Source: Acidobacteriaceae bacterium (GTDB lineage: Bacteria; Acidobacteriota; Terriglobia; Terriglobales; Acidobacteriaceae). Taken from it: a stretch of 64,000 nt of DNA. Below are positions 1-64,000 of the stretch, in pieces. The translations under genes and the position numbers were made by a program. The notes under the pieces were generated by a model. That model had not been told where the DNA came from and did no database searches. It was given only the letters and a program-made list of their open reading frames with translations. The number at the start of each line of letters is the position of its first letter. Position 1 is the stretch's first letter. The stretch is from positions 114,455-178,454 of the forward strand of contig PKVW01000023.1 of the NCBI GenBank assembly GCA_003131585.1, written 5' to 3'.

Positions 1-442
1 TGATGTCGCGGTGGACGATGCCTTGAGCATGCGCGGCGTCCAATCCGTCGGCAATCTCAATGGCCAGCGAGAGCACCGTTTCGTTATCCATCGGCTTGCC
101 CGCGATGAGATGCTTCAGCGTCACGCCGTCCAGAAATTCCATGGCGATAAACGACTGCTCACCATGTTTGCCGATTTCGTAGATGGTGCAAATATTTGGA
201 TGATTGAGAGCGGACGCCGCTCGCGCCTCGCGGCGAAAGCGTTCCAGCGCTTGCGGGTCCCGCGACAGTTCCTCGGGCAGGAATTTGAGGGCGACGAAGC
301 GGCCAAGTTCGGTATCCTCGGCCTTGTAGACCACGCCCATCCCGCCGCCGCCCAGCTTCTCAACGATTCGGTAATGGGAGATGGTTTGGCCGATCATGCT
401 TGGTCGATCACTTGGCGGACGCACGGTTCCGGGTCGCTTCAT
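1..442 (-). CDS. Serine/threonine protein kinase, N-terminal part (cut by window edge)
   Basis: Reading leftwards, the frame encodes the N-lobe of a Hanks-type kinase. It shows a glycine-rich loop ([14 protein letters not shown]), the ATP-binding lysine in VALKFL, the alphaC region ([17 protein letters not shown]) and, at the very edge, the catalytic HRDI. The catalytic loop, DFG motif and any sensor domain lie outside the window. The first ATG is at 442. A second in-frame ATG at 397 begins [16 protein letters not shown], which matches the usual start of this family and may be the true one. Neither has a convincing Shine-Dalgarno sequence. It is transcribed divergently from the HAD gene. The family phosphorylates Ser/Thr on proteins. 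The substrate is unknown. Confidence 0.9.
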
Positions 443-707
443 CTTACGGACGCCGCATCCGAGAGTCAACGAATGATGGCTAGGGGGTGGTGTCTCAGTT
501 CAGTGTTGCAGGAAGAGTTAACAAAAAGTAACCTGCGTCCTGTAAAGGAACCGTTTCTGTCGCCACGCATGAAATCCCGTTCCAATTAGTCCTCCACATT
601 TAGTCACTCCAGAAATTGATCTACACTCTTGATCGCAGAGAAAAGGTTCGGAGAGGAGACGTTGCCAGCAACGTCTTTACGGAGAGATTCGTCAGGAGGA
701 TCCATAC

Positions 708-1319
708 GTGTCTGCCATTCATGCCCTCTTTTGGGATGTTGGAGGAGTACTGCTCAGCAACGCCTGGGACCGCACCGAACGCATGGCCGCGCTCGAACAC
801 TTTCGTCTCGACGAAGAAGAGTTCCACGCGCGGCACGAGAAGGTGGTCTCGTCATTTGAGCGCGGCAAGATCTCGCTCGACGAATATTTGGAGCGCACCG
901 TGTTTTACCGAGACCGTCCGTTCACCCGCCGGGAATTTCGGGATTACATGTTCTCGTTGTCGCAGCCGATGCCGCAGGTACTCGGCTTCGCGCGCGCGCT
1001 GGCCGATTCCGGCAGATACTTCATGGGCGCGCTCAACAACGAATCCCGCGAGCTGAACTTGTACCGCATCGAGAAGTACGGCTTGCGGGGAATCTTCCGG
1101 CTGTTTGTCAGCTCCTGCTTCGTCGGGCTGCGCAAGCCGGAGAGTGGCATTTACCGCCTGGCGATTGAGACTACGCAGATCAATCCGCCAGAGTGCTGCT
1201 TCATCGACGACCGCGCGGCGAATCTGGAGTGCGCGGCGAATCTGGGCATGCGGACGATCCAGATGCAAACCGTGGAGCAGTTGCGGGATGAGTTAGGAAA
1301 GCTTGGGGTGAAGGTGTGA
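708..1319 (+). CDS. HAD superfamily (subfamily IA) phosphatase-like hydrolase
   Basis: A 203-residue protein starting at GTG, preceded by a strong ribosome site (CAGGAGGA, 7 nt spacing). The HAD motifs are in order: FWDVGGVLLS near residue 10 (nucleophile Asp; the second Asp of the usual DxD is replaced by Gly, as in Acad10/YihX-type members), GALNNES (motif II, with Asn in the Ser/Thr position), LRKPESGIY (motif III lysine) and CCFIDDRAANLE (motif IV acidic pair). The helical cap lies between motifs I and II. Family members hydrolyse small phosphorylated metabolites in the cytoplasm. The substrate here cannot be deduced. It stands alone, divergent from the kinase. Confidence 0.85.
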   Translation: MSAIHALFWDVGGVLLSNAWDRTERMAALEHFRLDEEEFHARHEKVVSSFERGKISLDEYLERTVFYRDRPFTRREFRDYMFSLSQPMPQVLGFARALADSGRYFMGALNNESRELNLYRIEKYGLRGIFRLFVSSCFVGLRKPESGIYRLAIETTQINPPECCFIDDRAANLECAANLGMRTIQMQTVEQLRDELGKLGVKV

Positions 1320-1328
1320 CGGCAATTG

Positions 1329-1373
1329 TGTGTTCGGTCTTGGGTGTTCGGTCTTGGGTGTTCGGCCTTGGGG
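1329..1373. repeat. Short tandem repeat, 14-bp unit, three copies
   Basis: About three copies of the unit GGTGTTCGGTCTTG lie head to tail just after the HAD stop codon. The last copy has one substitution (GGCCTTG). The tract is intergenic and non-coding. No function is evident. Confidence 0.7.
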
Positions 1374-1496
1374 AACCTCTGGTTAAGTCCGACGGACGCT
1401 GCGAAAGCAGATCCGACGTAGTAATGGAAACTCCGATGGAAGCCGTTGCCAGTGCGACCATGCAAGAAATTCTTCGCTTCGCTTAGGATGACAACA

Positions 1497-2612
1497 CTAG
1501 ACGCCTCTGCGCGGCTGTGCCTTTGATCCCGCCGAGACGGGTTTGGGGATATCGGACTCTGCGCCGGCGAGCGTCAGGTCGCTGGACCAGCATTCCGAGA
1601 CCAGCTTCCAATCTCCGCTGCGCTGTTTGGCGAAGACCCAGAGATATTTGCCGCGCTCTTCGCGGCGTTTGCCTGCGGTTCCCGGAACCAGTGCGCTGTA
1701 GCGTCCCACTTCGTGAGCCAGATCTCCAGAGATTTCCACGCGCATGGGCTCGACGGCCACTTCTCCCAGGCCGGCTTCCAGCGCGGAGAAGAAGAACTCA
1801 CGCACGGCCAGGGCGCCCCGGATCGGAGGAAGGTTCGAACGCAGGACCAGCGCGTCGGCGGCATAGAGATCGATCAACTCATCGAGCTGCCGCGTATTGC
1901 AGGCCAAAACCCATTCCTGCGTCAACCGGCGGACGGCGGCCTCGCTGCGGCTCATCGGTTCACCCTTGGCGGCGGCGGCAACTCGCATCCGGTCCGCCTC
2001 CCGCGCGCTCTCCGGAGCGTTGGGCCGCGGCGCCGCGGAGGCGTCCTGTCCACCCTGGAAATAGTGGTGATGGTAGTGGTGGTGATAGTGGTGCGTCCCG
2101 GCGGGAGCGCCCGGAGGCGGGTGAACCTCATGTGTAGCTTCCGGCGCGGGTGGCGGAGTTTGGGGCAAAGGCTCGTCGGCGACAATGGACGATGCGAGAG
2201 CTGGCGCTGCTGGATCTGGCGATTCAACTTGCGGGGATTCGGCCGGTGGCGATTGATCTAGCGCGGTTCCCAAGGGAATTCCGCATGTGCCGCAGAACTT
2301 GTTGCCTTCGCGATTGTAATGTCCGCAGGCGCGGCAGGCAGTGTGAGCGTCGGGGCCGGTTTCGAGCGCGGCATCCTCCGCAGCGGTTTCGGAATCCGCT
2401 TCCATGGTGAGGCGCTGCATGGCTTGCAGCGCCGCGGCAATGGCTTCCTGATTCGGCTTGGGCCGCCGCATTTCCGGATACAGACGCTGATAGATCTCGC
2501 CCAGAGCGGGATTGTGCGGGCCAATGCTCGGCACCGCGCTTTCGGAATCCTGCGCTGCAGCGGAGCCCGATGGCTTGGCGAATTTCTTGTCTTTGTCTTT
2601 GTCTCTATCCAC
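1497..2612 (-). CDS. Zinc-ribbon protein with C-terminal SnoaL/NTF2-like domain
   Basis: A 371-residue cytoplasmic protein with a GTG start. Residues about 90-115 form a zinc ribbon with two CxxC knuckles (CRACGHYNREGNKFCGTCG). It is followed by a Pro/Ala-rich linker and a striking histidine/tyrosine tract of HHHY repeats, then a C-terminal domain (about 235-355) typical of SnoaL/NTF2-like folds (EWVLACNTRQLDELIDLYAADALVL, a GKYLWVF strand, W-KLVSECWSSD). No signal peptide or catalytic set is obvious. The His tract could bind metal or simply be an expanded codon repeat. The function is unknown. The two domain assignments rest on motif shape. Confidence 0.75.
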   Translation of the reverse strand: MDRDKDKDKKFAKPSGSAAAQDSESAVPSIGPHNPALGEIYQRLYPEMRRPKPNQEAIAAALQAMQRLTMEADSETAAEDAALETGPDAHTACRACGHYNREGNKFCGTCGIPLGTALDQSPPAESPQVESPDPAAPALASSIVADEPLPQTPPPAPEATHEVHPPPGAPAGTHHYHHHYHHHYFQGGQDASAAPRPNAPESAREADRMRVAAAAKGEPMSRSEAAVRRLTQEWVLACNTRQLDELIDLYAADALVLRSNLPPIRGALAVREFFFSALEAGLGEVAVEPMRVEISGDLAHEVGRYSALVPGTAGKRREERGKYLWVFAKQRSGDWKLVSECWSSDLTLAGAESDIPKPVSAGSKAQPRRGV

Positions 2613-2662
2613 GATTAGACCGCCGCGTCTCTGGCGTCATTTTAGCCCAAGCGGGCGGAATC

Positions 2663-3103
2663 TCAACGGCGGGAAAACTCGATCTTCCCTTCCGCCTCGG
2701 TGGGCACGCCATTGCAGGTTGCGGGACGATACCGCCAGGCGCGGACGGTTTGCAGGACGTTACGGTCGCCCGCGGGACCTGCGCTTTGCAGAATCAGAGG
2801 ACTATGCACGCGGCCGTCGGCGCCGACGATGAAGCTTACTTTCACCTTCAGGCCCGTTCCGGCCGGGACCAGCAGAGGATCGGGCGTGGTCAAAGCCTGG
2901 GGCGGCTGGGTGTCCTCGCAGCGCGAGCGCGCGCTCACGTGCGGGATATCGCTGAACTCGGCAGCGCGGGTGGGAGTCTTCCAGACCTGGTGTTCGCGCT
3001 CGGCTAAGACGGCCTGGCGCAGGCGCGGAGGTGGAACCTGCACGGACGCGGCGCTGGCGGCGGGAACTGCGAGGATCAGAAGCCAAGGCCAGATGCGAAG
3101 CAT
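2663..3103 (-). CDS. Secreted TonB C-terminal-domain-like protein
   Basis: The ATG at 3103 is preceded by GGAGG with good spacing, giving 146 residues. An upstream TTG at 3121 is less likely. The N-terminus is a signal peptide (MLRIWPWLLILAVPAASAA). The C-terminal 80 residues resemble the TonB C-terminal domain: VSFIVGADGRVHSPLIL, then DRNVLQTVRAWRYRPATCNG and a final EGKIEF strand. Unlike true TonB it has no membrane anchor with a long Pro-rich spacer, so it may be a free periplasmic member. The TonB-dependent receptor lies 1.3 kb away on the same strand, which suggests but does not prove a shared role. Confidence 0.75.
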   Translation of the reverse strand: MLRIWPWLLILAVPAASAASVQVPPPRLRQAVLAEREHQVWKTPTRAAEFSDIPHVSARSRCEDTQPPQALTTPDPLLVPAGTGLKVKVSFIVGADGRVHSPLILQSAGPAGDRNVLQTVRAWRYRPATCNGVPTEAEGKIEFSRR

Positions 3104-3318
3104 TTGCGGGAAACCCTCCAATGGGAGCAGGTGCGAGCAGGGGTTGTCCCTGTTGGCTTGCTAATGGGCAAGTGTGGGGCCAGGTTGAAGCCTGCTTAAG
3201 CATATGGTTATCAGTCTGTTACGGGAATCCCGCGGCAGACCGAAGTTCCCGATGTGAAGGCAATTGCATATGTCGTGCTGAGTCGCATCGCTGAAGGCCC
3301 CAAGCTCCTCCCTGGAAT

Positions 3319-4185
3319 TTATTGTTTCGCTGAGGGCCGGAGGGTCAGCAGCGTAATCTCGGGGGGGCAATTGAAGCGCATCGGAATCCCGACAGTTCCC
3401 AGGCCGGCATTGGTGTAGAGCGTGAGCGGACCCACCTGGTACGTCCCCCAGATATACTTCTTCGCCATCGCGGGCAGGTAAAGCGGGGGGAGCAGCGGAA
3501 TTCTGACCTGGCCTCCGTGAGAGTGTCCTGAAAGTTGCAGGTCGATGGGAAATCGCGAGGCTTCATCGGCGAAGTCGGGTTCGTGGGCGAGCAAAATGAC
3601 GGCTTCGCCGGCGGGCACGCGGCGCAACGTCTTCGAGAGGTCTGCGGTCTGGCTGAGCACATCATTCACGCCAGCAAGCCAGATGCGCGCGCCATCGCGC
3701 TCGATCGCTTCCGACTGGTTCGCCAGGACCTGGATATTCTCGGCCTGGAGCGCGCGCGTCACGTGTTTGCGGTCAGTGCCTTCATCGTGGTTGCCCATGA
3801 CAGCCCAGAGGCCGTGAGGCGCAGTCATCTGGCGGAGGAGGCGAGCACATGGTTCGGCGGCGAACGCCGCCTTCTTCCCGTCCCCGACCAGGGGCGCGGA
3901 AACAAAGTCTCCGGTGAGCACGATCAGATCGGGACGAAGGCCGTTGACCATGGCGATGCCAGCGTGCAACGGATGGACCGAAAAATAAGGGTCGTAATGG
4001 AAATCGCTGAGCAGAGCGACGGTGAAGCCATCCAGCCGTTCCGGCCAGCGCGGCAGAAAGAAATCCTGGCGCACAATGCGAGGCCGGTTCGGCTCCAGCA
4101 AGATTGCATCCCCGGCAATCGCGAGTGTGCCGGCGGCGGCGGCCCATCGAAGAAACCGGCGTCTTGTGGTCGGAAGAGAAGGCAA
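3319..4185 (-). CDS. Tat-exported calcineurin-like metallophosphoesterase
   Basis: A 288-residue protein. The only usable start after an in-frame TAA is TTG at 4185. The N-terminus has a twin-arginine signal (TTRRRFLRWAAAAG). The metallophosphoesterase motifs are in order: LLSDFHYD (DxH), LTGDFV (GDxx), MGNHDEG (GNHD), LAHEPD and SGHSHGGQ (GHxH). The layout matches the YkuE/YaeI type, often annotated as UDP-2,3-diacylglucosamine pyrophosphatase-like phosphodiesterases. It presumably carries two divalent metals and acts in the periplasm on a phosphodiester or pyrophosphate substrate. A perfect-arm hairpin (4279-4308) lies just upstream. Confidence 0.87.
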   Translation of the reverse strand: MPSLPTTRRRFLRWAAAAGTLAIAGDAILLEPNRPRIVRQDFFLPRWPERLDGFTVALLSDFHYDPYFSVHPLHAGIAMVNGLRPDLIVLTGDFVSAPLVGDGKKAAFAAEPCARLLRQMTAPHGLWAVMGNHDEGTDRKHVTRALQAENIQVLANQSEAIERDGARIWLAGVNDVLSQTADLSKTLRRVPAGEAVILLAHEPDFADEASRFPIDLQLSGHSHGGQVRIPLLPPLYLPAMAKKYIWGTYQVGPLTLYTNAGLGTVGIPMRFNCPPEITLLTLRPSAKQ

Positions 4186-4278
4186 ACGGGCTTACTCTGC
4201 TGGGCGCCGACGGCAGGTGCGGGCCCATTCCAGCATAACCCGAAGGGACGGCGTGAGTGTATGACGGGACAGATTCGA

Positions 4279-4308
4279 TAGTGGACAGTTTCCGAAACTG
4301 GTCCACTA
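4279..4308. repeat. 30-bp palindrome between metallophosphoesterase and TonB receptor genes
   Basis: TAGTGGACAGTTTC is followed, after one base, by its inverted copy GAAACT(G)GTCCACTA. The arms of 14 bp match except for one bulged G. It lies 78 bp downstream of the receptor stop and 94 bp upstream of the phosphoesterase start. It could be a terminator-like hairpin (no T-run follows) or an operator. Confidence 0.6.
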
Positions 4309-4385
4309 CCAAAGATTCCCGCGGACAGGCTTGCGGACAAAACCAGCTCAGCCCCGGCCCGCCTTGCGCTCGACAGGCAGGGGAA

Positions 4386-7337
4386 TCAGAAACTGAAGGT
4401 TGCCTGCAGGTCGATGCGGCGAACGGCCGAACCGCTGGAGAATGGGCCGCCCTGAATCCCGTTCGGCGAATCGAAGAATTGCGAAACCGTGCCCTGCGCC
4501 GTCGCGTTCAGAACGCCGCTGGGATTTGCCAGGTTGACTTTGTTGAACACGTTGCGCACGGACACGCCGAAAGTCAGATTGTAGCGATGGTCGCTGGCGG
4601 TAGAGATTCCCATGGGACCGCCGCCGCCGAACAGGGGACCGTGGCCGTGTCCGCCGCCTCCTCCGCCTCCGGGGCCCGGAGCGGCACTTTTTGCCTTGGG
4701 ACCAAAACCGAAAGTCTTGGTAAGGCGCAGATTTAACGTCGCGTGCGCCGGGCCGGTTCCGTAGTTAATGGGAACCAACTTCCCGCTCGCGGAGGGCAGC
4801 ACGTCCTCGAAGGTACCCAAGGGCGTGCAGTAAATGGGATTAGTAGTGGTGCCGGTTACCGTGCCGGGATTGGAGCAAGTCTGGGTGGAATTCAAAACAG
4901 GACGGAGATTGAAGACTCCATTCGGATCGGTGGGCACGGTGATGTTAAAAGGCGAGCCGGAGCTGACGATCATGAAGGGGCTGAGGCGAAAAGCGTAAGG
5001 CAAGGCAAACGACCCGCCAACAATCAGGCGGTTGCGCGCATCGAACGAGGCGCGCCCGTAATCCTGACTGATGTTGTAGGAGTCGGAAGCAAAACCGGAG
5101 ACTCCGGAGGTATCGCTATTGGCATAGTTCAGGGTGTAGAAGCCGAAGAGCTGAACCTTCGATCCCACCTTCACGTTCGTGTTGACGATGAGCTGGTTCT
5201 GCCGGAAGGTGCCTTCGGACACGTACTGGTAGATGTTTCCCGCATTCGGGTTGGGCCGCGATATGGGATCAGGCGCGTTGACGTTGATGGTGAGGAGTTG
5301 ATCGAAGCCGCGAGAATTTAGGTACGTGACCGACAGGGTGGCTGACTTGGTGAGTTGCCGCTCCACGCTGACCGCCGACTGCAACGTTCCGGGTGCGCGC
5401 AATCTGGGGCTAATCTGATAGCTGGTGGGGATACTGGAACTGGCCGCGCCACAACTGCTGATCGGGGCGATGAGCGGCTGGTCGAGTCCGGGGAAACATG
5501 TGGGATTATTGATGACGTACTGCTGCTGGGTAACGCCATTCAACCGTTCCGCCTGCAGAATCTGCGCCTCCTGGAAGCGGTCGTAAAATATCCCGGTACC
5601 ACCGCGAATCACAACTTTGGGTGGCGCGCTGCGGCCGCCGACGCCCCAGGCGAATCCCAGGCGCGGCGCCCCATCGCCGTGATCGTGAATGTCGTTCTCT
5701 GTCTCAAAGCGCAGACCCAGGCTGAGCGTGAGGTTAGGCCGCGCGCGCCAATCATCCTGAGCGTAAAGGCCGGCGTCGACATTCGTGACTGAGGCGCCCG
5801 GATCGCCGGTGGTGATCAAGAGCTGAGTGGCATAGGGAGGCGTCGCATTAGGCATTAAGGCGTACTGATAGGAGATGGGACACGGGATTGCACCGGATCC
5901 GATGTTCGGGCAATTCTGCGGAATATCCGACGGCGAGTCGAGCGACGAGAACGTAAACGTGCCGTTGAAACCCGCATTTGAGTCGCTGACGTCGCGGATG
6001 GCACGCAGTCGTCCTCCGAACTTGAGGGTGTGATTGCCGTGAATCATCGAGGTATAGTTCTGCAGTTCGTAGTGGTCCTGGTGGTCCGTGCTCGTGCCCC
6101 CGCTGCTGCCGCCGCCGTTGAATGCGTCCGGGACATTGATCGTGGAATCGGCGCTTATTGGGGTCTGGCGGCTGATGTCGCGGAGATACTGGAAGCGGGT
6201 CTCGTTGACGATCGTGGCGCCGAAAATGTGCGTGTCGCTGATTTGCAGCGTCTGCTCGGTGGATTCCGAGTTGTCGCCCTGGGAAGCCAGACTAAAGCCG
6301 CCCACGCCATCGTTGGTTTCCGTATTGCGGTAATACTGGTAGCGCACGGTGAGGGTGTCGTTCTTGCTGAGCTGGTAGTCGAGGCGCGGGCTGACGTTGG
6401 TGCGCCGTCGGGGATTGGGAACGGCGGCGGGGGACAGTATAAAGGACACGGGATTGATCGCGTTCACCGCGGCAAGATCGTTAATGTTGCGCCGCTCGGC
6501 ATTGACGAAGAACGACGCTTTCTTGCCGATCGGCCCACTGACGTTGCCGCTGAACTGCGTGGACTCGTAACCCGGCTCCTGGCCAGCGAAGGGATTAGGC
6601 GAGTTGAAGGCGGAGTCGGTTCCACTTACATAGAACTGGCCATGAAATTTGTCGGTGCCGGGCTTGGTGAAGATCTCAATGCGGCCGTAGCCCAGTTTGT
6701 CGTACTCGGAAGAAAATGGATTCTGATTGATCCGGATTTCACGAATCGAAGCTTTGGGAGGAAGCTCGCCGGCGGTGAAGCCGTCAATGTAGAGCTGCCC
6801 GCCATTGGGCCCGGCGGAGGGCCCGGCCAGCGCCTGCAAGTCCGTGAGCAATTCGTCGGGATCGTCGGGCAGAGCCTCGAGCTCTTTGCCCGAAATCACG
6901 ATGGCTCCGGCGTTGTTCGCTGGATTCACATCGACGGTCGGCACCGTATCGGACACCTGAATCTTCTGCTCCTCAACTTGGATGTTCATTGCGACGTTGA
7001 GGCGCATCGGTTGATTGACGGTAACGACCACGTTGTCGTTTTCGTAGACGGCAAATCCCTGGGCGACCACGGTCAGCGAGTACTGGCCGATCGCCAGTCC
7101 TTTGAACTCATACAGCCCCTGTCCGTTGGTTTGGGTTGGGATGGGCGGCGAAGAGGTGGCCGCCGGCGTCAGAACGACGCTGGCATTGGCAATGGCGGCG
7201 CCGGAAGGGTCGTTCACTTGCCCGCGCAAACTGCCGGAGGCTGTCTGCCCTGCGGCGGTCTGGGATGCCGCGAGCGTCACGCAAAACTGCAATGACAAAA
7301 GGATGAGTGCAAAACAGACGCAGTTCCGAACCTTCAT
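4386..7337 (-). CDS. TonB-dependent outer-membrane receptor, Oar-like (carboxypeptidase-regulatory domain, plug, barrel)
   Basis: About 983 residues from the ATG at 7337, which places a signal peptide (MKVRNCVCFALILLSLQFC) at the N-terminus. An ATG at 7391 would add 18 unlikely residues. Order: a carboxypeptidase-regulatory-like beta-sandwich (SLRGQVNDPSGAAIANASVVL to LTVVAQGFA), a TonB-plug region (VSDTVPTVDVNPANNAGAIVISGKEL cut around residues 145-165, then LPDDPDELLTDLQALAGPSA), then a long 22-strand-type barrel ending in a terminal aromatic residue (DLQATFSF). Acidobacteria have many such paralogs, thought to import large glycans or other polymers. The substrate is unknown. A Gly/His-rich insertion (GGGGGGGHGHGP) sits in one of the last barrel loops. 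Confidence 0.9.
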   Translation of the reverse strand: MKVRNCVCFALILLSLQFCVTLAASQTAAGQTASGSLRGQVNDPSGAAIANASVVLTPAATSSPPIPTQTNGQGLYEFKGLAIGQYSLTVVAQGFAVYENDNVVVTVNQPMRLNVAMNIQVEEQKIQVSDTVPTVDVNPANNAGAIVISGKELEALPDDPDELLTDLQALAGPSAGPNGGQLYIDGFTAGELPPKASIREIRINQNPFSSEYDKLGYGRIEIFTKPGTDKFHGQFYVSGTDSAFNSPNPFAGQEPGYESTQFSGNVSGPIGKKASFFVNAERRNINDLAAVNAINPVSFILSPAAVPNPRRRTNVSPRLDYQLSKNDTLTVRYQYYRNTETNDGVGGFSLASQGDNSESTEQTLQISDTHIFGATIVNETRFQYLRDISRQTPISADSTINVPDAFNGGGSSGGTSTDHQDHYELQNYTSMIHGNHTLKFGGRLRAIRDVSDSNAGFNGTFTFSSLDSPSDIPQNCPNIGSGAIPCPISYQYALMPNATPPYATQLLITTGDPGASVTNVDAGLYAQDDWRARPNLTLSLGLRFETENDIHDHGDGAPRLGFAWGVGGRSAPPKVVIRGGTGIFYDRFQEAQILQAERLNGVTQQQYVINNPTCFPGLDQPLIAPISSCGAASSSIPTSYQISPRLRAPGTLQSAVSVERQLTKSATLSVTYLNSRGFDQLLTINVNAPDPISRPNPNAGNIYQYVSEGTFRQNQLIVNTNVKVGSKVQLFGFYTLNYANSDTSGVSGFASDSYNISQDYGRASFDARNRLIVGGSFALPYAFRLSPFMIVSSGSPFNITVPTDPNGVFNLRPVLNSTQTCSNPGTVTGTTTNPIYCTPLGTFEDVLPSASGKLVPINYGTGPAHATLNLRLTKTFGFGPKAKSAAPGPGGGGGGGHGHGPLFGGGGPMGISTASDHRYNLTFGVSVRNVFNKVNLANPSGVLNATAQGTVSQFFDSPNGIQGGPFSSGSAVRRIDLQATFSF

Positions 7338-7406
7338 TCCGTTATCCCATTCCGCGACAGGAGTCCTCGGTATAACTCTTCCATGCAGCATTCGGCTGGG
7401 AACAAA

Positions 7407-8744
7407 CTATGGCCCCCCAACGTCGCCGGAGGGGCCGCCGAGGCTCCAAGGCGCCAGCATCATGGCCTGGGCGGCGTTCGGCGCGGCTTGCAGAATCGGC
7501 TCGACGCCGCTCAGCAGTGTGATCGCTGTGCCTGCGCCCGACGCCGTGCCCTCCGTCGAGACAATCATCACCGCATCGCCTTTGTGCAGATCGGCCAGGG
7601 AGACGGTTGGCAGGCGGCTGAGCATCTGCTGAAAATCCGGAGTGCCCCCGGAACGAGTGCCCGTGCCATTTCCTCGCGGGGCCATTCCACCTTCAGCCAC
7701 TCCACCGGGCGAAGTTGCTGGACGCGCAGTTTGGCCGGGCGTCGTGGTTTGGCCCGTCGTGGTTTGGCCCGAGGTGGTTTGGCCCGGAGTCGTGGTGTGG
7801 CCGGAACCCGGGTTGGGCGCGGCACCTGAAGCGGCGGCAGATGTCGCTCCGGTGGCCGCTCCTTTTAAACGCATGGCGATCCTCTGAGCCATCTCAGGGG
7901 ACAAGTGGCGAAGGAGCGAGTCCGGTGTGACCTTGACGAGCACTGTTTTTTTCGACAACAAATCCTGAACGCTGAGCGTCGACGAACTTGCATCGACTGA
8001 GTTCACCGTTCCGGCAACGTTGCGGAACGATCCGGAAACGATTTCTTCGGCCGTCAGCTCAGTGCCATCGGCGTTTCGGTCGCCACGCGCACGCACCTGA
8101 TCGCCGGGATGAATTTGCGGGAGAGTGCCTGGCTTGGCGTCGTCAAACTTCACGGAGTCCGGCGCGTAACGGCGAATTAGCGTGGTGTTGGAGCTATGAA
8201 GGGCGATATTCTTACTTCCCGAGAAGCTAACCACGGAGATCGTGACGGTTCCCGCCGCTGCATCCACCGCGGTTACCAGGCCGCCCACTCCACGCTTCTG
8301 CCAGTCTTGCAGATTCTGCTCATCCCGCGCTTCGAGGTCGGAGCGCTTCATCACTACAACGGACGAAGCCAAGAACGACAGGTTATCGTCAGAGGCCTTG
8401 CCTCCCACCAGGAGGCGATCGCCGATCTGGAGATCCTGCAACTGGATGGGCGTGGCGTTCTTCAGATCCTTCTCGCCCGGAGCGACACGAACGATACGCG
8501 TTGAAGCCTGCACCATGACGTTGACGTCGGCGCCGGAGTCAGGCGTCAGAGTGATCACCGTTCCGTGGATGGCTTTGACGGCGCCAATACGCCGGCTGGC
8601 CGTGCCCGAACCAGCGGCCTGCTGGAGTTGCTGGCCAGAAGGCATGGCATAGCAGGAGGGCGCCAGATGCATGCTGGCTGCGCTTGCGGCAGAGAGTGCG
8701 ATCGCTAGAAGCCGGTTTGTGGCGCCCGTACGCCTTTTATTCAT
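7407..8744 (-). CDS. Secreted protein with repeated OB/DUF5666-like beta domains and a Gly-Gln-Thr repeat linker
   Basis: A 445-residue protein with a signal peptide (SAASAASMHLAPSCYA). At least two similar beta-rich modules are visible: GAVKAIHGTVITLTPDSGADVNVMV with a following LQDLQIGDRLLVGGKA, and GGLVTAVDAAAGTVTISVV with IHPGDQVRARGDRNADG. A third runs AGTVNSVDASSSTLSVQDL. These resemble DUF5666 modules. Residues about 300-350 are a low-complexity tract of GQTT and TPGQT units encoded by 15-bp DNA repeats. After it comes a final module (LHKGDAVMIVSTEG). The start ATG is followed by a Lys/Arg-rich n-region. Its role is unknown. Confidence 0.75.
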   Translation of the reverse strand: MNKRRTGATNRLLAIALSAASAASMHLAPSCYAMPSGQQLQQAAGSGTASRRIGAVKAIHGTVITLTPDSGADVNVMVQASTRIVRVAPGEKDLKNATPIQLQDLQIGDRLLVGGKASDDNLSFLASSVVVMKRSDLEARDEQNLQDWQKRGVGGLVTAVDAAAGTVTISVVSFSGSKNIALHSSNTTLIRRYAPDSVKFDDAKPGTLPQIHPGDQVRARGDRNADGTELTAEEIVSGSFRNVAGTVNSVDASSSTLSVQDLLSKKTVLVKVTPDSLLRHLSPEMAQRIAMRLKGAATGATSAAASGAAPNPGSGHTTTPGQTTSGQTTTGQTTTPGQTARPATSPGGVAEGGMAPRGNGTGTRSGGTPDFQQMLSRLPTVSLADLHKGDAVMIVSTEGTASGAGTAITLLSGVEPILQAAPNAAQAMMLAPWSLGGPSGDVGGP

Positions 8745-8885
8745 GCACTTATTAATTTACATCGCCGCATCGCACACGGCGCAGGATTTACAAAGTTTTA
8801 CTTCAAGATGAGAGGATTCTCACGCGAGCGGCCCAGAACCGGACAAGCGCGGGCAGGAGAACATGGCCGAGGATCCGCGATGCAA

Positions 8886-9854
8886 TTATTCCGCGATCAG
8901 CAGGTTCTCCGCGAACGGCCATTGCTCATCAATCCATTGCGCCTCGCAGCGGAAACCGGAGGTGCGTGCCATGTGAAACACCTCTTCCGGCGAGTATTTG
9001 TGGCTGCTTTCCGTCCAGATGGTTGCGCCCTCAAGAAACTCGACGGAAAGCTCCGCGACGGGAATGTTTACGGTCTGGCGGCACATGGATCGCAGATGCA
9101 TCTCCACGCTGCGGTCCTGGTGGTTGATTCTTGCCACGTGCCGAAACTGCGCGAGATCGAAATCGGCATCCAGTTCGCGATTGATGCGAGCCAGCAAGTT
9201 TAAGTTGAAGGCAGCGGTCACTCCCAATTCGTCGTCGTAAGCCGCAAGCAGTTGAACGCTGGATTTCTCCAGATCGGTTCCGAGCAGAAGTGAATCTCCG
9301 GGGTGAAGGATGCGTCGAACTTCGGCCAGAAACTGGATGCCGGCCGTGCGATCAAAATTTCCGATGGTGCTCCCCAGGAACAACACGAGAAGATGCTGGC
9401 CGCCAGACCGGTGCGCAGCCACTTCCAGCAGTCCGTCGAGATACTCACGCTCAAAGCCCAGGATGCTGACGGACTCGATGTCGCTGAGTTCGCGTTCGCA
9501 CATGGCGAGAGCGGAAGGAGAAATCTCGATGGGATAGTAAGCGGTGCGCTGTCGGCGGCAAAGAGCTTCGAGGATGTGGCGGGTTTTCCTGCCGCTGCCG
9601 CTGCCGAGTTCGGCCACCGAAACGGGAGCAGCCAGCCGCTCGACGATGTCACGGCCGTGCCGCCGCAGCAGGCGCTCATCGGCCCGTGTGAGCCCGTACT
9701 CCGGAAGGTGGCTGATCACTTCGAACAAGGCGGAGCCCACATCGTCGTACAAGTACTTCGACAGCAGTTCCTTCTGGCCCGGCTTGGCGAGCCCGGCGCG
9801 CACATCTGCTGCGAATTCATAGCTTGTGTTTGGGGTGATGGTTTGAACCAGCAT
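8886..9854 (-). CDS. egtD: L-histidine N-alpha-methyltransferase EgtD
   Basis: A 322-residue protein, normal length for EgtD, with ribosome site GGGAG before the ATG. It trimethylates histidine with three SAM to give hercynine, the first step of ergothioneine synthesis, in the cytoplasm. The sequence shows the family N-terminus (QKELLSKYLYDDVGSALFEVISHLPEYGLTRAD is the characteristic block, seen at about residues 28-60), the SAM motif ELGSGSGRKTRHIL, the YPIEIS block and LFLGSTIGNFDR. It lies 58 bp downstream of egtB on the same strand, so the two form an operon. Confidence 0.95.
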   Translation of the reverse strand: MLVQTITPNTSYEFAADVRAGLAKPGQKELLSKYLYDDVGSALFEVISHLPEYGLTRADERLLRRHGRDIVERLAAPVSVAELGSGSGRKTRHILEALCRRQRTAYYPIEISPSALAMCERELSDIESVSILGFEREYLDGLLEVAAHRSGGQHLLVLFLGSTIGNFDRTAGIQFLAEVRRILHPGDSLLLGTDLEKSSVQLLAAYDDELGVTAAFNLNLLARINRELDADFDLAQFRHVARINHQDRSVEMHLRSMCRQTVNIPVAELSVEFLEGATIWTESSHKYSPEEVFHMARTSGFRCEAQWIDEQWPFAENLLIAE

Positions 9855-9912
9855 ATTGGCAGCTCCCTGTGACGGTCAGCGGCGTAACGATCAATGATCG
9901 GCGAAGTAACGA

Positions 9913-11313
9913 TCAGCGGCTTACGCAGCGAAATCCGGTGTAGATGAATTGGTAGTGCGCCTGGAACCAGTTGCGGAACGTACGCCGCAACATGCATGCA
10001 GCGGTGCGCGCCGATCCGCCCTTCATGACGAAATGCTTGCCGTCAAAGAAATCGGCGGAATACCCGCGATAGAAGGGAAAGGGCTCGAAGCCGGGGAACG
10101 GAGCGAACTCGGTGGAAGTCCACTCCCACCCATTTCCCAGCAGGCCGCAAACGCCGAAAGCGCTCCGGCCTTCAGGAAACGCATTCACCGGCACGGGGTT
10201 CCAACGGGCAAAATCAAAGTTGCCGAATGTGCCCTCGGGTGCGTCCGCTCGCCACACTTCTCCACCCACTGCTTCTCCGCCCCAAGCTTCTCCGCCCCAT
10301 GCTTCTCCGCTCCCACCCCATGGATAGGCCCGCTCGTCGCCGTGCGGAGTGGCGTATGCCGCGCACTGCCACTCGGCTTCGGTGGGTAACGACTTCCCTG
10401 CCCAGCAGGCATACGCCTTGGCTTCCGCCTGACTCACATATACCGGCCAAGCCAGCGGGAGGGGGACGTCATCGAACATAGTCCGATACAGCCACCGCTT
10501 GCCCTCGTGTTTCCAGAAAGCCGGGTGGGAAATTTCCTGCCGCGACTTCCAGTCCCAGTCATCGTCACTCCAGAACGCGCGCGTTTCATAGCCCCCCGCG
10601 GCGATGAACTCGAGATACTGCTGGTTCGTCACTTTGAACTGATCGATGGCAAACGCCGGGACGTTGACGGTGCGGGCTTCAAACTCATTGTCCCAGCCGA
10701 AACGATCGCTGCCGCGCGGGAGGCCGAGCGTAACCGCGCTGGCGGGAATTTCAATGCTGCGGTGAACGACTGGCGGAGTGAGGACGGTCCGGGTCTTGGG
10801 TTGCAGAACCTTCCGATGAAGCGGCATCTGATGCAGCATGTAGGCCAGCGTTTCGGCGTGCATGAGGCGGTGCTCAATGGCCACATTGAGCAGAGTGCCG
10901 AGCAAAAACCGGTCGCCCGCAGGAGAGCCGGAATCGAGAAGCGCGGGCGCGAGTTTCTCATCCAGAACGGCTCGGATGTTTCTGACGTATTCCCGCACGG
11001 CGGTGATCGCAGGCCAATCCGACGGCTGATCGGCGGGCAGTCCGCCGCTAACCGGATCGATGCCGAACGCAAACAGCCGATCAAACTCGGGATCAAAGCT
11101 CTTCCGTCCAAGGACGCGCTCGTGGAACAGATTCGAATCGAAGGCCTCAAGATGTCCGATATAGAAGATGATGCGGTGACGTTCGGCAATGGGCCGTTCG
11201 TAGAGAGAATCGGGCTTGACCAGAGCGAACAGATCGTCGGTGCGTTGCCGGGCGTCCGCGAGTCGCTCGATCAGATCGTGACGGATGGCGGCGTCGCTCT
11301 GCGTGGCAAGCAT
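9913..11313 (-). CDS. egtB: Ergothioneine sulfoxide synthase EgtB (DinB + FGE-sulfatase domain)
   Basis: The chosen ATG at 11313 has a GGGAGG site 8 nt upstream and gives 466 residues. Codons further upstream look non-coding. The N-terminal DinB-like part carries the iron-binding histidines: YIGHLEAF near residue 50 and EHRLMHAET (HxxxH) near 135. The C-terminal half is the formylglycine-generating-enzyme fold (LPTEAEWQCAAYA, GNGWEWTSTEF, KGGSARTAACMLRRTFRNWF). EgtB joins hercynine to a thiol donor with O2 and Fe(II). No egtA, egtC or egtE is visible, and acidobacterial EgtBs are known that use free cysteine. An in-frame WGGEA minisatellite interrupts the FGE domain. Confidence 0.94.
   Translation of the reverse strand: MLATQSDAAIRHDLIERLADARQRTDDLFALVKPDSLYERPIAERHRIIFYIGHLEAFDSNLFHERVLGRKSFDPEFDRLFAFGIDPVSGGLPADQPSDWPAITAVREYVRNIRAVLDEKLAPALLDSGSPAGDRFLLGTLLNVAIEHRLMHAETLAYMLHQMPLHRKVLQPKTRTVLTPPVVHRSIEIPASAVTLGLPRGSDRFGWDNEFEARTVNVPAFAIDQFKVTNQQYLEFIAAGGYETRAFWSDDDWDWKSRQEISHPAFWKHEGKRWLYRTMFDDVPLPLAWPVYVSQAEAKAYACWAGKSLPTEAEWQCAAYATPHGDERAYPWGGSGEAWGGEAWGGEAVGGEVWRADAPEGTFGNFDFARWNPVPVNAFPEGRSAFGVCGLLGNGWEWTSTEFAPFPGFEPFPFYRGYSADFFDGKHFVMKGGSARTAACMLRRTFRNWFQAHYQFIYTGFRCVSR
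10254..10320. repeat. 15-bp in-frame minisatellite inside egtB
   Basis: About four copies of TGGGGCGGAGAAGCN (read on the minus strand) encode WGGEA-type pentapeptides between the YPWGG motif and the GNFDF block. The copies differ at third codon positions and at a few amino acids, so the tract is not freshly made. Confidence 0.85.
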
Positions 11314-11430
11314 TTGAGGGACCTCCCAATTTGGCAGCAGTGAGCGAACGCAATAACTTAGCGGCAACTCGCGCAAGCGAATCAATGCGTAGGATTCTAT
11401 GCCCGCGGCAGCCCCGAGTACCATAGGGTG

Positions 11431-12261
11431 ATGCCCCTACCGGTATTTCACGTTGACGCCTTTACAGCCGGGCCTTTCACGGGCAATCCGGCTGCGGTGT
11501 GCCCGCTTGTAGAGTGGTTAGATGACGACTTGCTGCGCGCGGTCGCAGCCGAAAACAATCTTTCGGAGACCGCTTATCTCGTTCCTCGCGGCGATCACTA
11601 CGAGTTACGCTGGTTCACGCCTCGTTGCGAGGTGAAGCTTTGCGGACATGCGACGCTCGCGTCCGGATGGGTAGTGCTGCAGGTTCTGAAACCGGGGCGA
11701 GGCTCGGTGCGCTTCGAAACGCGTTCCAGTGGTACGCTCACCGTTTCCCATGACGGCGATTTGCTGGCCATGGATTTTCCCACGCTGGCGCCCTGGCCCT
11801 GCCCGAACCCGCCGGCGGCATTGCTCGAGGGGTTAGAGAAAACGATCGGAGGGTTAGGGAAAACGATCGGGGGGTTAGGAAAAGCTCCTGCCGCGGTTAT
11901 GCAGATCGAAGACAACTACTTCGCAGTTTTTGAGCGAGAGGAAGAAGTAAGGCGCATCCGTCCCGACTTTCGGCTGCTCGAGAAGCTTCATCCCGCTGGA
12001 GTGGCGATTACCGCTCCGGGCGAGAATGTTGATTTTGTATCCCGCTACTTCGCGCCCAGCTACGGCATTCCCGAAGATCCGGTGACCGGCTCGACCCACT
12101 GCTCCTTGGCCCCGTATTGGGCTCAGCGACTGGGCAAGACGAACCTGCACGCGCGCCAGGTCTCGGAGCGCGGCGGCGAACTGTGGTGCGAAGTCAAGGG
12201 GGAACGTGTGATTCTCAAGGGGAGTGCGGTGCTTACGTTGCGCGGGGAACTGTTGATCTGA
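11431..12261 (+). CDS. PhzF family isomerase/epimerase-like protein
   Basis: A 276-residue protein. The ATG at 11431 directly follows an alternative GTG at 11428. There is no clear Shine-Dalgarno sequence, and a TACCAT hexamer ends 6 nt upstream. Family landmarks: FHVDAFTAGPFTGNPAAVC at the N-terminus, AAENNLSETAYLV with the catalytic glutamate near residue 45, RWFTPRCEVKLCGHATLAS, and PEDPVTGSTHC near 215. PhzF proteins form a diaminopimelate-epimerase-like fold and isomerise small acids. The substrate of this member is unknown. A duplicated KTIGGLG heptapeptide sits in the middle, in a poorly conserved hinge. It is divergent from egtB, with 117 bp between starts. Confidence 0.9.
   Translation: MPLPVFHVDAFTAGPFTGNPAAVCPLVEWLDDDLLRAVAAENNLSETAYLVPRGDHYELRWFTPRCEVKLCGHATLASGWVVLQVLKPGRGSVRFETRSSGTLTVSHDGDLLAMDFPTLAPWPCPNPPAALLEGLEKTIGGLGKTIGGLGKAPAAVMQIEDNYFAVFEREEEVRRIRPDFRLLEKLHPAGVAITAPGENVDFVSRYFAPSYGIPEDPVTGSTHCSLAPYWAQRLGKTNLHARQVSERGGELWCEVKGERVILKGSAVLTLRGELLI
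11829..11882. repeat. 21-bp in-frame tandem repeat inside the phzF-like gene
   Basis: About 2.5 copies of GGGTTAGGGAAAACGATCGG(A/G) encode KTIGGLG twice plus a partial third copy. The copies differ at only two or three positions, which suggests a recent expansion. Confidence 0.85.
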
Positions 12262-12286
12262 TGGAACGATCGCGGACAGGCGAAGC

Positions 12287-13213
12287 TTAGTGGGCCAATC
12301 CCTTGCTCCGCAGGAATTCGCGCGCGACATCCTTCACGTCGCGATGCTGGCCCTCGAGCGCGTAATTCAACTGCTGCATCTCCTGATCGGAAATCTTGCC
12401 GCCTAACTCGGCAACCGCCTGGGCAACTTCGGGATGCTGTTGCACGGTCTGCCGGCGAACCACCGCGACCGCTTCGTAGGGAGGAAAATAGTACCGGTCA
12501 TCTTCGAGCACGAAGAGATCGAGCGCTGGAATGAGCCCGTCGGTGGCGTTGCCCGCGGCCATATCAATCTGATGATCCTTCAATGCGGGAGCGAGCAAAC
12601 CCAGATCCATGATGCGGGGCGGCGCGGCAAAGTGCAGGCCATAGGCGGCGGCCAGCCCGGCGTAGCCGTCGGGCCGCTCCATGAATTCGTAGCCAAATCC
12701 GGCTCGCCATTGAGGAACGAATGCGGCCGCCTGCGATAGAGTTTTGAGATTCAGGCGGCGCGCATCTTCACCACGAATCTCCATCGCAAAAGTGTCGTTG
12801 AAACCGAACGGCGGACCGAGCGTAAGTCCGAGGTGCGTTTCATAGTCGCTCTTGACCCGCTGGTAGATCTCCTCCTTATCGCCTCCAACTTTCTGCTTGA
12901 GGATCGCGGTCAAAGCGGTGCCTGTGTACTCGGGATAGATGTCGATGCGTCCGGCCACCACCGCCTGCTGGCAGATATAGGTTCCCGCCAGATAGAAGCG
13001 GCGCTCCACTTTCAAGTGCGTGCGCGCTTCAATCTGCTGGGCCAGGAGCTCGCCCAGGATCAGCGACTCGGTAAAGTTTTTGGAGCCAACCACAATGCGA
13101 TCGGAGTGCGAGGACGCACACGAAGACAGCAGAGCTACAAGAATCAAGCAGACCGAGCTCCAGCATCGTGCTTCGAAAACGCCGCGCCGCCGTCCGTGCC
13201 GATCCCGTTTCAT
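12287..13213 (-). CDS. Osmoprotectant (glycine betaine/choline type) ABC transporter substrate-binding lipoprotein
   Basis: The ATG at 13213 overlaps the permease stop (ATGA), giving 308 residues. The lipobox LLSSC comes after a basic, hydrophobic leader. The mature part follows the OpuBC/OpuCC family: IVVGSKNFTESLILGELLAQQIE, YPEYTGTAL, NDTFAM, GFGYEFMERPDGY and AGNATDGLI. It should bind a quaternary amine at the outer face of the inner membrane or in the periplasm and deliver it to the permease. It is the last gene of the three-gene operon. Ligand identity cannot be read with certainty. Confidence 0.9.
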   Translation of the reverse strand: MKRDRHGRRRGVFEARCWSSVCLILVALLSSCASSHSDRIVVGSKNFTESLILGELLAQQIEARTHLKVERRFYLAGTYICQQAVVAGRIDIYPEYTGTALTAILKQKVGGDKEEIYQRVKSDYETHLGLTLGPPFGFNDTFAMEIRGEDARRLNLKTLSQAAAFVPQWRAGFGYEFMERPDGYAGLAAAYGLHFAAPPRIMDLGLLAPALKDHQIDMAAGNATDGLIPALDLFVLEDDRYYFPPYEAVAVVRRQTVQQHPEVAQAVAELGGKISDQEMQQLNYALEGQHRDVKDVAREFLRSKGLAH

Positions 13214-13842
13214 CGCGGCCGTAAACGCCTCTCCAGCCATCCCAAGCCGAAATCCGCCGACAACGCCAGAACCGCGGCGGGAATGGCTCCGGCCAGGATG
13301 AGCTGATTGTTCACCATCGCAAGACCGCGAAAGATGAATTCGCCCAGGCCTCCGGCGCCAATGGCGGCAGCGATGGTGGCCAATCCCACCGATACGACGA
13401 CCGCCACGCGTATGCCGGAGAGAATCACGCTCATGGCCAGCGGCAACTCCACCTGAAGCAAGAGCTGGCGGCCAGTGAGTCCCATGCCACGCCCAGCCTC
13501 GACCACAGCGGGATCGACGCCGCGGATTCCCGTGAAGGTGTTGCGAATTACGGGCAGCAGCGCGTAGAGAGTCAGGGCCAGAATCGCCAGGCGATCGGCC
13601 CGATCCCCCAGCCAGGGTACCGGCAGCAAGAAACCAAAGAGGGCGAGACTGGGAATCGTCTGAATGACGTTCGCAGTTCCCAACACTGGCTTATTCCACA
13701 CCTGCCGGTGCGCGCTTAGTATGCCCAACGGTACGCCAACCAGCACCGCCAGCAGCGTGGAGATTCCCACCAGCCAGAGATGCTCCAGGGTAAGTTCCAG
13801 AATTTCTCCGCGGTTCTGCAAGAAAAAGTGAAAGAGGTTCAT
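13210..13842 (-). CDS. Osmoprotectant ABC transporter permease
   Basis: A 210-residue inner-membrane protein of OpuCB/OpuBB type. It has about six hydrophobic segments, beginning LTLEHLWLVGISTLLAVLVGVPLGIL. The binding-protein-dependent transport signature is recognisable in the segment GIRGVDPAVVEAGRGMGLTGRQLLLQVELPLAM cut around residues 115-145. Only one permease is present, as expected when it acts as a homodimer. Its start overlaps the ATPase stop by 4 nt and its stop overlaps the binding-protein start, so the three products are translationally coupled. Confidence 0.92.
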   Translation of the reverse strand: MNLFHFFLQNRGEILELTLEHLWLVGISTLLAVLVGVPLGILSAHRQVWNKPVLGTANVIQTIPSLALFGFLLPVPWLGDRADRLAILALTLYALLPVIRNTFTGIRGVDPAVVEAGRGMGLTGRQLLLQVELPLAMSVILSGIRVAVVVSVGLATIAAAIGAGGLGEFIFRGLAMVNNQLILAGAIPAAVLALSADFGLGWLERRLRPR

Positions 13843-14621
13843 GGCAAGCCTCGATTTGCCACCGAGTCCAGTCCGTCTGCGAAAGCTCGCACATAAGCGG
13901 TGGCCAACGGGTCACTCGATCGCAGGAAATCCTCCGGGGAAAGAACCATGACCAGCCGACCGGCTTCCATGAGCGCGATGCGCGAACCGAGCCGCAACGC
14001 TTCGCGCAGGTCGTGAGTGACGAAGACCACTGTCTTATTCAGCCGCTGCTGGAGCGATAGAAATTCGCGCTGCAATTGGTCGCGAGTGAGCGCGTCGAGC
14101 GCGCCGAACGGTTCATCCATCAGTAGGATCGAAGGATCGGCGGCCAGCGCACGAGCCACTCCCACCCGCTGCCGCTGTCCGCCCGAGAGCTGGTGCGGAT
14201 AACGCAAAGCCATTTGCGCCTCAAGCCCGACCATCTGCAACAACACCTCGACGCGCCGATGGATCCGTTCGGCGGTCCAGCCCTCGATTCGCGGAACCAG
14301 GCCAATGTTTTTTTCCACCGTGAAATGCGGGAACAAGCCCACGTCCTGGATGACATAGCCGACGCTGCGACGCAAACGAATGACGTCGCTTTCGGCCGTA
14401 GGCGCGCCATTCACGCGAACTTCCCCGCTGCTGGGGGTCAACAGCCGATTGACCAGCTTCAGTGTCGTGGTTTTCCCAGAACCACTGCGCCCCAGCAAGA
14501 CAAGCGTTTCGCCGCGTTGTACTTGCAGATTCAGCCCCGACAACAACTGCTGACCGCTGGGCAGGGCGTAGGCAACGTCACGGAATTCAATCACTGGACC
14601 ATTGGCGAAACTTGATTCCAT
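13839..14621 (-). CDS. Osmoprotectant ABC transporter ATP-binding protein
   Basis: A 260-residue ABC ATPase. Walker A is LLGRSGSGKTTTL near residue 40, the Q-loop is YVIQDVGLFPHFTV, the signature is LSGGQRQRVGVARAL near 140, Walker B is ILLMDEPFGALD and the switch histidine is in VFVTHDLREAL. It matches the OpuCA/ProV group but lacks the C-terminal CBS pair that often senses ionic strength, since it ends about 30 residues after the core. It is the first gene of the operon. Its start codon directly abuts an unusual minisatellite and has no clear Shine-Dalgarno sequence. Confidence 0.93.
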   Translation of the reverse strand: MESSFANGPVIEFRDVAYALPSGQQLLSGLNLQVQRGETLVLLGRSGSGKTTTLKLVNRLLTPSSGEVRVNGAPTAESDVIRLRRSVGYVIQDVGLFPHFTVEKNIGLVPRIEGWTAERIHRRVEVLLQMVGLEAQMALRYPHQLSGGQRQRVGVARALAADPSILLMDEPFGALDALTRDQLQREFLSLQQRLNKTVVFVTHDLREALRLGSRIALMEAGRLVMVLSPEDFLRSSDPLATAYVRAFADGLDSVANRGLP

Positions 14622-14622
14622 G

Positions 14623-14760
14623 TTCTGTCAAACCACGTCGTGTCAAACTACGTTCTATCGAACCATATTCGTCAAATCATGTTCGTCAAACCACGTGCGT
14701 CAAAGCAGGTTCGTGAAACCAATTCGTCAAACCAGGTGCGTCAAACCACGTTCGCCAAGC
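14623..14760. repeat. Imperfect 14-bp minisatellite upstream of the osmoprotectant operon
   Basis: About ten degenerate copies of TTCGTCAAACCACG, with spacing of 13-15 bp, fill the space right before the ATPase start. Read on the minus strand, most copies contain TTTGAC, close to a -35 box. No spacer-repeat alternation of CRISPR type is present. Confidence 0.8.
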
Positions 14761-14908
14761 ATACCGGAGTCCGCAAGCCGGACACAGCAAAGTGCACCAA
14801 CCCGTCCCAAGTTACCGTTGCGCCAGCGGCATCCAGAGAGCTAATAGACGACCTGACTCCCTCCCGCTACGATCTTGATGAGATTCACTGTGGAAATTCG
14901 GTTTGGGT

Positions 14909-15586
14909 ATGAGTGTGTCCGCTTTACGCAATTTTCTTTGCTGGATGATGGTGGTCCTGTGTCCGCTGTCGCTCGCGGCTGCGGACACGGGCTCGGCAAT
15001 CGTACACAGCAAGGGCGGGGTGTGGGTGAACGGCACCGAGGTAGCGGACTCCACCGCCGTCTTTCCCGGAGATTTGCTCGAGACTAAACCCGGCTTCGTC
15101 GCCAGTCTCGACGCCGAGGGATCGTCCGTCCTGATTCAGCCGGAATCGGTCGTAAAGTTCCAAGGCACCTTCCTGAGCCTGGAGCACGGAAGCGTATCCA
15201 TGGGAACTTCCACGTCGATGAGCGTGCGCGTGAACTGCATCAAGGTCGAACCCGTCTCTAACGAGCGGACGCAATACGATGTAACCGACGTCAGCGGCAC
15301 GGTACAGGTTGCCGCCCACAAGAGCGATGTGAACATCACGCAAGGCGGCGCTCTCCGAAAAGCATCCTCCCAAAGCAGCCCATCTCAATCGGCAACCGTG
15401 CATGAGGGGCAGCAGTCGACGCGTGACGAATCTACAGCCTGCGGAGCCGCTCTGCGGCCCCGAGGCGCCGGCAATGGCCTGAACACCAAGTGGCTGGAGA
15501 TCGGCGGCGGCGCAGGTGGAGCAGTTCTTGTGCTCTGCCTGCTTCTCTGCAAAGGATCGAACCCCATTAGTCCTTCGCAGCCATAA
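14909..15586 (+). CDS. FecR-domain membrane-anchored protein (paralog 1)
   Basis: A 225-residue protein from the ATG at 14909. A TTG two codons earlier is less likely. It has an N-terminal signal (FLCWMMVVLCPLSLAAA), a FecR-like beta domain (GSAIVHSKGGVWVNGTEV, AVFPGDLLETKPGFVASLDAEGS cut around residues 45-70, and a strand pair ending YDVTDVSGTVQVAAHK), then a predicted C-terminal membrane segment (GGGAGGAVLVLCLLLC) and the tail KGSNPISPSQP. It is clearly paralogous to the gene at 36131. No ECF sigma factor lies nearby, so a classical anti-sigma role is doubtful. The function is unknown. Confidence 0.8.
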   Translation: MSVSALRNFLCWMMVVLCPLSLAAADTGSAIVHSKGGVWVNGTEVADSTAVFPGDLLETKPGFVASLDAEGSSVLIQPESVVKFQGTFLSLEHGSVSMGTSTSMSVRVNCIKVEPVSNERTQYDVTDVSGTVQVAAHKSDVNITQGGALRKASSQSSPSQSATVHEGQQSTRDESTACGAALRPRGAGNGLNTKWLEIGGGAGGAVLVLCLLLCKGSNPISPSQP

Positions 15587-16124
15587 GTACCTGGCCTCGC
15601 GTACGCCGGCGCCAGCCGTTATATGGACGAATTTTCCTGGCGCCGCAGCCACTGGGGCCCGGGGATTTCGTAGCCTGTGCAGCCGCAAGGACCAAGGACG
15701 GCGGTTGCGAACCAAGCCACCACGCAGACCTTGATCCGGCGGATAGACGCACGGTACGATAGCTTTGGTTGTGATTTATCCGGTACCTTGTGATGACTTC
15801 GCGATCCACAAGACCTACGCAGGATCTACGAATGGGGCGTATACTGGAGATCTTGACCTCGAAGACACCCTGAACAGCACGTTCCGCCTTCGCGATTGAG
15901 AAATTCCCTGAAAGGCGAGTGACGTGTCGAAGCGGAGAACCTCTGGAAGTCAGCACTTCAATCCCAAAATATTGACTTCAAGGAACGGCCATGCCGTCTG
16001 GCCGATTCGATGATTCGCTGGTAGCGGGATTTCCAGAATGCCTGCAACTTCGCCACACGTGCGGAAGTAGGGAATTTCGCGGCACTGCGGATTCGTTAAC
16101 CAGTCCCGAAGGCAGGAGATAAAT
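15587..16124. other. Non-coding stretch / long leader before the RNA-binding operon
   Basis: No credible gene is seen on either strand. It includes a TATACT hexamer at about 15840 and a short hairpin (GGCCA-TGCCG-TCTGGCC) near 15990. It may be the promoter and a long 5' leader of the downstream operon. Confidence 0.4.
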
Positions 16125-16280
16125 ATGTCCGGAATCAACGGCGACAAAGCCAGATTTAACCGGCGGCGCAGGCAAAAGATCAGCCGCCGCCAGAGCAACG
16201 AAAAGATGTTGAAGGCCCTGGCTGAGAAACATCTGGTAGCCCCGGCGAAGCAGGCCAGTCTCAAGGAGAAGTTAGCATGA
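16125..16280 (+). CDS. Small basic protein (51 residues), first gene of the RRM operon
   Basis: An ATG at 16125 with the ribosome site GGCAGGAGA 5 nt upstream opens a 51-codon frame (begins MSGINGDKARFNRRRRQKIS, ends LKEKLA). It is strongly basic, with an Arg/Lys-rich first half and a helix-forming second half. No domain is recognised. Its charge suggests nucleic-acid or ribosome binding. Its stop codon overlaps the start of the next gene as ATGA, typical of coupled translation. It resembles small conserved acidobacterial proteins beginning MSGINGDKARFNR. That resemblance is from memory and unverified. Confidence 0.75.
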   Translation: MSGINGDKARFNRRRRQKISRRQSNEKMLKALAEKHLVAPAKQASLKEKLA

Positions 16281-16885
16281 CGGCACCCGTCCTCGCATTG
16301 CCGCTTTCGACTCGGGAGGGCAGTCCAGCGAAGAACAAGCGCGTGCTCCTGCTGGATACCTCGCAGACGAAACGCGACTTGCGGGCCGACATAATGAGAA
16401 AGCTTGGCATCGACGTCGATTGCGCGGCCGATGTCCTCGAAGCGCGATGCTGGTGGCGAGCCGACTTGTACAATCTGGTGCTCATCAATGTGGCCGGAGA
16501 AACCGGCAGCCGGGACAAGTTCTGCGCCGATATCCGGAGTGCCAATCCTCCGCAGAGGATTGTTTTCTTCGTGGGCGGGCCCGATTATCTCGCCGCTGCG
16601 CCGCATTCTGACGAAGCGCCTGCGGAGACGGAAGACGCCCTTCCCAAGGAGATGGTTGCGGCGCTGCTCGCTCAGGCCTCGGAAAACTCGTCGCATCAAC
16701 GCTGGGGAATTCTGGAGGCTTGCAGAAAGATTTCCAGCGTCCGCTCGGTCAGCGAGGCTCGTTCGCGCGCGATCCGAGAAACACCCAGACCCTCCCGGTG
16801 GGCGGAAGCGATCGAGCACCATTCCGCGCCCGAAGCCGCCAACCCTCAACCCTTGCTTACACTAGAAAGAGAAGAAATCCTATGA
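16277..16885 (+). CDS. Receiver-like protein lacking the phospho-acceptor aspartate
   Basis: A 202-residue protein. Residues about 20-115 follow the response-regulator receiver pattern: KRVLLLDTSQTKRDLRADIM cut at 20, a second strand DVDCAAD, a third strand YNLVLINVAG and a fourth strand RIVFFVGG. The strand-3 position that normally holds the phosphorylated Asp is Asn (LINV), and the acidic pair on strand 1 is reduced to one Asp, so phosphotransfer is unlikely. The C-terminal 90 residues are polar and not recognised. It overlaps both neighbours by ATGA junctions. A protein-interaction role with the RNA-binding partner is an inference. Confidence 0.7.
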   Translation: MTAPVLALPLSTREGSPAKNKRVLLLDTSQTKRDLRADIMRKLGIDVDCAADVLEARCWWRADLYNLVLINVAGETGSRDKFCADIRSANPPQRIVFFVGGPDYLAAAPHSDEAPAETEDALPKEMVAALLAQASENSSHQRWGILEACRKISSVRSVSEARSRAIRETPRPSRWAEAIEHHSAPEAANPQPLLTLEREEIL

Positions 16886-17235
16886 AGAATCTTTACGTCG
16901 GCAACTTACCACACAGCACCACGGAACCTGAGCTTCGGGGCTTGTTTGAGGCGCACGGAGCAGTCGAGCGAGTCAGCATAGTCACGGACCGCGAAACCGG
17001 CCGCGCCCGGGGCTTCGCTTTTGTCGAGATGACCAATGCGGGCGAAGCCGACAAGGCGGTCGCGGCCTTGAATGGAACCGAGCTTGGCGGGCGCGCGCTG
17101 AAGATCAACGAAGCCAAGCCCAAGACCGATGCGCCGCGCGGCGGCGGAGGACAGCGTTTCGGCGGCGGTGGAGGCGGAGGCAGTCGCGACGACTATCAGG
17201 GTCACGCACGCCAGCCCCGGGAACCCCGCTGGTAG
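16882..17235 (+). CDS. Single-RRM glycine-rich RNA-binding protein
   Basis: A 117-residue protein whose ATG overlaps the preceding stop. One RRM fills residues 1-80: RNP2 is LYVGNL at residues 4-9 and RNP1 is RGFAFVEM near residue 46. A Gly/Arg-rich tail follows (GGGGQRFGGGGGGGSRDD). This is the bacterial Rbp type known in cyanobacteria and others, often cold-induced, which binds single-stranded RNA. Residues 81-117 are likely disordered. It is the third gene of the coupled operon. Confidence 0.93.
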   Translation: MKNLYVGNLPHSTTEPELRGLFEAHGAVERVSIVTDRETGRARGFAFVEMTNAGEADKAVAALNGTELGGRALKINEAKPKTDAPRGGGGQRFGGGGGGGSRDDYQGHARQPREPRW

Positions 17236-17363
17236 CGGCTTGCCATCCACGCGGATGAAATCAAGAGCAAGGCTGCTTCAGTCCGCCACCGCTTGATTTC
17301 CGCATTTGACCGAAGCGCAAAGCGCCAGCCGATGTTGCCAAAATTGACGATTGGAGATTTGGG

Positions 17364-17621
17364 ATGCCAGGACGAGGTCGATCAAGCTTTACCAAACGCC
17401 AGAAAGAACACACGCGCCAACAAAAACAGCGTGATAAAGCCGAACGCCGGAGCCAGCGCAAAGATGAACCGTCAGGAACGCCGAGCGATTCCAGCGAACT
17501 GGATTTGGACGAATTGCAAAGGCATGCCGCCGAGCAAGCCGCCCTGTTCCACATAGGAGACGACGACCCGGGTCCCTCCAGTATTCCCCGCGAACAGGGT
17601 CCGGAAAAGACCGAACCATAG
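17364..17621 (+). CDS. Small charged conserved-type protein (85 residues)
   Basis: The ATG follows GGAGATTTGGG. The first half is very basic (MPGRGRSSFTKRQKEHTRQQ and then KQRDKAERRSQRKDE), likely one long helix. The second half is acidic (ELDLDELQRHAAEQAALFHIGDDD). This basic-then-acidic layout is common among small acidobacterial proteins of unknown function. It sits 128 bp after the RRM gene and before a strong hairpin, so it could share that transcript. No catalytic motif is present. Confidence 0.6.
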   Translation: MPGRGRSSFTKRQKEHTRQQKQRDKAERRSQRKDEPSGTPSDSSELDLDELQRHAAEQAALFHIGDDDPGPSSIPREQGPEKTEP

Positions 17622-17663
17622 AGGTTCGGTTCCTAAATGGCCGTACCAATAAGTCCATCTGAG

Positions 17664-17703
17664 AAGTCGGGGCGCGTCTCTGGGACGCGCCCCTTCGACT
17701 TAT
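17664..17703. terminator. Strong hairpin between convergent genes
   Basis: The core GGGCGCGTC-loop-GACGCGCCC is extended by outer arms AAGTCG and CGACTT, with a 3-nt bulge. It lies between the rightward small gene and the leftward helicase gene, where a bidirectional terminator is expected. No T-run follows. Confidence 0.7.
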
Positions 17704-17725
17704 ACGCCGATCCGCTTGCCCATAG

Positions 17726-18922
17726 CTAGGCGAATACTTCGCCCGGCAGCTTCGTCAGAGTCCGGCTGGCTAAAGTGTTTTGGACGACATGCTCCGACCG
17801 CTCCGCGTTCGCCCAATCCACCTGCTTGCGTTCGATGCGCAGCTTCAACGCGCGCTCGATATGCCGCAGTTCGATGACCTCGCCGCCAGCCACTAAACTG
17901 GAAGCCAGCCCTTGCGACCCCGCGCGTCCCGTCCGCCCCACGCGATGAATGAAATCCTCCGCCATCTTGGGCAGGTCGTAGTTGATCACATGCGCCACAT
18001 CGTCGATATGCAGGCCGCGCGCGGCCACATCGGTGGCGACCAGCACTTGGAAGCGGCCCTGCTGAAATCCACTGAGCGCCCCGTTGCGCTGCGATTGGGA
18101 ACGATCGCCGTGAATCATGGCCGCGGAAAAGCCTTCGCGGACCAGTTCCTTGGCCAACCGCTCCGTGCCTCGTTTGGTGCGGGCAAAGATCAGCGTCTGC
18201 CCTTTCTCGGCATAGAGCAACTGCCGCAGCACATCGGGTTTCTCGGCCGGGCGCACTTCGTAGGCCTGCAGCCGGACGCTCTCGACCGGCTTGAGTACCG
18301 AACCGACCGCAACGCGTACCGGATCCCGCATGGAATCGTTCACCAGTCCTGCGACGGATTGCTCCAGCGTGGCCGAGAAGCACAGCGTCTGCCGGCGTCG
18401 CGGCAAGATTGCGAGGATGCGGCGGATGGCGGGAAGAAAACCCATGTCCAGCATACGGTCGGCTTCATCGAGCACCAGGATCTTGACCTCGCGCAAGTCG
18501 ATCAGCTTGCGCGTAATGAAATCCTGCAAGCGTCCCGGGGTTGCGACCACCAGGCTGGAGCCGGCGCGAACCGCCTGAATCTGCGCCTTCTCGCTGACGC
18601 CGCCGATCACCAACGCCGCCTTAGACAATCCCTTGCCGCGCAGTTTTTCGTATTCTTCGTTGACCTGAATCGCCAGCTCGCGCGTGGGCAGCAAAACCAG
18701 CACGCGGACTTTTTGCGACGGTTCGCGCTGCAGCATCTCGATGATCGGGATGAGAAACGCCAGCGTCTTGCCGGTGCCGGTCTGCGCTGTGGCCAGCACG
18801 TCTTTGCCTTCAAGGGCGCAAGGAATAGCCTGCGCCTGAACCGGCGTAGGGATAATAAATTGAGCTGTCGCCAGCCTCTGCTGCAAAGCAGAAGAAAGCG
18901 GTAGTTCCGTAAAGCTTGTCAT
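17726..18922 (-). CDS. DEAD-box ATP-dependent RNA helicase (RhlE-like)
   Basis: The ATG at 18922 gives 398 residues. A GTG at 18961 would add 13. All helicase motifs are present: PTPVQAQAIP (Q motif), ATAQTGTGKT (I), LLPTRELAIQ (Ia), VATPGRL (Ib), VLDEADRM (II), FSATL (III), LIFARTKRGTERL (IV), VATDVAARGLHID (V) and HRVGRTGRAG (VI). It is short, with no long basic tail, as in RhlE-type enzymes that remodel ribosomal or messenger RNA. Its C-terminus ends GEVFA. It faces the RRM operon, which gives an RNA-handling neighbourhood on the two strands. Confidence 0.94.
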   Translation of the reverse strand: MTSFTELPLSSALQQRLATAQFIIPTPVQAQAIPCALEGKDVLATAQTGTGKTLAFLIPIIEMLQREPSQKVRVLVLLPTRELAIQVNEEYEKLRGKGLSKAALVIGGVSEKAQIQAVRAGSSLVVATPGRLQDFITRKLIDLREVKILVLDEADRMLDMGFLPAIRRILAILPRRRQTLCFSATLEQSVAGLVNDSMRDPVRVAVGSVLKPVESVRLQAYEVRPAEKPDVLRQLLYAEKGQTLIFARTKRGTERLAKELVREGFSAAMIHGDRSQSQRNGALSGFQQGRFQVLVATDVAARGLHIDDVAHVINYDLPKMAEDFIHRVGRTGRAGSQGLASSLVAGGEVIELRHIERALKLRIERKQVDWANAERSEHVVQNTLASRTLTKLPGEVFA

Positions 18923-19184
18923 TCGTAATTGTTCTTTCTGGAGGGGCCTGATATCAGACACGTGTCGTGAGTTTCCATGCCACTCTTGGTTATTTTGATT
19001 TTGACGCTGAACAAAACGGCGGGCAGGAAAAGCGGAGATGAATCTGATCCAACAGGATCACCGCGTCACGAGCAAACCGTGGCAGTAGCGTTGAGTTTCA
19101 TTATAGCACAGCGTGCTGGTCGGCAGCCTAGACGCGAATAACCGGAAATCAATCGATGGTAATGGGCGTAAGTGATTGAAGGCA

Positions 19185-19261
19185 TGGGGGCCCCGGGCGG
19201 AGTCGAACCGCCGACCAACGGTTTAGGAAACCGCTGCTCTATCCAACTGAGCTACGGGGCC
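19185..19261 (-). tRNA. tRNA-Arg (CCU)
   Basis: Read on the minus strand, the cloverleaf closes fully. The acceptor stem is GGCCCCG/CGGGGCC, the D-arm is GCTCAGTTGGATAGAGC, the anticodon loop TTCCTAA gives CCU, and the T-arm is GGCGG-TTCGACT-CCGCC. A CCA end appears to be encoded directly after a single base. On that reading the discriminator base is C, which is unusual for tRNA-Arg. Confidence 0.95.
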
Positions 19262-19602
19262 ATACAGCGTAACCCCATTATCTCACGTCAATTTGCAGGG
19301 GCAGAGACTGCGCGAGACTCGTGACCGGGTTGTCCTGAGGGCATCCCGAAGCTCTGCAAGGCGACACGTTTGGTTCGAGTTCCGCCGCGCTACTCGCGCA
19401 GACTGCTCCATTTCAAGCTCCGGACGCCGCCCTCCTTTCACCGCCATCTGCGTACCCAATGAAACCTCTGTGACGGCCGTGGGAATGTGTAAGTACAACC
19501 CACGACATGTTCGGAGCGTCGAACCTGATGGTTACCCTGGGTGATCGCCGATGCTGCGGTCATACTGTATAATTTCGCGTCGGAGGGGCAAACGAGTTCG
19601 AG
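19262..19602. promoter_or_regulatory. Intergenic region with a consensus -10 box
   Basis: No gene is supported on either strand. A perfect TATAAT at 19568-19573 lies 30 bp before the next start codon, and GGAGG follows at 19582. The -35 hexamer is not clear. Confidence 0.5.
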
Positions 19603-19950
19603 ATGACCCAGCCAGGAAATTCTCGCATTGGCGCTCACCCAAGTTGTTCATGGCGTAGTGTGCTGGTTGCCCTCGCTATCTGCTCCCTCACCGTCAGCGT
19701 AGCGACTCGCTACAACGTACTGGGTTCCAGGGTCCCCAGCGTAAGAACCGTGGGCGCGGTAAAGTCCCGGTGTCGGGAATGCCAGAGGCAGCGCCTCCTT
19801 GGCAATGGGCTGCACTGGATCTCTCCGGCATCCAAGTCTACATTTTTTGATCCGCCGCGGCCGCCTGTTCATGCGGTTTCGGCGGTGTTTCCGGCTATTA
19901 ACCTCGATTCCGAAAGCTGGCTTTACAACCGGCCTCCTCCTTCCTGCTGA
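19603..19950 (+). CDS. Small secreted protein with C-terminal YNRPPPSC, upstream of RND pump
   Basis: A 115-residue frame with a consensus TATAAT box upstream and a signal-peptide-like segment (WRSVLVALAICSLTVSVATR). The mature part is rich in Arg and Pro and ends SWLYNRPPPSC. I recall similar short acidobacterial proteins ending in YNRPPP next to RND efflux genes, but cannot verify this here. No domain is recognised. The reading depends on composition and context, so it could be a chance frame. A comparison with proteins upstream of other acidobacterial RND operons would decide. Confidence 0.55.
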   Translation: MTQPGNSRIGAHPSCSWRSVLVALAICSLTVSVATRYNVLGSRVPSVRTVGAVKSRCRECQRQRLLGNGLHWISPASKSTFFDPPRPPVHAVSAVFPAINLDSESWLYNRPPPSC

Positions 19951-19973
19951 TCTTTCACCCTTTACTTGCTCGC

Positions 19974-20125
19974 CCAACCACTGAGTCCGCCAGAGTGCTC
20001 GACCTGGGTGATCCGAAGCATCCGAAAACGCTTCGGACTTTCGCCGGAGTCACCATCATTCTCGCGGATGACGGCCGCCGGTTGATCTACCATCGCGAAC
20101 GGCGAAGTGGCTGGGGATGTCTAGG
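19974..20125 (+). pseudogene. Truncated remnant of the LVIVD-like gene at 30378
   Basis: The plus-strand frame reads PTTESARVLDLGDPKHPKTL, then RTFAGVTIILADDGRRLIY. The intact gene at 30378 has HPTETVRVLDLSDPRNPKTL, then ETFTKVTSLLPDGGHSLLY. After that the remnant goes out of frame. It has no start codon and lacks the N-terminal two thirds. Confidence 0.65.
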
Positions 20126-20331
20126 CGTGTCGAAAACAATCGATGCCTCTGTGTGATTTGGAATCGGTCTTTTCTCCAATTGCGGATTGTCAGTAATCCG
20201 GTGCACGGAAAGGCGCCTGCACATAAATTTCCGGGCACCAGTGAGGTTAAGATGGGCATTGGGCCCGGCGTTATGGCGCGTCCGGAGATTCTTGTGGCCG
20301 TTAAATCTGCCGAAGTTGAGGTCCGAAATGC

Positions 20332-21600
20332 GTGAACGTAAGAATGCGTAAGCGATCACCCTTGATCGTGGTTGAAATAACGGCTCTTGGTCTGATAGCG
20401 GCCTGCCTTGCTGCCGCGACTGGGTGCGAACACTCGGGCGGATCTTCGCCGTCCGGGTCAGCCGATGCGCTCCCAAGCGCCGCGGTCGTGCAAGTTCGGC
20501 GCGCGCCACTTTCCAACACACTCTCCATCGCGGGGGAGTTCCTTCCCTATCAAGAGGTGGAACTCCATGCCAAAGTGGCGGGCTACATTAAGAATATCAA
20601 CGTTGACATTGGCGACCGTGTCCACAAGGGGCAGGTACTCGCTGTTCTTGAGATTCCGGAATTAGTGGCGCAGGTACAGGCTGCCGGTGCGGGCGTACGC
20701 CATAGTCAGGAGGAGATCACTCACGCCCAGAATGAAGTAAGCCGAGCAGAGGCGGATTATGCGGCGCTGCACGCCGCCGCGACCCGATTGCGGCAGGCGT
20801 CGGAAGCCCGTCCAGGCCTGATTGCAGAGCAAGAGCTCGATGACACCACGGCCAAAGATCGCTCCTCGGAGGCGCAAGTGGAAGCCGCCAAGTCAGCCCT
20901 CGCAGCCTCCCGGCAGCAATTGGAGGTCTCCCGCGCTGACCAGCAGCATTACGCCGCGCTATCGGAATATGCGCGAATTACTGCCCCATTCGACGGTATC
21001 GTGACTTGGCGGTACGCCGACACAGGATCGCTCATTCAGGCGGGCACTTCCAACATAAGCTCGATGCCAGTCGTCAAACTTTCGCAGGTGAACGTATTGC
21101 GGCTGCGGATCCCGGTGCCCGAGTCTCTGGCCGCCAGTGTGCATGATGGTGAGCCGGCGGACATCCGGGTGAAAGCAACGGAGGAGCGACTTTCGGGCAA
21201 AGTCATACGGTCAACCGACTCGCTCGACCGTTCAACCCGAACCATGCAGGTCGAAGTGGACGTGCCGAATGGAGACTATAAGTTGACGCCCGGAATGTAC
21301 GCGGATGTGTCCTTGCGGATTCAAAACGACCCCAACGCCCTGACCCTTCCCTTGCAAGCGATCAGTAGAAGCGCAGACAAGACCACCGTGCTTCTGGTCA
21401 ATTCGCAGAACCATGTGGAAGAGCGCGAGATCCACACGGGAATCGAAGGTTCTAATCGCATTCAGATCCTGTCAGGGTTGAATGAGGGCGACCGGGTGAT
21501 TGTGGGCAATCTGGGGGCGTACCGGCCCGGACAGCATGTCGATCCCAAAATGAGCGCGATGGCAGACGAGGGATACGCGGCGGAACAGGGAGCACAGTAG
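20332..21600 (+). CDS. RND efflux membrane fusion (periplasmic adaptor) lipoprotein
   Basis: A 422-residue HlyD/AcrA-type adaptor. The GTG at 20332 has GAGG about 10 nt upstream. An ATG four codons later is an alternative. A lipobox-like segment (LAACLAAATGC) follows the n-region. The lipoyl half-motifs (GEFLPYQEVELHAKVAGYIK and GDRVHKGQVLAVLEIPEL) flank a long alpha-hairpin (about residues 110-210), then a beta-barrel (ITAPFDGIVTWRYADTGSLI). It links the inner-membrane pump to the TolC channel. The downstream permease starts 3 bp after the stop. Confidence 0.92.
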   Translation: MNVRMRKRSPLIVVEITALGLIAACLAAATGCEHSGGSSPSGSADALPSAAVVQVRRAPLSNTLSIAGEFLPYQEVELHAKVAGYIKNINVDIGDRVHKGQVLAVLEIPELVAQVQAAGAGVRHSQEEITHAQNEVSRAEADYAALHAAATRLRQASEARPGLIAEQELDDTTAKDRSSEAQVEAAKSALAASRQQLEVSRADQQHYAALSEYARITAPFDGIVTWRYADTGSLIQAGTSNISSMPVVKLSQVNVLRLRIPVPESLAASVHDGEPADIRVKATEERLSGKVIRSTDSLDRSTRTMQVEVDVPNGDYKLTPGMYADVSLRIQNDPNALTLPLQAISRSADKTTVLLVNSQNHVEEREIHTGIEGSNRIQILSGLNEGDRVIVGNLGAYRPGQHVDPKMSAMADEGYAAEQGAQ

Positions 21601-21602
21601 CC

Positions 21603-24600
21603 ATGCCCGGCTTCGCGATTCGATATCCGTTTTTCATCATCATGCTGTGCTTGATCATCGCCGTGGTCGGCGTGACCACCGTGGCACGCATGCCGGTGGA
21701 CCTCTTTCCCAACATCAATATTCCCGTGGTGGTGGTGGCGACGTTTTATTCAGGCATGCCGCCGGAGCAGATTGAGGCTAACATCACCAACCCGTTCGAG
21801 CGCTTTTTCACCCTGGGCAGTGGCATCGACCATATCGAGTCGCGGTCATTGACTGGGGTCAGTCTGATCAAGGTCTACTTCCAGCCCGGCACCAACCCGG
21901 ATGCGGCCGTCAGCGGCATCTCGAATCTGGCGATGGCCCAATTGCGGCGCTTGCCACCCGGCACGCTGCCGCCGGTGGTGCTCAAATTCGACGCTTCCAG
22001 TTTGCCGGTGTGCTTAATCACGTTGAAGGGCCAGGGACTGAATGAGACGGAACTGCATGATCTCGGGCAATTTAATGTTCGCAACCAGATTGCCAACGTG
22101 CCCGGCGCATCGGTGCCTCAGCCCTTCGGCGGGAAGTACCGGCAGATTCAAGTCTACGTTGACCCTGTAAAGTTGCAGGCCCATCAACTAAGCCTGATGG
22201 ATGTGGTTCGCACCGTCAATGATGCCAACACCATTCTGCCCGCGGGGGATGTGCGTATTGGCCCGAAGGACTACAACATCTACACCAACAGCCAGTTGCC
22301 GACCACCGCGGAAATCAACCGCCTGCCGCTGAAATCGGAAGGCAATGCCGAATTAATGGTGGGCGATGTCGGTCACGCCGAAGACTCAGCCGCCATCCAG
22401 ACCAACATTGTTCGCGTGGATGGGCAAAGATCGGTTTATCTCGCCATTCTCAAACAGGGCGGGAACAGCAATACGATCGCTATCGTCAACGGCATCAAGA
22501 CCGCCGTGGCCGATCTGCTCGACGTGCCCAAGTCTCTCAGGACGAAGGTCGTGTTCGATCAGTCGGTCTACGTGAAGACGGCGATTTCGAACCTCGGCAG
22601 TGAAGGCGGCATTGGTCTGGTACTGACCGCTTTGATGATCCTGATTTTTCTCGGAAATGTTCGCGCTACTTTTGCCGTGATGCTTTCGATTCCACTCTCC
22701 GCGCTGGCCGCGTTCCTTGCGATTGACGCCAGTGGCGGATCGATCAACACCATGGTTCTGGGAGGACTGGCGCTGGCATTCTCGCGGCTGATCGACAACT
22801 CGGTGGTTGTGCTGGAAAACATTTTCCGTCATCTCGAGATGGGGGAAACACCAGAGGTCGCAGCCGAAAAAGGAGGCCGTGAAGTGGCAATGCCCGTGCT
22901 CGCCGCGACCTTCACCACGGCGATTGTCTTTTTCCCGGTCGTCTTTCTCTATGGGGTAAGCAGATTCCTCTTCACGGCTCTTGCCGCGTCAGTCGTTTTC
23001 TCCCTATTTGCGTCGTATGCGGTGGCAATGACGGTGGTGCCGCTATTCTGCGCTCACTTCATCAAGTCACCCCACGGGGAAGCCGGACACCACCCCGGGA
23101 AAACGGTGCTTGAACGTTTTGTGCGGCGGTTTAATCGCCGCTATGACCGGATGCTCATGCACTACGACATCGCCGTGAGGCGTAGTCTCCTTCGCCCCTT
23201 AGCGACGGTCATCGGAATCCTCGGCATTTGCCTGTTCAGTTTCGCGCTCTATCCGCTGATGGGGCTGGGATTCTTTCCACGGACTGACCCTGGACAGTTC
23301 GTCATCAATATCAAGGCCCCTACCGGTACGCGGCTGGAACTAACGAACCGGTACATCAAGCACGTTGAAGAGGACATTCGTCAGGTCGTCTCGCCCTCAG
23401 ATCTGGACATGATCGTTTCGAATATCGGCATCACGCCGGATTTTTCGGCGATCTACACCAGCAATTCCGGACAGCACACCGCGTTCGTGCAGGTCAGCCT
23501 CAAGAAGGGGCACGCGGTGGGCAGCTATGAATACATGCGCCGCATGCGTGCGAAGCTCGCCGACGACCTGCCGGAGCTTTCTACTTACTTTCAGTCTGGA
23601 GGACTGGTGGATGCGGTTGTCAATCTCGGCTTGCCTGCTCCCATCGACATCCAGGTTAGCGGCAACGATCAGAAACAGGCTTACCAGACCGCGGCCGAGA
23701 TTGCCCGCAAGGTGCGCCAGCTCCATGGCGTCAGCGACGTGCTCATTCCGCAAGACCTCGACTATCCGGGAATCCAGCTCAATATCAACCGCGAAATGGC
23801 TGGGCGCATGGGGGTGTCGTCCAAAGAAGCGGTAGACAACGTCATTACCGCCCTGACTTCGGACAGCATGATCGCTCCCAGCTATTGGGTCGATCCCCAT
23901 AGTGGAAACAATTACATGCTTACCGTGCAGTACCCGGAAACGCAGATCAATTCCATTACCGACCTCAAGCAGATTCCCTTGCACGCCGCGAGTAATGCGA
24001 ACCCGACCGACTTGGAGGCGGTGTCGGATTTGAAAATGATCGACACACCGACTGAAGTAGACCATTACCAGCTCCGCCGCGTAATCGATATATACGTTTC
24101 GCCAGCGAGTGAAGATCTCGGAAGTCTCGCCAATCAAGTGGATAAGATAATCGGGAAAACCACCCTGCCCGAGAACGCGCGCATCGCCATGCGTGGTTCG
24201 GTGGAGGGTATGCGGCAGTCGTTCAAGAGCTTCGCCATCGGCCTCCTCCTGTCAGTGGTTCTTGTCTACTTGATCCTGATGGCGCAGTTCGCTTCGTTCG
24301 TCGATCCGCTGATTATCCTGCTGGCGATTCCGCCGGGGATCACGGGCGTCATTCTATTTCTGCTGCTAACCCATACCACCGTCAACGTGATGTCATTGAT
24401 GGGAGTCATTATGATGGCTGGGATCGTGGTCTCGAACAGCATCCTCATCGTCGAATTCACGCGCTCGTTAAGAAAAGAAGGCATGCCGATCCAAGAAGCG
24501 GTAGCCACCGCATGCCGTGTACGCTTGCGTCCAGTTTTGATGACCTCTTTGGCTACCATTCTCGGCATGATTCCGATGGCGCTTGCACTGGAAGCTGGCA

Positions 24601-24740
24601 GCGAACAGTACGCCCCATTGGCGCGCGCTATTATCGGGGGTCTTGCCATGTCAGTCGTCGTTACGGTATTTGTCGTCCCCGCCGCATATCTGCTGATTCA
24701 TCGGGGAGAAGAAGAGCAGACGGAAACCGCGCCAAGCTAA
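21603..24740 (+). CDS. RND efflux permease (AcrB/HAE-like)
   Basis: A 1045-residue inner-membrane pump with the twelve-helix RND layout and two large periplasmic loops. It begins AIRYPFFIIMLCLIIAVVGV and contains the MPVDLFPNINIPVV block and a GMPPEQIEANITNPFE porter segment. In helix 4 the motif reads LIDNSVVVLENIFRH: the first proton-relay Asp (about D398) is kept but the second position is Asn (AcrB has Asp-Asp). Related environmental pumps also have this, and CusA too has a single Asp. The substrate may be drugs, solvents or metals. No metal-binding Met triplet typical of CusA was recognised. Confidence 0.93.
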   Translation: MPGFAIRYPFFIIMLCLIIAVVGVTTVARMPVDLFPNINIPVVVVATFYSGMPPEQIEANITNPFERFFTLGSGIDHIESRSLTGVSLIKVYFQPGTNPDAAVSGISNLAMAQLRRLPPGTLPPVVLKFDASSLPVCLITLKGQGLNETELHDLGQFNVRNQIANVPGASVPQPFGGKYRQIQVYVDPVKLQAHQLSLMDVVRTVNDANTILPAGDVRIGPKDYNIYTNSQLPTTAEINRLPLKSEGNAELMVGDVGHAEDSAAIQTNIVRVDGQRSVYLAILKQGGNSNTIAIVNGIKTAVADLLDVPKSLRTKVVFDQSVYVKTAISNLGSEGGIGLVLTALMILIFLGNVRATFAVMLSIPLSALAAFLAIDASGGSINTMVLGGLALAFSRLIDNSVVVLENIFRHLEMGETPEVAAEKGGREVAMPVLAATFTTAIVFFPVVFLYGVSRFLFTALAASVVFSLFASYAVAMTVVPLFCAHFIKSPHGEAGHHPGKTVLERFVRRFNRRYDRMLMHYDIAVRRSLLRPLATVIGILGICLFSFALYPLMGLGFFPRTDPGQFVINIKAPTGTRLELTNRYIKHVEEDIRQVVSPSDLDMIVSNIGITPDFSAIYTSNSGQHTAFVQVSLKKGHAVGSYEYMRRMRAKLADDLPELSTYFQSGGLVDAVVNLGLPAPIDIQVSGNDQKQAYQTAAEIARKVRQLHGVSDVLIPQDLDYPGIQLNINREMAGRMGVSSKEAVDNVITALTSDSMIAPSYWVDPHSGNNYMLTVQYPETQINSITDLKQIPLHAASNANPTDLEAVSDLKMIDTPTEVDHYQLRRVIDIYVSPASEDLGSLANQVDKIIGKTTLPENARIAMRGSVEGMRQSFKSFAIGLLLSVVLVYLILMAQFASFVDPLIILLAIPPGITGVILFLLLTHTTVNVMSLMGVIMMAGIVVSNSILIVEFTRSLRKEGMPIQEAVATACRVRLRPVLMTSLATILGMIPMALALEAGSEQYAPLARAIIGGLAMSVVVTVFVVPAAYLLIHRGEEEQTETAPS

Positions 24741-24826
24741 GGTAGAAAATAAAACCATGCGATGAAGTCAACTTGCACGCTGGGTTGTGCGCTGACAGAA
24801 ACCGAATCGCAGGAGATGCCGGCAAC

Positions 24827-26236
24827 ATGACAAAAGTTCTGGTCGCTGTCTTGTTTTTGCTGCAGCCTGCGGGCAGTGCTGCCCAGGCACCAATCAATTT
24901 GCAGGCGGCACAGAACCTTCCTTCGGCTCCGCTGCCGCAGGCGCCGCCCAATCAAACCGCCCCCACTAGGCCTCCAAGCGGGCAGGAATCATTCGCTACT
25001 CAGGCCAATCCTGGAACCCGCGTGTCTCTGTCGTTAAAGCAAGCGGAGGCCCTGGCGGTGCAGAACAATCCGCAAATCTCCGTAGCCCGGCTGACGGCTC
25101 TGGCTTCCCAGCAAGTCACCCGCGAAGTACGTTCCAGCTTGTGGCCAACCGCAACCGCCAACCTGACGGGTGTGGATTCCCGCGACAATAGCCGCATCAC
25201 GGCGGGTGGACTCAACAATCCCATCATTTATCGGCGCGCCGCCGCCGGCGTCATGGTCAGTCAGTTGATTACCGACTTCGGACGCACCACGAATTTGGCC
25301 GCCAGTGCCGATTTTGCCGCCCGGGCCGAGAACCAGAACGCCCTGGCTACCAGGGAGCAGATTCTACTGGCCGTGGATCAAGCCTTCTACAGCGCGTTGC
25401 AAGCGCATGCCGTGCTGACCGTCGCTCGCCAGACTGTAAGCGCACGGCAGACGCTATCCGATCAGGTAGAGGCGTTATTCAAGAGCAAGTTGAGATCTCA
25501 ACTGGACTTCAGTTTCGCAAGCGTCAATCTCGCGCAGGCCAAGCTCCTCCTCTTGGACGCAGAAAACAATGAGAACGCCGCTCTGGCTTCCTTTTCCGCC
25601 GTGCTTGGATATCCTGGCATGGAAGACTTTCAGCTAGTCGAGGACACGACAGCGATTGCGTCGCCTCCGGGGAACGTAGATGAACTTGTCTCCGAGGCTT
25701 TCGCCGTGCGTCCGGAAATATTGGCGCTCGGTTTCCAGTACCAATCGGCTCAGAAGTTCCAAACCGCGGAACACGATCTGTTTTTCCCAACGATCCAGGC
25801 TGTCGGGGTCGTGGGAGACACGCCCGTGCGCGACCCGGTTCTTTCCAATTGGTACGGTGCCGTGGGTGTCAACGTTGGAATTCCTCTGTTCAATGGTTTC
25901 CTCTACACTGCGAGGTCCCGTGAAGCGCGCCTTAAAACGCAGGCCACACAAGACCGCCTGCTTGATCTTCGAAACCGGATTTCACGGGATGTGCGTACCA
26001 GTTGGCTCAACGCGAATACCGCTTTCCAGCGGGTTAGCGTTACGCAACAGCTATTGGATCAAGCAAACCTCGCGCTCGATCTTGCCCAGACGCGTTACAG
26101 CTTGGGGCTAAGTTCCATTGTGGAGTTGAGTCAGGCGCAGCTCCAACAGACGCAGGCCCAGATCGGCAACGCTGAGGCTGGTTACGACTACCGGCTCGCC
26201 CTGGCAGTGTTACGTTACCAGACGACGGGTATCTAG
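24827..26236 (+). CDS. TolC-like outer-membrane efflux protein
   Basis: A 469-residue protein. The ATG at 24827 has AGGAGA 10 nt upstream. A longer frame from 24773 lacks a signal peptide at its start. After a signal (KVLVAVLFLLQPAGSAAQA) and a Pro/Ala-rich stretch come the two OEP repeats: LSLKQAEALAVQNNPQISVA to the first long helix pair, then a second copy from about residue 290 to the C-terminus (LDLAQTRYSLGLSSIVELSQAQLQQTQAQ is the characteristic helix near 425-455). It forms the trimeric exit duct for the pump encoded upstream. Confidence 0.92.
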   Translation: MTKVLVAVLFLLQPAGSAAQAPINLQAAQNLPSAPLPQAPPNQTAPTRPPSGQESFATQANPGTRVSLSLKQAEALAVQNNPQISVARLTALASQQVTREVRSSLWPTATANLTGVDSRDNSRITAGGLNNPIIYRRAAAGVMVSQLITDFGRTTNLAASADFAARAENQNALATREQILLAVDQAFYSALQAHAVLTVARQTVSARQTLSDQVEALFKSKLRSQLDFSFASVNLAQAKLLLLDAENNENAALASFSAVLGYPGMEDFQLVEDTTAIASPPGNVDELVSEAFAVRPEILALGFQYQSAQKFQTAEHDLFFPTIQAVGVVGDTPVRDPVLSNWYGAVGVNVGIPLFNGFLYTARSREARLKTQATQDRLLDLRNRISRDVRTSWLNANTAFQRVSVTQQLLDQANLALDLAQTRYSLGLSSIVELSQAQLQQTQAQIGNAEAGYDYRLALAVLRYQTTGI

Positions 26237-26627
26237 CGAACTGCTGACCCAGTTCCCCGATCCATTAACTCTGTCATAGTCATTCTGCGCAACCGGCCGG
26301 CCCCGAGCGAAGTAGGGAACCCCTTGCCCGCCGGTTCATGATTTGTCCGTGAGACCTTTCTATCACCGCCCCTGTCGCCAGCAGTAAAACCCGCCATAGC
26401 GTGCGCTAAACAACATTGTCCAGATTGTGCTTGACAGCTCTCTCGCGACTGTGCTAAACCCAGCGGGCTGGAATGGTCCGCTTATCAGACGTGCAGTAGT
26501 AAAGATTTTCTTTTTTGGTAGCCAGGCATCTCTTGAGTCGGGCTGACGCAGGTTGAGGTGTGTCTATTGCGCACGCGCCCGCGAGCCAGACCTCGTTCTT
26601 TACATGTCACTCCGAGAGAGGAAAAGC
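26237..26627. promoter_or_regulatory. Intergenic region with putative porin promoter
   Basis: A TTGACA hexamer at 26431-26436 is followed after 17 bp by CTAAAC (26454-26459), a weak -10. GAGAGAGG before 26628 is the ribosome site. No gene is seen in this stretch. Confidence 0.4.
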
Positions 26628-28265
26628 ATGCGTTCGCTAACGGTTTCCTTCGCGCTGGTCATTTTCATGGTGCCAGGTTCACTGACCCATGCCCAAAGCT
26701 CGCAACCTGCCGACAAACCTGCCGCGTCGGTCTCCAACGTTGCAAGCAAGGAGGAGGTCAACCAGTTGCGCGGCGAAGTGGCTGCGCAACGACAGGCCAT
26801 CGAGGAACTGAAGGCTTTAGTGGAGAAACTGGCGGAGGCAAAGACTCGGACAGCCGACGATGCCTCGGTCCAGGTTCGCCCCGTGGCAGGTTCTGCTCCA
26901 GCGGAAAACAATTTGCAGCCGGTTGACGCTCCGGGCGAGGGTGGGGTTCGTCTGAGAAACGCGCTGCTCGTGGAGGCCGATCCTGCAGCGGCGGTCGTGG
27001 ATCAGGCGAAACCCGCCGCCGCTCCAAAGAAAGATACGCCGCTGGCGGCGGGATGGAGCGGCGAGCACTTTTTCATCAAGAGCGCGGACGGCCAGTTCAG
27101 CATTAGCCCCTACGGCTACTTGGATACCGATTATCGCGCCTACAAAGGCGACGGCGCGCCTTCGGACACATTTCTCATCCGCCGCGCCCGCTTCGGGTTC
27201 CAGGGTAATTTCGGTTCACACTTCGACTTCGCCATCCTGACCGATGCCAACGCAACCACGGGCGCCATCGTTCGCGACGCCTACCTCAACGTCAGAATCA
27301 GACCCGAATTTCAATTCCAGGCTGGCCAGTTCAAAGAGCCGTTTGCGCAAGAAACTGGAATCGGCGCTACCAACCTGGACTTTGTCGAACGCGGCTTGCA
27401 GTCCCTGCTCTACCCCTCGACCGCAACCGCGTATCGCAGTCCCGGCATCGCTTTGCACGGGGACATTAACGGAGGCGTTATCCAGTGGTGGGCGGGAGCG
27501 TTCAACGGCCGTGGCGGCGTCACTGCCAACAACACGAATGAGCCCGATTTCGTGGGCAGGCTGCGCCTCTATCCTTTCCGCAAGGGCAAGAGCGATTGGC
27601 TGAAACAGTTTGCATTTGGCGGGTCGATCGATCATGCGCGCTCTCGAGGTCTTTCCGGCGACGTGAGTTTCAACGCGGCGCTCCCCGATGCCGCTTACAC
27701 GTTCTTCCCAGCGTTGCGGATCAACGGTCCCGTCGAGCGCTACGAAGGCGAGTTCACCTACCTCAAGGGGCCACTCGGGCTGCGCGGAGAGTACGTCCAG
27801 ATGCAACAGCAACGTTACGATATCGGATCGGAAACGCCCGGCGGTCTGGGATTTCTCTCCGTTCCGGGCGTTGGCGCCAAGGCGTGGAACATCGGTGCGA
27901 CTTATTTGCTGACGGGCGAGAAGCGGCCGGAAAACGGCACCCCGCGCGTAAAGAGCCCCTTCTTTGGCCCCGATACTCCCGGCGGCAAAGGGCGTGGGTT
28001 GGGAGCTTGGGAAGTAGCTCTCCGCTACACCGGCATTCAGGCGAATGCTCCCGGCGAGACTTTCTTTAACCCTTTCACGCCGGGCTTAGTTCCGTCCTAC
28101 GACTATCACACGGACGAGATCACGTTTGGCCTCAACTGGTACCCCAACTACTGGGTGAAATACATGGTCAACCTCGCCGTCGATCAGCTACATCAGCCCA
28201 GCATTACCGGACAGGTACCGCAGAATTTCTTTGTGGTAATGCAACGCTTGCAGTTCAGGTTCTAG
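26628..28265 (+). CDS. OprO/OprP-type outer-membrane porin with N-terminal coiled coil
   Basis: The ATG at 26628 has GAGAGAGG 6 nt upstream and gives 545 residues. After the signal peptide (RSLTVSFALVIFMVPGSLTHA) is a coiled coil of about 35 residues (KEEVNQLRGEVAAQRQAIEE, then LKALVEKLAEAK), as in trimeric porins that reach toward peptidoglycan. A barrel of the phosphate-selective-porin family follows (SISPYGYLDTDYRAYKGD, RRARFGFQGNFGSHFDFAIL cut at 195, GQFKEPFAQETG), ending in the aromatic LQFRF. The substrate is not certain: the Arg ladder of real OprP is not evident. It may simply be a general or anion porin. Confidence 0.87.
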   Translation: MRSLTVSFALVIFMVPGSLTHAQSSQPADKPAASVSNVASKEEVNQLRGEVAAQRQAIEELKALVEKLAEAKTRTADDASVQVRPVAGSAPAENNLQPVDAPGEGGVRLRNALLVEADPAAAVVDQAKPAAAPKKDTPLAAGWSGEHFFIKSADGQFSISPYGYLDTDYRAYKGDGAPSDTFLIRRARFGFQGNFGSHFDFAILTDANATTGAIVRDAYLNVRIRPEFQFQAGQFKEPFAQETGIGATNLDFVERGLQSLLYPSTATAYRSPGIALHGDINGGVIQWWAGAFNGRGGVTANNTNEPDFVGRLRLYPFRKGKSDWLKQFAFGGSIDHARSRGLSGDVSFNAALPDAAYTFFPALRINGPVERYEGEFTYLKGPLGLRGEYVQMQQQRYDIGSETPGGLGFLSVPGVGAKAWNIGATYLLTGEKRPENGTPRVKSPFFGPDTPGGKGRGLGAWEVALRYTGIQANAPGETFFNPFTPGLVPSYDYHTDEITFGLNWYPNYWVKYMVNLAVDQLHQPSITGQVPQNFFVVMQRLQFRF

Positions 28266-28368
28266 ACTTCGTCGAAGCATCTGAAGGGCGTTCGTCGACG
28301 ACGGACCATTTTGGTGAGAATCCGGGCGCCAGCGGCCTGGTCTAAACGGGAGTGCAGGAGGAGATTCA

Positions 28369-30234
28369 ATGCGACCGCGAATTCTGTTAACTATTCTTCT
28401 CACGACGCTGTTTGTGATCATGAGCGGCTGCGGAGGTGTGAAGAACTGCCCGGTGTGCGGCACGACCACGGCGGATGGCTATGCCGTGATCGATATCATG
28501 CCTGTACCGGAGCACAACCCCACCGGCGAACCCGGCGGCCCTTTCAATTCGTTCGACATTAGCCTGGTGGATTCGGTGAACCACCGGTTCTTCGTATCTG
28601 ACCGTATAGGTTTGGACGTGGCGGTTTTTGACACTCAGCAGGACGTAGCAGTGAACTTCTTTACTGGCGCGAACGGCGTCGCTGGCGGCGGAATCAACGC
28701 CAGTTCCTGTGCAACGGACGCAGCGAAGACGACTTTCATCCCGCCCATTGTCACCGGGTTTGGTAATTGGACCCGCTTCGGCTGCCGCACGCTCAACTTC
28801 CACATCCCCGGCTTCGGCGCCAACGATTTGTTTGGAGGCTTTCCAGGCGCACAGTGCTGCGCGGCCCGCGCCAACGGAGTAAATCCTCTATCTGCCCCCG
28901 ATGGGGAAGCCTTGAGCCCAGATAATAAGACGCTATTCGTGGGGAACGGCAGCGCCAGCGTAGTAGCTTTCGATCTCACATCGACCACTTACAGCACGTC
29001 CGCTACGAGCCTTCCGCCCGGGCCAACAGTGATCGCCGATTTTACGACCGGCGTGTCTGCCGACTATGACGGGCCGAACGGCATCGCGCCCTGTGTTGCC
29101 TCCGCCAATGGCCGGGCATTTTCCGATGCCACCTGTGGAGACTTGCGGTCAGACGAGATGTCCATTGGAGTTGTCAACGGGACAACGCTCTTGTTGGTGG
29201 CAAATGGCGACCCGGGATTCCCCTTCGTGACACTAATTGACGTGACGAACATCGTGAGTCCAACGGGGGTATTTGCGGCCGATCACTGTCTTCCCTTCGC
29301 TACCCAGACGCCCTACGGTCCTCCGCTGGTCGGAAACGGACAGGGAAATACCACCCCCGCCGCTGGGCCAATCAATCCTCCCACATGCGTCATCGGGCAG
29401 ATTTATTACGACGGTGCGTCGCAGAACGATTCCACCGTTGTCATCGATGACGGCGGCCTCAACGCAGCCAACGGTTTTCCCTGCCCGGACCCGTCCACCA
29501 CGGCCCTTTCCGGCGTGACGGGCCATGGGGGCGGAGTAAATATCCTCGGTCCCGACAGACCGTGCCACCATGGTCCCCTGATCAATCCCGACGGATCGTA
29601 CTGCGCGAGCCAGGGGACTACGACGCCGCCAGTACCGCCATCCCCCGGTTGCGTCGGAGCGACGTCTATCGCTGGAATAGGTGGTTCCGTATTCAATCCC
29701 AATACCGGCCGCTTCCTGGTTACCAATGCGAATGCCACCCCTGCTACTACGACGATCGGTACGGTGGACGTTATTAATCCAAACCTCGGAAGTCCGAATG
29801 GGCCCTTTGTAGAAAATACTTTCCCCATGCCTAACTGCATGCCTACCAGCATCGTTCAGGGGCCGGGCAATAACTTCCTGGTCGGCTGTGGCGACCACGA
29901 TGGGGAAACCTTCCCGCCTAACGAGTATGTGATTGACGGCACTTCGGGCAATATCCTCGCCACCATCACCAATGTCGGCGGCGTCGACGAAGTCTGGTAC
30001 AACTCAGGCGACAACCGCTACTACCTGGCAGCCAGGGATATGCCCACAGGGCCGGTGATGGGCGTCATTGATGCCAAGACGAACACGTGGTTGGTGAACG
30101 TCACCACCAATTCCAACTCGCACAGCATCTCAGTCGATTCCGGTAATAATCACGTGTTCGTGCCCTTGCAGGCGGGCACTATCTGCACGACACAAAGTTC
30201 CAATGGTTGTGTCGGCGTTTATGCCGAGCAATAG
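28369..30234 (+). CDS. Cys-rich beta-propeller-like lipoprotein
   Basis: A 621-residue protein with ribosome site AGGAGGAG before the ATG. The lipobox is VIMSGC, so it is probably lipid-anchored. The mature protein has repeats of the type seen in YVTN/SMP30 propellers: FDISLVDSVNHRFFVSDR, LSPDNKTLFVGNG, GSVFNPNTGRFLVTNANA, SISVDSGNNHVFVPL. It has about twenty cysteines, many more than its neighbours, including a CPVC near the mature N-terminus. These may form disulfides or bind metal or haem. No CxxCH haem motif is seen. It lies in the same direction as the efflux genes. Confidence 0.75.
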   Translation: MRPRILLTILLTTLFVIMSGCGGVKNCPVCGTTTADGYAVIDIMPVPEHNPTGEPGGPFNSFDISLVDSVNHRFFVSDRIGLDVAVFDTQQDVAVNFFTGANGVAGGGINASSCATDAAKTTFIPPIVTGFGNWTRFGCRTLNFHIPGFGANDLFGGFPGAQCCAARANGVNPLSAPDGEALSPDNKTLFVGNGSASVVAFDLTSTTYSTSATSLPPGPTVIADFTTGVSADYDGPNGIAPCVASANGRAFSDATCGDLRSDEMSIGVVNGTTLLLVANGDPGFPFVTLIDVTNIVSPTGVFAADHCLPFATQTPYGPPLVGNGQGNTTPAAGPINPPTCVIGQIYYDGASQNDSTVVIDDGGLNAANGFPCPDPSTTALSGVTGHGGGVNILGPDRPCHHGPLINPDGSYCASQGTTTPPVPPSPGCVGATSIAGIGGSVFNPNTGRFLVTNANATPATTTIGTVDVINPNLGSPNGPFVENTFPMPNCMPTSIVQGPGNNFLVGCGDHDGETFPPNEYVIDGTSGNILATITNVGGVDEVWYNSGDNRYYLAARDMPTGPVMGVIDAKTNTWLVNVTTNSNSHSISVDSGNNHVFVPLQAGTICTTQSSNGCVGVYAEQ

Positions 30235-30377
30235 AAGTAACAAACCCAGGGCGTCGGACAGGGGCGGCTCCCCGGGCAAACTCTAGTGCCAATCGAACCG
30301 CAGGGAAAAAGAAGGTGATATCAGTGTCAGTCAGCCTGCGAGTGGGTTAGGATTAAGAGTAAGAGGTGGAGTGGATT

Positions 30378-31007
30378 ATGAAGATTGCTAGAGGAACCCT
30401 GCGAAGCCATTTTCTGCTCGTGTCGCTTTTGCCTGTTCTCTGCGGTGCGGCACTGTCAGCTGAACAGCCCGTACCCAAACCGACCGACGTTCCCGCCACC
30501 GTGATTGCCCACTTGCCTTTGCCGCAGGCGGCTGGAAACCAAATGCTGCTTCAGAGGGAAAACGCGAAACAGTACCTGTACGTTCAACAGGCCGGGAAAC
30601 AAGGCTTCATGGTTGTGGACGTGAGCAAGCCGGAGAAGCCGAGCCTTTTGAAGCGCACGGCGGAGTCGAACCAGGCAACTTCTGGAAACCTGGAGATGGT
30701 GAGCCCCGATGTGGCCATCGCGGAAGCTCCGGAAAAGACGCCGACAACCCTGACCAGCAGCAACCATCCTACCGAAACAGTTCGCGTGCTCGACTTGAGC
30801 GACCCGCGCAATCCTAAGACGCTGGAAACCTTCACCAAGGTCACCAGCCTTCTTCCCGACGGCGGCCACAGCCTGCTCTACCTCACCAACAACGAGGGCT
30901 TGTGGATTCTCCGCTACAATCACCCGTCGCTGCTGGAGCCGGCCAAGAAGAAGCCCGCCTGCGATTCAAATTCGGAAATCATGGCCATGCCCCCGGAATG
31001 CGACTAA
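30378..31007 (+). CDS. Secreted LVIVD-repeat-like protein
   Basis: The ATG at 30378 (after GGTGGAG) gives 209 residues. It has a signal peptide (SHFLLVSLLPVLCGAALSA) followed by repeats of the LVIVD type: FMVVDVSKPEKPSLLKR and VRVLDLSDPRNPKTLETF, then LLYLTNNEGLWILRY. Proteins of this family are extracytoplasmic beta-propeller fragments of unknown role. Here there are only about two or three blades. It ends in an acidic, Cys-containing tail (ACDSNSEIMAMPPECD). A degraded copy of its C-terminal half lies 10 kb upstream, before the RND operon. Confidence 0.75.
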   Translation: MKIARGTLRSHFLLVSLLPVLCGAALSAEQPVPKPTDVPATVIAHLPLPQAAGNQMLLQRENAKQYLYVQQAGKQGFMVVDVSKPEKPSLLKRTAESNQATSGNLEMVSPDVAIAEAPEKTPTTLTSSNHPTETVRVLDLSDPRNPKTLETFTKVTSLLPDGGHSLLYLTNNEGLWILRYNHPSLLEPAKKKPACDSNSEIMAMPPECD

Positions 31008-31039
31008 GGGTCCGAACCACTGCGAGTCTCCTCGAAGAC

Positions 31040-31423
31040 CTACTGGTCTGACGCTTGGTGTACCGTGCATTCCTTCTCGATGGTCCTGATCGAGGTGATC
31101 GTCAACGTCACCGAGGATGCGGAGCCAGTCTTATTTAAGGCGTCGGAGCTTGTGCTCAGGGTCGCTGACTCCTTCCCGGTTACTTCCACTCGCTGTCCCA
31201 TGTAGTTGCGGAGCCTTGTCTTGCCGGTAGCCTGAAGTTCGTAAGTCACGGCCGGGTTCTGCTTGGTCAGTACGTAATCGCCGCTAGATCGGCCGACGCA
31301 GCCCTGTACGGTTACCTGTCCTTTGGAATCTTTCGAGTTGTGCTGGCTTGGGTTGCTGGGATTGCTGTCCTGTGCCAGTAGAAAGCTGCCCGAGAGCAGC
31401 AGGACGAACCACAATTTTCTCAT
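31040..31423 (-). CDS. Secreted DUF5818-like small protein
   Basis: The ATG at 31423 has AGGAGGAG 5 nt upstream and gives 127 residues. The signal peptide is KLWFVLLLSGSFLLAQ. The mature part has one beta domain (VTVQGCVGRSSGDYVLTKQN, LRNYMGQRVEVTGKE), the pattern of DUF5818, an OB-fold-like family frequent in acidobacteria. Its function is unknown. It is transcribed towards the LVIVD gene. Confidence 0.7.
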   Translation of the reverse strand: MRKLWFVLLLSGSFLLAQDSNPSNPSQHNSKDSKGQVTVQGCVGRSSGDYVLTKQNPAVTYELQATGKTRLRNYMGQRVEVTGKESATLSTSSDALNKTGSASSVTLTITSIRTIEKECTVHQASDQ

Positions 31424-31501
31424 AGAGACTCCTCCTCTTATAGAATCGGATGGCAACGCTACTGCTCCGGTTGCATTTAATTTGTGGGGGAAGAGAGAGG
31501 G

Positions 31502-32008
31502 CTACTTGACATGAGTTTCCTGATAGTGCACTTCCTTCCATTGCCCCGCGCGCTTCACCCAGAGTGCGCTTATATAGACCCGCGAGTACCGTAGTGCCGA
31601 CTTTGGCGGGAACTCCATGGTCACTTCGTAGATGACCAAATTCGCATCCGGCCCCAGCGGAATCCGCTTAAACCCAAACAACGTGTAGTTGAAGACATTG
31701 GTGTCTGCCAGTTCGTTTATCGCTTGAATTTTGTTCCGCTCACCCCGACCATCGACCTCAACGCCCTGATAGTCGTCCGCTAACAAGTCGGCATACGCTT
31801 TCTTGTCCTTGTTCTTCAGCGCTTCCCACTCCGCCTTGATCTTCGCCTCGAACATATCTTTCATCGCCGAGTCGGCTGAGCTTCCGGACGGCCGCTCTTC
31901 CCCAAACTTGGTCGGCGTGGTGGGTTGTTGCGTCGGCATGGCGGGTTGTTGCGCCAGGGCAAGAGACGTCAGCCCCGCAAGACAAGCGAAGACGAAGCAA
32001 CCGCGCAT
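31502..32008 (-). CDS. Secreted DUF4440/SnoaL-like protein
   Basis: A 168-residue protein with ribosome site GGAGGAC. A signal peptide (FVFACLAGLTSLALAQ) and a Thr/Gln/Pro-rich linker precede an NTF2-like domain: EWEALKNKDKKAYADLLADD, YQGVEVDG, and the paired last strands ISALWVKRAGQWKEVHYQET. DUF4440 members are small cone-shaped dimers with no single known role. Here it is exported. It is divergent from the porin at 32370. Confidence 0.78.
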   Translation of the reverse strand: MRGCFVFACLAGLTSLALAQQPAMPTQQPTTPTKFGEERPSGSSADSAMKDMFEAKIKAEWEALKNKDKKAYADLLADDYQGVEVDGRGERNKIQAINELADTNVFNYTLFGFKRIPLGPDANLVIYEVTMEFPPKSALRYSRVYISALWVKRAGQWKEVHYQETHVK

Positions 32009-32196
32009 AAGTCCTCCGAACCGAAACGGAGCGAATCTTATCAGGTGTGCGCAGGAGACCTCAAGACCTGGAAGACGCAGGCAGGCAGTTCGGGAGTTCG
32101 GGGCCCCTGCCCGGGTTCGCCGGACTGGAAATGACGCTCAGCCGGAACGGGTCCATGCGTCGTTTCCGCTCCGCCATTCACCAGAAATTCACCCGT

Positions 32197-32228
32197 CTGT
32201 AACCGTCTTGTAACACAGCGCCGATAAA
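32197..32228 (+). promoter_or_regulatory. Pho-box-like direct repeats with -10 element, upstream of porin
   Basis: Two heptamers, CTGTAAC (32197-32203) and TTGTAAC (32208-32214), lie 11 bp apart, the spacing of PhoB half-sites. A GATAAA at 32223-32228 follows at the distance expected for a -10 box of a PhoB-activated promoter. The remainder of 32009-32369 shows no gene. Confidence 0.45.
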
Positions 32229-32369
32229 AGGAGAACATCCACTCATGAGTGGGAATTCATCCGATGAGAGCGGAATCGTGCTGCCTTCACTTTGTGTCCT
32301 GCGGGGCCCGGTTGACCCTGGAGATGCAGAAGGCTCCGTGCAATTTTAATCTAAAAAGAGGAGAGTGTA

Positions 32370-34196
32370 ATGAGATCTGCGTGGAAGTTATGCGCGATTC
32401 TGTTTCTGGCGACGTCGCTGGTGGCGCAAACCGGCACCGCGCCCAAACCCAAGAAGGCCAAGGCCGCGACCGTCACCGCGGCAGATGTGCAAGCGCTGAA
32501 GGACGCCATTGCCTCGCAGCAAGCCGCTCTGGCGCAGCAGCAGCAACAGATCCAGGACCTGCGCGACACCCTGCAGCGCAAAGATCAGGCGGTGCAGCAA
32601 GCGCAGACCGCCGCCACCGACGCAGCCGGGAAAGCCGACGCCGCCCAGGCGCAGACTACTCAGGAGCAGCAAACCGTCGGCGAACTCAAGACCGACGTCT
32701 CCGATCTCAAAACCAACTTGCTCAACACTACAGTGACCTTGCAGGAGACTCAGAAGAACATCTCGGATCCTCCCACCGCCCTGCACTTCAAAGGGATCAC
32801 CATTACACCCGGCGGATTCCTGGCTGCGGAATTCGTGCGGCGGTCCCGCGCCCTCGGATCCGACATCAACACGCCCTTTAACTCTCTGACCATGCCCGGT
32901 GCGTCGCAAAGCAGCATTTCTGAGTTCTTCGGGTCGGGACGCCAGTCCCGTATCTCCATGCTGGTCCAGGGGCAGGTGAGGAATGCCAAGTTAACTGGCT
33001 ATGTCGAGGCTGACTTCTTGTCGGCCGGCGTCACCTCCAACAACAATCAGAGCAACAGTTACACGTTGCGCCAGCGCCAGGCCTTCGGCCAGGCGGCCTT
33101 CACCAATGGCTGGGCGGTTACGGGCGGTCAGATGTGGAGCCTTGTGACCGAAACCAAGCATGGTGCGGAGAACCGCACCGAGGCCTTACCCATGACCATC
33201 GACGCGCAATACACGGTCGGCTTCAGTTGGGCACGGCAGTATGGACTTCGCCTGGCCAAGAGCTTCAACGACAAAGTGTGGTTCGCGGTGTCGGCGGAAA
33301 ACTCGCAAGCCACGGTGACCACGCATGGCAATGCTGCCAACTTCCTGGTGGGTTCCGCCGGTGCCAGCGGAGGCCTCTATAATGCAGCCGCGACTAGCGC
33401 CAGCGCCAATATCGCAAACTACTCGTTCAATCCGTCGCCTGATATTGTCGCGAAACTCGCCTTTGAACCGGGCTTCGGACACTACGAAGTGTTCGGAGTA
33501 TTCAGCCGATTCCGCGACCGCGTATTCCCCTGCGAAGAGAATTTTGCCAGCGCCAGCTGCGGTAGCCTCGCGGCCGCAAGCGCAGTGCAAGCCTTTAACT
33601 CTTCGAAAAACGGCGGCGGCGTTGGCGCCAACGCTCGCTGGTCATTCGACCGCAAGCGCCTCGACTTCGGTTTGCACGCTTTCGGCGGCAGCGGAGTAGG
33701 CCGCTACGGCTCGGGTGGTCTTCCCGATGCCTCCATCCACGCCAATGGCACCCTCGATCTGATCCGCAGCTACCAGGGCTTGGGAACGATCGAATGGCAC
33801 GGACCGAAGTTGGACATTTATCTCAACGCAGGCGCGGAATATGCCAGCCGCGCGTCGGACTTCGATCCCCTGAATGCAAAACCATACGTTGGCTATGGAT
33901 CGCCTTTCTTCAGCAACTCGGGCTGCTTCACCGAGACAGGCCCCGGTGACAGCAGCGGGTTCGCACCCGGGAAGCTCGGGAGCTGCACCGCGGATACGCG
34001 AGTGCTGATCGAAGGTACCTTCGGTATCTGGTTCAAGCCTTATGACGGATCGAAAGACAAGGTGAATCGTGGCCGCATACAGTGGGGGCCCCAGTTTTCC
34101 TACGTGGACCGCAATACCTGGTCGGGGGTGGGCGGAGCACCTCACGGGTTGGACGGTATGATCTTCACGTCGTTCCGCTACTACTTGCCGCAGTAA
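32370..34196 (+). CDS. Outer-membrane porin with N-terminal coiled coil (DcaP-like)
   Basis: A 608-residue protein with GGAGAG before the ATG. The signal peptide is WKLCAILFLATSLVAQ. A long Gln/Ala-rich coiled coil (about residues 38-130, for example QQAALAQQQQQIQDLRDTLQ) precedes a beta-barrel beginning GITITPGGFLAAEFVRRSRA. Characteristic segments include GRQSRISMLVQGQ and GWAVTGGQMWSLV, as in DcaP-like trimeric porins, and the last strand ends SFRYYLPQ. It is probably a channel for anionic or small organic solutes. A Pho-box-like promoter lies 140 bp upstream, which would fit phosphate-starvation control. A perfect hairpin terminator follows. Confidence 0.82.
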   Translation: MRSAWKLCAILFLATSLVAQTGTAPKPKKAKAATVTAADVQALKDAIASQQAALAQQQQQIQDLRDTLQRKDQAVQQAQTAATDAAGKADAAQAQTTQEQQTVGELKTDVSDLKTNLLNTTVTLQETQKNISDPPTALHFKGITITPGGFLAAEFVRRSRALGSDINTPFNSLTMPGASQSSISEFFGSGRQSRISMLVQGQVRNAKLTGYVEADFLSAGVTSNNNQSNSYTLRQRQAFGQAAFTNGWAVTGGQMWSLVTETKHGAENRTEALPMTIDAQYTVGFSWARQYGLRLAKSFNDKVWFAVSAENSQATVTTHGNAANFLVGSAGASGGLYNAAATSASANIANYSFNPSPDIVAKLAFEPGFGHYEVFGVFSRFRDRVFPCEENFASASCGSLAAASAVQAFNSSKNGGGVGANARWSFDRKRLDFGLHAFGGSGVGRYGSGGLPDASIHANGTLDLIRSYQGLGTIEWHGPKLDIYLNAGAEYASRASDFDPLNAKPYVGYGSPFFSNSGCFTETGPGDSSGFAPGKLGSCTADTRVLIEGTFGIWFKPYDGSKDKVNRGRIQWGPQFSYVDRNTWSGVGGAPHGLDGMIFTSFRYYLPQ

Positions 34197-34200
34197 CAGA

Positions 34201-34233
34201 GCGGGGCGTGATCCGGCAAGATGCACGCCCCGC
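34201..34233. terminator. Hairpin after porin gene
   Basis: GCGGGGCGTG pairs perfectly with CACGCCCCGC over 10 bp, with a 13-nt loop, 5 bp after the porin stop. No T-run follows. The rest of 34197-34624 shows no gene. It ends with a CTTCGTGTCCTTTGTGG phrase that looks like a dispersed low-value repeat. Confidence 0.7.
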
Positions 34234-34624
34234 TGCAAGCACCTGAAAAGTCCATCGGCACCCCCCGGGAACGGCAACAGTCGCTCTCCCGGGGCCTGTG
34301 CCCTATTTGTGAATCTCCCTGCCCGAGCGCAGGTTCCTGACCCGACTCGCGTTGTCACCCGGCGCACTGCGGCAAGATGTTCCATCTGTTTAACCAAAGC
34401 CCTGGGGCCTTTTCCTTTTCCGGAGGTGGTTTGCTGCGGGCGCGGCAAATGGTTTACTCTCAGCCGCAGACCATGAATCCAACCAGCCCCAACTCCAACA
34501 TCGCGACCGACGGTTTTTCTCATGCGATACGCCGGAAAATTTACGAGTAACCTCGAGCCATTGCGAACACCATTGAGCGGGCGCTGCGCGCCTGCTTAGT
34601 GTAACTTCGTGTCCTTTGTGGTCA

Positions 34625-36115
34625 ATGAATTTGGGAAACTACAAAGCCTTGCCGAACCTCAGCTCTTCTCACGTCGATCTGCAGGCTACCGCGAAAGATG
34701 TCATGCGGCAACACGGCTTTGAACCGCACTTTCCACCCGCGGTGCAGCAGCAACTGGCAGATTTGCAAGTTCATCCTCCGGCTATCGCTGCCGGAGGAAA
34801 TGTGCGCGATCTGCGGGATCGATTGTGGTCGTCGATCGATAACGACACCTCCCGAGATCTGGATCAGATCGAGGTGGCGGAACGATTGTCCAGCGGCGAT
34901 GTGAAGGTTCTGGTGGGCATTGCCGATGTGGACGCCTCCGTCCCCAAGCAGAGCGCGATCGATCAACATGCCGCAAGGGAGACTACGACCGTGTATACGG
35001 GAATCCGCAACTTCCCCATGCTGCCGGAGGAGCTTTCCACGGGCAAGACTTCCCTGCTGGAAAATCAGGACCGGTTGAGCGTGGTGATCGAATTTGTGGC
35101 GGACGGCGGCGGCCACGTTACGTCGAGCGACGTCTACCGCGCGCTGGTTCGCAATCGGGCGCAACTCCAGTACAACTCGGTGGGAGCCTGGCTGGAAGGC
35201 ACCGCAGCGGCGCCGCCGAAGGTGGGGGCTTCCGCCGATCTGCAGGCGCAACTGCGGTTGCAGGACGAAGTAGCTCAGAAGCTGAAGAATCGCCGCTATG
35301 AAAATGGAGCGCTCAACCTCGAGACCGACGAGACTTATCCCCTGGTGTTGAATGCGCAGGTGGTCGATGTAGTAAAGCAGCAAAAAAACTACGCCACCGA
35401 GTTGATTGAAGACTTCATGATTGCCGCCAACGGCGTGGTGGCGCGCTTGCTGGAAAAAGTTTCGTCCTTGCGCCGCATCGTGAAGCAGCCGGAGCGCTGG
35501 GATCGTATCGTCCAGCTGGCGGCGACGTACGGCGAGAAGCTTCCCGCCGAACCCGATTCCAAAGCGCTCAACGATTTTCTGGTCAAGCGCAAGACGGCCG
35601 ACTCCGATCATTTTGCCGACCTTTCGCTGGCCGTGATCAAGTTGATTGGGCCCGGAGAATACGTTCTGGAGCGCCCGGGCGACCCCGCGCCGGGACACTT
35701 CGGCCTGGCGGTTCAGGATTACACGCACTCCACCGCTCCCAATCGCCGCTTCGCTGACATCGTGACTCAAAGGCTCATCAAGGCCATGCTCGCGGGACAG
35801 CGCAATCCTTATGCGGATGACGAGCTTTCGGTGGTCGCCGCCAACTGCACCGAGAAGGGAGACGCGGCGCGAAAAGTGGAACGGGAAATGTCCAAGCGGC
35901 TGGCTGCGGCGGCGATGCAGAATCGCATCGGCGCCATCTTCGATGCCGTCGTCACCGGCGCCACTCCAAAAGGAACGTTTGTTCGCGTCCTGCAACCGCA
36001 CGTCGAAGGATTGCTGGCCCAGGGGCAGCAGGGAGCCGATGTCGGAGACAAGCTGCGGGTCAAACTGATTCGCACCGACGTGCAGCGCGGCTATATCGAC
36101 TTCGCCCGCGCCTAG
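34625..36115 (+). CDS. RNB-domain exoribonuclease (RNase II/R family, short form)
   Basis: The ATG at 34625 gives 496 residues. The RNB domain occupies about 55-400, with the metal-binding acidic block IDNDTSRDLDQIEVAE near residue 73 (canonical: DxxxxxDxDD). Further marks are FPMLPEELSTGKTSLLENQD at about 135 and HSTAPNRRFADIVTQRL near 365, the usual catalytic Arg region. A short C-terminal OB/S1-like domain follows (GTFVRVLQPHVEGLLAQG). It lacks the two N-terminal cold-shock domains of classical RNase R and so resembles compact bacterial RNB proteins. It degrades RNA 3' to 5'. Confidence 0.9.
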   Translation: MNLGNYKALPNLSSSHVDLQATAKDVMRQHGFEPHFPPAVQQQLADLQVHPPAIAAGGNVRDLRDRLWSSIDNDTSRDLDQIEVAERLSSGDVKVLVGIADVDASVPKQSAIDQHAARETTTVYTGIRNFPMLPEELSTGKTSLLENQDRLSVVIEFVADGGGHVTSSDVYRALVRNRAQLQYNSVGAWLEGTAAAPPKVGASADLQAQLRLQDEVAQKLKNRRYENGALNLETDETYPLVLNAQVVDVVKQQKNYATELIEDFMIAANGVVARLLEKVSSLRRIVKQPERWDRIVQLAATYGEKLPAEPDSKALNDFLVKRKTADSDHFADLSLAVIKLIGPGEYVLERPGDPAPGHFGLAVQDYTHSTAPNRRFADIVTQRLIKAMLAGQRNPYADDELSVVAANCTEKGDAARKVEREMSKRLAAAAMQNRIGAIFDAVVTGATPKGTFVRVLQPHVEGLLAQGQQGADVGDKLRVKLIRTDVQRGYIDFARA

Positions 36116-36130
36116 ATCGTCCGACTGTCC

Positions 36131-36904
36131 GTGAATCCCCCCTTTGCGGTCATCACACAAGCCAATAGCCGGCAAGAATCGCGCAAGTTATTCTTGCCCA
36201 AGCAGTTTGTGCGGAAGAAGGCGGGAGTCTGTTTGCCTGGATGGCGCAATCTCGTTTGCGGCGTAATGATCGTCATTTTGCCGGCGTCGCTGATGGCGCA
36301 GGACTCCGGCCGGGCGCTGCTCCACAGTGATGGAGGAGTCTGGCTGAATGGGAGTCCCGCCCCCAACTCCTCCGCGATTTTTCCGCACGACCTGGTGCAG
36401 ACCCAGAAGGAAAATAGCGCGAAAATCGACGCCGACGGTTCCACTGTCACTGTGCAACCTGACACCATTGTGCAATTTGAGGGAGACGAACTCGTCCTCG
36501 ACCACGGCAGCCTGCAACTGAACACCTCGCGAGGAATGAAAGTGCGCGTGAACTGCTTGACTGTGATTCCGGTAACCCCGGAACGAACCCAGTACGATGT
36601 GACCGATGTCGATGGGAAAGTGAAAGTGGTCGCGTACAAGAACGAGGTCACGATCCACTACCAGGGCGCGGTCACGCGAAGATCAAAACATTCAGCATCG
36701 TTGGACGTCATCGTACGGGAAGGTGAACAGGCAAGTCGCGAGGAACGATGTGGTGCGCCGATCAGGCCAACCGAAGTTATAGACGCCAAAGGAGCCATTC
36801 TGAATAGCGTTTGGGCCAAGGGCGCCGGGATCGCGGCAATCGGGATTTTCACCTGCGTGGGTCTATGTCATGGCGACGATCCCGTCAGCCCCTACAAGCC
36901 GTGA
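36131..36904 (+). CDS. FecR-domain membrane-anchored protein (paralog 2)
   Basis: The frame is 257 residues from a GTG at 36131. Because its signal-like segment (NLVCGVMIVILPASLMAQ) is internal, a GTG at 36209 may be the real start. It matches the protein at 14909 along its length: GRALLHSDGGVWLNG, AIFPHDLVQTQ, VRVNCLTVIPVTPERTQYDV cut near residue 150, then a late hydrophobic segment and the tail GDDPVSPYKP. No sigma factor is near. It lies 15 bp after the RNB gene and could share its transcript. Confidence 0.78.
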   Translation: MNPPFAVITQANSRQESRKLFLPKQFVRKKAGVCLPGWRNLVCGVMIVILPASLMAQDSGRALLHSDGGVWLNGSPAPNSSAIFPHDLVQTQKENSAKIDADGSTVTVQPDTIVQFEGDELVLDHGSLQLNTSRGMKVRVNCLTVIPVTPERTQYDVTDVDGKVKVVAYKNEVTIHYQGAVTRRSKHSASLDVIVREGEQASREERCGAPIRPTEVIDAKGAILNSVWAKGAGIAAIGIFTCVGLCHGDDPVSPYKP

Positions 36905-36925
36905 CGTACATGCCCGTCGTCTTCC

Positions 36926-37480
36926 CTAGCTGCCGCCGCGAAGGCGACGGATGTCGGCATTGGTGTAGAGGCGGGCCGCCCGCCGGGTTTGTGCCTTGCC
37001 GTACGCAGCCGCTTCGGCGAGGGTGACCCCATAGCCACGCTCGCGCAGCGCCTGCACCGTGGTGATCTGCCGGACTCCGGTGTCCGGAATGCTTGCCGGA
37101 AGCTCACTGGAGGACGGTTCAGAGGAATATTCGGGAAAGCTGATCTCGATGACGCTGACCGGAGGCGCGCCGTAGTAGATGGGAAACAAATCCACCGTGG
37201 GTAGCGAGTCTGGCTGGGGCCGCAAGACGTTCCGATTTTCCGCGCCGGCAACGAGGCCTTCGGTGGCATTGCTGGCGCCTACCTCGAGGGGCGGGCCCGT
37301 CAGTGACAGAGACGGCGTAGAAATGGGGCGCGCGAACCGGGGCGAAGCCTGGTTCGTCGGATCGGAGTTCATCAGATACTGCGGGCCCGTGGCGAAGTTC
37401 GTGTCCTGGGCAAAGGCCATTCCCAGGGCCGAAAGCACGAGCAACATGCAGCAAAACGTGCGACAAAAGGAGATGCGCAT
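36926..37480 (-). CDS. Secreted protein of unknown function
   Basis: The ATG at 37480 has GGAGGTTTT directly upstream and gives 184 residues. A much longer frame upstream has no credible start. The signal peptide is RISFCRTFCCMLLVLSALGMAFA. The mature part is Pro/Ser-rich and seems disordered up to about residue 125. Its C-terminal 50 residues (TTVQALRERGYGVTLAEAAA, YGKAQTRRAARLYTNADIRR) look helical and compact. No known domain is recognised. Confidence 0.65.
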   Translation of the reverse strand: MRISFCRTFCCMLLVLSALGMAFAQDTNFATGPQYLMNSDPTNQASPRFARPISTPSLSLTGPPLEVGASNATEGLVAGAENRNVLRPQPDSLPTVDLFPIYYGAPPVSVIEISFPEYSSEPSSSELPASIPDTGVRQITTVQALRERGYGVTLAEAAAYGKAQTRRAARLYTNADIRRLRGGS

Positions 37481-37553
37481 AAAACCTCCGCGGTGCAATC
37501 CGTCGCGATCATTATGAAGCAAATGAAGCGTGCGGGGCGAGAGTCGTTGGACC

Positions 37554-38090
37554 CTACTTGCCGCGCCTGTCACGGCTTTCAGCCTCAACCAACTGCAACT
37601 CCCGTCTACGCCGGCGTCCCGCGCGCAGCAAGAAAAACATGTAGAGGACGATTGCAATATTGGCCAGAAACACCACAGAGCGGAGAGCAGTGACGCCGCG
37701 AAGAAGTTCCCGGACCTCGAGTGGGAGAAGCAGCGCTCCAGAGCCGAATGCAATCCATTCGGCCCAGGTACGTTCCTTCCACAGCCCGTAACCCTCGGCA
37801 AAACGCAGGGCGGAATAGGTGAACGCGAGTTGCGCAGCCGCCCACAATCGGGTGTCGGTGAGGTTGTCGGCAAAATCGAGAAAAAGCTGTGCCCAGCGCC
37901 GATCCGTGCTGATGTGCAACAGGGCAAGAAGGCTCTCGGCGATCACCCAGGCATCCTTGTGTACTAGCAGGAGAGCGCTCAGGCCGATCAACAGAACGAA
38001 GATGCCCTTGATGAACTCGAAGGAAGCAACCAGCCGCAGCAGATTTCTCTGGGCGCGGTGCAGATCGATTTTCGTTGCCGGCGAGAGCAT
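37554..38090 (-). CDS. DUF2127 family membrane protein
   Basis: The ATG at 38090 gives 178 residues. A longer frame from 38138 adds 16 poor residues. Four hydrophobic segments alternate with charged loops: FIKGIFVLLIGLSALLLVHK, an amphipathic region, WAAAQLAFTYSALRFAEGYG, IAFGSGALLLPLEV and VVFLANIAIVLYMFFLL. The segment FAEGYGLWKERTWAEW is characteristic of DUF2127. An Arg-rich C-terminus faces the cytoplasm. The function is unknown. Confidence 0.8.
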   Translation of the reverse strand: MLSPATKIDLHRAQRNLLRLVASFEFIKGIFVLLIGLSALLLVHKDAWVIAESLLALLHISTDRRWAQLFLDFADNLTDTRLWAAAQLAFTYSALRFAEGYGLWKERTWAEWIAFGSGALLLPLEVRELLRGVTALRSVVFLANIAIVLYMFFLLRAGRRRRRELQLVEAESRDRRGK

Positions 38091-38189
38091 GCGGCGGCGC
38101 AAACAATCCTCAGAGTACCACGGCTCGCGGCATGGCAAACTCGTTCTTTATCTTTCCTTAGGTCCGTAGCGGAAGGGATTTCCGGCGGC

Positions 38190-39164
38190 TCAACTTTTTG
38201 GCGCGCGAACCGCGGCGCGAAGCTCGTTCACGATCTCGCGAGAAGCCTTAATGGCCGCGGCGTGCTGGTTCACGTTGAAAGAGATAGCGCCCACGCGAGC
38301 GTGTCCGCCGCCTCCGTAACGCTCACAAATCTTGGCCAAATTGACGACTGGCTCCTGCGGAGCCCACGGGTTCGATCCGACCGAGACCTTCACGCGAAAG
38401 CTGCTCTTGCTGAGTCCCACGCTATAGATGGATTCGGGATGAAGGTAGTAGGGAACGAACTTGTTGTAGCCCTCGAGATCGCGATCCGAGACGTCGAAGA
38501 AGATGGTTCCGTCTTTACATTCGGCACGCCGCTTAAGAATTTCGATCGAGAGCTCGTGCCGCCGGAGCAACGGGGCCAAGAGAGGAGCCACGAAGGGCTC
38601 TTCCAGAATGGCAGCCAGGGACTTGGTGGCCAGAAGCGGGATCAGGTTGGGGACGAACCGCTGGTCGGGCGCGGACTCGATGACCATGGTTAACTTCATG
38701 GCGGCCGCCGCCATCTCCACCGCTGTCTTGGCGTCCGGATAAAGCGCGCCGTCAATGACGTCAGCCCAATGTACGAGGTCGGCCACGGGAGCGGGATCGA
38801 ATCCGAAGCGCTGTTGCGCGATCATCGCAATAAAACTTGTGCAGGATTTGAAGTCCGGATCGTAAAACTTTCGATTGCTCTGGTCGCGCTCGAAGTGTGC
38901 GGCGTCGGCCGCCGAGAGAAACGCACTCAGGTGATGGTCGAACCACCAGGTGATCTTAGGCGAACTGGAGTACTTGAAGTCGACGATGGCGTTTTCGTCG
39001 CCGTCGAAATGCGATTCGTCAAACAGGGCCCCAGCGCGATGCAAGAGGCCGGAGAAGACGAAATCGGCATCCGCGTGAATCCGCTCGCGATAAAAACGAG
39101 AGAAGAGCGCGGCGGAGCAAGCTCCGTCGAAACATTTATCGTGGTAGAAGACTCTGACTTTCAA
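38190..39164 (-). CDS. DHH-family phosphoesterase
   Basis: About 324 residues if the TTG at 39164 is used, which puts KVRVFYHDKCFDGACSAALF at the N-terminus as in relatives. Another TTG at 39203 would add 13 residues. DHH motifs: HDKCFDG, AIVDFKYSS, WWFDHHLSAF (the DHH triad) and, in the DHHA1 domain, RYGGGGHARVGA near the C-terminus. Members hydrolyse phosphodiesters such as short oligonucleotides or cyclic dinucleotides with Mn2+. The exact substrate is not known. No signal peptide is present. Confidence 0.87.
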   Translation of the reverse strand: MKVRVFYHDKCFDGACSAALFSRFYRERIHADADFVFSGLLHRAGALFDESHFDGDENAIVDFKYSSSPKITWWFDHHLSAFLSAADAAHFERDQSNRKFYDPDFKSCTSFIAMIAQQRFGFDPAPVADLVHWADVIDGALYPDAKTAVEMAAAAMKLTMVIESAPDQRFVPNLIPLLATKSLAAILEEPFVAPLLAPLLRRHELSIEILKRRAECKDGTIFFDVSDRDLEGYNKFVPYYLHPESIYSVGLSKSSFRVKVSVGSNPWAPQEPVVNLAKICERYGGGGHARVGAISFNVNQHAAAIKASREIVNELRAAVRAPKS

Positions 39165-39387
39165 TCCATTCCCCAATGGTCCAAGAATTCCCGCCTTCCG
39201 CAAGTCCGCATCCCGTGCATTTCGGTGGGCAGGGTAAAAGCTAATAGGATTGACAGCTTAGAGGAAGAAAGTCAAGGGCGCTAGCTCCGACACCCGGTCC
39301 GGACACGAGCTTGACCCGACGAATGGCGCTCGCATTCTGATCCAGCGAAATCCGAGGGTCAGTCTCAGTTCCCACCGCTGACGGCAC

Positions 39388-39819
39388 TTAGCCAGCCTGT
39401 TTCTCCGCCAGGTCGCCGATCACGGGCAACTTAAACATCAGGCCCTGGTTCGCCTTGAGCAGCAGGATGATCCAGAGAATCAATGCTCCCAGCGCGACCA
39501 GCATGTGCAAAGGTGCGGTAAGAAGAATCAAGAACGGCACGACGGTGAGGAACGAAAGCGCGACCTGGATGGCAAAGACTGCCCCACAGAAGAAAATACT
39601 TTGGAAGGAGTGGAACCGGATGAACCTGCTCTGGTTGTAGGGCGCGGTCACGAGAAAGATGATTGCCGGAATGAAGGTCACATAGGCCAGCATTCCGGCC
39701 ACGTTGTCAGCCATTGCCGAGGCTGCGATCACGGGCGCGACGGCCGCCCGGCCGCTGCAGGCGGCGCAGGTGGTCGCGCCGTCGACAATCTGTGCACCAC
39801 ACATATTGCAAAATGCCAT
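39388..39819 (-). CDS. Zinc-ribbon DUF4870 membrane protein (copy 2)
   Basis: A 143-residue protein with GGAGGGGG before the ATG. It has an N-terminal zinc ribbon (FCNMCGAQIVDGATTCAAC) and then a DUF4870-type membrane part with three or four helices (GMLAYVTFIPAIIFLVTAPY, a conserved RFIRFHSFQS, then two more). It closely resembles its upstream neighbour at 39958: both have a (R)F(V/I)RFHSFQ loop and end FKLP-(V/L)-G-(D/E)-(L/F)AE. This is a tandem duplication. Its role is unknown. Confidence 0.85.
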   Translation of the reverse strand: MAFCNMCGAQIVDGATTCAACSGRAAVAPVIAASAMADNVAGMLAYVTFIPAIIFLVTAPYNQSRFIRFHSFQSIFFCGAVFAIQVALSFLTVVPFLILLTAPLHMLVALGALILWIILLLKANQGLMFKLPVIGDLAEKQAG

Positions 39820-39957
39820 TGAAGTCCCCCTCCGCCTTTTCGTTGGAAATCCGAGCCTTCAGTCAGGCCACGCGGGTTCGGTCCCAAGAAACGCTGCGGC
39901 AAAATACCAGAAAACCACATCGGAAGCAATCAACAATTTGGAGGGATGGGCGTGACC

Positions 39958-40416
39958 TTAGCCCGCAGAAGCTTGCCGTTCCGCAAACTCGCCCACCAGA
40001 GGGAGCTTGAACATCGCGCCCTGCAGAGCCTTGACGACGAGCACGACCCAGATCACGAAAAGCGCGAGGCTGACCGTCATGGAAACCAGCAGGAAGAGCA
40101 GGCGGCCGAGCGCCGGAACGAAAAACAGCACAAAGCCTACAATCCTAAGCGTCGCTCCAACCACCAACCCAGCCAGACACAATCCAAGGCATTGAAAGGA
40201 ATGAAAGCGCACGAAGCGGTTCTTGCGGTAGGGCTCTGCGAGAAGAAACAGGATCGCCGGCAGAAGGCAGTAAGCCAAGGCGCCAGCCACCGTCTCCGGT
40301 AGCGCGCCCACGGCGCTTCGCGCGCCCCCGCCAAGACGCATGGCGCGGCCGCAGCCTGGACAGTAAGCGGCGGTATCGGGCATCGAGCCGGCACACTGGG
40401 GGCAGGAAATGGACAT
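39958..40416 (-). CDS. Zinc-ribbon DUF4870 membrane protein (copy 1)
   Basis: A 152-residue protein, starting 8 bp after the fur stop codon, so co-transcribed with fur. The zinc ribbon is CPQCAGSMPDTAAYCPGCGR. The membrane part has LAYCLLPAILFLLAEPYRKN and RFVRFHSFQCLGLCLAGLVV, then two long helices and the FKLPLVGEFAERQA end. A Zn-ribbon on a membrane protein inside a Fur-box-controlled operon suggests a metal-linked role, but this is inference. Confidence 0.85.
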   Translation of the reverse strand: MSISCPQCAGSMPDTAAYCPGCGRAMRLGGGARSAVGALPETVAGALAYCLLPAILFLLAEPYRKNRFVRFHSFQCLGLCLAGLVVGATLRIVGFVLFFVPALGRLLFLLVSMTVSLALFVIWVVLVVKALQGAMFKLPLVGEFAERQASAG

Positions 40417-40424
40417 GAATTCCT

Positions 40425-40925
40425 TCAGGCCGGCCGCGCGGCGGGGTTCTTCTTGCGGCAGTCTTCACAAACGCCATAAATCTGAAAGGTATGACGAGTC
40501 GTAGTGTAGTTGTGCCTGCGCCCGATTTCCTGCTCCAACTGGTCCACTTCGTGGGAGAAGAATTCCACCGAACTGCCGCACCCGGTGCAGACCATGTGAT
40601 GATGGCTGCGCCGGTTGTACTGGTGCTCGTAGCGGGCGATGCCGTCGTGGAAAGCGACCGCGCTGGCCAGTCCGCACTCCGCCAGCAGCTTGAGAGTGCG
40701 ATAGACGGTCGTGTAGCCGATGCCGGCGTCTTGCCTCTGCACTAAGCGGTGCAGTTCGTCGGTGGAGAGGTGGTCGCGGGTTTCGAGGAATGAACGCAGG
40801 ATGGTGTCGCGCTGCGCCGTCTGCTTCAGGCCGACCCGCTTGAGGTGCTGGTGGAGGATCTCCTGAGCCTCGCTTACCATCTCGCGCGAGATGGAGGGCT
40901 GGTCATCGATGCGCTTCTGCAACAT
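40425..40925 (-). CDS. Fur-family metal-dependent transcriptional regulator
   Basis: A 166-residue protein of normal Fur length. The winged-helix part is at about 25-100 (RVGLKQTAQRDTIL, LSTDELHRLVQRQDAGIGYT, TVYRTLKLLAECGL). The metal part has HQYNRRSHHHMVCTGCGSSV and YGVCEDCRKK, giving the HHH and two CxxC zinc motifs. It could be Fur, Zur or PerR. Sequence alone does not settle which. It has no Shine-Dalgarno sequence, a TATCCT hexamer ends 8 nt before the ATG, and a Fur-box palindrome lies 28-48 bp upstream, so it likely represses itself. Confidence 0.92.
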   Translation of the reverse strand: MLQKRIDDQPSISREMVSEAQEILHQHLKRVGLKQTAQRDTILRSFLETRDHLSTDELHRLVQRQDAGIGYTTVYRTLKLLAECGLASAVAFHDGIARYEHQYNRRSHHHMVCTGCGSSVEFFSHEVDQLEQEIGRRHNYTTTRHTFQIYGVCEDCRKKNPAARPA

Positions 40926-40952
40926 AAGCCGTCAGGATAGCATCGGGCATCT

Positions 40953-40973
40953 TGAAAATGAAATTCATTTTCA
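40953..40973. promoter_or_regulatory. Fur-box-like palindrome in the fur promoter
   Basis: TGAAAATGA and TCATTTTCA are perfect inverted arms around a 3-bp centre. It resembles the 19-bp Fur consensus (GATAATGAT-centred). It covers the -35 area of the promoter deduced for fur (-10 TATCCT at 40939-40934 on the minus strand). Confidence 0.75.
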
Positions 40974-41101
40974 GCGAGGGCACGGGGCGCTCGATTGGTA
41001 TCTGTCGTCTAAGTTCTCGACTACAGAGCGCACGGGGGCGCACAGAGGCGGGGAGTGCGGTGCGGGCGTTGCCAAAGGTGAAAAGTCGGTGCTTCGCCGC
41101 A

Positions 41102-41155
41102 GCGCCTGAAGGCGCGACCCACTCCGCGGCACTTACCGCACACCTGAAGGTGTGC
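41102..41155. repeat. Pair of REP-like palindromes upstream of penicillin acylase gene
   Basis: GCGCCTGAAGGCGC (41102-41115) and GCACACCTGAAGGTGTGC (41138-41155) share the central CCTGAAGG core with different outer arms. They lie in the 312-bp gap 40926-41237, which holds no gene. A TAGAAT at 41222-41227 is the likely -10 of the next gene. Confidence 0.6.
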
Positions 41156-41237
41156 CCTGATACGAAGCCCACTTCCACAGCATCTCCCTTGCACCGAAAT
41201 CCTACTTAGGCTAGGCGCTGCTAGAATCGACTTTCTC

Positions 41238-43739
41238 ATGAGCACTCTTACTGTGACCGGCATTCCCATATCCCGGCGTTCGACCGGGATACGCATTATC
41301 CTGTGGCTGCTGTTGATTCTGGCGCTGCTGGTGGCGGGCGTGGTGGCTTATGCCTACTTCATCACCCGCTCTGCCCTGCCGCAGCTTGATGGAAGCCTCC
41401 AGGTAAAAGGTCTTTCGGCGCCTGTGAAAGTGACGCGGGACAGCCACGGCGTCCCTGCGATCGAGGCCGGCACTTTGGAAGATTTGTTTCTTGCCCAAGG
41501 CTATGTCACGGCGCAGGACCGACTCTGGCAGATGGACGTGCTGCGGCGCTTCGCAGCCGGAGAGCTATCCGAGATTCTGGGAGAGGAGACGCTCAGAATC
41601 GACCGCGAACAGCGCATTCTGGGACTTCGGGCGGCGGCCAGAAAATCGCTGCAGATGGCGAGCCCCCGTGATCGTTCTCACTTTGAGGCGTATGCGCGCG
41701 GGGTGAATGCCTTCATCGAAGCCCATGGAAGCAGCCTTCCGATTGAGTTCCGCATTTTGAAGTATCGGCCGAAGCCGTGGCAGCCGGAGGATTCCATCGT
41801 CATCGCGAACCAGATGGTGAAGGATCTCAACTACTACACCTTCGGGGACGCGCTGGCCCGCGAGAAGATTCTGGCCAAGCTGGGACCCGAGTTGACTGCG
41901 GATCTATATGTGAACCGCTCCTGGCATGATCGTCCACCCACCGTGATGCGGGAAGACCTTAACGAGCACCTTAATGAGCAGCAGAATCAGGGCGACTCCA
42001 ACGGCGACGACGAGGACGACGAGGATGACGCAGGCGCCGACAACTCGGTGACCCAACAGAGAGGTGCTGCGTCAGAAATCTGGGCACAGCACACGCCGGA
42101 AGCGGTGAACGGATCGAACGACTGGGTGATCTCGGGAGCGCACACGGTCACGGGCAAGCCGCTGCTGTCGAATGATATGCATCTCGGGCACCAGATGCCG
42201 AACCTGTGGTACGAAGCGCATCTCAAGTCCGGCAATCAGTCGGGCAGTCTGGATGTTGCGGGAGTGACGCTGCCCGGAATGCCCTACGTGATCGTCGGCC
42301 ACAACCAGCGAATCGCCTGGGGATTCACCAATGTTGGGCCCACGGTGGCAGATGCCTTCATCGAGAACTTCAACGGGCGGGGGGCATACCAAACGCCGCA
42401 GGGCTGGCAACAGCCCGAGCACCGCGCCGAGGTAATCCACATCAAGAGCAGCGCGGACGTAACCGTGGACGTAAGGATCACACGGCACGGGCCGATCGTC
42501 ACCGACCTTTTGCCCGGCGAGACGCGGCAAGTGGCGCTGCGGTGGACGCTATATGACGGCCTGCACATGCCGTTCATCGATGTGAATACGGCGCAGAACT
42601 GGGAAGAATTCCGTACGGCGTTTTCCCAGCTCGATGCGCCGGGGCAGAACGTGGTTTATGCCGACGTCGAGGGCAACATCGGCTATCAGAGTACCGGCCG
42701 CATTCCGATTCGCGCCGCGGGCGACGGCAGTCTGCCGGTCAGCGGGGCGGACGATGCTCACGAATGGGCCGGCTACATTCCTTTCGATAAATTGCCCAGC
42801 ATCTACAATCCTCCTTCGGGAGTGATCGCAACTGCGAATGGACGCATCACGCCGGAGGGCTATCCCTATTCGATCAGCGCGGAGTGGGAGGCGCCGTGGC
42901 GCACGGAGCGCATCTATCACGTGCTGGAATCCGGGCGAAAGTTTGCGGTCACGGACATGCTTGCGCTGGAGAACGATGTTCACTCCGAAAATGATCTGTT
43001 CGCAGCCGAACGTTTTGTCTATGCCATCGACCACGCGTCGCAGCCCTCCGCGCGGACAAAACAGGCTGCCGATATCATGCGCAACTGGGACGGGAGAATG
43101 CTTGCCGCATCGACAGCACCCACCATTGCCGTGCGCGCGGGTCAGGAGCTGACGCGCCTGCTGCTCGAGGCTCGCCTGGGACCCGCCCCGCAAGATCCGA
43201 AGCGACAGGAAACAACATTGAGCTGGAAGACTTACCATTGGCAGATGCGGACGGTGTGGCTGCAGAATGTTTTGCTCCATCAGCCCAAGCGTTGGCTGCC
43301 GGAACGATATCCAAGCTACGACGAACTGCTGACCGCCGCGGTGGAAGCCGCGGTGAATGGGCCAGGAGTTCCCAAGGATTTGGCGTCGTGGCATTGGGGC
43401 ATCTTTAACGCAGTGGAAATTGACCATCCTGTGTTGGGGAAGGTTCCTTTGGTTCGACGCTGGGCCGCGCCAGGAGCGAGGGAGCAGTCCGGCAGCGGCT
43501 ACACGGTGAAGGCCGTAACCCGCCATCACGGGCCTTCCGAACGCTTCACCGCGAACCTTGCGGATCTCGACCAATCGACCTTAAACACCGTCACCGGCCA
43601 GGGGGGGAACTTTCTGAGCCCGTACTATATGGATCAATGGAAGGCCTGGTACGAAGGTTCGACGTTTCCGCTGCCTTTCACATCGCAAGCGGTGGAAGCG
43701 ACTGGGGCGCATCGGCTCGTTCTAGAACCCGGAAGATAG
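41238..43739 (+). CDS. Penicillin acylase family protein (Ntn hydrolase)
   Basis: An 833-residue protein. The N-terminal membrane anchor or signal (IILWLLLILALLVAGVVAYAYF) is followed by the A-chain (VKVTRDSHGVPAIEAGTLED, AQGYVTAQDRLWQMDVLRR). A spacer contains an acidic run (DDEDDEDD near residue 258). The B-chain starts at the nucleophile Ser of NGSNDWVISG, near residue 294. The precursor should self-cleave before that Ser. The family hydrolyses amides such as beta-lactam side chains or acyl-homoserine lactones. The substrate is not deducible. There is no Shine-Dalgarno sequence: TAGAAT ends 10 nt upstream. Confidence 0.92.
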   Translation: MSTLTVTGIPISRRSTGIRIILWLLLILALLVAGVVAYAYFITRSALPQLDGSLQVKGLSAPVKVTRDSHGVPAIEAGTLEDLFLAQGYVTAQDRLWQMDVLRRFAAGELSEILGEETLRIDREQRILGLRAAARKSLQMASPRDRSHFEAYARGVNAFIEAHGSSLPIEFRILKYRPKPWQPEDSIVIANQMVKDLNYYTFGDALAREKILAKLGPELTADLYVNRSWHDRPPTVMREDLNEHLNEQQNQGDSNGDDEDDEDDAGADNSVTQQRGAASEIWAQHTPEAVNGSNDWVISGAHTVTGKPLLSNDMHLGHQMPNLWYEAHLKSGNQSGSLDVAGVTLPGMPYVIVGHNQRIAWGFTNVGPTVADAFIENFNGRGAYQTPQGWQQPEHRAEVIHIKSSADVTVDVRITRHGPIVTDLLPGETRQVALRWTLYDGLHMPFIDVNTAQNWEEFRTAFSQLDAPGQNVVYADVEGNIGYQSTGRIPIRAAGDGSLPVSGADDAHEWAGYIPFDKLPSIYNPPSGVIATANGRITPEGYPYSISAEWEAPWRTERIYHVLESGRKFAVTDMLALENDVHSENDLFAAERFVYAIDHASQPSARTKQAADIMRNWDGRMLAASTAPTIAVRAGQELTRLLLEARLGPAPQDPKRQETTLSWKTYHWQMRTVWLQNVLLHQPKRWLPERYPSYDELLTAAVEAAVNGPGVPKDLASWHWGIFNAVEIDHPVLGKVPLVRRWAAPGAREQSGSGYTVKAVTRHHGPSERFTANLADLDQSTLNTVTGQGGNFLSPYYMDQWKAWYEGSTFPLPFTSQAVEATGAHRLVLEPGR

Positions 43740-43757
43740 TCTTGCCCCCGCGCCGGA

Positions 43758-45053
43758 TCAGAAAAAGTCGACGGCCTTCACGTCGATGATCAGGCCGGTG
43801 ATGCCAATGCTTCCGCCGGGCGTGACGCTATCCAGTTGCAGAATATCTTTGGTGGTGTCGTAGACCCGTAGGTTGCCGCCTTCGGCTACGTATTCTACAT
43901 AGCGGCTGGTGAAGCTCTGCAGCCCGGTGACGTCGCCGTTGTCCGGAGGAATGACGACAGTCGCGTTAGTGGTATTGAAGATGGAAAGGCAGCCGCGCAC
44001 TTCTCCCTGAGGGTTGTTGACGTTGCCGATGTTGGTGCAGGTATGTGAGCCGATGAAGAGCTGGCCGTTGGCGCTGATATCGATGCGGTCGTGGTAGCCA
44101 TCGGTGATGACGGCGCTGCTGGTCATAGTCATCGAGCCCAGATCCACGCTATCGAGACGCCCACAAGTTGTAGGGGGGGGCGTCTGGCCGGAGCACGAAT
44201 TGTTGGTAGGAGAAACACCGGCTACATAGAGGGTTGAACCGCTCAGAAATCCGATGGTTGCGCCATCGACGGAGACCGATGCGCCGGCACTGGGGGGTGT
44301 TGTACTGAAGTCAAGTATCTGCACGCTGGCCTGCTTGCCTCCGCACTCGGCGCCACAGTTCAGGATGTAGGCGGTTCCATCCCCGGCGAAGATGCCGTAC
44401 ACCGGGCGGTCGAAACCAGATACCACGGCTGTGACCGGATTAGCTATGTTCACCAGAAGTGGCGAGACCATGGTGACGGCATCCGAGTCGCCGCTGAAAA
44501 CCAGAAGCTGGGTTCCGCCAGGATCTGCCACAAGGGTTTGCGCGTTGGGAACGCCAATCGTAGCGGTAATTCCACCAGACATAAGATTCATCGCCACAAC
44601 TGCTCCCGGAGGAGATCCGATCAGCGTAGCCGTGGGCACTGCCGCATAACCGCTGCCAGTCGCGAGGGCGACCATGCTGCTGGTCGGTCCGGGCAGTTGT
44701 ATGCTTCCGGTTAGAGCCTCCGTCTTGGTGTTGACGACTTGGACGCTGTTCGTCACTGAATCAAAGGCGAGCAAAATCGTTCTTTCGGGCGATATCGCCA
44801 TGAGGCCCGGAGAACTCCCGGCGCTGATTTCCGACGCCCGTGGCAGCGTGTCGTTTGCTGCGTCGATGATCACGAGACCGGGAAACGTCGCAGGACTCAA
44901 CACGCTCTGCGACGCGAGAACACGGGTCGTCAGCCCGCTGGGAGGTTTGGTTATGTTCACCCCGCCACCACAAGAAACGAGGCCGAAACCGGCGGCCACG
45001 AGCACGGCAGGCAAAAGTGCGACTCTCTTCAAACGCGAAGCTCCTAACGACAT
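43758..45053 (-). CDS. YVTN-type beta-propeller lipoprotein
   Basis: About 431 residues from the ATG at 45053. A start at 45119 is less likely because the leader would be too long. The lipobox is GLVSC. The mature part has a series of propeller-blade strands: VIIDAANDTLPRASEI, MAISPERTILLAFDSVTNSV, QVVNTKTEALTGSI, GNLRVYDTTKDILQ. These resemble YVTN/SMP30 blades of surface proteins. Its function is unknown. It is convergent with the acylase gene. Confidence 0.78.
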   Translation of the reverse strand: MSLGASRLKRVALLPAVLVAAGFGLVSCGGGVNITKPPSGLTTRVLASQSVLSPATFPGLVIIDAANDTLPRASEISAGSSPGLMAISPERTILLAFDSVTNSVQVVNTKTEALTGSIQLPGPTSSMVALATGSGYAAVPTATLIGSPPGAVVAMNLMSGGITATIGVPNAQTLVADPGGTQLLVFSGDSDAVTMVSPLLVNIANPVTAVVSGFDRPVYGIFAGDGTAYILNCGAECGGKQASVQILDFSTTPPSAGASVSVDGATIGFLSGSTLYVAGVSPTNNSCSGQTPPPTTCGRLDSVDLGSMTMTSSAVITDGYHDRIDISANGQLFIGSHTCTNIGNVNNPQGEVRGCLSIFNTTNATVVIPPDNGDVTGLQSFTSRYVEYVAEGGNLRVYDTTKDILQLDSVTPGGSIGITGLIIDVKAVDFF

Positions 45054-45213
45054 GAAAAATGGAGATTTAGGTGCGAAATAGCGGATTATAGCAGACCGCG
45101 AAGTTCTCATCATTCGCACTTCGCCGGATGGCAGGGCATCTTCGCCGTGCCCCGTCGCCGGAGCGAAAGCCTAGATGCGCTGCCCGCATTGATCCTGTAT
45201 TCTGACCAAGTAT

Positions 45214-47076
45214 ATGGCGGCTGACCTTCTTACCCGAATCAAGCATTCTCCGGTTCTATGCGACGGAGCCATGGGAACGCTGCTTTACGCAAAGGGCGTG
45301 TTCATTAACCGCTGCTACGACGAACTGAATCTTTCCCAGCCCGATCTGATTCGTGCCATTCACCACGAATACCTCCAGGCTGGGGCCGAAATCGTTGAAA
45401 CCAATACTTTCGGGGCAAATGCTTTCCGCCTCGCGCGGCACAGTCTCGCCGACAAAGTGCGTGAGATTAACCGGGCGGGCGCGAGGCTTGCCCGTGAGGC
45501 CGCCAAAAGCTTCGATGTGTGGGTGGCGGGATCGGTTGGCCCGCTGGGAACGAGAATTGAGCCCTTGGGAAAAACTTCTTTCGAAGAGGCCCGTCAGGCG
45601 TTCCGCGAGCAGATCGCGGCGCTGGCGGAGGGCGGCGTCGATCTGCTGATGCTGGAAACCTTTGGATACCTGGAGGAACTCCATCAGGCCATGCTGGCGG
45701 CCCAGGATGTGGGTGCGAAGTTGCCATTGGTGGTGCAGGTTACGATCGACGAAGACGGCAACTGCCTGGATGGTTCCGATCCGGAGACATTTGCGCCTCG
45801 ACTCGAAGATTGGGGCGCGGACGTGATCGGTTGCAACTGCAGTGTCGGTCCCGTGGCTATGCTGGACGCCATCGAGCGGGTGCGAGCGGCCACTTCCCTG
45901 CCGCTGGCCGCGCAGCCAAACGCAGGCATTCCGCGCTCGGTGGAAGGCAGAAACATCTACCTGTGCTCCCCGGAGTACATGGCGAGTTATGCGCGCAAGT
46001 TTGTCGCCGCCGGGGCGCGGATCGTGGGGGGATGCTGCGGAACCACTCCCGACCATATCCGCGTCATGAAATCCGCCCTGCGGGTTGGAGAGGCCAGGGG
46101 GAAGGCGGCCTCGGCCCAGGTTGCGGGAAGCACTGCCGCACCGATGGCTGCGCCGGCCCAACCCTTAGCAGAACGTTCGGTTCTGGGGGCGAAGCTGGTC
46201 CGGGGAGAATTCGTCACCATGGTGGAGGTGGTTCCTCCCAAGGGAACCGACATCCGCAAGGAGTTGGAAGGCTCGCGATTCCTGAAATCGGTAGGCGTGG
46301 ATGCGGTCAATATTCCGGACAGTCCGCGGGCTTCCGCGCGCATGAGCAATCAGGCGCTCTCGTTGCTAGTTCAGCGCGAAGCGGGAATCGACGCGATTCT
46401 GCACTACACGTGCCGCGACCGCAATGTGCTATGCATCCAGAGCGACCTTCTGGGCGCGGCGGCGGTGGGAATCAAGAACCTGATCTGCATTACGGGTGAT
46501 CCTCCGAAGATGGGCAACTATCCGGACGCGACGGCGGTGTTTGATGTGGATGCCATCGGCTTGGTCAATATCGTCCACAACTTGAACCGGGGGCTGGACT
46601 TGGGCGGAAACCCGATCGGTGAGGGCACGGGCTTTGTGATCGGGGTCGGCGCGAATCCGGGGCTTACTGACCTGGATGAAGAAATCCGGAGGTTCGAGTA
46701 CAAAGTGAAGGCCGGAGCCGAATACGCGGTAACGCAACCGGTTTTCGATCTCCGCCTGCTGGAAAACTTTTTGCGGAGGATCGAGCACTGCCGGATTCCC
46801 GTAATAGCGGGAATCTGGCCGCTGGTCAGCGTGCGCAATGCCGAGTTCATGAAAAACGAGCTCCGGGTTTCAGTGCCGGACTCGATTCTGGAAAGGATGG
46901 CACGTGCCCCGACGCCGGAAGCGGCGCGGGCCGAGGGCGTGGCCATTGCCCGGGAGATGCTGGTTGCGGTTCGACAGACGGTGCAGGGGGCGCAAATCAG
47001 CGCGCCGCAGGGACGTTACAGCTCGGCGGTGGATGTTCTCGAAGCGCTGGGAACAAAGAGTCCCACCACCGCTTGA
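45214..47076 (+). CDS. Bifunctional homocysteine S-methyltransferase / methylenetetrahydrofolate reductase
   Basis: A 620-residue fusion. Residues 1-295 are the Hcy-methyltransferase barrel with zinc ligands in GCNCSVGP (about 206) and GGCCGTTPDH (about 272). Residues about 325-610 are the FAD-dependent MTHFR barrel (MVEVVPPKGTDIRKELEGS, YTCRDRNVLCIQSDLLGAAA cut at 400, ICITGDPPKMGNYPDA, AEYAVTQPVFD). It could supply 5-methyl-THF and use a methyl donor for methionine synthesis, as in the YitJ type. There is no SD site. TATTCT ends 10 nt before the ATG. No SAM riboswitch was recognised upstream. Confidence 0.93.
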   Translation: MAADLLTRIKHSPVLCDGAMGTLLYAKGVFINRCYDELNLSQPDLIRAIHHEYLQAGAEIVETNTFGANAFRLARHSLADKVREINRAGARLAREAAKSFDVWVAGSVGPLGTRIEPLGKTSFEEARQAFREQIAALAEGGVDLLMLETFGYLEELHQAMLAAQDVGAKLPLVVQVTIDEDGNCLDGSDPETFAPRLEDWGADVIGCNCSVGPVAMLDAIERVRAATSLPLAAQPNAGIPRSVEGRNIYLCSPEYMASYARKFVAAGARIVGGCCGTTPDHIRVMKSALRVGEARGKAASAQVAGSTAAPMAAPAQPLAERSVLGAKLVRGEFVTMVEVVPPKGTDIRKELEGSRFLKSVGVDAVNIPDSPRASARMSNQALSLLVQREAGIDAILHYTCRDRNVLCIQSDLLGAAAVGIKNLICITGDPPKMGNYPDATAVFDVDAIGLVNIVHNLNRGLDLGGNPIGEGTGFVIGVGANPGLTDLDEEIRRFEYKVKAGAEYAVTQPVFDLRLLENFLRRIEHCRIPVIAGIWPLVSVRNAEFMKNELRVSVPDSILERMARAPTPEAARAEGVAIAREMLVAVRQTVQGAQISAPQGRYSSAVDVLEALGTKSPTTA

Positions 47077-47187
47077 AATTCCCTTTGTGGAGAAAAGGAA
47101 GTCACTTTCGCCAGCTTTTTAGAAAAAAAGACTGGACACCCTGCGCGAATAGTAGCATTACATATAGAGCTAAGGAGCGAAACCCGT

Positions 47188-47427
47188 TTGGCCAAATTTG
47201 AAGAGTGCCTCCAACGACTGGAAAAGATTGTTCAGGAACTGGAGAAAGGAGACGCGCCTCTGGAAAAGTCTCTTACCCTTTTTGAAGAGGGCATGCATCT
47301 CTCCTCCACCTGCCGGAAAGAGTTGGAGCAAGCCGAAGGCAAGGTGGAAATTCTGCTGAAGAAGAACGGAAAGCTCGAGGCCGAGCCGTTTGAGCCCATG
47401 ACGGAAAAAGCGCCGGTCCGCAGCTAG
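47188..47427 (+). CDS. xseB: Exodeoxyribonuclease VII small subunit
   Basis: A 79-residue protein starting with TTG after AAGGAG (10 nt). It shows the XseB pattern: FEECLQRLEKIVQELEKGDA and PLEKSLTLFEEGMHL, then EQAEGKVEILLKKNG. It forms a complex with XseA, whose gene is not in this window. The usual xseA neighbour is replaced upstream by the methyltransferase/MTHFR gene. It precedes ispA by two genes, as is common. Confidence 0.9.
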   Translation: MAKFEECLQRLEKIVQELEKGDAPLEKSLTLFEEGMHLSSTCRKELEQAEGKVEILLKKNGKLEAEPFEPMTEKAPVRS

Positions 47428-47543
47428 GCGGCGAGCCCGTCGTTGGTGCTTGTTCAGGTTGTAATGTCTGTGGAGTTGTGGTTCCGAACCCTTCCCCGCA
47501 GCCCTAGTCCGCCGTTAATGACGGTTGTAAGTCAGGAGGATCT

Positions 47544-47912
47544 ATGGGCTTGAGTGTGGTCGTTCTTGAAAGCGACCCTAGGGTCGCCCGGTCACTGGCC
47601 GGTGGGCTTTCTTCTCACTTCCATTCCGTACATTTGACGCGCTCCGGGGATGAACTCCGCGAGCGAGTCGCTAAGAACCGGCCTGAGGCCGTGATTCTCG
47701 ATATGGAATACTCTCGTCTGACGGATGTGCGTACCCTGCGCCACGATTTTCCCTCACTGCCCATTGTGTGCACCCATCGCATACCGGATGAGGAGTTGTG
47801 GATCGCCGCGCTGGAGGCTGGCGCCAGCGACGTGTGCCCCGCCGATGACGTGCAAAATGTCCTGACTTCGGTATTGCGGAGCGTGGCCGTCGCGCAGAAC
47901 GCCGCGGCCTGA
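47544..47912 (+). CDS. Single-domain response regulator receiver
   Basis: A 122-residue receiver-only protein with AGGAGGATC before the ATG. The strand-1 acidic position (VVLESDPRVARSL) and the phospho-acceptor strand (AVILDMEYSRL, D near 53) are both present. The Thr/Ser position lies in PIVCTHRIPDEE, and the switch-end AGASDVCPADD carries a DD pair but no Lys at the usual place. It may be phosphorylated by an unlinked kinase. It lies between xseB and ispA and is closed by a strong terminator. Confidence 0.8.
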   Translation: MGLSVVVLESDPRVARSLAGGLSSHFHSVHLTRSGDELRERVAKNRPEAVILDMEYSRLTDVRTLRHDFPSLPIVCTHRIPDEELWIAALEAGASDVCPADDVQNVLTSVLRSVAVAQNAAA

Positions 47913-47935
47913 AGTCATTCGCGGTCTCGAACCAG

Positions 47936-47967
47936 CGAGGACGCATCCTGGCGTCCTCGTTTTTTTT
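47936..47967 (+). terminator. Rho-independent terminator
   Basis: CGAGGACGC pairs with GCGTCCTCG around the loop ATCCTG and is followed by eight T residues (47960-47967). This is a textbook intrinsic terminator after the receiver gene. Confidence 0.93.
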
Positions 47968-47988
47968 CAGCTTCGTCGGATGCCTTGT

Positions 47989-47994
47989 TATACT
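47989..47994 (+). promoter_or_regulatory. -10-like TATACT just before ispA start
   Basis: TATACT ends 9 nt before the ATG at 48004, and there is no ribosome site. Since the preceding terminator ends at 47967, a separate promoter is required here. Transcription would begin at or next to the start codon (leaderless). Confidence 0.5.
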
Positions 47995-48003
47995 CACTCC
48001 TCA

Positions 48004-48885
48004 ATGCTGCGAGAAACTCTTGAGCAAGGACAGGCCCGGACGGACGCGGCGCTGGACCGGCTGATTCCGCTGGAAACCCAGCATCCAGTATCCATTCACA
48101 AGGCCATGCGCCATAGCGTTTTTGCCGGCGGCAAGCGCCTGCGGCCGGTGCTGTGCATGGAGGCTGGCCGCATGATCGCGGGATCGTTGCCCAAGAAAAT
48201 CGAGGAACTGGGTGCTGCCGTGGAGATGCTGCATACTTATTCGCTGATTCACGATGATCTTCCGGCGCTCGACAACGACGATCTGCGCCGCGGCCGTCCC
48301 ACCTGCCACAAGGCGTTCGGGGAGGCGCTCGCGATTCTGGCGGGAGACGCGCTGCAGACGCAGGCCTACGAGGTTCTGGCGCGGCTGGAGTGTCCGGCGG
48401 AGGCGCGGGTGCGGATCATCGAGGAGATCGCGCGCGGCACAGGCACGCTGGATGGCATGATTGGAGGACAAGTCGTGGATCTGGAGGCCGAGCATACGCC
48501 GTCCACGGCGGAGATGCTGGAATATATCCACCGCGCGAAAACTGCCGCGCTCATCACGGCAAGCCTGGTGAGCGGCGGCCTTTACGCCGGAGCAAAGAAC
48601 AGCGAGGTGGCAAAGCTGCGGGCGTTTGGGCAGTCGGTTGGGCTGGCGTTCCAAATTGTGGACGACGTGCTCGACGTGACCCAAACCTCCGAGCAGCTTG
48701 GAAAAACGGCTGGCAAAGATACTGCGGCGCAGAAAGCGACGTACCCGGCGCTGTTCGGGATTGAAGAGTCCGTGCGCAAGGCGGATGCGCTGGTCAGCGC
48801 GGCGTTTTCGGAGTTGGAGAGCCTCGGCGAACGGGCGGAGACGCTGAGAGAGTTGGCGCGGTATCTGGTGGAGCGGAAGAAGTAG
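48004..48885 (+). CDS. ispA: Polyprenyl (farnesyl/geranylgeranyl) diphosphate synthase
   Basis: A 293-residue protein starting at the ATG at 48004. An in-frame ATG at 47980 would overlap the promoter. Motifs: GGKRLRPVLCMEA, the first Asp-rich motif DDLPALDNDDLRRGRPTCHK (residues about 84-103), GMIGGQVVDLEAE and the second Asp-rich motif FQIVDDVLDVT. It condenses IPP with allylic diphosphates. The two residues before the first Asp motif (SLIH) fit a short-chain enzyme, but chain length is not certain. Confidence 0.92.
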   Translation: MLRETLEQGQARTDAALDRLIPLETQHPVSIHKAMRHSVFAGGKRLRPVLCMEAGRMIAGSLPKKIEELGAAVEMLHTYSLIHDDLPALDNDDLRRGRPTCHKAFGEALAILAGDALQTQAYEVLARLECPAEARVRIIEEIARGTGTLDGMIGGQVVDLEAEHTPSTAEMLEYIHRAKTAALITASLVSGGLYAGAKNSEVAKLRAFGQSVGLAFQIVDDVLDVTQTSEQLGKTAGKDTAAQKATYPALFGIEESVRKADALVSAAFSELESLGERAETLRELARYLVERKK

Positions 48886-48989
48886 AAGCGGAGCTCGGTT
48901 CACGGTCGCTCTTGTGATGAAGGAAATCGCCGCGCGCCGGCTGATCGGGCGCGAGAATGTGGTGCTCGAACTCGGCAACCTCGACTAAC

Positions 48990-49820
48990 ATGTCCTCGAC
49001 TCCCCTCGACATTCTCGCGATTGCCGCGCACCGCGACGATGTGGAACAAACCTGCGGCGGCACGCTGCTGAAAATGGCGCAACGCGGGCAGCGAACTGGC
49101 GTCCTTGACCTTACGCAAGGCGAAATGGGCACGCGCGGCAGCGCCGAAGATCGCGCGCGAGAAGCGGCAGACGCGACCAAGATTCTCGGCGTAGGCTGGC
49201 GCAGAGCGCTCGATATTCCGGATGGCCGGGTCGAAAATACCTGGGAGAACCGTCTTAAAGTGGCGAGCGTGATCCGCAAGGCTCGGCCACGCGTAGTGAT
49301 CCTGCCTTACTGGAAGGGCCGGCATCCGGATCACTACACTACATCCGTGCTGGGATACGAGGCGTGCTTTCTTGCGGGGCTGGCGAAGCTCGACCCGAAA
49401 GAAGCACTTAGCATTCAGCATTCAGCATTCAGCCAGGAAATAGGCGATCCGTCCGATTCTCTGAGAGCGCCTCGCACTCCGGACAGCCGGCAGGATGCCG
49501 GCGCTACGAAACTTGCTCCGCATCGCCCGTTCAAGATCATCTACGCCACGCTTTACTACGACGTGCGTCCGACGTTTGTGGTGGACATCAGCGAGCAATT
49601 CCAGCAGAAGTTCGCCTCCATCCTGGCCTACAAGTCGCAGTTCAGCGATCAGCAGGCCGGCAAAGACCTCTTCCCTGCCCACGACGAGATTCGCGCGCGC
49701 GTGGATTCGTTGGCGCGGTATTACGGCATGCTGGGCGGCGTGACCTACGCCGAGCCGTTCCTGCAGAAAGAAGTCGGGCTGGTGGAGGATCTGCTGGCGA
49801 TTCCCGTTAAGTCGATTTGA
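48990..49820 (+). CDS. PIG-L/BshB1-type N-acetyl-glucosaminyl deacetylase
   Basis: The ATG at 48990 gives 276 residues. The LmbE fold is clear: ILAIAAHRDDVEQTCGGTLL (zinc motif, with AHRDD in place of the usual AHPDD), the block AREAADATKILGVGWRRALD, and WKGRHPDHYTTSVLGYEA with the HPDH zinc ligands. It ends as BshB1 enzymes do (AEPFLQKEVGLVEDLL). BshB1 deacetylates GlcNAc-malate in bacillithiol synthesis. bshA and bshC are not in the window. A 40-residue insertion with a short tandem repeat and a REP-like palindrome interrupts the middle. Confidence 0.88.
   Translation: MSSTPLDILAIAAHRDDVEQTCGGTLLKMAQRGQRTGVLDLTQGEMGTRGSAEDRAREAADATKILGVGWRRALDIPDGRVENTWENRLKVASVIRKARPRVVILPYWKGRHPDHYTTSVLGYEACFLAGLAKLDPKEALSIQHSAFSQEIGDPSDSLRAPRTPDSRQDAGATKLAPHRPFKIIYATLYYDVRPTFVVDISEQFQQKFASILAYKSQFSDQQAGKDLFPAHDEIRARVDSLARYYGMLGGVTYAEPFLQKEVGLVEDLLAIPVKSI
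49410..49507. repeat. Tandem repeat and REP-like palindrome inside the bshB1-like gene
   Basis: Three copies of CATTCAGC (about 49412-49435) are followed by AGCCGGC-AGGA-TGCCGGCGCT (GCCGGC arms at 49486 and 49497). Translated on the other strand the palindrome reads SAGILPA, a peptide typical of dispersed palindromic repeats in acidobacteria and related phyla. The reading frame stays open through both. Confidence 0.75.
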
Positions 49821-49847
49821 TCTTTCATTTCACGATCTTCCTTTACA

Positions 49848-50528
49848 TCACTTCTTCAACGCGACCGCAAGCCCGTCGCGAATCGGCAGGATCGTCGTGT
49901 AGAAATCTTCGGAGTTGTAAAGCTGACGGTTGAAGTCGAGGATGGCTTTGGTTTGAGGCTCCTTGGAATTTTTCTCCGCGACCCGGCCGCTCCACAGAAC
50001 ATTGTCGGTGATGAATAGGCCGCCCCTGCGCAGGCGTGGCGAAACCAGGCGCAAGACGCGCGGGTAGTCCTCTTTGTCTACGTCGTTGAAGATGATGTCG
50101 AACTGCTGCTTCTGTTCGGAGAGAACTTCCAGCGCATCGCCGGTATGGAGAGTAATGCGGTTGGAAATACCGGCACGATCGAAGTAACGGCGAGCGCGAT
50201 CGGTATTTTTGGGATCGCCGTCCGTGTAGATGACGCGGCCTTTTTCGCCGACCGCCTGCGCCCACCAGACGGTCGAGTATCCGATGGCCGAGCCCAACTC
50301 GAAGACCGTCTTGGCGTTGATCATCAACGCCAGTTGCTGAAGCACACGCGCCACAGCGGGGCCGACGATGGGGATCTTGTGCTGGCTGGCGTAGGCTTCC
50401 ATCTCCGCCAACACCTCGTCGCGTCTGGGAAGCATGGAGTACAGGTAGTCATCGACCGGGCCGGCGGTTACAAAGGTATAGTGTCGCCAGTCGGGTTTGT
50501 CTTCTTGTTTCAGCTTGTTCTGCACCAT
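49848..50528 (-). CDS. SAM-dependent O-methyltransferase (caffeoyl-CoA OMT-like)
   Basis: A 226-residue protein with GAGGGAAAC before the ATG. The Rossmann fold shows motif I FELGSAIGYSTVWWAQAV, the acidic loop YTDGDPKNTDRARRYF, DIIFNDVDKEDYPRVL (metal-binding Asp) and GGLFITDNVLWSGRVA. It belongs to methyltransf_3, whose members methylate catechol-type hydroxyls with Mg2+. The substrate is unknown. It is convergent with the bshB1-like gene. Confidence 0.88.
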   Translation of the reverse strand: MVQNKLKQEDKPDWRHYTFVTAGPVDDYLYSMLPRRDEVLAEMEAYASQHKIPIVGPAVARVLQQLALMINAKTVFELGSAIGYSTVWWAQAVGEKGRVIYTDGDPKNTDRARRYFDRAGISNRITLHTGDALEVLSEQKQQFDIIFNDVDKEDYPRVLRLVSPRLRRGGLFITDNVLWSGRVAEKNSKEPQTKAILDFNRQLYNSEDFYTTILPIRDGLAVALKK

Positions 50529-50635
50529 TAGTTTCCCTCGAAATTTCGGCTGGTGGAATTGGCTTCATAAATATTCCCGGAGGGAAGACGACCGCCCCTC
50601 AGGGGCTAAAAGCCCTATGCTTGTTGATTGGTAGC

Positions 50636-50800
50636 GGCACGGCTGGAACAGGCTGCGGAAAAACTCGGCGTGGACGCAAATGCGACCACTGGGGCTAAAG
50701 CCCACGCTGATTTTAGAGGCTTTACGCGGCGCTGAAGCGCCGCTCTTCCACGGTATTTCACCGATTTGCGAATTTTTCCGCAGCCTGTGGAAGCCGTGCC
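50636..50800. mobile_element. Candidate MITE with 32-bp inverted ends
   Basis: GGCACGGCTGGAACAGGCTG (start at 50636) continues to CTCG at 50667. The inverted counterpart runs from 50769 to 50800, with about 28 of 32 positions matching. Between them are short palindromes (GGGGCTAAAGCCC, GCGGCGCTGAAGCGCCGC) and no coding region. The rest of 50529-50848 holds no gene. Confidence 0.6.
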
Positions 50801-50848
50801 CATCCCAAAGCCCGTTCATCAAAACCAGTTTCCAGCGATTGCCGGTTC

Positions 50849-51553
50849 TCAATTTCCGACGGTCACCCCGGGAGTCATAGTAACGATTTCGACGCCCGGC
50901 GTCAGCTTCTGCAAGTCGCCCGGAGTTCCAGTCAGCACCGGAAACGTGCCGAAATGCATAGGAATGACCGTTTTCGGTTTGAGCAGGTTGCAGGCGTAGG
51001 CGGCCTCGCGCGGTCCCATGGTGAAATGGTCGCCGATGGGCAGCATGGCAATGTCAGGAGCGTAAAGGTCGCGGATGATTGCCATGTCTCCGAAAACATT
51101 CGTGTCTCCGGCGTGGTAGATCTTGACGCCGTTTTCAAATTCGATCACGTACCCGCAGGCTTCGCCGCCGTAAATGAGCTGGTCGCCATCCTGGATACCA
51201 CAGGAGTGGTCGGCGTGCACCATGGTAACTCTGATATCGCCGATCTTCTGCGTGCCGCCCTTGTTCATCATGGCGATTTGCCTGGCGCCCTTCTTCTCCA
51301 GCCATCCGCATAATTCGGGGATGCCGACGACCTGAGGGTTGTGCTGCTGGATGATCTCAACGGCGTCTCCAATGTGGTCCCCGTGACCGTGTGTGCATAG
51401 AAGAACATCGACCTTCTTCACCTTTTTCTCGGAGGCTGGGCACATCGGATTGTTCATGATCCAGGGATCGATAATGACGGTGCGGCCGCCGGGGGTAACG
51501 AAGCGAAACGTCGCGTGGCCAAGCCACGTAAGTTGAATGCCTTTGAGGTTCAT
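50849..51553 (-). CDS. MBL-fold metal-dependent hydrolase (UPF0173/UlaG-like)
   Basis: A 234-residue protein from the ATG at 51553. A much longer frame upstream is not supported. It starts LKGIQLTWLGHATFRFVTPG, typical of this family, and has the metal motif CTHGHGDHIGD, then MVHADHSCGI, IYHAGDTNVFGDM, LPIGDHFTMGP and PMHFGTFPVL. These are zinc- or manganese-binding hydrolases with a compact single domain. The substrate is unknown. It is divergent from hpt. Confidence 0.88.
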   Translation of the reverse strand: MNLKGIQLTWLGHATFRFVTPGGRTVIIDPWIMNNPMCPASEKKVKKVDVLLCTHGHGDHIGDAVEIIQQHNPQVVGIPELCGWLEKKGARQIAMMNKGGTQKIGDIRVTMVHADHSCGIQDGDQLIYGGEACGYVIEFENGVKIYHAGDTNVFGDMAIIRDLYAPDIAMLPIGDHFTMGPREAAYACNLLKPKTVIPMHFGTFPVLTGTPGDLQKLTPGVEIVTMTPGVTVGN

Positions 51554-51653
51554 GAATGAGGACTCCGGACCGCCAGCCACTTCCTCGAACGATTCGGTAG
51601 AGACGGCCAGCCACCATGGCTGCGGCTTGACCCTTAGTTTAATATGAAACGCC

Positions 51654-52205
51654 ATGACAGGACTCAAGGTTCTGATTTCGCGGGAAGAGATTGCGAAGCG
51701 AGTCGCCGAACTGGGCGAGGAAATCACGCGCGACTTCGCGGGACAGCCAGTGATTTTTGTTGGCGTATTGAAGGGCTCCGCGATTTTTCTCGCCGACCTG
51801 GCGCGACAGGTGAAGCTGGACGCGACGTTTGACTTCATCGGAGTCTCCAGTTACGGGAACCGTCCCAGTCCCACTCAGGAACTCAAGAGCGGCTGGGATT
51901 CCACCGGCGAGGTGAAGCTGACGAAGGACGTAGATCAGTCCATGAAGGATAAGAACGTAATTGTGGTGGAAGACATTCTGGACACGGGATTGACGCTCAC
52001 CGTGCTGAAGAAACTGCTGCTGGCGCACCAGCCTCGATCGCTGAAGATCGCGGCCCTTCTCGACAAGCCATCCCGGCGCAAGCTGCCTTTGCAAGGCGAC
52101 TATGTCGGCTTCACCATTCCCGATGAGTTCGTCGTGGGCTACGGCCTGGACTATGCCGAACGCTACCGCAACCTGGCCGACGTCTGCATCGTGCCGCGGG
52201 AGTGA
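51654..52205 (+). CDS. hpt: Hypoxanthine phosphoribosyltransferase
   Basis: A 183-residue protein, usual size. The PRPP loop is VIVVEDILDTGLTL near 105, the flexible loop region is FIGVSSYGNRP, and VGVLKGSAIFLADLAR and DEFVVGYGLDYAERYRNL (purine-binding C-terminal part) are conserved. It salvages hypoxanthine and guanine to IMP/GMP. No SD site: TAATAT ends 8 nt before the ATG. Confidence 0.95.
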   Translation: MTGLKVLISREEIAKRVAELGEEITRDFAGQPVIFVGVLKGSAIFLADLARQVKLDATFDFIGVSSYGNRPSPTQELKSGWDSTGEVKLTKDVDQSMKDKNVIVVEDILDTGLTLTVLKKLLLAHQPRSLKIAALLDKPSRRKLPLQGDYVGFTIPDEFVVGYGLDYAERYRNLADVCIVPRE

Positions 52206-52211
52206 ACTGCA

Positions 52212-52364
52212 GTACCGAGTCCCGAGTCCCGAGTACCGAGTCCCGAGTACGGAAGCAGGCGCACTCCAACTCGATCAAGCCAACCTGCATAGTTCACTTC
52301 TCAGTTCTCAGTTCTCAGTTCTCAGTTCTCGTTTCCAGTTCTCGGTACTCGGTACTCGGTACTC
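52212..52364. repeat. Nested tandem and inverted repeats between hpt and the phosphatase gene
   Basis: Left: GTACCGAG and TCCCGAG units from 52212 to 52250. Centre: five 7-bp units TTCTCAG (52298-52330). Right: CTCGGTACTCGGTACTCGG from 52341 to 52364. The left and right blocks are inverse complements and would form a large cruciform or hairpin. The tract can be read through in frame upstream but is not credible protein. Confidence 0.75.
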
Positions 52365-52377
52365 AAGACACGGCTGC

Positions 52378-52383
52378 TATCAT
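52378..52383 (+). promoter_or_regulatory. -10-like TATCAT before the GAF-SpoIIE gene
   Basis: TATCAT ends 7 nt before the ATG at 52391, and there is no ribosome site in between. This fits a leaderless promoter. Confidence 0.45.
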
Positions 52384-52390
52384 AGACACA

Positions 52391-54169
52391 ATGGGTTCTG
52401 TTCTGAGCAAACACGAAAAGCACGTACAGGTTGATCCGCTGTTGATCGAGGTATCCGACGTCATGTCGACGTCGCTCGACCTGGATACGACTCTGCGCCG
52501 GGTCGCGGAGGTGGTGCGTAAAGTTATCGACTACGAGATATTCGCCATCCTGCTTCTGAACGAGAAAACCCAGGAGCTGCGCTTCCGCTTCCAGGTCGGA
52601 TATCCTCCGGAGTTCGCCGAGCGCGCCCGGGTCAAGGTGGGCGAAGGAGTGATCGGACAGGCAGCGCAATTGCGGCGGGCGATTTTGATCGATGATGTGA
52701 CGCGAGATCCCAGGTACATCGCTGCCGTACCCAACGTGCGCTCGGAATTGGCGGTGCCGCTCACCACTAAGAACCGGGTGATTGGAGTAATTGATCTGGA
52801 GGCGCGGGATCCAGGCTATTTCAACGAAGAGCACAGCCGCCTGTTGACGCTAATCGCTTCGCGCATGGCGGCCGGCATCGAGAACGCTCAGCTCTACACG
52901 CGCACCACGCGGCAGGCGCGAATTTTGCTGCTGCTGAACGAGATCGCGCGCGAGTTGACCTCGATCTTGAACCTGGACGAACTGCTGGGCCGGATCGCGG
53001 AGCTTCTGCGGCGGTTGATTGACTTTCAGATGTTCAGCATCCTGCTGCTGGATTCGTCCGGCGAGAAGCTGCAGCATCGTTTCTCGTTGCGCTTCAACGA
53101 GAATGTTCACCTGAAGGAAGAGCTTCCGCTCGGGCACGGATTGGTTGGGCATGCGGCGGAGACGAAGCAGGCGATACTGGTGCCCGACGTGAGCAAAGAT
53201 CCGCGCTACATCCGGCTCAACCCGGAAACGCGGTCGGAATTGGCCGTTCCTCTGATCTATAAAGACAAAGTGATCGGCGTCCTCGATCTGGAGCACACGC
53301 GGCGCGGTTTTTTTACCGACGACCACCGGCGCACCATGATGACTCTGGCCGCGCAGGTAGCCATTGCCATCGAAAACGCGCGCTTGTACGAGGAGATTGC
53401 GCGGCAGGAACGCCGGCTGGAGCGGGAGTTGGCCCTGGCGCGGGAGTTGCAAACGCGACTGCTTCCCCACGCGCTGCCGAAGCTGGCACACCTGGACTTG
53501 GCTGCGAAGTTTATTCCAGCGCGAGCCATCGGCGGAGACCTTTACGACTTCATTCCGTACTCCCTTTCGCGGCTGGGAATTGTGATTGGCGACGTCAGCG
53601 GGAAAGGAGCGCCTGCCGCTATCTACGCAGCCCTGGTGAGCGGAATCCTGCGCTCGCATGCGCCCATTGAGCCGGGCCCCGCCGAGATGCTCTCGGCGGT
53701 CAATTTGTCGCTGGCAGAGCGGCGCATTGAGGCACAATTTGTATCCCTCATTTACGCGGTCTGGGACGACGAGCATCGCACCCTTCTGGTGGCCAACTCG
53801 GGCTTGCCACGCCCCATTTACGTACACGATGGAAAGAACAATGTGATCGAGGCGACAGGTCTGCCGCTGGGGCTTTTCGACGATGCGGACTACGACGAGT
53901 TTCGATTCAAAATGAAGCCTGGAGACATGTTCGTGTTCTTCAGCGACGGCATTCTGGACGCGCGTAACCGGGGCGGAGACCTGTTTGGCCGGGGACGGGT
54001 GGAGAAACTGGTCGCGGAATGCGCCGGCCGATCCGCGGACTGCGTGGTGGAATCTCTCTTCAAAGCTGTGGCCGAGCATTCTGCCGGGGTCGAGACGTTC
54101 GATGACCAAACCGTGGTGGCAATCAAGGTCAAGGACGGCGCCGCGCCAGGTCCTTCCAAGCGAAAATGA
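52391..54169 (+). CDS. GAF-GAF-SpoIIE (PP2C-type) serine phosphatase
   Basis: A 592-residue protein from the ATG at 52391. GAF 1 covers about 20-175 (IDYEIFAILLLNEKTQELRF, SELAVPLTTKNRVIGVIDLE) and GAF 2 about 180-340 (IDFQMFSILLLDSSGEKLQH, SELAVPLIYKDKVIGVLDLE). A coiled linker (RRLERELALARELQTRLLPH) leads to the SpoIIE phosphatase (AIGGDLYDFIPY, IGDVSGKGAPAAI, LVVF-type FFSDGILDARN, ETFDDQTVVAIKV). Such RsbU-like proteins dephosphorylate anti-sigma-factor antagonists. The sensed ligand is unknown. Its stop overlaps lysA by 4 nt. Confidence 0.93.
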   Translation: MGSVLSKHEKHVQVDPLLIEVSDVMSTSLDLDTTLRRVAEVVRKVIDYEIFAILLLNEKTQELRFRFQVGYPPEFAERARVKVGEGVIGQAAQLRRAILIDDVTRDPRYIAAVPNVRSELAVPLTTKNRVIGVIDLEARDPGYFNEEHSRLLTLIASRMAAGIENAQLYTRTTRQARILLLLNEIARELTSILNLDELLGRIAELLRRLIDFQMFSILLLDSSGEKLQHRFSLRFNENVHLKEELPLGHGLVGHAAETKQAILVPDVSKDPRYIRLNPETRSELAVPLIYKDKVIGVLDLEHTRRGFFTDDHRRTMMTLAAQVAIAIENARLYEEIARQERRLERELALARELQTRLLPHALPKLAHLDLAAKFIPARAIGGDLYDFIPYSLSRLGIVIGDVSGKGAPAAIYAALVSGILRSHAPIEPGPAEMLSAVNLSLAERRIEAQFVSLIYAVWDDEHRTLLVANSGLPRPIYVHDGKNNVIEATGLPLGLFDDADYDEFRFKMKPGDMFVFFSDGILDARNRGGDLFGRGRVEKLVAECAGRSADCVVESLFKAVAEHSAGVETFDDQTVVAIKVKDGAAPGPSKRK

Positions 54170-55524
54170 CTCGGCGCAGCGAAGTTACGGGACCTCTCCA
54201 CGGTTATTCCGAGCGGCCGCCGGGATTCGTTCTTCACGAGCGCCGGAAAGGGTTATTGCGCCGAAGTGCGGATTCCGTGCTCCACTGCGAGGCTCTTCCG
54301 TTACCGAAACTGGCGGAACGCTACGGAACGCCTCTCTATGTTTATTCGGCAACCGCTATCCGCGAACGGTTAGGGGCCTTTGAGAATGCGTTTCACGATG
54401 TCCCCCACACCATCTGCTATTCCGTCAAGGCGAATTCTAATGTGAGCATTTTGCGTTTGCTGGCGCGGGCGGGATGTGGCTTTGACGTAGTTTCTGGCGG
54501 AGAACTGGAGCGGGTGCTGGCCGCCGACCGCCGCATGGCCACGAAGATTGTGTTCTCCGGCGTGGGAAAGTCCCGTGACGAGATGACGGCGGCGTTGAAA
54601 GTTGGGGTTTTGCTGTTCAATGTGGAAAGCGAGTCGGAACTCTGGGCTTTGGCTGAGCGCGCGACGCAGTTGCGCACGGTTGCGAGCATAGCTCTTCGGG
54701 TGAATCCAGACGTGGCGGCCGACACGCATCCCTACATTTCTACGGGTTTGCATAAGCACAAGTTCGGGGTGCCCGTCGGCAGTGCGCGCGCTCTCTACGC
54801 CAAGGCCTCCGGAGTACGGTATCTGAAAGTTGCGGGAGTGAGCGTCCATATCGGCTCACAGATCACCGATGTTGCGCCGTTCGCGGAAGCGGTGGCTCGA
54901 GTCGCCGACATTGTTCGCGAGTTGCGCGCCGATGGGCACAGGATCGACTACGTCGATACCGGCGGTGGGCTCGGGATTGCGTATCAGGAACCGGAACTGG
55001 AGTTTGAGGAGTATGTCGCGAAGTATGCGCGTGCTGTGACCACTCACTTGCGCGGGCTGAAGGTGCATCTTTTGCTCGAACCGGGACGGGCGATTGTGGG
55101 GCCGGCCGGCGTGTTGCTCACTTCTGTTATTTACAGAAAAGAAAACGATGGCAAGCGATTTCTCGTAGTCGATGCAGCTATGAACGATCTGATTCGGCCT
55201 GCTCTTTACGGCGCCTACCACGAGATCGTTCCCGTCGTGCGCCCCGGGAAATCGGCGACCGGAAGTTCGGCAACGAAAACGGAGATGGTCGATGTGGTAG
55301 GCCCGGTATGCGAGTCCGGCGACTTCTTCGCACGTGATCGGGAATTGCCACGAGTGGAGGAAGGCGACTTACTTGCGATTCTTGATGCCGGAGCTTACGG
55401 GATGGCGCTGGCTTCGAACTACAACACGCGTCCGCGGCCAGCAGAGGTGCTGGTGAGTGGAAAGACAGTCAAGATCATCCGGCGTCGGGAAAAAGTACGC
55501 GAACTGTATTCTGCGGAGTTGTAA
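54166..55524 (+). CDS. lysA: Diaminopimelate decarboxylase
   Basis: A 452-residue protein whose ATG overlaps the phosphatase stop (ATGA). PLP lysine in TICYSVKANSNVSIL, the GFDVVSGGELERVL block, SVHIGSQITDVAPF, DTGGGLGIAY, LLEPGRAIVGPAGVL and the catalytic CESGDFFARDRE near residue 385, then GAYGMALASNYN. It makes lysine from meso-diaminopimelate. Nothing links it functionally to the phosphatase other than coupling. Confidence 0.95.
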   Translation: MTRRSEVTGPLHGYSERPPGFVLHERRKGLLRRSADSVLHCEALPLPKLAERYGTPLYVYSATAIRERLGAFENAFHDVPHTICYSVKANSNVSILRLLARAGCGFDVVSGGELERVLAADRRMATKIVFSGVGKSRDEMTAALKVGVLLFNVESESELWALAERATQLRTVASIALRVNPDVAADTHPYISTGLHKHKFGVPVGSARALYAKASGVRYLKVAGVSVHIGSQITDVAPFAEAVARVADIVRELRADGHRIDYVDTGGGLGIAYQEPELEFEEYVAKYARAVTTHLRGLKVHLLLEPGRAIVGPAGVLLTSVIYRKENDGKRFLVVDAAMNDLIRPALYGAYHEIVPVVRPGKSATGSSATKTEMVDVVGPVCESGDFFARDRELPRVEEGDLLAILDAGAYGMALASNYNTRPRPAEVLVSGKTVKIIRRREKVRELYSAEL

Positions 55525-55552
55525 ATACAACGGCCCAGTCCGCAAGTGTGGG

Positions 55553-56434
55553 TTATCTTTCTCCCCACTTCAGCTTCGTGCGGAGCACATGGAAGAAATC
55601 AGTATCGGTGCGGAACAGGCTGACCTTGTGCTCGGACCGGCGGCAGCGAACTCGGTCTCCATCCCGCAGATCAAGGCCGGGCTGGCCGTCCAGGCTGAGG
55701 TACGCGACTTCCTCGTCGCTGCGCAGCAGAATTTCGACCACGGCCGAATCCGGCACAACCAGTGGGCGGTGCGTGAGCGAATGCGGCGCCACCGGAGTGA
55801 TCACAAAGGCATTGACCGTCGGCATGACCACGGGGCCGCCCGCGGACAGAGAGTAGGCAGTCGAACCTGTAGGCGTGGCCACGATCATTCCGTCGGCCCG
55901 GTAGCTGGAGACGAACACCTTGTCGATGAAGAGATCGTAGTTATTGAGGCGAGCGAGCGCAGTCTTGTTGACCACAACGTCGTTGAAGGCCATGTAACTT
56001 CCCAGGATCTCTTCGCCGCGCAGCAGATCACACTGCATTAGAGAACGCCGCTCCAGGGCGGTGCGGCCCTGCGCGATCGCGTCGAGCATCGGGAAGAGCG
56101 ACGAAAGCGGAACGTCCGTGAGGAAGCCGAGAGAACCCAGGTTCACGCCGAGCAGTGGAGCATCGCTTGCAGCCGTGGCTCGGACCGCCGAGAGTAATGT
56201 CCCGTCGCCGCCCAGCACGACGACCAGATCCAAAGGCCGGGTGGACATTTGCGAGCGCAGCATCTCCTCGTGGCCACTGGAATACTTGGCCGTCTCCGGA
56301 TCGACAATGACCTTGTAGGCATGGGCATGGAGCCATGCCAGCAGTTCGGGAAAGATGCGCGCAACCTCCGGGCGCGCCGGACGAGAAATAATGGCCGCGA
56401 CTTTCGACCGGGAAGATAAGGGCGAGCTTGCCAT
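55553..56434 (-). CDS. nadK: NAD kinase
   Basis: A 293-residue protein with LVVVLGGDGTLLSAVRATA (GGDGT motif), LLGVNLGSLGFLTDVP, MAFNDVVVNKTAL, FVSSYRADGMIVATPTGSTA cut near 175, YSLSAGGPVVMP and SLDGQPGLDL. It makes NADP+ from NAD+ and ATP. It is adjacent to tlyA on the same strand, a frequent arrangement (tlyA-nadK). Convergent with lysA. Confidence 0.94.
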   Translation of the reverse strand: MASSPLSSRSKVAAIISRPARPEVARIFPELLAWLHAHAYKVIVDPETAKYSSGHEEMLRSQMSTRPLDLVVVLGGDGTLLSAVRATAASDAPLLGVNLGSLGFLTDVPLSSLFPMLDAIAQGRTALERRSLMQCDLLRGEEILGSYMAFNDVVVNKTALARLNNYDLFIDKVFVSSYRADGMIVATPTGSTAYSLSAGGPVVMPTVNAFVITPVAPHSLTHRPLVVPDSAVVEILLRSDEEVAYLSLDGQPGLDLRDGDRVRCRRSEHKVSLFRTDTDFFHVLRTKLKWGER

Positions 56435-56545
56435 GGCGATAGAAGAAGAGAGAAAGAGAGATTGTACAGAATTCGCAGGAAAAAGCTTTAACTCCTGAGG
56501 GCACCCTTCGACTGCGCTCAGGGCAGACTTCGGAACATCAGGGGA

Positions 56546-57295
56546 TTAGAAGACTCCCCAGAGAAGGAACTCGCGGTTACCCTCCGCGCCGAGAATGGGC
56601 GATTCGATGACATCGGTGCGAGTACAGGCTAGGGCCAGCAAAGTTCTCTTCACCTTCTCGACGGCCGCCAACTGAGCCGCCTCGTCGCGCACAATGCCTC
56701 CCTTGCCGACGAATTCCCTTCCCGCCTCGAATTGAGGTTTAACGAGGACGATCACCTGCCGGCCACGGCGCTCATCGAAGGACGGCGGGAAGGCGGCATT
56801 GACTACCGGAGGGAGAACCAAGGCCGCCGAAATGAAAGCCACGTCGATCACGATAAGGTCTACTTTTTGACCGATGACCTCGTCCGTCACGTACCGGGCG
56901 TTGATTTTTTCCAGGAGTCGAACGCGGGGATCCTGGCGCAGTTTGAAATCCATCTGCCCGTAACCGGTATCTACCGCGATCACGCGAGTTGCACCATGCT
57001 GCAGTAGGCAATCGGTGAACCCGCCGGTGGAAGCGCCGACATCGAGACAAACTTTGCCCTCGACATCGATAGGCCAGTGTTCAAGCGCGCGCTCAAGTTT
57101 GAGCCCGCCGCGGCTGACGTACTGCAGGTCTTTGCCGAGCAGGCGGATCGCGGCGTCGGCCACGACTCGCGCGCCAGCTTTGTCGTGCTTCTGGTCGTTG
57201 ACCAACACTTTCCCCGCGAGAATAAGAGCCTGGGCCCGTTCTCGGGAGGCAGCCAGTCCACGGTCGACGAGAAGTTTGTCGAGTCTGAGTTTCAA
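56546..57295 (-). CDS. tlyA: TlyA family rRNA (cytidine-2'-O)-methyltransferase
   Basis: A start at TTG 57295 gives 249 residues beginning KLRLDKLLVDRGLAASRERA. A TTG at 57382 would add 29 residues of poor quality. The S4 RNA-binding domain covers about 1-65. The FtsJ-type methyltransferase then shows CLDVGASTGGFTDCLLQHGA, AVDTGYGQMDFKLR, LIVIDVAFISA and VLVKPQFEAGREFVGKGGIV. TlyA methylates the ribose of 16S/23S rRNA cytidines. An older name is hemolysin A. Confidence 0.92.
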   Translation of the reverse strand: MKLRLDKLLVDRGLAASRERAQALILAGKVLVNDQKHDKAGARVVADAAIRLLGKDLQYVSRGGLKLERALEHWPIDVEGKVCLDVGASTGGFTDCLLQHGATRVIAVDTGYGQMDFKLRQDPRVRLLEKINARYVTDEVIGQKVDLIVIDVAFISAALVLPPVVNAAFPPSFDERRGRQVIVLVKPQFEAGREFVGKGGIVRDEAAQLAAVEKVKRTLLALACTRTDVIESPILGAEGNREFLLWGVF

Positions 57296-57494
57296 AGTAG
57301 GCTCGGGAGCTGAGGGTTCGCGCGACGACACGGATTGATTTGCGGTAGCGCCACTAAAGTGCCAGCACTCGCTCCGGTGCAAAGTGCTGAACCGTCTCTC
57401 GCTGAATCACTTACGAAGATACTTTCGTGCTTTTCCACAGAATTTTCCACGGTTGTGTTGAAAACTTCTTCGGCTTCGCGGGTACTCAAGAAGA

Positions 57495-57519
57495 AGAGCC
57501 GCCCGCAAGGGGCGGCTCT
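57495..57519 (-). terminator. Terminator hairpin of yebC
   Basis: AGAGCCGCCC and GGGCGGCTCT form a perfect 10-bp stem with a 5-nt loop. On the minus strand it is followed by TCTTCTTG. It lies 26 bp after the yebC stop. Confidence 0.8.
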
Positions 57520-57544
57520 GGGGCGAGAATGTTCCGGCGCGCAG

Positions 57545-58294
57545 TTAGCCGGCCACTTCTTCCATCAGCTTCTCGTCAATGTCGAAGTTGGAGTGCACGT
57601 TCTGCACATCGTCCTGATCTTCGAGCGCCTCCATAAGACGGATCATCGTGTTGGCGGCCTGACCTTCGAGCTTGATGTAGTTCTGGGGAATCATGGCGAC
57701 GCTGGACGATGCCGGCTCGATTCCAGCTTTCTTTACAGCCTCGAGCACTGTCTCGTATGCGGAGGGTTCGGTCAGTATCTCCCAATTCTCGCCATCATCG
57801 TTCAGATCCTCGCCACCAGCCTCGAGAACGATGTTCATCAGGTCGTCCTCTTTCGCGGCGCCCTTCGGGATGATGATGTCGCCCTTCTTGTGGAACATCC
57901 AGGAGACCGCACCGGCTTCGGCCATATTGCCGCCGTTCTTCCCAAAGCAGTGGCGGATTTCACTGACCGTACGGTTGCGGTTGTCAGTGTTGATCTCCAG
58001 CAGAACTGCCGCGCCACCCGGGCCGTAGCCCTCGAGAGAAAACTCCTCGTAAGTAGCCCCGGGCAGTTCTCCGGTGCCGCGCTGAATGGCCCGCTTGATG
58101 TTTTCGGCGGGCATATTCTCGGCTTTGGCGGCAACGATGGCGCCGCGCAGCCGCGGGTTGGAATCAGGGTCGCCGCCGCCGTTCTTCGCGGCAATACCGA
58201 TTTCCTTGATGAGGCGGGTAAAAATCTTGCCGCGCTTGGCGTCCAGCGCGCCCTTCTTGTGCTTGATTGTGGCCCATTTTGAATGGCCAGACAT
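57545..58294 (-). CDS. yebC: YebC/PmpR family DNA-binding regulator / translation factor
   Basis: A 249-residue protein with GAGGTC before the ATG. The N-terminus [20 protein letters not shown] is the family signature, followed by [32 protein letters not shown] and [16 protein letters not shown]. It continues to [14 protein letters not shown]. The length equals the family norm. Members act in gene regulation and, for one class, in relieving ribosome stalls at proline stretches. The second role is notable because an APQPPS-repeat gene lies 4 kb away, though no link is shown. Confidence 0.95.
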
Positions 58295-58551
58295 GGCTAG
58301 ACCTCGTATCTAACGATCTCGGTTCAACGCGGGATTCGCCCATAGAAAGATCACAGGCTGCCTCGAAAGTATGCGGGCGAATTAGGAAGTATAGCACGCT
58401 ACGATTCCGCCGGTCGCGGCATTTCCTCCGAAACAACGGGCCGACCGGGCCGGGACAAGATTTCCCGCTATTGGGCCGCCTTCCAGGCTTCTTACTCGGT
58501 ATTGACTGCAATGGACATGCACCCCTACCATGCCAGCGGGGCGTCCTGCAC

Positions 58552-61104
58552 ATGACTGGCCAGGTCATAGGTCACTACCGAGTTCTCGAGAAAATCGGCG
58601 CTGGAGCTATGGGCGAGGTTTTTCGGGCGCGCGATGAAAGGCTGGGGCGCGATGTCGCTCTGAAGCTGATCCGGCCGGCTTCCAGCGACAACCCCGATCA
58701 TCTCCGCCGTTTCGAATTAGAAGCCCGCGCCGTCGCGGCGCTGAATCATCCCAATATTGTAGCTATTTATGATGTTGGCTTCGACGAAGGGTCTCCCTAC
58801 ATCGTTTGTGAATTGCTGGAAGGCGAGACCCTGCGCAAACGGCTGGCTGGCGGAGCGTTGCCCGTTCGCCTGACCGTCGACTACTCGCTGCAAATCGCAC
58901 AGGGCCTGATCGCGGCACATGATCGCCGCATCATTCATCGTGACCTGAAACCGGAAAACCTATTTGTGACCACCGATGGACGGGTCAAGATCCTCGATTT
59001 TGGAGTGGCAAAACTGCAATCCGGGCCGGAAGAATCCGGACGCTCCGTGGAAGACTTGACCACTGTCACCAAAAGCGGCGCTGTAGTCGGTACTGTCGCC
59101 TATATGTCACCCGAGCAACTGCGGGGCAAGCCAGTGGACCACCGCAGCGACATCTTCAGTGTGGGCGCGATTCTTTACGAAATGTTGACCGGCCGCCGGG
59201 CCTTTCGCGGCGAGACCGAGGTTGACACAATTACCGCGGTGCTCCTGGAAGATCCTCCAGAAATCAATCTGGAGCAGTCCAGCGTCCCCGTATCATTCCA
59301 GCAAATCGTGCGTCATTGTCTGGAGAAAGAGCCGGAGAATCGCTTTCAATCGGCACGCGATCTGGCATTTGCGCTGGACACTCTTGCAAACGCTTCCGGC
59401 GGACGGGCAACTCACTTCGGGGTTCCGGGGATGCAAGCGAAGGTCGTCCCCTGGGCCGTGGCAGGAGTGCTTCTGGTTGCAACGCTACTGCTCCTGGGTA
59501 ATCAGTGGCGCCAGAAGACTTTGTCTCCCTCTTACCGGCGTCTAACCTTTGAACAGGGCACGGTGTACTCGGCGCGCTTCGCGCCCGACTTTCGTGCAAT
59601 TGTGTACGGTGCGGCTTGGAACGGCAAGCCAGTGCAGATATTCTCCACCGTCGGGGATTCCCTCTTAACTCAGCCGCTCAACCTCACGGACGCAAACTTG
59701 CTCGCGATTTCTCACACCGGCGAACTGGCGGTGGCCCTGCACGGGGCTCACACGGCACATCTGGAAACGGAAGGAGGCACGCTGGCTCGCACACCGCTTG
59801 CCGGAGGGTCTCCTCGAGAAGTCCTCGAAGACGTTCCGTGGGCAGACTGGGATGCAAATGGCGAACTCGCCGTGGTCCACCATACTCAGGGCCGTGATCG
59901 AATTGAGTATCCGATTGGTCATGTTCTATACCAAAGCAACGGCTGGATCAGCCACCTTCGTTTTGCGCCGCAAGCCGACAAACTCGCCTTTATGGACCAT
60001 CCTGCATTGTGGGATGATCGTGGGTCCGTCTTCCTCATAGACCTTAGCGGCCATCGGAGTGCGCTTACGTCCGAGTGGGAATCTGAGGACGGTCTGGCCT
60101 GGAGTCCCGATGGGAAAGAGGTCTGGTTTACAGGCGTCGAACAGGGTATCAACCGAGACTTGGTCGCCGTGAATATGTCTGGACGGATTCGCAGTGTACT
60201 GGACCTGCCTGCCGGCATGACTCTGGAGGATGTAGCGCCGGATGGCCGCGTGCTGGTTAGCCTGGATGCCGAACGTCTTGCTATGGCCACCGCCGCAGGG
60301 AACGGCAAGCCTGTGGATCTTTCCTGGCACGATTGGGACATTGCCAAAGACATTTCCCGCGATGGGCAGTCGGTCTTGTTCGAAGATTCCAGTGAAGCCG
60401 CCGGGACTCACTATTCCGTTGCCATTCGCAAGATCGACGGCACGCCGCCCGTGCAACTGGGTGCAGGAAGCGCGGGCAGCCTTTCCCCCGATGGCAAATG
60501 GGCGATTTCCATTCTCACGGGCGGCACAGGACAGGTGACGCTCGTTCCCATCGGCCCCGGTCAATCTCGCGCGATTGCCGTACCCGGGCTGGAGCACATT
60601 CACAACGGCTCGGCCCATTTCCTGGCGGATGGAAAACGCATCACCGTCAATGCCAACGAATACGGCCGCGGCGTTCGCTGCTATCTGGTGGATTTAGCCG
60701 GCGGTAAACCGATACCGATTACGCCGGAAGGGATTACCGGCGGGTTAGTTTCACCCGACGGCCAATACATTCTTCGAGCCAATGACGCAACAGTAATCGC
60801 GGCGTATCCTATCGCTGGGGGTGCGCCCCGTCCCATCCCCGATCTCGAACCGGGTTTTATTCCCGTCCAGTGGTCGGAGGACAACTCGGCAGTTTATGGG
60901 TATCGACCCGGCCAGGTTCCAACCAAGGTGTACAAGGTCAACGTGGTTACCGGTAAAAAAATTCTCATCCAGGAATTGCAACCCGAGACAACTGCCGGCG
61001 TGGTTACCATCGCGCCCGTGGTTGTAACCCGCGACGGTTCGCGCTCCGCCTACAGCTACTACCAGGTCTTCTCCGTGCTTTATGTAATTTCGGGCTTGCG
61101 ATAG
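58552..61104 (+). CDS. Serine/threonine protein kinase with C-terminal PD40/TolB-like propeller
   Basis: An ATG at 58552 gives 850 residues (MTGQVIGHYRVLEKIGAGAM), the usual start for this family. The frame is open further upstream. Kinase residues: G-loop IGAGAMGEV, VALKLI (Lys), IIHRDLKPEN, ILDFGVAKL and AYMSPEQLRGK. A transmembrane helix (VPWAVAGVLLVATLLLLG) is at about 300-318. The extracytoplasmic part of about 530 residues has propeller strands (LRFAPQADKLAFMDHP, AWSPDGKEVWFTGVE, SLSPDGKWAISIL, LVSPDGQYILRANDA). This fusion is common in acidobacteria. The propeller may sense an external ligand. Confidence 0.92.
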   Translation: MTGQVIGHYRVLEKIGAGAMGEVFRARDERLGRDVALKLIRPASSDNPDHLRRFELEARAVAALNHPNIVAIYDVGFDEGSPYIVCELLEGETLRKRLAGGALPVRLTVDYSLQIAQGLIAAHDRRIIHRDLKPENLFVTTDGRVKILDFGVAKLQSGPEESGRSVEDLTTVTKSGAVVGTVAYMSPEQLRGKPVDHRSDIFSVGAILYEMLTGRRAFRGETEVDTITAVLLEDPPEINLEQSSVPVSFQQIVRHCLEKEPENRFQSARDLAFALDTLANASGGRATHFGVPGMQAKVVPWAVAGVLLVATLLLLGNQWRQKTLSPSYRRLTFEQGTVYSARFAPDFRAIVYGAAWNGKPVQIFSTVGDSLLTQPLNLTDANLLAISHTGELAVALHGAHTAHLETEGGTLARTPLAGGSPREVLEDVPWADWDANGELAVVHHTQGRDRIEYPIGHVLYQSNGWISHLRFAPQADKLAFMDHPALWDDRGSVFLIDLSGHRSALTSEWESEDGLAWSPDGKEVWFTGVEQGINRDLVAVNMSGRIRSVLDLPAGMTLEDVAPDGRVLVSLDAERLAMATAAGNGKPVDLSWHDWDIAKDISRDGQSVLFEDSSEAAGTHYSVAIRKIDGTPPVQLGAGSAGSLSPDGKWAISILTGGTGQVTLVPIGPGQSRAIAVPGLEHIHNGSAHFLADGKRITVNANEYGRGVRCYLVDLAGGKPIPITPEGITGGLVSPDGQYILRANDATVIAAYPIAGGAPRPIPDLEPGFIPVQWSEDNSAVYGYRPGQVPTKVYKVNVVTGKKILIQELQPETTAGVVTIAPVVVTRDGSRSAYSYYQVFSVLYVISGLR

Positions 61105-61129
61105 AGCAGCCGGCCCCCTACTGGACTGC

Positions 61130-62176
61130 TTATTCCAGTGGCCCCGAAAAATCCGCCGGCACATAATGGAAAAAAATGGACGTCGACGTATGGCCCTCCG
61201 CCAAAACATTGCGGTAGTGAGGCACCTTCGTTCCCCGGTAGACCAAGCCGTCACCCAGCGCCTGATAAATCGTGATCGTGCCTTCGGAAGTATCGAGGCG
61301 GAGCGGCCAGGGAGTTGCCAGCTTCGGTTCGGGAGAAAAATCCAGACATAAGGTAACGCTGAACTCGCACTGCTGCCGGTCCGTGTGCTTCTTCAGTTCG
61401 GCGCCGCTCAGGTAAGACGCGAGATAAACATAAGAGGGCTTGATCGCTTCCCCGACGATGGCACTGAGCGCGTTCGCGATCTGGTGATGGAAGAATCGTG
61501 CAACACTCTCATTGTGGGCCACGTAGCGCCGCGGGCTCTGCTCGTCGCCGAGTCGAATGGCTCCCCGCCGGATGGCGTGCCGGTAGTAGCGGCGCAAAGC
61601 CGCAAGATTGAAGGGGTGAATCAAGTTGCCGAGAGATACATATCCTTTTTCTCGAAACTGGTGGGCGCCTTTACTGAGGACTTCAGCCCACTCCGCAAGA
61701 CGGCGCTCGGCGTGATCCGGAGGCGTCAGAATGCCGGCGTCTGCCAACAAAAAGCGCACGTCTCGGGGAAGGGAGTCGGGCACGGGATCTCCCGCGCGAA
61801 GACGCGAAACTACCGCTTCCAGCCGGGGACCCAGCCAAAACGGATGCAGAGCGCGCGTGGCCGGGTCACGCACCCAGGCTACCGTTTCCTCCAAGTGGAA
61901 ATTCTCCAGCAAATGGCGATGCGCTTCCAGTTCTGCCGGCACCTGTCCCGGGGGCAGCACCGAACAGTGCGGATTGAGGAACAGATGCTGAGAGAGGTTC
62001 TGCCACAACCCTTGTGAATCGAGCTGGCGCTGCGGAATCAAGTGCAGCGGCAACTCGTCGAGCAGGCAATGGAATTGGCCTGGGGGCAGCGTCGCGGTAA
62101 GCGTTTGCCGCGACCCTACCCCCATCAGGCCTGCCATCCATGCAAGCCATGCCGTGTCTTTTACTTGTGAAGCCAT
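61130..62176 (-). CDS. 2OG-Fe(II) dioxygenase, prolyl-hydroxylase-like, with unusual N-terminal half
   Basis: A 348-residue protein overlapping the preceding oxygenase gene by 16 nt. The C-terminal half (about 190-345) is a prolyl-4-hydroxylase-like jelly roll: LKKHTDRQQCEFSVTLCLDF gives the HxD ligands, and KVPHYRNVLAEG gives the distal His. The second half of the 2-oxoglutarate site is not certain. The N-terminal 180 residues are unknown; a winged-helix-like stretch (LEAVVSRLRAGDPVPDSLPR and DVRFLLADAGILTPP) vaguely recalls PqqD-type peptide-recognition domains, which is speculative. The substrate is not known. Confidence 0.75.
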   Translation of the reverse strand: MASQVKDTAWLAWMAGLMGVGSRQTLTATLPPGQFHCLLDELPLHLIPQRQLDSQGLWQNLSQHLFLNPHCSVLPPGQVPAELEAHRHLLENFHLEETVAWVRDPATRALHPFWLGPRLEAVVSRLRAGDPVPDSLPRDVRFLLADAGILTPPDHAERRLAEWAEVLSKGAHQFREKGYVSLGNLIHPFNLAALRRYYRHAIRRGAIRLGDEQSPRRYVAHNESVARFFHHQIANALSAIVGEAIKPSYVYLASYLSGAELKKHTDRQQCEFSVTLCLDFSPEPKLATPWPLRLDTSEGTITIYQALGDGLVYRGTKVPHYRNVLAEGHTSTSIFFHYVPADFSGPLE

Positions 62177-63324
62177 CCGTTCAGGGTGAAGCGGCTGTCA
62201 GCGAAAGCCCTTGAGGGGCACTCCACCGGGGTAATCTCGTGCACCAGTGAGCACGGGAAAAACACAATTTGGTTCTGCCTCGGCACGACAGACTGATAGC
62301 TGCCGGTGCCGACGTTCTGCCCGTCTTTCCCCCGCGAATCATGGAGGCGCAACTCCCCGCCTTCAAACTGGCGTGGCTCGCGATGGAAAAAGTAGACGAA
62401 CGTAATACGGCGGGACGCGATTATTTCCTGCGCGTCATCGCTGTGCGCGCCAAAAAAATCTCCGTCATTACTGGCGGTGATTTGAGCCTCCACGTGCGTG
62501 ACCGGAAACTCTTCGACCCCGAGCTGATCCAGCACTCTTGGCAGCACGCACCGGATTCGCTCCAGGATGACTTCATGATGTTTTCCCAACTCCATGAGGA
62601 CCTGCGAGCGACGATGGTTGTAATCGATCAGTCCGGGGTCTCCGCTGGGCGAAATCACCTCGCTGCGCTGGAACTCTGCCTCGTGCTGCACAGCATAGCG
62701 GACAAGTTCGTCGAGCTCCAGAGGAGCCAGGAACTCGTCCAGGACGACGCATTGGGCCCGAATGATCGCAGGCGCGTCCAAAACCGCGACGCCGCTGCCC
62801 GAGTCGGGGTGGCTTTGTTGTGTCCCCTGCTGCACGGGTACGCGTAATGGCCGGAGGCCGCTGGGGGGTTGGGGCGCGCTCGGGGGTTGCGGCGCGCGAC
62901 TGGGCGGTTGAGGCGCACTCGGGGGCTGGGGCGCATTGCTGGGCGGTTGAGGTGCGCTCGGCGGCTGGGGAGCCAGGGGCGTGCGGCTTGGTGGCTGCGG
63001 CGCGCTTGGGGGCTGGGGAGCGTGTAACTGAGGCATAGGGACGGACATGCTCTCTTCCGTCCCGGCGGGGATTCCCGAGTGAGCCAGTATCTGCTCCACA
63101 ATGCTGCCACCTAACACCGCAAAAGCGCGTTGCGCTACGGTTTCACCCACCGAGCGCGCGATGGCTGCAGTTACAGCGGATTGAATCTCTGAACTGCTGC
63201 CGCTGGACACGATCTTGGCATTTTGCAGGAGACTCATCACCAGTTCCCGCTCTCGCGGGATCAGAATGCGTTCATCCTGCATTAACGTTTCAGAAAAGGC
63301 ATCAAGAATCTGCTTCGCCGTCAT
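62161..63324 (-). CDS. 2OG-Fe(II) dioxygenase, prolyl-hydroxylase-like, with eight APQPPS repeats
   Basis: The ATG at 63324 has GGGAGGAG upstream and gives 387 residues. An N-terminal helical domain (about 1-85: AKQILDAFSETLMQDERILI, then VGETVAQRAFAVLGGSIVEQ) is not recognised. Residues about 100-160 hold eight APQPPS hexapeptides in four doublets. The C-terminal part is a P4H-like dioxygenase (DGDFFGAHSDDAQEIIASRR gives HxD; LVHEITPVECPSRAFADSRF gives the distal His and Arg). It should hydroxylate a Pro or another residue using Fe(II), O2 and 2-oxoglutarate. It is the first gene of the pair. Confidence 0.8.
   Translation of the reverse strand: MTAKQILDAFSETLMQDERILIPRERELVMSLLQNAKIVSSGSSSEIQSAVTAAIARSVGETVAQRAFAVLGGSIVEQILAHSGIPAGTEESMSVPMPQLHAPQPPSAPQPPSRTPLAPQPPSAPQPPSNAPQPPSAPQPPSRAPQPPSAPQPPSGLRPLRVPVQQGTQQSHPDSGSGVAVLDAPAIIRAQCVVLDEFLAPLELDELVRYAVQHEAEFQRSEVISPSGDPGLIDYNHRRSQVLMELGKHHEVILERIRCVLPRVLDQLGVEEFPVTHVEAQITASNDGDFFGAHSDDAQEIIASRRITFVYFFHREPRQFEGGELRLHDSRGKDGQNVGTGSYQSVVPRQNQIVFFPCSLVHEITPVECPSRAFADSRFTLNGWLHK
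62860..63025. repeat. APQPPS-coding minisatellite
   Basis: On the minus strand, eight 18-bp units encode APQPPS. They come as four doublets separated by one residue (N, R) or by RTPL. The copies vary at third positions, so selection has kept the peptide. Confidence 0.85.
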
Positions 63325-63479
63325 TGGGTACACTCCTCCCTGTATTTGCTTGAACGTTTAAGTTCCAGTGGGGCGAATGGGGAAGCAGCTTTCGCCCAGA
63401 CAGTACCACCAAGCGGGCAGATTATCAAACAGAAATTTTATTGGCTGCAAAGGCAAGCCCGGCGCGAAGGAGGAAGGCC

Positions 63480-64000
63480 TTACCGGCTGGCCATGGCTCC
63501 GGCCATCGAGTGGAAAATCTTCATCCCGTCGGTGCAGCCCAATTCGGGTTCGGAAGACCGTTCGGGATGAGGCATCATGCCAAGCACATTGCCGCCCGCG
63601 CTGCAGATGCCGGCGATATTGTCCAGAGAACCGTTCGGATTGGCCGACGGCGAAATCTCACCGGCCGGGGTAGCATAGCGAAACACGACGCGGTCGTCTC
63701 GCTGCAACTCATCCAAGGTTGCCTGTTCGCAGAAATAGTTCCCGTCCATGTGGCCGATCGGGATGGTCAACACTTCTCCTTGCGAACAGGCGTTGGTGAA
63801 AGGAGTAGCGGCATTCTCCACCCGCACCCGCACTGGCTTGCAGACGTATTTCAGGCCCGTGTTACGCATGAGAGCTCCCGGCAAAAGCCCCGACTCGCAC
63901 AGGATCTGAAAACCGTTGCAGATTCCCAGCACCAGACCGCCGCCGTTGGCAAATCGGCGTACCGATTCCATCACCGGAGAGAACTTCGCAATCGCCCCGG
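63480..64000 (-). CDS. purQ: Phosphoribosylformylglycinamidine synthase subunit PurQ, C-terminal part
   Basis: A class-I glutamine amidotransferase cut by the window edge. The nucleophile is in [20 protein letters not shown], and the catalytic His/Glu in [14 protein letters not shown] near the end. [14 protein letters not shown] and [20 protein letters not shown] cut at 125 also match PurQ. It supplies ammonia to PurL in purine synthesis. The N-terminus lies beyond base 64000. Confidence 0.93.

Follow-up and report, generated by a model that had tools for sequence, protein, structure and literature searches.

Overlapping prolyl-hydroxylase-like oxygenases of Acidobacteriota and a Pro-rich tandem tract as their putative substrate

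In a soil bacterium of the family Acidobacteriaceae, two oxygenase genes on the minus strand, P1 and the downstream P2, share 16 nt, and P1 carries a Pro-rich tandem tract between an N-terminal domain (N-domain) and a catalytic domain with the predicted fold of protein prolyl hydroxylases. We tentatively favor the idea that this arrangement constitutes a self-contained prolyl-hydroxylation module, in which the tract is the putative substrate. P1 would then be a peptidyl-prolyl hydroxylase of the HIF-PHD/PPHD type that carries its own substrate, and hydroxylation of the tract would be carried out by the active site of P1, by its co-translated partner P2 or by the two enzymes successively, with the N-domain possibly acting as an anchor or docking part. 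All unprefixed positions, except where another genome is named, refer to the window, i.e. the whole 64,000-nt stretch of DNA that was analyzed.

Anatomy and predicted folds of the P1-P2 pair

The locus comprises the following features (position, strand, description and basis):

62161-63324, minus: P1, 387 aa, N-domain, Pro-rich tandem tract and 2OG-Fe(II) prolyl-hydroxylase-like domain (ORF, PF13640, fold match to PPHD/PHD2)
63333-63340, minus: Shine-Dalgarno-like GGGAGGAG of P1, 8 nt upstream of the ATG at 63324 (sequence context)
63070-63324, minus: N-terminal helical domain of P1, ~85 aa, four predicted helices (AlphaFold model, 28 relatives aligned)
62860-63021, minus: Pro-rich tract of P1, eight APQPPS copies, residues 102-155 (low model confidence, presumably disordered)
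62164-62769, minus: catalytic domain of P1, with H294, D296, H362 and R378 invariant in 33 relatives
62161-62176, minus: overlap of P1 end and P2 start, 16 nt
61130-62176, minus: P2, 348 aa, second protein with a 2OG-Fe(II) fold, N-terminal half lineage-specific
58555-61104, plus: Ser/Thr kinase with a WD40/TolB-like propeller, convergent with P2 (Pfam, synteny, orthology)

The P1 protein begins MTAKQILD, and the overlap with P2 probably couples the translation of the two genes. A preliminary description of this DNA had reported two genes overlapping by 16 nt and eight APQPPS hexapeptides between a helical N-domain and the catalytic domain; both statements are exact. The repeat is not a chance feature, as P1 contains the most Pro-rich 54-residue stretch among all window ORFs of at least 100 aa (25 Pro vs 16 in the next).

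P1 matched PF13640 with an E-value of 6.9e-17 (62.6 bits; cut-off 27), and this significant family match, the conserved HxD...H motif and a 2OG-binding Arg (R378) place it in the 2OG-Fe(II) oxygenase superfamily. The top structural matches of its catalytic domain were nearly all protein prolyl hydroxylases, including the PPHD-EF-Tu and PHD2-HIF structures. Pseudomonas PPHD (4iw3) matched with a Z-score of 18.6 (rmsd 3.0, 179 residues), PHD2 (6yw3) with 18.5, OGFOD1/Tpa1 with ~17 and an algal prolyl 4-hydroxylase with a Ser-Pro peptide (3gze) with 16.2. The modeled catalytic fold of P1 is that of protein prolyl hydroxylases of the PPHD/HIF-PHD type.

P2 gave no match in Pfam or NCBIfam. In its model (pLDDT 88.6, pTM 0.87), residues ~160-348 matched 2OG oxygenases at Z-scores of 14-15.5 (best 15.5), among them PPHD (4iw3; Z 14.0) and PHD2 (likewise near 14); amino-acid halogenases such as lysine halogenases were also matched, and the fold match of P2 is therefore not specific for prolyl hydroxylases. 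Residues H264, D266, H320 and R322 are invariant in 36 relatives, and model and alignment together reveal a double-stranded β-helix fold with an HxD...H motif, in line with membership of the 2OG-Fe(II) oxygenase superfamily. An earlier assignment of P2 as a 2OG oxygenase, made by reading motifs in a protein that had no family match, thus gains support from fold comparison. No conserved Arg or Lys lies ~9-16 residues after the last iron-ligand His of P2, the usual place of the basic residue that anchors 2OG, so that the 2OG site of P2 is unusual or uncertain; judging from the alignment, the invariant R322 (His+2) may replace this residue. The N-terminal half of P2 had been suggested by eye to be a PqqD domain, a proposal that we discarded after hhalign against the PqqD profile, the only profile tried, returned a probability below 1%.

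Conservation, turnover and selection of the Pro-rich tract

Relatives were gathered by protein searches in whole genomes and by a scan of a genome collection, which yielded ~40 loci, almost exclusively in Acidobacteriota (Acidobacteriaceae MAGs, Candidatus Sulfotelmatobacter and Acidiferrales). In their common form, here called type A, P1 is built of the N-domain, the tract and the catalytic domain, and its end overlaps the start of P2. About 36 Acidobacteriota genomes share the pair together with its overlap and a Pro-rich tandem tract, the overlap measuring 16 nt in nearly all type-A relatives and 22 nt in a few. Conserved pairing had been proposed as a test in the preliminary description, and the pair is indeed kept, with its overlap, in the Acidobacteriota relatives. 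Of 299 genomes of the class that were searched, 10 gave a P2 relative, including three weak matches that lie in other contexts.

A Pro-rich tract is present in 36/36 distinct P1 proteins that have both N-domain and catalytic domain, with a length of about 60-140 residues and a Pro content of ~22-34%. At least three exact peptide repeats were found in 28 of these 36 tracts, with copies differing on average by 0.60 nt per codon. The repeat units vary strongly by species (APQPPS, GPQPPS, VPQPPSGP, GPGPK, EPDPPS, PKEPDPPGVRAPTKPLREAP and more; compare the tract peptides APQPPSAPQPPS of the present P1 and GPGPKSGGPGPK of another species), so that no fixed recognition motif is evident. Compared with 15 congeneric relatives (L014 to L063), the present P1 was 31-65% identical in the tract, with many gaps, and 64-81% identical in the N-domain and catalytic domain. 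The tract sequence thus changes quickly, whereas its richness in Pro, its repetitive nature and the peptide identity of the copies within a tract persist. The earlier expectation of a repeat in orthologs consequently holds for a Pro-rich repeat as such, found in every distinct P1 with an N-domain, and fails for the APQPPS hexapeptide itself.

Matches to an HMM of the N-domain were almost confined to the same genus. Weak matches in three other genomes (G303, G431 and G407) lie in aldehyde-dehydrogenase-like, sensor-kinase-like and triosephosphate-isomerase-like proteins, respectively, and were judged to be due to chance upon reading the sequences. In another genome (G410; L093:9741-10235, minus strand), an N-domain followed by SGPRPPQP repeats is left over from a deletion. 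We considered this remnant as a free precursor and rejected it, as the P1 catalytic domain, P2 and the greater part of the kinase were apparently lost in the deletion.

Rapid turnover of unit and length at constant Pro content would also be expected if the tract were a polyproline-II spacer or a protein-interaction arm, selected for stiffness and Pro content, with the enzymes acting on other proteins. We regard this as the main rival explanation, albeit an unlikely one. Pro-rich linkers are common in multidomain enzymes, the tract is of low confidence in the AlphaFold model of P1 and thus presumably disordered, and selection for stiffness or partner binding would produce much of the same pattern. 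A linker, however, does not need peptide-identical repeats with diverged codons. Relative to their consensus, the DNA sequences of the eight APQPPS copies carry 22 substitutions, of which 22/22 are synonymous and none falls on codon position 1 or 2. The chance of such an all-synonymous pattern without selection is ~1e-15 in a simulation with the same changes per copy and 1e-13 in a simpler count; as both values assume independent copies, they overstate the significance, while the direction is clear. Since the copies remained identical as peptides while their codons diverged, the repeat peptide is under selection.

A second observation that argues against a spacer comes from another genus of the same family (G078; locus L017), in which P1 is tractless and begins at the catalytic domain. 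Directly upstream of it lies a 68-aa Pro-rich ORF (8659-8865; ...SPPGGPKPGHVPGAAPTAPRPGPPPGAAPTAPKPGPKPGPVPGAAPTSRPKT), which has a good ribosome-binding site (AAGGAG, 7 nt ahead of the ATG) and a stop codon 15 nt before the P1 start. As an independent gene next to a tractless P1, the tract cannot serve as a linker here. Although a single case, this gene arrangement speaks for a substrate rather than a spacer; no credible small Pro-rich ORF was found in the vicinity of the remaining tractless pairs. Based on these results, we suggest that the repeat serves as substrate, either in cis or for the partner enzyme, as this would best account for a prolyl-hydroxylase fold that is fused or adjacent to a selected Pro-rich repeat and encoded together with a second oxygenase.

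Dense PPx motifs and the conserved 16-nt coupling overlap would also fit a PP-rich tract that acts as a programmed, EF-P-dependent ribosome pause, timing the folding of P1 or its coupling to the translation of P2. We consider such a role highly improbable, as a pause does not require some 60-140 residues of repeats and tracts of the GPGPK type contain no PP motif.

Tractless pairs, distant relatives and the linked kinase

Two loci, L016 (genome G083) and L053, contain a diverged P1-P2 pair, here called type B, that lacks both N-domain and tract, showing that the enzymes can serve something else. Both pairs directly follow homologous proteins of ~1400 aa (L016:11288-15460, minus strand; L053:2733-7352, plus strand), which might be trans substrates of the tractless pairs; the G083 protein has no match in Pfam or NCBIfam. 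The earlier interpretation of the repeat as a possible target of hydroxylation is partly supported; it agrees with the pairing, the overlap, the Pro-rich repeat, the prolyl-hydroxylase fold and the separate peptide gene of G078, and less well with the variability of the hexapeptide and the existence of these tractless pairs.

The type-B loci are consistent with a further alternative, according to which the enzymes, those of type A included, hydroxylate another molecule in trans (EF-Tu, a ribosomal protein or a different Pro-rich protein), whereas the tract gates the active site as a docking segment or pseudo-substrate. In this regard, PPHD, the closest fold match, hydroxylates EF-Tu, and the PHDs act on HIF, in both cases in trans (PMC4543633). 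However, the tandem PQPPxAPQPP pattern was found only in P1 in the whole 3.9-Mb genome, a search that produced no second tandem-PQPP protein as trans substrate. Moreover, the tractless pairs are of the diverged type, and both types coexist in the MAG palsa_309 (type A at L035, type B at L053), which suggests that type B is a distinct lineage serving a different substrate. We therefore deem a trans substrate for type-A pairs rather improbable.

More distant relatives occur in peptide-modification contexts. On the Hyphomicrobiales plasmid CP131057 (L056:6947-12217), a divergent P1+P2-like pair resides inside a lasso-peptide cluster with a lasso cyclase (3.9e-59) and a lasso PqqD (5.6e-22); a candidate precursor in this cluster (14015-14191, minus strand) has two prolines in its candidate core. 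The peptide-tailoring setting of this pair is in keeping with the favored substrate reading. Other distant P2 relatives lie in lasso-like loci of Acidobacteriota (L018 and L020) or have ORFs with a PqqD domain as neighbors (L092). At L018:8609-8761, L020:6017-6172 and L020:12370-12510 (all minus strand), small ORFs near the P2-like oxygenases encode lasso-like precursors with a YGD(I/L) motif in the leader, two of them with Pro in their tails. Around the distant P2 homologue of L092, two PqqD-like ORFs (2694-3293 and 5880-6476, plus strand) bear a TAT-like segment and tails containing Cys and Pro, and look like modified-peptide precursors. Taken together, the lasso and PqqD contexts, as circumstantial evidence, hint at ribosomal peptides or proteins as targets of the wider family.

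These contexts would also be in keeping with a RiPP-like system, in which the N-domain would function as leader and each of the repeats as a core, fused to the modifying enzyme and giving rise to a hydroxyproline-rich peptide product. The fusion of a leader-like domain to repeated, species-specific units in type A and the free peptide gene of G078 point in the same direction. Yet no protease, transporter or recognition domain was seen among the conserved neighbors of type-A loci, which are purQ, the kinase and yebC, and the N-terminal half of P2 did not match PqqD by profile comparison; we thus hold a RiPP-like system to be quite improbable. Compared with a substrate tract or a selected linker, the three other readings (trans substrate, RiPP-like precursor and translation pause) are all less likely.

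The convergent kinase, which the preliminary description did not mention, adjoins the pair in each of the ~36 distinct loci that bear a tract and offer sufficient sequence, and this linkage is kept in G078 and in Acidiferrales, where the purQ/yebC synteny is gone or was not seen. It is absent beside the tractless pairs of L016, L053 and L056. The pair-linked kinases form one clade (99/97) with respect to paralogues from the same genomes and are the best match in each genome by at least 140 bits. The kinase is not an obligate partner, as one genome (G397) keeps it next to purQ in the absence of P1 and P2, indicating that it can persist alone. Possibly, the kinase is a reader or writer acting on the same module, whose output would depend on O2, 2OG or iron. 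An extended form of the favored substrate reading, that P1 and the co-translated P2 hydroxylate the species-specific repeat in sequence as a self-substrate switch, which the kinase reads out in an O2-, 2OG- or iron-responsive module, strikes us as distinctly speculative and on balance unlikely.

Comparison with known systems

We found no description, in the open-access literature, of a prolyl hydroxylase that carries its own Pro-rich tandem tract or that hydroxylates itself. If the tract is indeed a substrate, P1 would, to our knowledge, be unprecedented among protein prolyl hydroxylases in having its substrate on the same polypeptide, and bacterial HIF-PHD-like enzymes would be tied to a Ser/Thr kinase. 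The locus family is also a natural source of short and varied Pro-rich sequences with which the recognition preferences of such enzymes could be explored.

PPHD and PHD2 (EGLN1) have the catalytic fold and the HxD...H...R residues in common with P1, and P2 has the same fold. Unlike PPHD and the PHDs, P1 and P2 are paired and kinase-linked, and P1 has a Pro-rich tract of its own; we know of no enzyme of the PPHD/PHD type that carries a Pro-rich, tandem, substrate-like tract. OGFOD1/Tpa1 are close fold matches of P1, and Tpa1, which adds two hydroxyls in sequence to one proline of Rps23 (PMC4543633), provides a precedent for two-step action. While OGFOD1/Tpa1 act on a ribosomal protein in trans, the present system comprises two co-encoded oxygenases with different N-domains and a tract inside one of them.

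The 2OG enzyme CanE, which tailors a ribosomal peptide by hydroxylating an Asp of the precursor of the lasso peptide canucin A (PMC9266682), is a further case for comparison, as distant P1/P2 relatives are found in lasso clusters; the type-A locus, in contrast, is not a lasso cluster. P1 also resembles the borosins in that a substrate-like segment is fused to a would-be modifying enzyme. In borosins, the precursor is fused to the enzyme that N-methylates its C-terminal core, whereas P1 and P2 have oxygenase folds, the repeats are internal and neither a protease nor a transporter was seen among the conserved neighbors. Finally, algal and plant prolyl 4-hydroxylases, of which an algal enzyme (3gze) is a fold match of P1, have Pro-rich repeats as substrates; in their case these repeats belong to separate cell-wall proteins, whereas here the repeat lies inside the enzyme.
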